In this document: positions 1 to 20,702 of the stretch, piece by piece
Position numbering within the stretch: the first letter of the stretch is position 1
Layout of the letters: each line of letters begins with the position of its first letter
Virus record (IMG/VR): IMGVR_UViG_3300032313_000391
Span: 1-20,702 of that record
Length of the DNA stretch: 20,702 nt
Direction: 5' to 3' (one strand)
From: a virus
Translations under genes and position numbers: made by a program
Notes under the pieces: model-generated
Seen by the model: only the letters and a program-made list of their open reading frames with translations
Told to the model about the DNA's origin: nothing
The model's database searches: none

Positions 1-537
1 GAAACTACCGCCCCATAGGGATTTTTCAACCGTTTCAGGCTGATTCTGTACTATCTCGCCGAGATCGCCAGACTTTCGGAAAGCAGTGTCTTGCTCTACA
101 AGTTCCACACGCTTACCAAATTCATTGAATGTATTTGTTGCTGCTGCAATATCTTTTGCAACTGCTTCAAATGATTGTTTTGCTGTTTCAACATCTACCT
201 TAGAAGACTTAAGCATTTCTACTTCTGCCTGCAAAGACTTTACTGTTAAAACTAGATCGCTAAAGGCTGATTCTAGAGTGTTTTTGATTTCAGCAACTGA
301 GTCAACAACTGCTTCATCTGATTTAGATACTTCTGTAACTTCTTCAACTACATCAACTGCAGGAGTCTCTTCAGACTTTGCAACTTCTTCAGATGCTACG
401 GCTTCATCAGCCTTAGTAACTTCTTCTGTAGGTGTTTCAACTACTGCATCAACCTCTGGAGCGACCTCTGACTTTGCTACTTCTACTGATGCTTCTGTTT
501 CAATAACTTCTGCAACTGTTTCTGTGTTTTTTGTCAT
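1..537 (-). CDS. Nested in-frame scaffold ORF starting inside the protease gene, partial
   Basis: An ATG at 537-535 is in frame with the protease gene, at its codon 252. AAGGAGGT precedes it with a 7-nt gap, a far better Shine-Dalgarno site than at the gene's own start. The product would begin MTKNTETVAEV and consist only of the acidic, Ala/Val/Glu-rich, coiled-coil-like part. Making a separate scaffold from an internal start in the protease gene is known from lambda (C and Nu3). That this phage does the same is inference from the site and from the domain boundary matching it. Confidence 0.6.
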   Translation of the reverse strand, partial: MTKNTETVAEVIETEASVEVAKSEVAPEVDAVVETPTEEVTKADEAVASEEVAKSEETPAVDVVEEVTEVSKSDEAVVDSVAEIKNTLESAFSDLVLTVKSLQAEVEMLKSSKVDVETAKQSFEAVAKDIAAATNTFNEFGKRVELVEQDTAFRKSGDLGEIVQNQPETVEKSLWGGSF

Positions 538-1290
538 AGATTGTACCTCCTTGTTAATCTTAGAAGTATTAATGCCTTTAGCACTATCGACTAAGAATTT
601 TATCATTGTTATTTTTTCGTTATCCGTTTTTTCAACGAAACCTATATTCTCCATTTGCTCACCAGTTACTGGACTAAGTTCTGAATCATTCTCAGATGAT
701 AAAACTATTCCATTGGCTTTGTCGTAAAATACATTTTCTAAAACTGTTGTGTCACCCTTAAACACGTCTACTCCGTCTACCTTCTCAACAGATACAATGT
801 TAGCAAATTGATTTGCTGGGGAATCTACAAGACTCAACTCAACTAAATCATAATCTTTAATAATTCTAATTTGTGTATCTGACTTCTCATCGTATCCATC
901 GTCCCACTTATTCATTCGTCCCCCAATAGAAAAACCAGTAAGGGTTCCATCTAAAACTTTTTCCCAAGTATCTTGTGCACCTTTTGAAATATACGCCGAT
1001 ACAAAAACACCTTTATAAAATTTCTTTGATTCTGGATCAAAATACTTGTCTTCTTTAAAGTTTACCATCTTACCAACTGCTAAAGGTTGGTGCATCTCTC
1101 TGATATTTCCACGGAACTTTGCAAAGGCTGACATGGATGCTTCAGATGTAACAATGTCCATTTGCTTGTCTAAGTTGTCAAGTGATGCAAATCCTGATAC
1201 GACTCTTCGCTCTTTATCTACCTTGCTAAAAGGCATCGAAAGTCGGAGATTATCTCCCTCTGAATTCCAGTGTGCTTTAGATATAATCAT
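1..1290 (-). CDS. Prohead (XkdF-like) protease with fused scaffold-like C-terminus, partial
   Basis: This frame stays open for 430 codons from the ATG at 1290 to the window edge, so the stop lies outside. Residues 1-170 look like a phage prohead serine protease of the XkdF/HK97-protease type. Visible motifs are REMHQP with candidate catalytic His67, the hallmark LTGFSIGG with candidate Ser121, and YDLVELSLVDSPAN near 147-160. Such enzymes cut the scaffold and capsid N-termini during head maturation. Residues 252-430 are rich in Ala, Val, Glu and Thr, acidic, and end in a probable coiled coil, as expected of a delta/scaffold domain. The gene follows the portal, which is the standard head-gene order, and the major capsid gene should come next. 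The ATG at 1290 has no Shine-Dalgarno sequence but has a TATAAT box 9 nt upstream. The family call is from memory of motifs; the catalytic assignment is inferred. Confidence 0.85.
   Translation of the reverse strand, partial: MIISKAHWNSEGDNLRLSMPFSKVDKERRVVSGFASLDNLDKQMDIVTSEASMSAFAKFRGNIREMHQPLAVGKMVNFKEDKYFDPESKKFYKGVFVSAYISKGAQDTWEKVLDGTLTGFSIGGRMNKWDDGYDEKSDTQIRIIKDYDLVELSLVDSPANQFANIVSVEKVDGVDVFKGDTTVLENVFYDKANGIVLSSENDSELSPVTGEQMENIGFVEKTDNEKITMIKFLVDSAKGINTSKINKEVQSMTKNTETVAEVIETEASVEVAKSEVAPEVDAVVETPTEEVTKADEAVASEEVAKSEETPAVDVVEEVTEVSKSDEAVVDSVAEIKNTLESAFSDLVLTVKSLQAEVEMLKSSKVDVETAKQSFEAVAKDIAAATNTFNEFGKRVELVEQDTAFRKSGDLGEIVQNQPETVEKSLWGGSF
545..552 (-). promoter_or_regulatory. Consensus Shine-Dalgarno site for the nested scaffold start
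   Basis: The minus strand reads AAGGAGGT, followed by 7 nt and then ATG at 537. It lies within protease codons 246-249 (Asn-Lys-Glu-Val), so the coding sequence has accommodated a full ribosome-binding site. Confidence 0.65.
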
Positions 1291-1299
1291 GGTTATTCT

Positions 1300-1305
1300 A
1301 TTATA
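1300..1305 (-). promoter_or_regulatory. Candidate -10 box before the protease gene
   Basis: The minus strand reads TATAAT 9 nt before the ATG at 1290, within the 38-nt gap after the portal stop. No convincing -35 and no Shine-Dalgarno sequence are seen, so a transcript from here would have almost no leader. AT-rich DNA makes chance matches likely. Confidence 0.4.
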
Positions 1306-1328
1306 TACCCTTTTTTATTGAAGTATCA

Positions 1329-2936
1329 CTATTTGGACAAATCGGGCACATCGTCAACTTTACGACCTTCGCCTTTTGGATTTCTCCCACTTACTGTGGC
1401 TGGTCCATCAGACTGGTTGTTTGTTCTTTCTGTGTCCCTTGCTCTATTTGCATTATCGTCTGCTACTTGCTCTGGCTTCAATTGTAGTGGCTCATTGCCA
1501 CCTTCGATCTGTGGAAGACCAAGAAGTTCTCTGCCTTCATTTGGAAGCATAACCTGTGTCTTAACAAGTCTTTCGATAATCTGTGATTGAGCAATTTCAT
1601 CTGTAAGCGTAAGTTCATTGAACTTAAACTCCAGAATATCTGTTTTTTCTTTTACAATTTTATTAATCATCTTCTCAAGGTTTCTTTGTGCTGGTCTTGC
1701 AACCTGTTCCTTAAAGGTGCGGTCTTGCGACAGTGCAGCAGCAATGGCTGAAGAGTCAGAGCCACCAATCTTAGAAAGAGGAACCTGGTGAGCAACAAGA
1801 ATGTCATCCCTGTTTTGTTTTCTGTATTCCTTAAATGATGCCTCTTGAATTCCATTTTCTACAGGATCCATCTTAAATTCTACCTTGTTTGTGTCAGAGT
1901 CTCCTGGTAGCGGTATATACAAAGTTCTATGATTTTGACCCTTTAGTCCACTTTGAAGGAATCTAAACATTTTATCTTCTGCCTCTGCAGATAACTTAGC
2001 ACCCTTAAGAGTAACAACATATCTTGGCGTAGCCTTATTCTGGAAGTAGTCAATGTTATACTGTGAGGCAAGTTGGTCTCCATGAAGAGAGCCAATTGCT
2101 GACATGATGTCTGGAACTCCATAAAAAGTATTTAAAGGTGAGTATTCCTTAAAATGAATAATCTCATTTGGTCTTGCGTCAGTCCCAAGCGGGTTTGCAT
2201 TTGTTGCTCCAAAGTTACGGAAGTAAACAACCTTATTTGCAATAACCTGCACAAAGCCATCACGCAATCTACGTACACGCATAGTTGTAGACGGGATATG
2301 ACCAACGTACCCAATATCTCCACGAACCGTTCTTCCTACCTCAAGGTATCCATTGCCAGTCGCCTGAAGATCTGTAAAAACTTTTTCCATTGTTGTAGTA
2401 AATGAGTCTTCTGTATTTAAAGACTCTAGCCAATCAGTTAACTCAATCTTTGCTCTTTCAATTCTCTTACGTGCATTCTCTGCTGTCTTTGGCTCTGAGG
2501 CCTCTAACTTAAGCATTGTTCTCTTTGCAACCTGAAACTCATACCCAAGACCGACAATATTTTCTACCTTAGCATCGATTGCTGCGTGGTTTGCAAATGA
2601 TGTGTCGTAGAAACTTGCAAGTTCGTAAAGGTTCCATGGTGGAGTAATTACATCAAATAGGCCGTAAGCATTTCTAAAAACTGTTCCTGAGTTAATCTCT
2701 TTAGACTTTGCTCCATCACGGCCAGTGCTTTCTGCTCTTGAACTTTCTATATATGCTGGTGTTGCTTCACCCTTTAGTACACGAGTTGTTCTTCTTTTGA
2801 AATTAGCATCTAGCCCTTGCAAATCTTTAATAACATCCCAAGACTGATTAAAGGGATCTTGCTTTGTGAATGTATCATCTTCTGGTAGTGGGCTATCTGT
2901 TTTTGCTCTAATAAAAAATTCTTTCTCATCACTCAT
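1329..2936 (-). CDS. Phage portal protein (PBSX/HK97 type)
   Basis: This is a 535-aa protein. Portals form the dodecameric ring at the capsid vertex through which DNA is packaged and to which the tail attaches. The stretch TPPWNLYELASFYD (about 98-111), followed by AIDAKVENIVGLGYEF, is typical of the PBSX-type portal N-terminus. IIHFKEYSPLNTFYGVPD and YNIDYFQNKATPRYVV are the conserved clip/stem-region motifs of the family. The length is normal. The C-terminal 60 residues are polar and probably disordered. The ATG at 2936 overlaps the previous stop as TAATG, implying translational coupling, with only a weak GGAAG upstream. The protease gene follows after 38 nt. Confidence in the family is high. 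Confidence 0.92.
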   Translation of the reverse strand: MSDEKEFFIRAKTDSPLPEDDTFTKQDPFNQSWDVIKDLQGLDANFKRRTTRVLKGEATPAYIESSRAESTGRDGAKSKEINSGTVFRNAYGLFDVITPPWNLYELASFYDTSFANHAAIDAKVENIVGLGYEFQVAKRTMLKLEASEPKTAENARKRIERAKIELTDWLESLNTEDSFTTTMEKVFTDLQATGNGYLEVGRTVRGDIGYVGHIPSTTMRVRRLRDGFVQVIANKVVYFRNFGATNANPLGTDARPNEIIHFKEYSPLNTFYGVPDIMSAIGSLHGDQLASQYNIDYFQNKATPRYVVTLKGAKLSAEAEDKMFRFLQSGLKGQNHRTLYIPLPGDSDTNKVEFKMDPVENGIQEASFKEYRKQNRDDILVAHQVPLSKIGGSDSSAIAAALSQDRTFKEQVARPAQRNLEKMINKIVKEKTDILEFKFNELTLTDEIAQSQIIERLVKTQVMLPNEGRELLGLPQIEGGNEPLQLKPEQVADDNANRARDTERTNNQSDGPATVSGRNPKGEGRKVDDVPDLSK

Positions 2937-3340
2937 TAGTCATCACTTCCATATTTTGCAATAGTATCCTTGGCTGCTTGAACTGCTCCAAGGTCGTTCA
3001 TTGAAGGAATCAGACCTTCTGATAGTCTTTGCTTTTGTTCAGAGTATTCTTCTTCTGAAATTCTTGTAAGCCCTGGAACAAACACACAGGTTCCGTCTCC
3101 TTCGTCACCATAATACTTTGCAGCATCTTTAAGTTTAGATATCTGTAGGATGTCACCTTTCATTGATTCAATATTAAGAACTGAACCATTTCCATCTGTA
3201 AACCACTTTCCATTGGCTTTTTTATAAACGTATAGTCCCCAGTCATAGTGTTTTTCAATAACCCTTGCACGGGACTCGCCCACTTGCCCCTTCATTTTGG
3301 GCAAAGCCTTCTTTTTTTTACGTGGATCTTGTGTATTCAT
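2936..3340 (-). CDS. Unidentified 134-aa protein upstream of the portal
   Basis: I do not recognise this protein. It begins with a basic patch (DPRKKKKALPKMKG), then has a compact aromatic region (HYDWGLYVYKKANGKWF, about 31-47) and a helical C-terminus with a long charged stretch. There is no signal peptide or membrane segment. It overlaps the portal start as TAATG, so it is probably co-expressed with the portal and may be a small head-assembly or head-completion protein; that is inferred from position only. The ATG at 3340 has no Shine-Dalgarno sequence. An extended -10 box ends 7 nt before it, which points to a leaderless mRNA. Confidence 0.75.
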   Translation of the reverse strand: MNTQDPRKKKKALPKMKGQVGESRARVIEKHYDWGLYVYKKANGKWFTDGNGSVLNIESMKGDILQISKLKDAAKYYGDEGDGTCVFVPGLTRISEEEYSEQKQRLSEGLIPSMNDLGAVQAAKDTIAKYGSDD

Positions 3341-3347
3341 ATACTAA

Positions 3348-3356
3348 AGTATACCA
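3348..3356 (-). promoter_or_regulatory. Extended -10 promoter (TGGTATACT), leaderless start of the head operon
   Basis: The minus strand reads TGGTATACT, with the last base 7 nt before the ATG at 3340. RNA polymerase would start at or next to that ATG. The -10 hexamer is one arm of a perfect inverted repeat, TATACT-TT-AGTATA (3340-3353). No -35 match is evident. The promoter would drive the 134-aa gene, the portal and possibly the protease. Confidence 0.55.
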
Positions 3357-3358
3357 CA

Positions 3359-6300
3359 TTAGATGGCAGTGGTGGTTATTAGTTTCGATTTAATACCAGA
3401 ATAGATTCGATACTCGTGCTCAGTGCTTGATCGCTTATTGTCAATTACTAGTTTGGCATCAGAATCAATAATAATCTTATTAGTTCCTGTATAACTCTTA
3501 TAGATAGTTGATGGGTCAATGCTGTAGTAGTTATTTGAGGCAAGGATCAAGGTTCCTTCCCATAAGAAGTCCCCAGTTAGCCAGTAATCCCATTCAATAT
3601 CTCTTGGAAGAATATACTTTACTCCAAACCAACTTCTATACTCATCTTGCGTGACATCCTGAAGGTTGCTTGACTCATAGTAAGAAATTGTATTAAATAG
3701 CAAAGGGCCATTCAGATTGATCAAACCAGCCCTATTCTTAAAGTCTAATACCTTTGGAAAAGATATTCCCAAGAAGGCCCACTCCTTTACGGTAATGACT
3801 GGCTCTTTTACAATCTTCCCATTAAGGTAAAACTTAATTCCATTTTCTAGTCTTCCAGTATTTGCATCTAAAGCATAAATTTTTGCTCTTTGTCCAGATG
3901 GGTGAATAGCAGATAGATAAAACTTTATGTGTCGGTCTCTTGACTTAATCTCAAACACCTCTACTGATCCATAAGAAAAAGCATCTTTGTCATATCTGAC
4001 TGCCATCTGCATAGCCATAACTTTAAAATTATTAGATTTTTCTTTATTAACAGCAATTGACAAACCTCTGTTAATCGTTGGGTCCATAGTGCCCTTTACT
4101 TCTATTCCAGTGTATCTAGTTAGATATAGATAAGGGGATGTTCCTTTGTATATTGTAAATGGATTTTCACTTTTATAGTCATAATAGAATCCAGACTTTT
4201 TATATGGAAATAGTTGGTGTCCAAACCTTGTTCCAACTGGATTGGGAGAGGTGTTATTGAATGCTTGAGAACAGTATTCAAGTGTTCTGACTGAAACCTT
4301 ATTTTTTAATATTCCCTTAACATTAAACTCAAGATGGGTAACAATTGCAAGATCAAGGTTGCTTACATCTTTTGGAGTATAGATAACCATGTTATCCACA
4401 ACCTCATACTTGGTACTTCTCCAATTATCCCCTGGAATAACAAATGAATCATTTGATGGTTTTTCTATATTTATAAAATTATCTTCTGAAAGGTTTGCAC
4501 CATTTTTAACATATTGAAAAGTAATATAAGATTTTACAAGAGAGTTTGAGGTGTCGTACTTATAGTTTCTAAATGCCCTATCTCTTAAATCTGTATAGTC
4601 TAAATACCCTGTAAAAAGTTGGTTGTCAAGTGATGAGTAGTCTCTTTGCACGGGAACATTGTATTCATCATAAAGTTCTTTATATGTCCAAGACCCTAAC
4701 TGTTCTTCTTCTACGAAAACAGATGGTGCTGGATAGTTTATATTAAACTGAATAAAGTCTAAATCGTAGTAAGGTTTATTTTTACTATCTGTAACATACT
4801 TTGCAAAATATGTAAGAGGAAGATAGTCTTCCCAATATCCCTGAATATCTATATCTAATGAGTATAGTCCAAAATTTATTAGTGGAGACAAGGTATAACT
4901 TGCCGTGTGTGCTTGAAGAGTATTTGCTGATCCTAAAGATGGCAGTCCTGAGTCAATTATAGAGTCCCATTCTCCTGGATTATTACCAAAATAGTCATCT
5001 GTTGAGTTGTAATCTACATCTGGTGTTTGCAAATACTCAATAAATACGCTGTCATTTTCTATAACAATTCCTTTTTCATTAAAAAATTCAAGGATAGACT
5101 TATGGTTTCTAGATGTACAAAACCCCACCTTGTATATTTTCCCAGAAAACGTTTCTGTTGGGACGAAACTTCCTCCAACATAAAAACTAAGACTGCTTGC
5201 ATTACCAAAGAAAGAAGCAACATTGCCACCAAAATAACGAGAAATAGTTTCTACATCTACCCCTACAGAAAACATCTCATTAACATTTATTGCAGACAAA
5301 GTTAATAAAGTTTCTTCTAAATCGTTATACCTTAAGGTGTAGGATATGGATGTTCCTATAGAAGAAATCTCAAAGTAGTTTGAGGATGTTTTTGATTCTG
5401 CTTTAAATAAAATTTGTTTTGTTGTTGGAATAGATGTAAACTTAAATGATCCATAAAAAGATTTTACTTTTTCTTTTAAAAAGTTTAAACTGTCAAAGTA
5501 TATATAAGATTCTTGTCTATTCCCAAAAGAAAAGAACACAGATTCTTCATTTTGCAAAGGAAGTAGTTCGGAATACAAATCTTCCAGATATCCAGACCCT
5601 AATATAATTTCTGGCAACTCATATTCTGGAGTAGACAAAAGGTTATTATCTGTTTTTAAGTTATCAACTATCGCTTGAGACCAGTTTCCTATGTTTGGGT
5701 ATGAGTAGTTATTTGCATAGTTAGCAAACGGATAATCAACATAGATAGATGAGCCACTGTATGCTTTATTTATACCCTCTGGTATCTCTACTCCCTGACC
5801 ATAAACAAATCGTTTTTTAGCCAAGATTATTGGGACTTGGTAAGTGTACAATGCAACACAGTCAAGTTCGACTGGAGAAACATCATCGTAAGCATAAAAA
5901 CCAATCCAGTCTTGATTTCTATCGTCAGAATCTAGGCTAGTTGGAAACGACAACTCTTCAGTTAGATAGTTTAAAGATATAACCTCTTCACCATTTACAA
6001 GTAATGAAGAATTGTTTTCGCCAACCCTTATGTGTGTCAGCATTGGCCTTGTCCACTCTCCAACATAATAAGATCCAAAGTTTAATCCAACTTTTAAGAT
6101 TAAGAATGGGCCTTCTACGTATAAACCGTCAGTAGAGCCAAGCGGTCCAAGGATTCTTCTCTTTGTTATTGAGTCTGAGTTAATCCTTAGCCAGGCCTCT
6201 AGAGTATATTCTTTGTATTGTCCATCTGCTCCTAAAAATCCTTGTGCTGGAATTATAAAAGATGGCTTTGGTGCTGGATCAACAACGTTTATTTTTCCGT

Positions 6301-7396
6301 TCATTGCTGCATGATTTTTACAAACATAATAAATAGAGTCTGGAGCATTTTCTGGAACTACCCAAACAATGTTTCCATTTTCAGTACCGTTATTCTCAAC
6401 TCCATTGTTGTATTGATTTTGAGCATTGTATGCTCCTTCTATCCTCTGTATTGAAAATGGGTGACCAGGGGCATTTATCTGGAAAGTGTAGGTTGAACCA
6501 CGTGTAACTGTTATTGTTGGGTTTTGTGTACCAGCAAAAACATAGGAAGACATTCCAGAAGAAGAAACGTCGTATGTCATTCCATTAGAGTTTGAATTTG
6601 GTAAAAGTTTCGTTAGGCCAGTTGCCCCATATACTAAAGGAATGCCAGTATTTTTTGCCATTAGGCTTTCATTAGATGTTAGGTAGTAACCTTTTTTATC
6701 TTGACGACCATACGCAACCGCTTCAACTCCATAGGTGGGCTCTATTGATATATCGTTTGGCAAAAAGTTACCTTTAACGCCAAGAGAAGATGCGTTAAAC
6801 TCTTCTGACCATTGACCAACAGAAACTCCATTAATTAAAAACTCGTAGTCCTCTACATTATTTCCTTGTCCAATATAGTTAATTTTTATAACAATTCTAA
6901 ATGTTGCGTTTTCATCTGGTGTATCAAATGTTTCTGAAATAAAAACCCATCTTTCTCTTACTGAAGAAAAATATGTTTTTAATCTTTGTATTGTGCTACC
7001 ACTAACTGTGTCATCATACTCATATCCAATCTCAAAACTGTAAACATAAGCACTAAGTGAATTAATGAAGGCTCCTATTGAAAATGTCGACAACTCTTTG
7101 TTTAATGAAGAAAAGTTAGCAATGTCTTTGCTTATACAAACTATCTGGCCGAAATCGTTGTTAGTTAAATCCCCTGTTATTTTTGTTATTGAACTTTCTA
7201 TAAAAGGAGTATTTTCAACAAGAGAGTATTCGCTTGCAGAGCCATTTACTGGTTCTTCCCAATACTCAAGATCCGCAAGATTCCTTTGATTTTCATCAAT
7301 TAAACTTATATAGTCTGCCTTATCATCCAGTGCCCAAAAAGCCATTGGGTGTTCAGCATATATTTTCTCTGCATAGAGGTTTGATGGATTAGACAT
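3359..7396 (-). CDS. Large virion-type protein with LamG-like domains and a cupredoxin domain
   Basis: At 1345 aa this is by far the largest gene here. The N-terminus (HPMAFWALDD, 16-25) opens a LamG/concanavalin-like beta-sandwich reaching about 230. Residues 283-374 form a cupredoxin-like domain with PGHPFSI and YYVCKNHAAMNGKI. A clear LamG domain follows at about 392-520 (YTLEAWLRI, SSLLVNGEEV, DWIGFYAYDD). Further LamG-like segments are likely near 615-765 and in the last 250 residues. LamG domains bind glycans or proteins, so a tail-fibre, adsorption or particle-decoration role is the best guess. There is no signal peptide or transmembrane helix. It sits alone between the reductase and head genes with its own extended -10 box 9 nt before the ATG. 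The virion role is inferred; the LamG and cupredoxin calls rest on motifs. Confidence 0.8.
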   Translation of the reverse strand: MSNPSNLYAEKIYAEHPMAFWALDDKADYISLIDENQRNLADLEYWEEPVNGSASEYSLVENTPFIESSITKITGDLTNNDFGQIVCISKDIANFSSLNKELSTFSIGAFINSLSAYVYSFEIGYEYDDTVSGSTIQRLKTYFSSVRERWVFISETFDTPDENATFRIVIKINYIGQGNNVEDYEFLINGVSVGQWSEEFNASSLGVKGNFLPNDISIEPTYGVEAVAYGRQDKKGYYLTSNESLMAKNTGIPLVYGATGLTKLLPNSNSNGMTYDVSSSGMSSYVFAGTQNPTITVTRGSTYTFQINAPGHPFSIQRIEGAYNAQNQYNNGVENNGTENGNIVWVVPENAPDSIYYVCKNHAAMNGKINVVDPAPKPSFIIPAQGFLGADGQYKEYTLEAWLRINSDSITKRRILGPLGSTDGLYVEGPFLILKVGLNFGSYYVGEWTRPMLTHIRVGENNSSLLVNGEEVISLNYLTEELSFPTSLDSDDRNQDWIGFYAYDDVSPVELDCVALYTYQVPIILAKKRFVYGQGVEIPEGINKAYSGSSIYVDYPFANYANNYSYPNIGNWSQAIVDNLKTDNNLLSTPEYELPEIILGSGYLEDLYSELLPLQNEESVFFSFGNRQESYIYFDSLNFLKEKVKSFYGSFKFTSIPTTKQILFKAESKTSSNYFEISSIGTSISYTLRYNDLEETLLTLSAINVNEMFSVGVDVETISRYFGGNVASFFGNASSLSFYVGGSFVPTETFSGKIYKVGFCTSRNHKSILEFFNEKGIVIENDSVFIEYLQTPDVDYNSTDDYFGNNPGEWDSIIDSGLPSLGSANTLQAHTASYTLSPLINFGLYSLDIDIQGYWEDYLPLTYFAKYVTDSKNKPYYDLDFIQFNINYPAPSVFVEEEQLGSWTYKELYDEYNVPVQRDYSSLDNQLFTGYLDYTDLRDRAFRNYKYDTSNSLVKSYITFQYVKNGANLSEDNFINIEKPSNDSFVIPGDNWRSTKYEVVDNMVIYTPKDVSNLDLAIVTHLEFNVKGILKNKVSVRTLEYCSQAFNNTSPNPVGTRFGHQLFPYKKSGFYYDYKSENPFTIYKGTSPYLYLTRYTGIEVKGTMDPTINRGLSIAVNKEKSNNFKVMAMQMAVRYDKDAFSYGSVEVFEIKSRDRHIKFYLSAIHPSGQRAKIYALDANTGRLENGIKFYLNGKIVKEPVITVKEWAFLGISFPKVLDFKNRAGLINLNGPLLFNTISYYESSNLQDVTQDEYRSWFGVKYILPRDIEWDYWLTGDFLWEGTLILASNNYYSIDPSTIYKSYTGTNKIIIDSDAKLVIDNKRSSTEHEYRIYSGIKSKLITTTAI
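6278..6529 (-). other. Cupredoxin-like domain inside the 1345-aa protein
   Basis: The segment covers about residues 290-373. It keeps a complete set of type-1 copper ligands: His312 in GHPF, Cys359, His362 and Met365. The spacing Cys-x2-His-x2-Met is that of amicyanin. Cupredoxin-like modules with GHPF and CxxH motifs occur in marine phage tail proteins, but whether any bind copper is not known to me. Confidence 0.7.
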
Positions 7397-7405
7397 TATA
7401 AGTCT

Positions 7406-7414
7406 ATTTTATCA
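7406..7414 (-). promoter_or_regulatory. Candidate extended -10 promoter for the 1345-aa gene
   Basis: The minus strand reads TGATAAAAT (TG-N-TAAAAT) 9 nt before the ATG at 7396, overlapping the end of the reductase gene. No Shine-Dalgarno sequence lies between it and the start codon, so the message would be leaderless or nearly so. Confidence 0.4.
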
Positions 7415-7416
7415 TA

Positions 7417-9447
7417 CTAAGATACTTTTATTTCACAGTAATCTGTAGTGCAATAAGCCTCGCCTTGAGCCTCAAGATTATCTACGCCGTCATAAATTGC
7501 ACCAAAATCAATATGCTTCAACTTGCCAACATATGACTCATACTGCTCTTCAGTAATCTGAGTATACGGTTGTTGAGGATAAACAGTATTTCCCATTGGA
7601 AGGAATGATACTGCCTTCAACTGTCCCTCGTACATATTGAGTGCTGGAACAATATGCTTTGATTCTGTTTCCTTATCAAATGACAATGTTACAGAAACAC
7701 CATTGTCAGACCAGTACTTCTGAGCAGTTGCAGCAAGAGCAATTTTTTCAAATAATGTTACTTCCTTTTCAGATCTCGGATGACCTGACTTAATAGGGAA
7801 ATAGACTACTGAAGTATTTGCTGACACTACGTCGTCTTCAACTGTGTACCCTGCTGCTTTGAACAAATGAATCATTGGATCTGTAGTGCCAAATCTAATT
7901 GCACGAAGGAAGAAGTTTCCTCCAGGACCCCAGTGAACCCCAGGCGTTGCACCAGAAAGAATTGAAACTGATCCTGATGGCTTAACTGTTGTTACACGAA
8001 TTGATTCACGAACACAAAGCCATTCTGAATACTGATGATCGTAGTGACGAATCTTGTTATATCCTTCATCCATCCACTCACGAACAATTGGCAAACCCTT
8101 TTGATCTGCAAATGATGCGATACCTGTTAGTGATGTACCAATACGACGGTTACGTTGCATGATACCGTTTGTTTGTGGCCAGTGTGTTGGAACAAGTGTT
8201 ACAGTCTTTCCGTAAAGGTATGCAAACTTAAGGGTACGCAGGAAGTCCTCCTTAGATTCATGACGATTCAAGTGCACTTCTACAAGTGTACATAATTCAT
8301 ATGATTCCAATGGCTGCTCCGCACATGGGTTAAATCCCATCACACGATAATCCTTACCGTCTGGCGCATCCTTTAGTCGTCCATAATTACGAGCAACATC
8401 AAGCCAGATAAAACCTGGTTCTCCATTCTCCGTAATTAAATCTACATAGTCTTCGTACTTTGTTCCTACTTCTGCTGAAATAGAATTATTAGACATCCAA
8501 GCCCAACCTGGATTCTCTGGATCAAATGAGTTACGTTCTGGGAATAGTTCTGAATTCTTTAGATTCATAAATGTTTCATCACCTGCATTACCCAAAGCAA
8601 GAGTTGCTGATCTACGAACATTGCCTGATACCACGCAGGTACCAATAAGGTTCACAAGGTCTACAATAGCACGAGAGTCTAGTGTTTCTCCGCCTCTGGA
8701 GCCGATTACACGGTCTATCTGGTCGTGCAACTTGATAAGAGGTGCAGGCCCTGATGCAACGCCTCCAAAGCCCTTAATAGGGGCTCCAAGGGGTCTGATC
8801 AAATCATAGTTAAACTTCTGAATGCTCTGGTTTGCTCTAAGGTATGAGTTGATAAGAAGTCTGACTGACTCTACCCATCCTTCACGAGTGTCTGGGATTT
8901 CGAATATCTGTTCTGGTTCTGTCGGAGCATAGATTGAGAAATTCTTATCCTGTCCCACTGTATCAAACCCTACACCAATACCAAGCATTAATGCATCCAT
9001 AACCCAAGCAAATAGGGCTCCTGGATCATTCTTATCAAGGTCCTTTGTGGAAACCATTGCACAGTTTTGTAGTGCTGCTGAGTTCTTTTTCTCCATAGTC
9101 ATAGGAGTTCCAAATGCCCACATACCACGACCTGGTGGAGTCCACTTTAATTCAAACATTCTTTGGAATGCTTCTTGTGCAGACTTCTGAGCCTTGTAAT
9201 CATTCCATGGTAGACGGTTTTCTTTAGCATGATTCTTCTGTACTGAATACATACCCTCGATTACACGACGACAAACTTCATGCCATCTTTCCTTAGTTCC
9301 ATCTTCCTTCATGCGAGAATATGTACGAATAAAAGTAATTTCTCCAAGTGAATTTTCTGCTGCATCCTTAAACCCAAATGGGCTTTCTTGGTTCTTGTAT
9401 TTTTCTACGAAGTCCTCTGGAAGTTTAAAACTAAAAAAATCTGACAT
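7417..9447 (-). CDS. nrdJ: Adenosylcobalamin-dependent ribonucleoside-triphosphate reductase (class II)
   Basis: This 676-aa enzyme reduces ribonucleoside triphosphates to deoxynucleotides with a thiyl radical generated from coenzyme B12. It matches the monomeric RTPR type of Lactobacillus leichmannii, which is about 739 aa. The active-site loop NPCAEQPLESYELC holds Asn373, radical Cys375, Glu377 and redox Cys386. The partner redox cysteine is Cys129 in ALQNCAMVS. The C-terminal shuttle pair is Cys666 and Cys671 (CTTDYC), with the four-residue spacing known from RTPR. VKPSGSVSILSGATPGVHWG (about 489-508) is a conserved class II motif. All key residues are present, so it should be active if the host supplies B12 and thioredoxin or a similar reductant. 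It has its own promoter-like site and an AAAGGA ribosome site 11 nt before the ATG. No cobalamin riboswitch fits the 99-nt leader. Confidence 0.95.
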   Translation of the reverse strand: MSDFFSFKLPEDFVEKYKNQESPFGFKDAAENSLGEITFIRTYSRMKEDGTKERWHEVCRRVIEGMYSVQKNHAKENRLPWNDYKAQKSAQEAFQRMFELKWTPPGRGMWAFGTPMTMEKKNSAALQNCAMVSTKDLDKNDPGALFAWVMDALMLGIGVGFDTVGQDKNFSIYAPTEPEQIFEIPDTREGWVESVRLLINSYLRANQSIQKFNYDLIRPLGAPIKGFGGVASGPAPLIKLHDQIDRVIGSRGGETLDSRAIVDLVNLIGTCVVSGNVRRSATLALGNAGDETFMNLKNSELFPERNSFDPENPGWAWMSNNSISAEVGTKYEDYVDLITENGEPGFIWLDVARNYGRLKDAPDGKDYRVMGFNPCAEQPLESYELCTLVEVHLNRHESKEDFLRTLKFAYLYGKTVTLVPTHWPQTNGIMQRNRRIGTSLTGIASFADQKGLPIVREWMDEGYNKIRHYDHQYSEWLCVRESIRVTTVKPSGSVSILSGATPGVHWGPGGNFFLRAIRFGTTDPMIHLFKAAGYTVEDDVVSANTSVVYFPIKSGHPRSEKEVTLFEKIALAATAQKYWSDNGVSVTLSFDKETESKHIVPALNMYEGQLKAVSFLPMGNTVYPQQPYTQITEEQYESYVGKLKHIDFGAIYDGVDNLEAQGEAYCTTDYCEIKVS

Positions 9448-9484
9448 AATATGTATCGTCCTTTCAAAAACGGATTAAGACCTA

Positions 9485-9493
9485 AGTATAGCA
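9485..9493 (-). promoter_or_regulatory. Extended -10 promoter (TGCTATACT) for nrdJ
   Basis: The minus strand reads TGCTATACT. The expected start point lies about 30 nt before the nrdJ ATG, leaving room for the AAAGGA site at 9459-9464. A weak -35 candidate (TTGCTT) lies 15 nt upstream. One arm of an 8-bp inverted repeat abuts the box. Confidence 0.5.
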
Positions 9494-9517
9494 GAGTTTT
9501 ATGAAAAGCAAAACTCT
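9493..9517. repeat. Inverted repeat next to the nrdJ promoter
   Basis: AGAGTTTT and AAAACTCT form a perfect 8-bp stem around a 9-nt loop. It lies between the dehydrogenase and nrdJ and touches the extended -10 box. No T-run follows on either strand, so it is a poor intrinsic terminator; an operator or weak attenuator is possible. Confidence 0.5.
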
Positions 9518-9546
9518 CCCCTAAATAACAGGTTGAGACTTAAGAA

Positions 9547-10209
9547 CTATTTGCCACTGAGGATATGATTTATCTCTATATGATTTATGTTAACATGTTT
9601 AGGTAGACTTGCTACCCATCTTATAGATTCAGCCATATCCTCAGCAGTTATAGCAATCTCTCTTTTTTCTTCTTGTGTATCAATTGTTCCTGGACAAATT
9701 TCAGTAACTTTAATTCCATACTCTGGAAACTCTAGCCTCATAGTATCTACAAGAGCCATCATTCCTCTTTTAGCATTAGTATAATTTCCACCAGTTCTGT
9801 ATGGGAACTTACCACCCAGAGAACTAATAAAAATAATTGTAGGGGATTCTGACTTCTTCATAGAAGGAACAAAGAGTTGTGATAGGTACATTGGTCCAGA
9901 TACGTTTATGTCATAGGCTCTTCTAAAGTTGTCCATTGTTTCATTGATAATCTGAGTTGGCCCTGATCCTCCACCTGCATTGTTAACAAGCAAGTCAAGA
10001 GTTATATTGCTATATTTTTCATAAAACTTTTTAATTTCACTTTGACTTGTTATGTCCATTTGATAGACTTCAACATTTTCAGAAACTAGACCTGACACTT
10101 TAGAAAGATCTCTTGAAACGGCAATAACTTTATATCCATTTTCAGACAAAAGTTTTACTGTTGCATACCCTACACCTTTGCTTGCACCAGTTATAATTGC
10201 TGTTTTCAA
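9547..10209 (-). CDS. Short-chain dehydrogenase/reductase (SDR)
   Basis: This 220-aa protein is a classical NAD(P)-dependent SDR. It has the nucleotide-binding TGASKGVG (7-14), Asp52 in MDITS, NNAGG (76-80), Asn102, the catalytic Ser129/130 in FISSLGG, and Tyr143-x3-Lys147. The PGTIDT stretch at 173-178 fits the family. Arg33 after the second beta strand (VSRD) suggests a preference for NADPH, which is inference. The start is a TTG directly after the stop of the oxygenase gene; the TAA before it excludes a longer reading, and no later Met would keep the glycine motif. No Shine-Dalgarno sequence is seen, so translation probably depends on coupling. It is the last gene of the oxygenase operon and may oxidise or reduce a hydroxylated or carbonyl product. 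Its substrate is unknown. Confidence 0.9.
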   Translation of the reverse strand: MKTAIITGASKGVGYATVKLLSENGYKVIAVSRDLSKVSGLVSENVEVYQMDITSQSEIKKFYEKYSNITLDLLVNNAGGGSGPTQIINETMDNFRRAYDINVSGPMYLSQLFVPSMKKSESPTIIFISSLGGKFPYRTGGNYTNAKRGMMALVDTMRLEFPEYGIKVTEICPGTIDTQEEKREIAITAEDMAESIRWVASLPKHVNINHIEINHILSGK

Positions 10210-10941
10210 TTACATGCTCTGACTGTGATTAAAGTCCATGCCATTGTGTATCCAATGACTAGGAACCATATATTTAAAACCAGACTTTACTACATGTGCC
10301 GTGTGAAAATATGGTGGATACGCTGGGAATATAATTACGCTATTTGCTTTAGGCTTTACACCAAAGTCAATAGCCTTTTCAGCAACTGCTATGTCATAGT
10401 CTAAATCTACTGCTGGAGCACCTCTTACCCATCCGTCAGATGATGTCCATCCACCATCATAGTCTTTTAATTGAAATGATATTTCTCCACCTTCGCAGTC
10501 ATCATTTAAATACATTACCAAAGAATATCTGAGGGTCTGATCTCCATCTAACTGATCAAAGTGAGCGCCCATACCCATGCCAGTATTATACTTTTTTATG
10601 TTAAATGTTGGGAATATCTTTGGCTCATCAAAGTCACCTAGTGATGAAGCATAGTCTTTGCATACGTTATACAGAGTAGACATTATAGAGTTGTAAATGT
10701 ATTTGCTTTTTTCTGCTACTTCTCCATCAAGTCTATTAATTGCATCAATGTCAAAGGTCTTTGTCTCACCATATATAAAGTTTTTATCATTTGAAGATGT
10801 CCAGTTTTTCCAAACATTAACATCCGACGCAGTGTCATTTTCTATTTCGTCTAATTCTTTTAAAACTTTTTGAAAATTTGCAAAATCTTCAATAGCATCT
10901 GTGTAGTAGTAAACCTTGGGATCTAACTTTTCTACATTCAT
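10210..10941 (-). CDS. 2OG/Fe(II) oxygenase, prolyl-4-hydroxylase superfamily (copy 6)
   Basis: This 243-aa protein is a jelly-roll oxygenase that would couple 2-oxoglutarate decarboxylation to substrate hydroxylation. The iron ligands are His127-x-Asp129 (GAHFDQLD) and distal His213. The usual 2OG-binding Arg is Lys223 (SGFKY), ten residues after the distal His. The core strand YLNDDCEGGEISF is typical of the superfamily. It differs from its neighbours by an insert (about 160-195, GGWTSSDGWVRG) between the GGE strand and the distal His. It starts 9 nt after the preceding oxygenase gene with GGAG in the gap, and its stop directly abuts the dehydrogenase start. The family is clear; the substrate is unknown. 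Confidence 0.88.
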   Translation of the reverse strand: MNVEKLDPKVYYYTDAIEDFANFQKVLKELDEIENDTASDVNVWKNWTSSNDKNFIYGETKTFDIDAINRLDGEVAEKSKYIYNSIMSTLYNVCKDYASSLGDFDEPKIFPTFNIKKYNTGMGMGAHFDQLDGDQTLRYSLVMYLNDDCEGGEISFQLKDYDGGWTSSDGWVRGAPAVDLDYDIAVAEKAIDFGVKPKANSVIIFPAYPPYFHTAHVVKSGFKYMVPSHWIHNGMDFNHSQSM

Positions 10942-10950
10942 TATTTTCTC

Positions 10951-11613
10951 CTAGTATCTGTTATTTTTGTAGTGATCTTTTTCTTTTATAAATCCAACTG
11001 TAACATATCGGATTGTTCCGATTCCCACATGCTTTACCCCATGCTCATATTCTTCGTTTCCTGGAAAAACAAGAAGTGTTCCTGGAGTTGGCTTTATGTC
11101 TGAATTTTCTTTATTTTTAAAGAATAAGGCACCATCAACATAGTCATCATTAATATAAAGAATTGTTGCATATCTAATTGCTGGATCTGTATGCTGATCT
11201 GTGTGTGACTTTAACTCTACACCAGGCTGCATTCTTTGCAAAGTGCCAAACCCTGCAAGTTCCAGAGAGTTATTGCTTGATGCAACAAGAGCCCCCAGTC
11301 TATCCTGAAGTGTTCTGCTTATTGCGTGATGAACAATGCTTAGATTTTTATCTTGCCATCCTTGAGTTATTTCAAACTTACCTTCTTTAACTAAGTTTTC
11401 TACGTCGTCTCTTCCAAACTTTTCCATACAAAACCTAGCAAGATTTTTTGTATACTCTATAGACCAGTCTTCATTTGGGGTTGTTTTAATTATTTCTAAA
11501 ATTGTTTCTAGTTCGTCTTCTTGTAAAAAATTTTCTACAACCAATACGTGATCGTGCAAAACCTCAGTCTTGTATCCAGCATCATCAAACTCTTTTTTTA
11601 AAAAAACTTCCAT
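10951..11613 (-). CDS. 2OG/Fe(II) oxygenase, prolyl-4-hydroxylase superfamily (copy 5)
   Basis: This 220-aa protein has iron ligands His137-x-Asp139 (KSHTDQH) and distal His191 (EHGVKHV), with 2OG-binding Arg202 (IRY). The distance from distal His to Arg is 11 residues rather than the 10 of its neighbours, so the last loop has one extra residue. The ILYINDDYVDGALFF strand is diagnostic of the superfamily. The first 90 residues do not resemble the other copies. The ATG follows the preceding stop without a gap, with GAGG upstream inside the previous gene, indicating coupled translation. Intact active-site residues argue that it is functional. The substrate is unknown. Confidence 0.88.
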   Translation of the reverse strand: MEVFLKKEFDDAGYKTEVLHDHVLVVENFLQEDELETILEIIKTTPNEDWSIEYTKNLARFCMEKFGRDDVENLVKEGKFEITQGWQDKNLSIVHHAISRTLQDRLGALVASSNNSLELAGFGTLQRMQPGVELKSHTDQHTDPAIRYATILYINDDYVDGALFFKNKENSDIKPTPGTLLVFPGNEEYEHGVKHVGIGTIRYVTVGFIKEKDHYKNNRY

Positions 11614-12360
11614 TTACAAATCCTCAACTTTATACTTATTTCCATCAGCGTCTAACTTCCATCCTTGCTTTAAAAGTTCTTGCCACTCTGCTCTTTCAAT
11701 TTCTTGCTTTGCTCTCGTTTCTTTCATTTCTGCAGCCCAAGCATCTCTTAATTCTTGTGGATATGCAGACTCTTCTCTATCATCCCAGAAAGATCCGATA
11801 GTGTATCTTACTCCACTTTCTATTAAGGATACTTCGTGCATATTGTTAAATCCCCCGTCAAACACAGCGAGCATACCGACCTCTGGCTTAATCTCTATAT
11901 CTTGATCTGGGAACTTAAGAAGACCACCTTCAAAATTATCATTTAAATATAAGAATCCTGCATACCTGCTTCTAGTAAATGCTCCTGAGTTTCCATGCTC
12001 ATCAGTATTGTCAGAATGAACTCTTGCGTAGGCTCCTGGCTCCCATTTTTGTGTATGGTACCCAATCTTAGAAATAACTTTAGGGTCTAGGTCATGTACT
12101 GATGCAATGGCTTCTGGCATTTTTGCCTCAATATCTGAAAATATAGTTGGAGACAATCCAGCATCAAGCACTTCTTGATCGTTGTCTTGTGGAAGAACAG
12201 AAGAGTATGACTCATAAAAAGAAATTGGCATCCAAGACATCTTACCGCTAACTGCTTGTGCATCTAAAGCATTAATCATTTTTTGACAAGTTTCTTTATC
12301 TATAAAATTATTATATACGACTATGTCTTTTGTTATTCTTTTTTTATTGTTTAGATTCAT
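11614..12360 (-). CDS. 2OG/Fe(II) oxygenase, prolyl-4-hydroxylase superfamily (copy 4)
   Basis: This 248-aa protein has iron ligands His115-x-Asp117 (RVHSDNTD) and distal His175 (NMHEVSL), with 2OG-binding Arg185 (SGVRY). GFLYLNDNFEGGLLKFP is the core strand motif. A short insert after the HxD motif (DEHGNSGAFTRSR) may shape the substrate entrance. The last 50 residues are a charged, Glu/Lys/Trp-rich helix beyond the jelly roll, a tail the other copies lack, possibly for partner binding. The ATG overlaps the preceding stop (ATGA) and has AGGAG upstream. All catalytic residues are present. The substrate is unknown. Confidence 0.88.
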   Translation of the reverse strand: MNLNNKKRITKDIVVYNNFIDKETCQKMINALDAQAVSGKMSWMPISFYESYSSVLPQDNDQEVLDAGLSPTIFSDIEAKMPEAIASVHDLDPKVISKIGYHTQKWEPGAYARVHSDNTDEHGNSGAFTRSRYAGFLYLNDNFEGGLLKFPDQDIEIKPEVGMLAVFDGGFNNMHEVSLIESGVRYTIGSFWDDREESAYPQELRDAWAAEMKETRAKQEIERAEWQELLKQGWKLDADGNKYKVEDL

Positions 12361-13028
12361 GGCTTTCTATCTCCTGTATGCTCTGTTATTTCCCAGAAGA
12401 ATGGGCAGGTGTATCTAATACCACTCTTAATCTCTGTCACTCCGTGAACATAGTTCATATCCCCTGGGAAAAAATACGCTGCTCCTTTTTTAGGTTTAAA
12501 CTGTACACCTTGTAGGGGAAAATACAATTCTCCACCTTCATAGTCTTCATTTAAATAGAAAAGGCTTGAAAGATCATAGTTTGGGAAATCATTCGGAAGT
12601 CCAGCATCTGGACCCTCGTGTAATTCTTTGTCTGCGTGAGGCTTCTGAAACTGCCCTGGGAGCCATCTGACAATGGTTGTGCCAGTAGGAGTAACCTTTA
12701 CCTTGTAGAACTCTTCAACGATTGGTTTAAGTCTTTGAAACAGGCCTGCAATTACTGGAGCAATTGTTGGATCATTTTTATCTAGAGTTGGACTAGTTGC
12801 TACTCTGTCTTTCCAGTATTCAGAGTCATAAACTACTGTACCGTTTTCGTTAACATGGCTTTGGGTTACATCCCAGATTGTCAAAGACTTTGCAGCCTTC
12901 TCTAAAAACTCTATTTCTTCTTGAGTCATAAAATTTTCTAATTCAACAATCATCTCTTTACCATTGCCAAACCATCCAGAAGGCGTCATAGATGGCTTTC
13001 TGAATACGACATCTCCCTTATCACTCAT
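12357..13028 (-). CDS. 2OG/Fe(II) oxygenase, prolyl-4-hydroxylase superfamily (copy 3)
   Basis: This 223-aa protein has iron ligands His131-x-Asp133 (KPHADKE) and distal His195 (YVHGVTE), with 2OG-binding Arg205 (SGIRY). LFYLNEDYEGGELYFPLQG is the core motif, close to known phage P4H-like proteins. Residues 62-90 (VVYDSEYWKDRVA) form an extended substrate-side segment. Its ATG has no Shine-Dalgarno sequence. Instead an extended -10 box, TGGTATAAT, ends 6 nt before it inside the last codons of the upstream gene, so this gene may also be expressed as a leaderless message. The stop overlaps the next start as ATGA. Confidence 0.9.
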   Translation of the reverse strand: MSDKGDVVFRKPSMTPSGWFGNGKEMIVELENFMTQEEIEFLEKAAKSLTIWDVTQSHVNENGTVVYDSEYWKDRVATSPTLDKNDPTIAPVIAGLFQRLKPIVEEFYKVKVTPTGTTIVRWLPGQFQKPHADKELHEGPDAGLPNDFPNYDLSSLFYLNEDYEGGELYFPLQGVQFKPKKGAAYFFPGDMNYVHGVTEIKSGIRYTCPFFWEITEHTGDRKP

Positions 13029-13030
13029 AA

Positions 13031-13759
13031 TTACATTATACCATTCTGTTTGTTTGATGTATTATCTATTACTGATAATTTTAAAACTTTTGCTTCATGA
13101 GAACCAATAGAATTTCCATCTTGATCTACAGCATCTCTGTACCAGTCTGTCCATTTACCAGAAGAGTTTATTTCTTGTGCAGCAGAACCATAGGTCATAT
13201 TTGCCTCTAATCTTTTTCTGTCGCTATCTTCATAATCTACCATCTTTATAGATGTGTTGTTAAGATTTGAAATAGAGATTGGAATTATTGTTGCTAATGG
13301 AGTTCCTGACTTAATGACTATGTTTTTGTTTGAAGATTTTGCTTTTATTGCTAGTGGTAATGGGTTGTCGTAAAAAGAAGTGCTAATTAAATTAGACATT
13401 GTTTCAAAGTCGTTATTAAAATAATTAACTGGATTAATTGTTAGAATACTAACATTTGGCTCTGTTCGAAATACTAACCCAGTATCAAAACTGATAGATG
13501 ACTGCCCTCTTCCACCATACGAACCTTGTGGTGCTGAAATGATTTTGATGTGATCTTGTGTTTGATCATTTACTCCATCCCACAGAAACTCTACGTCCTT
13601 TTTGCAAAAAAGATTCCAGCCAATAACATTTGATTGTGTCACTGGGAAACATCTATAGGCATGCCCCTCTGATGTTTCGTCCATCCAGTCTCTTTTTATG
13701 GACATTGGGGCTAAGTCAAATGATGAACCATTCATCTTTTCAACAGATATGTTAAACAT
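13031..13759 (-). CDS. Oxygenase-associated protein, DUF6065-like
   Basis: This 242-aa protein has no function I can name. The stretch WMDETSEGHAYRCFP (25-39) followed by NVIGWNLFCKKDVEFLW (44-60) resembles the DUF6065 family as I remember it; that identification needs a profile search. A conserved-looking IKSGTPLATIIPI lies at 149-161. The same three landmarks (Cys-Pro region, GW/GY strand, GTP-x5-P) recur in the 258-aa protein encoded at 14452-15228, so the two are probably distant paralogues. It is beta-rich with no signal peptide or membrane segment. It overlaps the preceding oxygenase stop as TAATG and ends 2 nt before the next oxygenase start, so it should be co-expressed with both. Confidence 0.7.
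   Translation of the reverse strand: MFNISVEKMNGSSFDLAPMSIKRDWMDETSEGHAYRCFPVTQSNVIGWNLFCKKDVEFLWDGVNDQTQDHIKIISAPQGSYGGRGQSSISFDTGLVFRTEPNVSILTINPVNYFNNDFETMSNLISTSFYDNPLPLAIKAKSSNKNIVIKSGTPLATIIPISISNLNNTSIKMVDYEDSDRKRLEANMTYGSAAQEINSSGKWTDWYRDAVDQDGNSIGSHEAKVLKLSVIDNTSNKQNGIM
13035..13043 (-). promoter_or_regulatory. Internal extended -10 promoter (TGGTATAAT) in the oxygenase operon
   Basis: The minus strand reads TGGTATAAT, with the last base 6 nt before the ATG at 13028. It overlaps the final codons (Gly-Ile-Met) of the DUF6065-like gene. Transcription would begin at or beside the ATG of the third oxygenase. The same TGGTATA core occurs at 3348-3356 and 15974-15982. Confidence 0.5.
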
Positions 13760-14442
13760 TACTCATTATCCCATTTTGCATCATACATGTCTGGTGTATG
13801 AAACTTTTTGCTATAGTCAAGCATTGTAACAATAGAGTACTTTGTTCCAGAATGAACTGGCATTGCTTGATGAGGATACATGAAGTTAGAAGGGAAAATA
13901 TAAAGATCTCCAGCCTCTGGCTTAATGTTTAAGCCCTGCAATCTAAAAAATAGTTCTCCACCTTCGTAATCATCATTAATGTATGCAACAAGAGACACAG
14001 TACAGTTGTAAGAGTATCCGTGATCATGGTGCTCTTTAAAGTGTTGACCTGGACCATACTTAATAAAATTAAATGCTTCCCAATACTTTAGTGGCATAAT
14101 GTTGTAATCTTTTCTATAGTCTTCAACTGCTGCTGCCTGAGCATCGTAGACATCTTGCCAAATAGCCTGTAACTTAATAGACTCTTCACTAGGGTCTAAC
14201 TCTATGTCTGTTTTTTTAAATTTAAAATCAACGCAATCTCTGTAGTCTGGCATTAACTGCTGATATCCAACATATGCTGGCATCCAGTGATATCTTTTAC
14301 CTTCTTTTGATAACTCTCCATATCCTGCAACAGATCCAAGTGTCTTTTCAATCCTATTAATTAAATCAAATTCTTTTTTTATGACACCCTTATAGCATTT
14401 TATGCCATTTCCTAAATCAAGTTTTTCTGTCCATGTCTGCAT
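13759..14442 (-). CDS. 2OG/Fe(II) oxygenase, prolyl-4-hydroxylase superfamily (copy 2)
   Basis: This 227-aa protein has iron ligands His138-x-Asp140 (KEHHDHG) and distal His191 (YPHQAMPV), with Lys201 (SGTKY) where Arg is usual. Collagen prolyl 4-hydroxylase also uses a Lys ten residues after its distal His, so this is compatible with activity. It is the closest relative of copy 1 (15228-15941). Both carry DCVDFK, EAFNF-x-KY, YNCTVS, YINDDYEGG, FPSN and SGTKY in the same order, which indicates duplication. An AAGGA site lies in the 9-nt gap before the ATG. It is flanked on both sides by the DUF-type partner genes. The substrate is unknown. Confidence 0.9.
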   Translation of the reverse strand: MQTWTEKLDLGNGIKCYKGVIKKEFDLINRIEKTLGSVAGYGELSKEGKRYHWMPAYVGYQQLMPDYRDCVDFKFKKTDIELDPSEESIKLQAIWQDVYDAQAAAVEDYRKDYNIMPLKYWEAFNFIKYGPGQHFKEHHDHGYSYNCTVSLVAYINDDYEGGELFFRLQGLNIKPEAGDLYIFPSNFMYPHQAMPVHSGTKYSIVTMLDYSKKFHTPDMYDAKWDNE

Positions 14443-14451
14443 TTTTATTCC

Positions 14452-15228
14452 TTATCTATACTCTCGTCTTGACCATACTTTATTCTTATATACTCCGCCG
14501 TCAGGCTTTCTATAAATTCTCATATTAGATACCATTTTATCATAAATTGTAGACTGATCCAGTATTTCTATCTCATGATTCCAGTCTTCTCTTTTAAAAG
14601 GAAGAAACTGGATATATGGAGTACCTGCGGGGATTGTCCCTTCCCAGCCTTCTGGGATAAAAAATGGAAAACTTCCAAGCAAATGTACTTTATCTGAATC
14701 AACAATGCCTGTTGTATTTAAAAATGGAAGATCAAACCTATTCATTGGTGTCATAAACAAAGCACTGTATCCTTCTGGAAGTTCTAGTCCCCAATCTGCA
14801 GACCAAGCAAAATGATGAGTATAGTATCCATAGGGATGATGAAACTGTGGCATTGGTGGTCTTTGTGTACAAAAATCTTTATATTTTAAATCTTGAACTT
14901 TAACATCAATTATCCCCTGATCATTTTTAAAAAATGTAAGATCACATGGAGTTTTAAATATATACCCAGTTGAAAATGCATCCATAATTGCAGGACAGGC
15001 TTTCCATGTAGGAATTTTTCCATAGTCATCTACAGTTCCTTCTTTTGGAAATGGACAAACCTCTTTAGGTGCTTTGTAATACTCTCCATTTGGCATTTTA
15101 GCAAACCTATCTGCATTTTTATACCAGTCTGGAATAACACTTTGAGTAGGTGATGGGACAGATATGCTATCTTTATTTAGCCATGTTCTAAAAGATCTAA
15201 ATATGGCTATCTTAGATTCTATACTCAC
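14452..15228 (-). CDS. Oxygenase-associated protein, 258 aa, related to the DUF6065-like gene
   Basis: The function is unrecognised. Landmarks are VIPDWYKNA (31-39), WKACPAIMDAFSTGYI (75-90), PYGYYTHHFAWSADWG (132-147), FLNTTGIVDSD and IPAGTPYIQFLPFKREDW (199-216). I recall proteins with this IPDWYK...CP...DA..TGY pattern from marine and freshwater phages, often near 2OG oxygenases. The pattern parallels the 242-aa protein at 13031-13759, so the two probably share a fold. It has a His-rich centre (His130, His131, His138, His139) that could bind metal, which is speculative. The start is a GTG at 15228 overlapping the oxygenase stop (TAGTG); no good internal ATG keeps the N-terminal motif. No strong Shine-Dalgarno sequence, so coupled translation is likely. 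Confidence 0.7.
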   Translation of the reverse strand: MSIESKIAIFRSFRTWLNKDSISVPSPTQSVIPDWYKNADRFAKMPNGEYYKAPKEVCPFPKEGTVDDYGKIPTWKACPAIMDAFSTGYIFKTPCDLTFFKNDQGIIDVKVQDLKYKDFCTQRPPMPQFHHPYGYYTHHFAWSADWGLELPEGYSALFMTPMNRFDLPFLNTTGIVDSDKVHLLGSFPFFIPEGWEGTIPAGTPYIQFLPFKREDWNHEIEILDQSTIYDKMVSNMRIYRKPDGGVYKNKVWSRREYR

Positions 15229-15941
15229 TACTTGTGGCCAAGTTCGTTTATATCTGTCATTACGACAACACAGTACTTTGTTCCTGACTTCATTGGAAGA
15301 GAGGCATGCTCATATATGTAGTTTGAAGGGAAAACTGCAATATCCCCCACCTTTGGCTTATATACAAGATTGTCTAGCCTTGGAAACTTTAAGTCTCCCC
15401 CTTCATAGTCATCATTAATGTAGATAACAGCAGAAACGGTACAATTATATCTTGGTCCGTGATCTGCGTGAATATTAAAGTGTGTGCCTTCTCCTTCGTA
15501 CTTTACAAAATTAAAGGCTTCATAATATACAACATTGATCCCCCAATATTTAGCATAGTCATCTATGCAATATTTAAGTTTTTGATATATTTCTTCATGT
15601 AAATCAATTAGTTCTGAGTTTGTTTTACTTTTTGGACCAAGGTTTTCTTGCTTATATTTAAAGTCTACGCAATCTCTTGCTTTTTTAATTGGAGTTGAAG
15701 AGTTTGTTACCTGTGCCTCTGACCATCTATATGGTCCGCTACCGCTTAGATTTGATTCAAGTGTACTTATGTATCTATTTGCGTCATCTAAAGAGAATGT
15801 GTTGTGATAAACATGCAAACCCAGACCAAGATTTTCAGTAGTGATACCATGATCTAAGCCCCTAAGAGGAACTCTGTTTGATGCTGTTTCCGATCTATCT
15901 TTTGTAAACCAGGCATTATTATTTTCATCATAATCTACCAT
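15228..15941 (-). CDS. 2OG/Fe(II) oxygenase, prolyl-4-hydroxylase superfamily (copy 1, first gene of operon)
   Basis: This 237-aa protein has iron ligands His158-x-Asp160 (NIHADHG) and distal His212 (YEHASLP), with 2OG-binding Lys222 (SGTKY). AVIYINDDYEGGDLKFP is the core strand. It is a close paralogue of copy 2, sharing DCVDFK at 90-95 and EAFNFVKY at 141-148. It opens the nine-gene operon: an extended -10 box lies about 33 nt upstream and AAAGGAGAA precedes the ATG by 6-7 nt, the strongest ribosome site in the operon. The stop overlaps the GTG of the next gene. The substrate is unknown; the protein would act in the cytoplasm, having no export signal. Confidence 0.9.
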   Translation of the reverse strand: MVDYDENNNAWFTKDRSETASNRVPLRGLDHGITTENLGLGLHVYHNTFSLDDANRYISTLESNLSGSGPYRWSEAQVTNSSTPIKKARDCVDFKYKQENLGPKSKTNSELIDLHEEIYQKLKYCIDDYAKYWGINVVYYEAFNFVKYEGEGTHFNIHADHGPRYNCTVSAVIYINDDYEGGDLKFPRLDNLVYKPKVGDIAVFPSNYIYEHASLPMKSGTKYCVVVMTDINELGHK

Positions 15942-15971
15942 AAAATTCTCCTTTTAGGCTACTCATTACTA

Positions 15972-15995
15972 TAAGTATACCATAAAAAATACTTA
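15972..15995. repeat. Inverted repeat overlapping the oxygenase-operon promoter
   Basis: TAAGTAT and ATACTTA form a perfect 7-bp stem around a 10-nt loop. One arm contains most of the -10 hexamer of the promoter at 15974-15982, so a repressor or activator bound here would control the operon. No protein is known to bind it. Confidence 0.45.
15974..15982 (-). promoter_or_regulatory. Extended -10 promoter (TGGTATACT) of the oxygenase operon
   Basis: The minus strand reads TGGTATACT in the 57-nt gap between the 128-aa gene and the first oxygenase. Transcription would start about 25 nt before the ATG at 15941, and that leader contains the AAAGGAGAA ribosome site. The same nonamer stands before the head operon at 3348-3356. 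Confidence 0.55.
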
Positions 15996-15998
15996 AGA

Positions 15999-16385
15999 TT
16001 ATTCTGTAATTTCTGGTTCAAGTAACTCTGGGTTACTTGCCAAAGCAGCGTTTAATGCAGATCCGTACTCATTACTTAAATCAACTATAAGTACAAGTTT
16101 AACCACGTTGTCTACAACAAATGCAAACTTCCCGTGTCCTGCAAAAGAATCGAATGGCTTTGTAGATTGACGAACAAACGGAAAGTCTTCAAGTGATGAG
16201 TCATAGGTATCTCCAACACTAGGAATTTCTCTCATATTAGAAAGATTAACAATGGTAGGGTTATTCTCATAAGCAAACACCTTGTCAGCATTTCTTTCGG
16301 CTACTGGACTTCCATCATCATTGATCTCTACTACCTCAAGAGGGACGATGTCTTGTCCTACTTTTAAATTGTATACTTTTCTCAT
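15999..16385 (-). CDS. Unidentified 128-aa protein
   Basis: I cannot assign a family. The N-terminus (MRKVYNLKVGQDIVPLEVVEINDDGSP) reads like a small beta domain. A second beta-rich part, GKFAFVVDNVVKLVLIVD (about 85-102), is hydrophobic but broken by charges and is not a clear membrane helix. The tail (SALNAALASNPELLEPEITE) is helical. It lies between the Phe-Phe-Pro fibre-type gene and the oxygenase operon, with its own -35/-10 pair upstream and an AAGGAG site 8 nt before the ATG. Position allows a small structural role or a role linked to the oxygenases. Confidence 0.7.
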   Translation of the reverse strand: MRKVYNLKVGQDIVPLEVVEINDDGSPVAERNADKVFAYENNPTIVNLSNMREIPSVGDTYDSSLEDFPFVRQSTKPFDSFAGHGKFAFVVDNVVKLVLIVDLSNEYGSALNAALASNPELLEPEITE

Positions 16386-16422
16386 TATTTAATCTCCTTA
16401 GATTTATGTATATATATCATTT

Positions 16423-16450
16423 ATTATACCTTAACAATCGCATCCTGCAA
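16423..16450 (-). promoter_or_regulatory. Candidate promoter TTGCAG-16 nt-TATAAT before the 128-aa gene
   Basis: The -35 is TTGCAG (16445-16450) and the -10 is TATAAT (16423-16428) with a 16-nt spacer. It overlaps the end of the Phe-Phe-Pro protein gene. This is the best bipartite sigma-70-type match noticed in the window. Confidence 0.5.
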
Positions 16451-17336
16451 ACGAACCACAACTGTCATACGCACATGAACAACATTGGGTGTTCTGGAAG
16501 CAGATAACTGTGCATGGACCGCATGGGAATGAATATGAGTAACTTCCATTAGGACTACACGCAAAGTATGGGAAGAATGGTCCGAATGATGGGAAGAACG
16601 GGAAGAACGGGAAGAATGGTGGGAAGAACGGGAAGAATGGTGGGAAGAACGGGAAGAATGGTGGGAAGAATGGTGGGAAGAATGGTGGGAAGAATGGGAA
16701 GAATGGTGGGAAGAACGGTGGGAAGAACGGAAAGAATGGAGCAATAGTGGTTACGCTATTAGAGGCTGGAGATGTTCCAGAATTTCCATTTGCGTTAGTT
16801 GCATAAACAGTATATGTTTGAGCAGTATTTGCTTCTTGTGTAACTGTTGTAGATGTTCCTGCAACTGAGCCAGACTTTCCATCTGATGACGCCCAGGTAT
16901 AAGAAGTAATTGCTGAGCCACCATTGGATGGTGCTGACCAGTTTACTGTATCTTGAACAACGCCTGCTGTAGCAGTCGGTGCAGATGGTGTTGCTGGAAC
17001 TGTTGTTACGGTTACCGCAGAAGAGGCAGATGATGCAGCAGAAGTTCCTGCAGCATTGGTTGCTGTTACTGTAAATGTTGGCGTTGCTGCAGAAGCAATT
17101 CCAGTTACAACAAGAGGAGACGATGCTCCAGTTGCTGTCTGTCCTGTGCTTGCTGTTACTGTAAAGGATGTAGCAGCAGGAGAAAGTGCTGGTAGAGAGA
17201 ATGCTACAGAAACTGCGCCATTGTTAAATGCCCGTCCAGTTCCTACGTTTGTTCCAGTTACACCTGTTGGTGCTAATGGTTCCAAAAAGTCATTTGACGC
17301 TTGGGACTTCTTACCTATCTTTTTACCTGCTGCCAT
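16431..17336 (-). CDS. Fibronectin-III-like protein with Phe-Phe-Pro repeat and Cys-rich tail
   Basis: This 301-aa protein has three parts. Residues 20-198 hold two Fn3-like beta-sandwiches (APTGVTGTNVG, then VPATPSAPTATAG and TYTVYATNANGNSG), of the type found in phage tail proteins. Residues 200-258 are almost pure FFP and FFPP units. Residues 260-301 hold ten cysteines (including QCCSC and CDC) among Gly, Ser and Tyr. There is no signal peptide; the N-terminus is basic (AAGKKIGKK). It most likely belongs to the tail or particle surface, since it follows the fibre genes. AGGAG precedes the ATG. The chosen frame is supported by the coherent Fn3 sequence upstream. The repeat prolines and the nearby P4H-like genes suggest an enzyme-substrate link, but nothing here proves it. 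Confidence 0.8.
   Translation of the reverse strand: MAAGKKIGKKSQASNDFLEPLAPTGVTGTNVGTGRAFNNGAVSVAFSLPALSPAATSFTVTASTGQTATGASSPLVVTGIASAATPTFTVTATNAAGTSAASSASSAVTVTTVPATPSAPTATAGVVQDTVNWSAPSNGGSAITSYTWASSDGKSGSVAGTSTTVTQEANTAQTYTVYATNANGNSGTSPASNSVTTIAPFFPFFPPFFPPFFPFFPPFFPPFFPPFFPFFPPFFPFFPPFFPFFPFFPSFGPFFPYFACSPNGSYSYSFPCGPCTVICFQNTQCCSCAYDSCGSFAGCDC
16563..16739 (-). repeat. Tandem 9/12-nt repeat encoding FFP and FFPP units
   Basis: The minus strand repeats TTCTTCCCA, often with an extra CCA or CCG codon. On the plus strand it is a purine-rich tract of GGGAAGAA blocks separated by TGG or CGG. Phe is nearly always TTC, so the DNA is more uniform than the protein requires, pointing to recent expansion. 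The units become irregular at the downstream end (SFGPFFPYF). Confidence 0.9.
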
Positions 17337-17370
17337 TTTTTAATCTCCTAATTTCTTATTGAATTTTGTA

Positions 17371-18639
17371 TTACGCTGTCAAGTCGCCAAAGGCAACCCA
17401 TGTGTTTGCTGCTCTCTTAAAGAGAGTTGCAGAAGACCATTGGGTTCTTAACTTTAATCCTGGTGTTGCGTTAACAGTTACTCCTGCACCTGCTGCAATT
17501 GTAACCTGACCTGCTCCAGTTTGAAGAATATCAATTGAAGTTCCAATTGGATAGTCAACTGCTGATGCTGGTGGAATTGTAAGAGTTAGTGCTGAGGCTG
17601 AACCCATTTCAATTAGGTCGTCTCTTTCAGTTAATGATGAAAGTGTATATGACGCTGTCTTCTGTGAAATTGGTGTTAAAGAATCTACCTTTAATCCAAG
17701 GCTAGTTGTTACTGATGCTGCAAAGTTTGCGTCATCGCCAAGTGCTGCAGCAAGTTCATCAAGTGTATTTAATGCTGCTGGTGCACCAGTTAGTAATGCA
17801 TTTACCTGTGATGTTGCATCTGCAATAGCCTCTGACTTAGCAGTTGCGATTGCTGAAGCCTGTGCTGTAGATACTGGCTTTGAAGCATCTGCTGTGTTAT
17901 CAACATTTCCAAGACCTACGTCTGCCTTTACAAGTCCTGCAGGTGATGTAATTGTTTTGTTTGTTAGAGTTTGTGTACCAGTTGTTGTAATTAGCAGGCT
18001 AGTGTCTGCAATTCCATGAACATCTGTTGTACCAGAGTTGTGTGTTGAAACTGATGTGTCTGCGTATGTCTTTGTTGCTACTGTTGAGTCAATATCAAAT
18101 CTTCCGTCTGCTGCATTCCAATCAAGACCTGTTCCTGCTAGTGTAGCCTGGTCTACCTCTGCTGCGTCGATTGCATTTGAAAGCATTGACTGTGTTACTA
18201 GGTCTGCAGTGTTTGCAATACCGTGAACAGATGTATCTGATTCATGTGTTGAAACTGCTGTGTCTGCATAAGTCTTTGTTGCAAGTTCTGCTGTGTTAGC
18301 AATACCGTGAATTTCTGTTGTGTCAAGTCTAAATGTTTCAATACTGTTTGCGATTGATTGTCCAACTGTCTGACCAAAGTTTGTAAAGAACGCTGGATCA
18401 TCATTTATTGCTGCTGCGATCTCATTAAGAGTATTAAGAGTCTCTGGAGCAGCATCTACTATGGCTGCTAGTTCGGCTGCATTAGCAAAATATGTTAATG
18501 CTGTCCAGGCTGAAGAGCCATTACCCATTTTAAACTTATTTGTGTCGGTTTCAAATCCGATTTCACCTGCTGCTAAAACAGGGTTTGCAGCCGTCCATTG
18601 TGCTGCAGTTCCTCTGCGCTGTTGCATTCTTGTTGCCAT
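17371..18639 (-). CDS. Tail fibre protein with Mtd-like N-terminus
   Basis: This 422-aa protein begins MATRMQQRRGTAAQWTAAN and continues with VLAAGEIGFETDTNKFKMGNG (21-41), the pattern of the N-terminal domain of major-tropism-determinant-like and other phage receptor-binding fibres, which trimerises and docks to the tail. Residues 105-220 contain the repeats EIHGIANT, SVHGIANT and DVHGIADT and two copies of ATKTYADT. APETLNTLNEIAAAI (64-78) recurs as APAALNTLDELAAAL (286-300) and in the 481-aa protein. The C-terminal third (from about 325, ASYTLSSLTERDDLIEMG) is a beta-rich domain common at fibre tips. An AAGGAGAA site precedes the ATG and a TGTTATAAT box lies 43 nt upstream. It should act at the particle surface in host recognition. 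Confidence 0.85.
   Translation of the reverse strand: MATRMQQRRGTAAQWTAANPVLAAGEIGFETDTNKFKMGNGSSAWTALTYFANAAELAAIVDAAPETLNTLNEIAAAINDDPAFFTNFGQTVGQSIANSIETFRLDTTEIHGIANTAELATKTYADTAVSTHESDTSVHGIANTADLVTQSMLSNAIDAAEVDQATLAGTGLDWNAADGRFDIDSTVATKTYADTSVSTHNSGTTDVHGIADTSLLITTTGTQTLTNKTITSPAGLVKADVGLGNVDNTADASKPVSTAQASAIATAKSEAIADATSQVNALLTGAPAALNTLDELAAALGDDANFAASVTTSLGLKVDSLTPISQKTASYTLSSLTERDDLIEMGSASALTLTIPPASAVDYPIGTSIDILQTGAGQVTIAAGAGVTVNATPGLKLRTQWSSATLFKRAANTWVAFGDLTA
17980..18327 (-). repeat. HGIA(N/D)T / ATKTYADT protein repeats in the 422-aa fibre
   Basis: Three HGIA(N/D)T units (near residues 111, 139 and 208) and two ATKTYADT-x-VSTH units (near 120 and 188) lie in this part of the gene. 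They are imperfect at the DNA level, so the duplications look old. Repeats of this kind occur in the shafts of phage fibres. Confidence 0.7.
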
Positions 18640-18682
18640 ATTTTTATTTCTCCTTATGGGGGCTGCCCAATTATCTTATCTT

Positions 18683-18691
18683 ATTATAACA
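18683..18691 (-). promoter_or_regulatory. Candidate extended -10 promoter (TGTTATAAT) for the 422-aa fibre gene
   Basis: The minus strand reads TGTTATAAT just after the stop of the 150-aa gene, with a leader of about 35 nt holding AAGGAGAA. Directly upstream, TCAATT and AATTGA form a 6-bp inverted repeat over the stop codon. Confidence 0.4.
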
Positions 18692-18699
18692 TCAATTTA

Positions 18700-19152
18700 T
18701 TAATTGAAATTATCTACTACACTACCGCCATCGAATACAACTGTCCACTCTGTTGAAGAGGGGCTACCTGCATCCAAACCTACACCCAATGGGCTATTGA
18801 ATGATCCACCTTCATAGAACTGAGACACTATGAAACCAGTTCCATCAATTGCGGTATCGTGAATGTGCTGTGGTAAGTTATTTGTATCATCAATGGTTGC
18901 TTGGGTATACCAAGTTCCATTGTAATAGAAATTAACTCTATTTGTTGCAGTGTCTAACCACTGCTTACCATTAGTTGGTGAAGAGGGAGCAGTTGATGAT
19001 ACAGTCATTCCTGTTACAGAATCTACATACTCCTTGGTTGCTGCGTGGCCTGCAATAGTAGGAGTTCCTACTGTTACTGCACTTCCGAATGTACCGCCGT
19101 TTGCTACGACCAATCCATTCTTGACCTTGAAGTCTTTATCGACTGTTGCCAT
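18700..19152 (-). CDS. Small tail-fibre-type protein (150 aa)
   Basis: The N-terminus MATVDKDFKVKNGLVVANGG is nearly the same as that of the 481-aa fibre protein encoded upstream, so both probably attach to the same base or partner. Residues 35-45 (HAATKEYVDSV) are the ATKxYVD motif common in phage tail fibres. APSSPTNGKQWLDTATNRVNFYYNGTWY (about 55-82) is a widespread phage structural motif in which WLDT/NGTWY form a small beta unit. The C-terminal part (FYEGGSFNSPLG, WTVVFDGGSVVDNF) is Gly-rich and unassigned. A GGGAG site precedes the ATG. It is likely a fibre component or a short accessory fibre. Confidence 0.75.
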   Translation of the reverse strand: MATVDKDFKVKNGLVVANGGTFGSAVTVGTPTIAGHAATKEYVDSVTGMTVSSTAPSSPTNGKQWLDTATNRVNFYYNGTWYTQATIDDTNNLPQHIHDTAIDGTGFIVSQFYEGGSFNSPLGVGLDAGSPSSTEWTVVFDGGSVVDNFN

Positions 19153-19187
19153 TTACTACTCCCTCTTCCAACTATTTTTATTTTTTA

Positions 19188-20633
19188 TTACTTAAGCAAT
19201 GTTCCGACAACAGTCACTGTTGAAGTGTTGTTGGCAGTTGTTACTAGAAGTTGTACATTTGCTCCTGAGATTGATGCTGAAACTGATCCAAGAGATGATC
19301 CTGTTGAGACCATTCCGTATTCAGTGATTGCAATGTTATCTGAAGAATCAAGTGTTAAAAGTACCTTTGAAATATCTGTGTGACTTCCATTGGCAACCTT
19401 TACAATGTATTCTGCTGAACGGTAATCAGCCTTTGCGAAAGCATGGGCTGTCTGAACTCCTGCTGTTGGTGCTGATAGAGTTGCTGCAACCTGCTTAGCA
19501 ACTGAGTTAATCTCAACTGCTGTGAAGTTTGGAACAACTGCTTCAAGAGCATCTACTGCTCTTTCATTTGTGAAGTAAAGGTTTGAACCTTCTGTAAGGT
19601 TAGAAGTTGTAGAATCTGCTATACCATTTTCTGCGGTGATAGTAAGTCCTGCACCTGTACCTGTAATTGTAATGTTTGAAAGTGTTGCACCAGTCAAAAG
19701 GGCTGCTGCTGAAGACTTAGCACGAGCATCTGTGAAGTACTGTGCTGTTCCTTCTGCTACATCAGATGTTGTAAGTGCATCTGCGTGTGCAATTGCTGCA
19801 GCCTGTGCAGCGTTTGCCTTAGATGTTGCATCTGCTGAAGCAGTTGCTTCTGCTGCAGCCTGTGCTGCGTCAGCCTCTGCCTTAGCAAATGCTGTTGTCG
19901 CAATCTGAGTTGTGTTTGTATCTGCTGCTGCTGTTGGGGCTGTAGGTACGCCAGTCAATGCTGGTGATGCTAGTGGAGCCTTTGTTCCAACAAGAGTTGT
20001 AAGGTTTGATACTGTGTCTGGTGAATCAGCAAGTGCTGCTGCCAATTCGTTAAGAGTATCAAGTGCTGCAGGTGCTGAATCAACAACTGCTGCTACAGCG
20101 TTAGTAATTGCTGTGTTACGATTTGAAACTTCGGTTGAAATTGCAGATGCAATAGCAGAGTTACGGTCTGTAACCTCTGTTGCAATTTTTCCATCTGTGT
20201 AACTGTTTGCTGAAGTTACTGCGTTATTAGCCTTTGTAGTTGCATCTGATGCTGCTGTTGCTTCTGCTGCAGTCTTTGCTGCTGCTGCTGCTCCAAGAAC
20301 ATCATATGATGCTGCTGTTGCAGAAATTGCACGAGCATTTGTAAAGTATAGGTTTGCGCCTTCTGCAAGGTCTGCAGTGTCATGGTTTGAAAGACTTGAT
20401 ACTGTACCAGTTACTGTTGCTGTAATTGTTCCTGCAGCAAAGTTACCTGATGCATCACGCTTTACAACTGTGTTTGCAGTGTTAGCAGATGTGGCTGTTC
20501 CGCCAATAAGACCAACGATGTAGTCTTGATCATCTTGCTTCTTTGTAAGAACTGCAAAACCGCCAACGGTTGCTGATGAACCTTCAACGACTAAACCACT
20601 CTTAATTTTAAAATCTTTATTTACTGTTGCCAT
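19188..20633 (-). CDS. Tail fibre protein (481 aa)
   Basis: The protein begins MATVNKDFKIKSGLVVEGSS. Three copies of the known fibre repeat EGxxxYFTxxRA occur at about 91-102, 294-305 and 348-359. Between them, KAPLASPALTGVPTAP (218-233) and NTTQIATTAFAKAE (240-253) form a classic phage tail-fibre motif. Long Ala-rich stretches (TAAEATAASDATTKAN, 121-136) predict coiled-coil shaft segments. APAALDTLNELAAALADSPD (188-207) is shared with the 422-aa protein. The C-terminal 110 residues are beta-rich and lack the repeats, which would be the tip or a joining domain. A strong AAGGAGAT site precedes the ATG. No chaperone gene is recognised in the window. Confidence 0.88.
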   Translation of the reverse strand: MATVNKDFKIKSGLVVEGSSATVGGFAVLTKKQDDQDYIVGLIGGTATSANTANTVVKRDASGNFAAGTITATVTGTVSSLSNHDTADLAEGANLYFTNARAISATAASYDVLGAAAAAKTAAEATAASDATTKANNAVTSANSYTDGKIATEVTDRNSAIASAISTEVSNRNTAITNAVAAVVDSAPAALDTLNELAAALADSPDTVSNLTTLVGTKAPLASPALTGVPTAPTAAADTNTTQIATTAFAKAEADAAQAAAEATASADATSKANAAQAAAIAHADALTTSDVAEGTAQYFTDARAKSSAAALLTGATLSNITITGTGAGLTITAENGIADSTTSNLTEGSNLYFTNERAVDALEAVVPNFTAVEINSVAKQVAATLSAPTAGVQTAHAFAKADYRSAEYIVKVANGSHTDISKVLLTLDSSDNIAITEYGMVSTGSSLGSVSASISGANVQLLVTTANNTSTVTVVGTLLK

Positions 20634-20650
20634 TTTTTATATCTCCTTAG

Positions 20651-20702
20651 TTATGCCTTAAGTCCAATTCGTGCGTAACGAACTGTGACTGGCTTGATCG
20701 CA
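20651..20702 (-). CDS. C-terminal fragment of an unidentified gene
   Basis: An open frame enters at the window edge and ends in TAA at 20653-20651; the visible end is AIKPVTVRYARIGLKA. It stops 17 nt before the fibre gene start, with that gene's ribosome site in the gap, so it is probably the previous gene of the same operon. Too little is visible to assign it. Confidence 0.6.
   Translation of the reverse strand, partial: AIKPVTVRYARIGLKA

Follow-up and report, generated by a model that had tools for sequence, protein, structure and literature searches.

A phage operon of six diverged 2OG/Fe(II) oxygenases beside a PFF-repeat protein, a candidate target for hydroxylation

Six mutually diverged 2OG/Fe(II) oxygenases and two partner proteins, a DUF6065 member and its distant relative, are encoded beside a protein with tandem PFFP/PFFPP repeats in the window, by which we mean the whole 20,702-nucleotide IMG/VR virus record IMGVR_UViG_3300032313_000391. 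A common target of the oxygenases is plausible, and the PFF-repeat protein is a concrete candidate for it. In the reading that we prefer, and that we regard as evenly poised, these genes would form a cassette for maturing a virion protein: the oxygenases would hydroxylate the neighbouring repeat protein at its prolines, and perhaps at its phenylalanines, with glycosylation to follow in some cases. The fuller claim falls a little short of an even chance: a dedicated multi-enzyme phage system that would hydroxylate Pro, perhaps Phe or Tyr, and in some phages glycosylate, a hitherto undescribed class of virion proteins with PFF repeats, aided by dUTPase-fold adaptors, as a collagen-like or HRGP-like maturation pathway. 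The features that carry the argument are as follows.

16431-17336, minus strand: PFF-repeat protein of 301 aa, the proposed substrate; adjoins oxF in 69/69 non-truncated relatives
16569-16739, minus strand: PFF repeat tract inside the PFF-repeat gene, with 15 PFF and 24 Pro in 57 residues
15999-16385, minus strand: small ORF of 128 aa between the PFF gene and oxF, in a slot that differs among relatives
15228-15941, minus strand: oxF, 2OG/Fe(II) oxygenase; PF13640 at 43.6 bits, HxD/H/K site kept in orthologues
14452-15228, minus strand: dufL, partner protein, phrog_7084; distant homologue of dufS (hhalign 93%, E 4e-7)
13759-14442, minus strand: oxE, 2OG/Fe(II) oxygenase; PF13640 at 56.9 bits, triad
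13031-13759, minus strand: dufS, DUF6065 (PF19541; 96.9 bits vs cut-off 26.6), predicted dUTPase-like beta-clip fold (AlphaFold2, Foldseek)
12357-13028, minus strand: oxD, 2OG/Fe(II) oxygenase, the most conserved (dN/dS 0.02); PF13640, triad
11614-12360, minus strand: oxC, 2OG/Fe(II) oxygenase; PF13640, triad, dN/dS
10951-11613, minus strand: oxB, 2OG/Fe(II) oxygenase; PF13640, triad, dN/dS
10210-10941, minus strand: oxA, 2OG/Fe(II) oxygenase; PF13640, triad
9547-10209, minus strand: SDR (PF00106, 145 bits), optional member; TGASKGVG and YTNAK motifs

The nine minus-strand genes at 9547-15941 follow one another closely, overlapping or standing no more than 9 nt apart, in agreement with the coordinates and close packing given in a first-pass annotation. 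The oxF and dufL genes overlap by 1 nt (TAGTG), dufL and oxE are 9 nt apart, oxE and dufS overlap by 1 nt (TAATG), dufS and oxD are separated by 2 nt, oxD and oxC overlap by 4 nt (ATGA), oxC and oxB abut (0 nt), oxB and oxA are again 9 nt apart, and oxA and the SDR abut (0 nt). Co-transcription of the operon genes is what we infer; a scan for promoters and terminators returned sites no more numerous than in shuffles. The functional unit probably extends upstream as far as the PFF-repeat gene. The record also encodes a prohead protease, a portal, tail-fibre genes and a class II ribonucleotide reductase (RNR), with the cassette placed among the tail-fibre genes and the RNR after it. The best explanation is that these are freshwater, tailed phages in which the cassette represents late genes for maturation.

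An IMG/VR search with dufL returned 316 relatives, and in all of the best 80 of these 316 (80/80) the core order oxF, dufL, oxE, dufS, oxD, oxC, oxB, oxA was kept, with the genes not scattered among metagenomic phages. The core was complete in 56 relatives, with six oxygenases in 13, seven in 38 and eight in 5, the extra oxygenase lying mostly between oxD and oxC. The initial view that six copies are unusual needs qualifying, since whole relatives contain up to 13 PF13640 genes and the cyanophage S-SCSM1 carries 24 2OG oxygenase genes, their function uninvestigated (PMC9602691). The last gene of the operon is a classical SDR by its adh_short profile and its TGxxxGxG and YxxxK motifs, and was found in only 17/37 complete relatives that reach the RNR; it is therefore accessory and not a fixed member, and of the nine-gene unit first described as ending in an SDR, the order holds and the last member is optional. 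Queried at the nucleotide level against annotated phages, the operon matched nothing.

All six oxygenases passed the PF13640 cut-off (27 bits) with 35-57 bits, a result matched by the genome-wide search, and when aligned the other five shared 21-27% identity with oxA, upholding the description of six consecutive, mutually diverged enzymes. The six window oxygenases all keep the HxD motif, the distal His and, 10-11 residues further on, a K/R. Across 54-82 orthologues per gene the triad does not vary, except that the oxF Lys is kept in 71/76, oxD shows a single gap and oxE a single change of K to R. The YxNDxxxGG strand, formerly ascribed to all six, is intact in 4/6 but deviates in oxB (YINDDYVDGA) and oxD (YLNEDYEGG). 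Median dN/dS against the closest relatives was 0.02-0.14, a sign of strong purifying selection, and every oxygenase copy is therefore maintained; judged by their sequences, all copies look catalytically intact, their activity being predicted. Relatives have one of two divergent oxA versions at the same place, ~80% or ~45% identical. The best solved matches of a profile built from the six proteins were Bacillus P4H (3ITQ, 5HV0), prolyl 3-hydroxylase 1 and PBCV-1 P4H (5C5T), followed by PHD2 and lysyl hydroxylases and also a Naegleria Tet-like enzyme; the oxE family profile alone matched Bacillus P4H first, then LH3 and PBCV-1 P4H. These matches favour a peptidyl substrate for the predicted enzymes without proving it, and a prolyl hydroxylase class may be proposed on sequence proximity to solved prolyl hydroxylases.

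The PFF-repeat protein combines an Ig/Fn3-like N-terminus (weak PKD_6 match), the tandem PFFP/PFFPP repeats and a Cys-rich C-terminus, and is the most proline-rich of the window proteins (12.6%). A PFF-type protein was present upstream of oxF in 69/69 relatives with enough upstream sequence, the other 11 being truncated there. Across the repeats overall, Pro is fixed and the second aromatic residue is F with few exceptions, the first being F, Y, H or W. The position of the PFF gene and the domains of its product lead us to infer a virion protein. The gene, whose product is a likely target of the oxygenases, had been missed in the first-pass annotation.

Linkage beyond the close relatives was examined from both directions. 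A PFF DNA pattern was written with CCY proline codons because the window clade uses CCA/CCG, and it matched 35 viral loci. Many of these came from different phages that place the repeat on another scaffold (PASTA or other domains), with a DUF6065 protein and divergent oxygenases, 27-43% identical, encoded after it; taken together, the scaffolds were Fn3, PASTA or a bare tail. Oxygenases were then counted within 3.5 kb of the repeat at loci with at least 5 kb around it, and collagen-like GPT repeat loci were found in the same way; in the reverse direction, a type-b DUF6065 profile found 80 loci, with proteins 51-86% identical to the type-b query. With loci of shared ancestry and a cassette inherited in part as a block, the resulting counts show tight, long-lived linkage and not many independent gains: at least one oxygenase was present at 12/15 PFF loci and at least two at 9/15, against 8/37 and 1/37 of the collagen-like loci, and the type-b loci had oxygenases in 80/80 and an [FYHW]FPP tract, counted at the DNA level, in 66/80. 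The PFF-type tract lay 129-3146 bp from the nearest oxygenase at the type-b loci. At the 14 type-b loci without PFF, the sequence ahead of the first oxygenase was shorter than 700 bp in nine and 0.9 kb long in L207; the last four (L174 and L200-L202, three of them closely related), with more than 1 kb upstream, had a Gly-Pro-X collagen-like protein beside the first oxygenase. Some PFF proteins were also found on contigs without a PF13640 gene (L092, 31 kb; L111, 56 kb). Antisense ORFs of the WWEEWWEE type overlie several PFF genes. In bacterial genomes, matches to the PFF pattern were mostly simple repeats in arbitrary frames and were set aside.

These counts bear on the possibility that the oxygenases hydroxylate other virion proteins such as tail fibres or collagen-like stalks, or several of them, with the PFF protein a mere neighbour in the tail module. 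We consider this unlikely, yet worth real weight: the cassette lies among tail-fibre genes, as do the 2OG genes gp129-132 of S-SCSM1, which adjoin tail-fibre genes, and some collagen-like loci have an oxygenase nearby. Set against this are the multiple oxygenases that occur far more often at PFF loci than at collagen-like ones, and the proline content of the PFF protein, which no other window protein equals.

What lies between oxF and the PFF gene differs from relative to relative. This stretch holds a PF11397 GlcNAc-transferase and an Asp/Arg-hydroxylase-like gene in L028; a sulfotransferase, an Asp/Arg hydroxylase and a methyltransferase-like gene in L058; a weak alpha-glycosyltransferase match in L016; and one more DUF6065 in L010, with carbamoyltransferase and TauD genes also among the variable-slot genes of relatives. 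PF11397 glycosyltransferases were present in PFF loci L028, L091 and L117 and in none of 630 kb of control loci; none was found in the window, and PF11397 was rejected as a core gene, being confined to a few of ~200 loci. Together with the SDR of the window, these transferases would suit an operon that makes or modifies a host surface glycan, a lipid or a small molecule by hydroxylation, SDR redox chemistry and glycosyl-, sulfo-, carbamoyl- or methyl-transfer. We hold this to be quite improbable: the transferases and the SDR are optional, whereas the constant part consists of the oxygenases, DUF6065 and the PFF protein, and among solved structures the oxygenases come closest mostly to peptidyl hydroxylases. 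The earlier suggestion that the SDR processes the product as a core step likewise lacks support, since fewer than half of the complete relatives have an SDR.

The partner proteins are related to each other, as first proposed: dufL is without a Pfam match of its own, and hhalign aligns it to the dufS profile. An AlphaFold2 model of dufS (pLDDT 86) was compared with the PDB by Foldseek, and all 50 matches listed were dUTPases, 48 of them at E<=0.001, with E down to 5e-5 and TM by target of 0.5-0.73; the model of dufL was poor (pLDDT 69) and not usable alone. The dUTPase motifs III (ID..Y.G) and IV (R.AQ) were both absent from all 165 dufS-like proteins, and dufS is therefore not classed as a dUTPase; the family instead conserves RxWMD...AYxC.P...N..G. 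On the strength of the model, dufS may be read as having the dUTPase fold but not dUTPase chemistry, whether this was lost or was never present, and DUF6065 is perhaps a trimeric adaptor. DUF6065 homologues occurred in 25/398 sampled Pseudomonadota genomes, and no oxygenases were found around 13 of these homologues in stretches of 9-14 kb; DUF6065 therefore exists outside the cassette too, and the proposition that it always partners oxygenases was rejected. Against annotated phages, dufS and type-b dufS had no match, nor did PFF proteins, and dufL had solely 25-30% identical homologues in haloarchaeal hafunaviruses, where in HF1-type haloviruses the homologue adjoins class II RNR and adhesin genes. 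A literature search on DUF6065 found nothing.

This fold, the class II RNR beside dufL homologues in haloviruses and after the cassette here, the Naegleria Tet-like profile match and a weak match of oxD to Tet_JBP could each point to DNA or nucleotide modification, in which TET/JBP-like oxygenases would oxidize bases and DUF6065 proteins bind nucleotides. We rate this as very unlikely, since the Tet_JBP match is under the cut-off (19.7 vs 34.9), the dUTPase motifs are lacking throughout the family and the PFF linkage would be left unexplained. Base hypermodification by the thymidylate-synthase route was rejected, with no thymidylate-synthase-fold base hydroxymethylase (PF00303) in any of 22 related contigs.

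The phage portal is ~48% identical to those of large Streptomyces phages, WhiB genes were found in 13/22 related contigs and, among control genomes, in one only (Corynebacterium), and psbA was found in 0/22 related contigs; Actinobacteria are therefore likely hosts, and a cyanophage-type host was rejected. Auxiliary metabolism, in which the oxygenases draw down or signal host 2-oxoglutarate, follows the nitrogen and 2OG-level role proposed for cyanophage 2OG oxygenases (PMC3037559), but it has little probability here, as it needs no six to eight conserved, distinct and ordered enzymes tied to a repeat protein and was built on cyanobacterial NtcA.

Combined, the linkage in close relatives and at type-b loci, the presence of the repeat on varied scaffolds, the repeat-first search, the P4H likeness, the intact triads, dN/dS, the composition of the repeat, PF11397 and the collagen-like neighbours at PFF-less loci suggest hydroxylation of the PFF tract. 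In this mechanism, the oxygenases would act on the tract using 2-oxoglutarate, Fe(II) and O2, most likely on prolines to give peptidyl-hydroxyproline, and could divide the labour by Pro context (PFFP vs PFFPP), by the 3- or 4-position, or by aromatic residue. The DUF6065 proteins might serve as trimeric adaptors or chaperones that hold either the enzymes or the repeat. A tract of Pro and Phe is very hydrophobic; once hydroxylated, it would become a more soluble and more rigid rod with OH groups on offer, and in some relatives PF11397 glycosyltransferases may glycosylate these hydroxyls, a step proposed by likeness to the eukaryotic Skp1 hydroxyproline pathway, with the genes rare here. Several points weigh against hydroxylation of the PFF tract. 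The PFF gene and the oxygenase genes are neighbours in the tail-fibre region and could have been inherited together with no interaction between their products; six or more enzymes exceed the obvious need of one simple repeat; a dUTPase-like partner fold is unexpected for protein hydroxylation; and some PFF proteins are on contigs without a PF13640 gene and PF11397 is rare.

2OG oxygenases abound in aquatic phages, and this locus gives one set of them a specific, testable candidate substrate through a linkage that spans two divergent phage groups. If the proposal is true, hydroxylated repeat proteins would be added to phage biology, DUF6065 would gain a context, and a prolyl (or phenylalanyl) hydroxylase set with a defined repeat substrate would become available for biotechnology. 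In the library searched, nothing was found on PFF repeats in phages, and no isolate or paper describing an ordered module of multiple oxygenases, DUF6065 and a PFF repeat was found. Already known are the many 2OG oxygenases in phages and a viral P4H acting on viral proline-rich repeats. The substrates in the PBCV-1 P4H study by Eriksson and colleagues are reportedly virus-encoded proline-rich repeats.

Among known systems, the Skp1 pathway of Dictyostelium, in which hydroxyproline is made by a P4H and then glycosylated by a GlcNAc-transferase (PMC3515798), resembles the PFF loci that carry PF11397 enzymes; it is eukaryotic, single-site and regulatory, whereas phage PF11397 is rare and its substrate putative. 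The cyanophage oxygenases (phrog_61, phrog_3531; S-SCSM1) belong to the same superfamily, occur in many copies and in some cases lie beside tail-fibre genes, but no PFF protein or dufS accompanies them in annotated phage records and no fixed cassette has been described. The Bacillus anthracis-type P4H (3ITQ, 5HV0) are the closest solved relatives by sequence and share the prolyl hydroxylase domain and site; they differ in being cellular genes, with similarity limited to the core domain. The PBCV-1 P4H, for which PMC9301287 cites viral peptide substrates from Eriksson et al. 1999, is likewise a viral P4H-type 2OG oxygenase, matched by the oxygenase profile (5C5T) and with a proposed viral proline-rich repeat substrate; it is one enzyme of a eukaryotic virus, whereas here a single operon of a bacteriophage brings together six to eight diverged enzymes, along with DUF6065 partners and a PFF repeat.

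The number of PF13640 2OG/Fe(II) oxygenase genes per phage contig reached 13 in the 128-kb contig that carries locus L101 (G013) and 11 in the 152-kb contig that carries L107 (G015). The cassettes of relatives also contain variable genes. In about half of them, a 151-aa protein lies between dufS, the DUF6065 gene, and oxD (e.g., L007:3158-3610); a Pfam search with this protein and its equivalents returned no match, and the window lacks it. In a cassette of the divergent type-b phage group (L104:2069-12115), carbamoyltransferase, TauD-family dioxygenase and glutathione-peroxidase-like genes are interleaved.

Stand-alone chromosomal DUF6065 genes were found in about 6% of the sampled Pseudomonadota genomes (among them loci L264-L276), and also in Caulobacter vibrioides, one of the control genomes. 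In the haloarchaeal hafunaviruses HF1 and HRTV-21 (L087, L088), a homolog of dufL, the distant relative of dufS, is divergently placed and adjoins a class II RNR, with adhesin/tail-fiber genes nearby; the stretch shown around it contains no annotated oxygenase.

Some proteins with PFF repeats, the proposed oxygenase substrate, continue into a Hint/intein-like domain, as seen from weak Pfam matches below the cut-off (L058:2603-3907 and L098:595-1929) and, for L101, L114 and L122, from matching ends. These weak matches hint at autoprocessing or crosslinking of the PFF-repeat protein. Another frame of the window's PFF tract is open:

16424-16744, His/Ser-rich ORF (HSSHHSSH)

This ORF is a frame artifact of the repeat, like the antisense WWEEWWEE ORFs in relatives.

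In cyanophage S-SCSM1 (L397, NC_070962; 5681-10145), a 2OG oxygenase run (gp132, gp131, gp129), within which gp130 is annotated as a minor coat protein, directly adjoins two tail-fiber genes, one with approximately ten RQPR repeats. This run is possibly an enzyme-substrate neighborhood similar to the cassette and its PFF gene.
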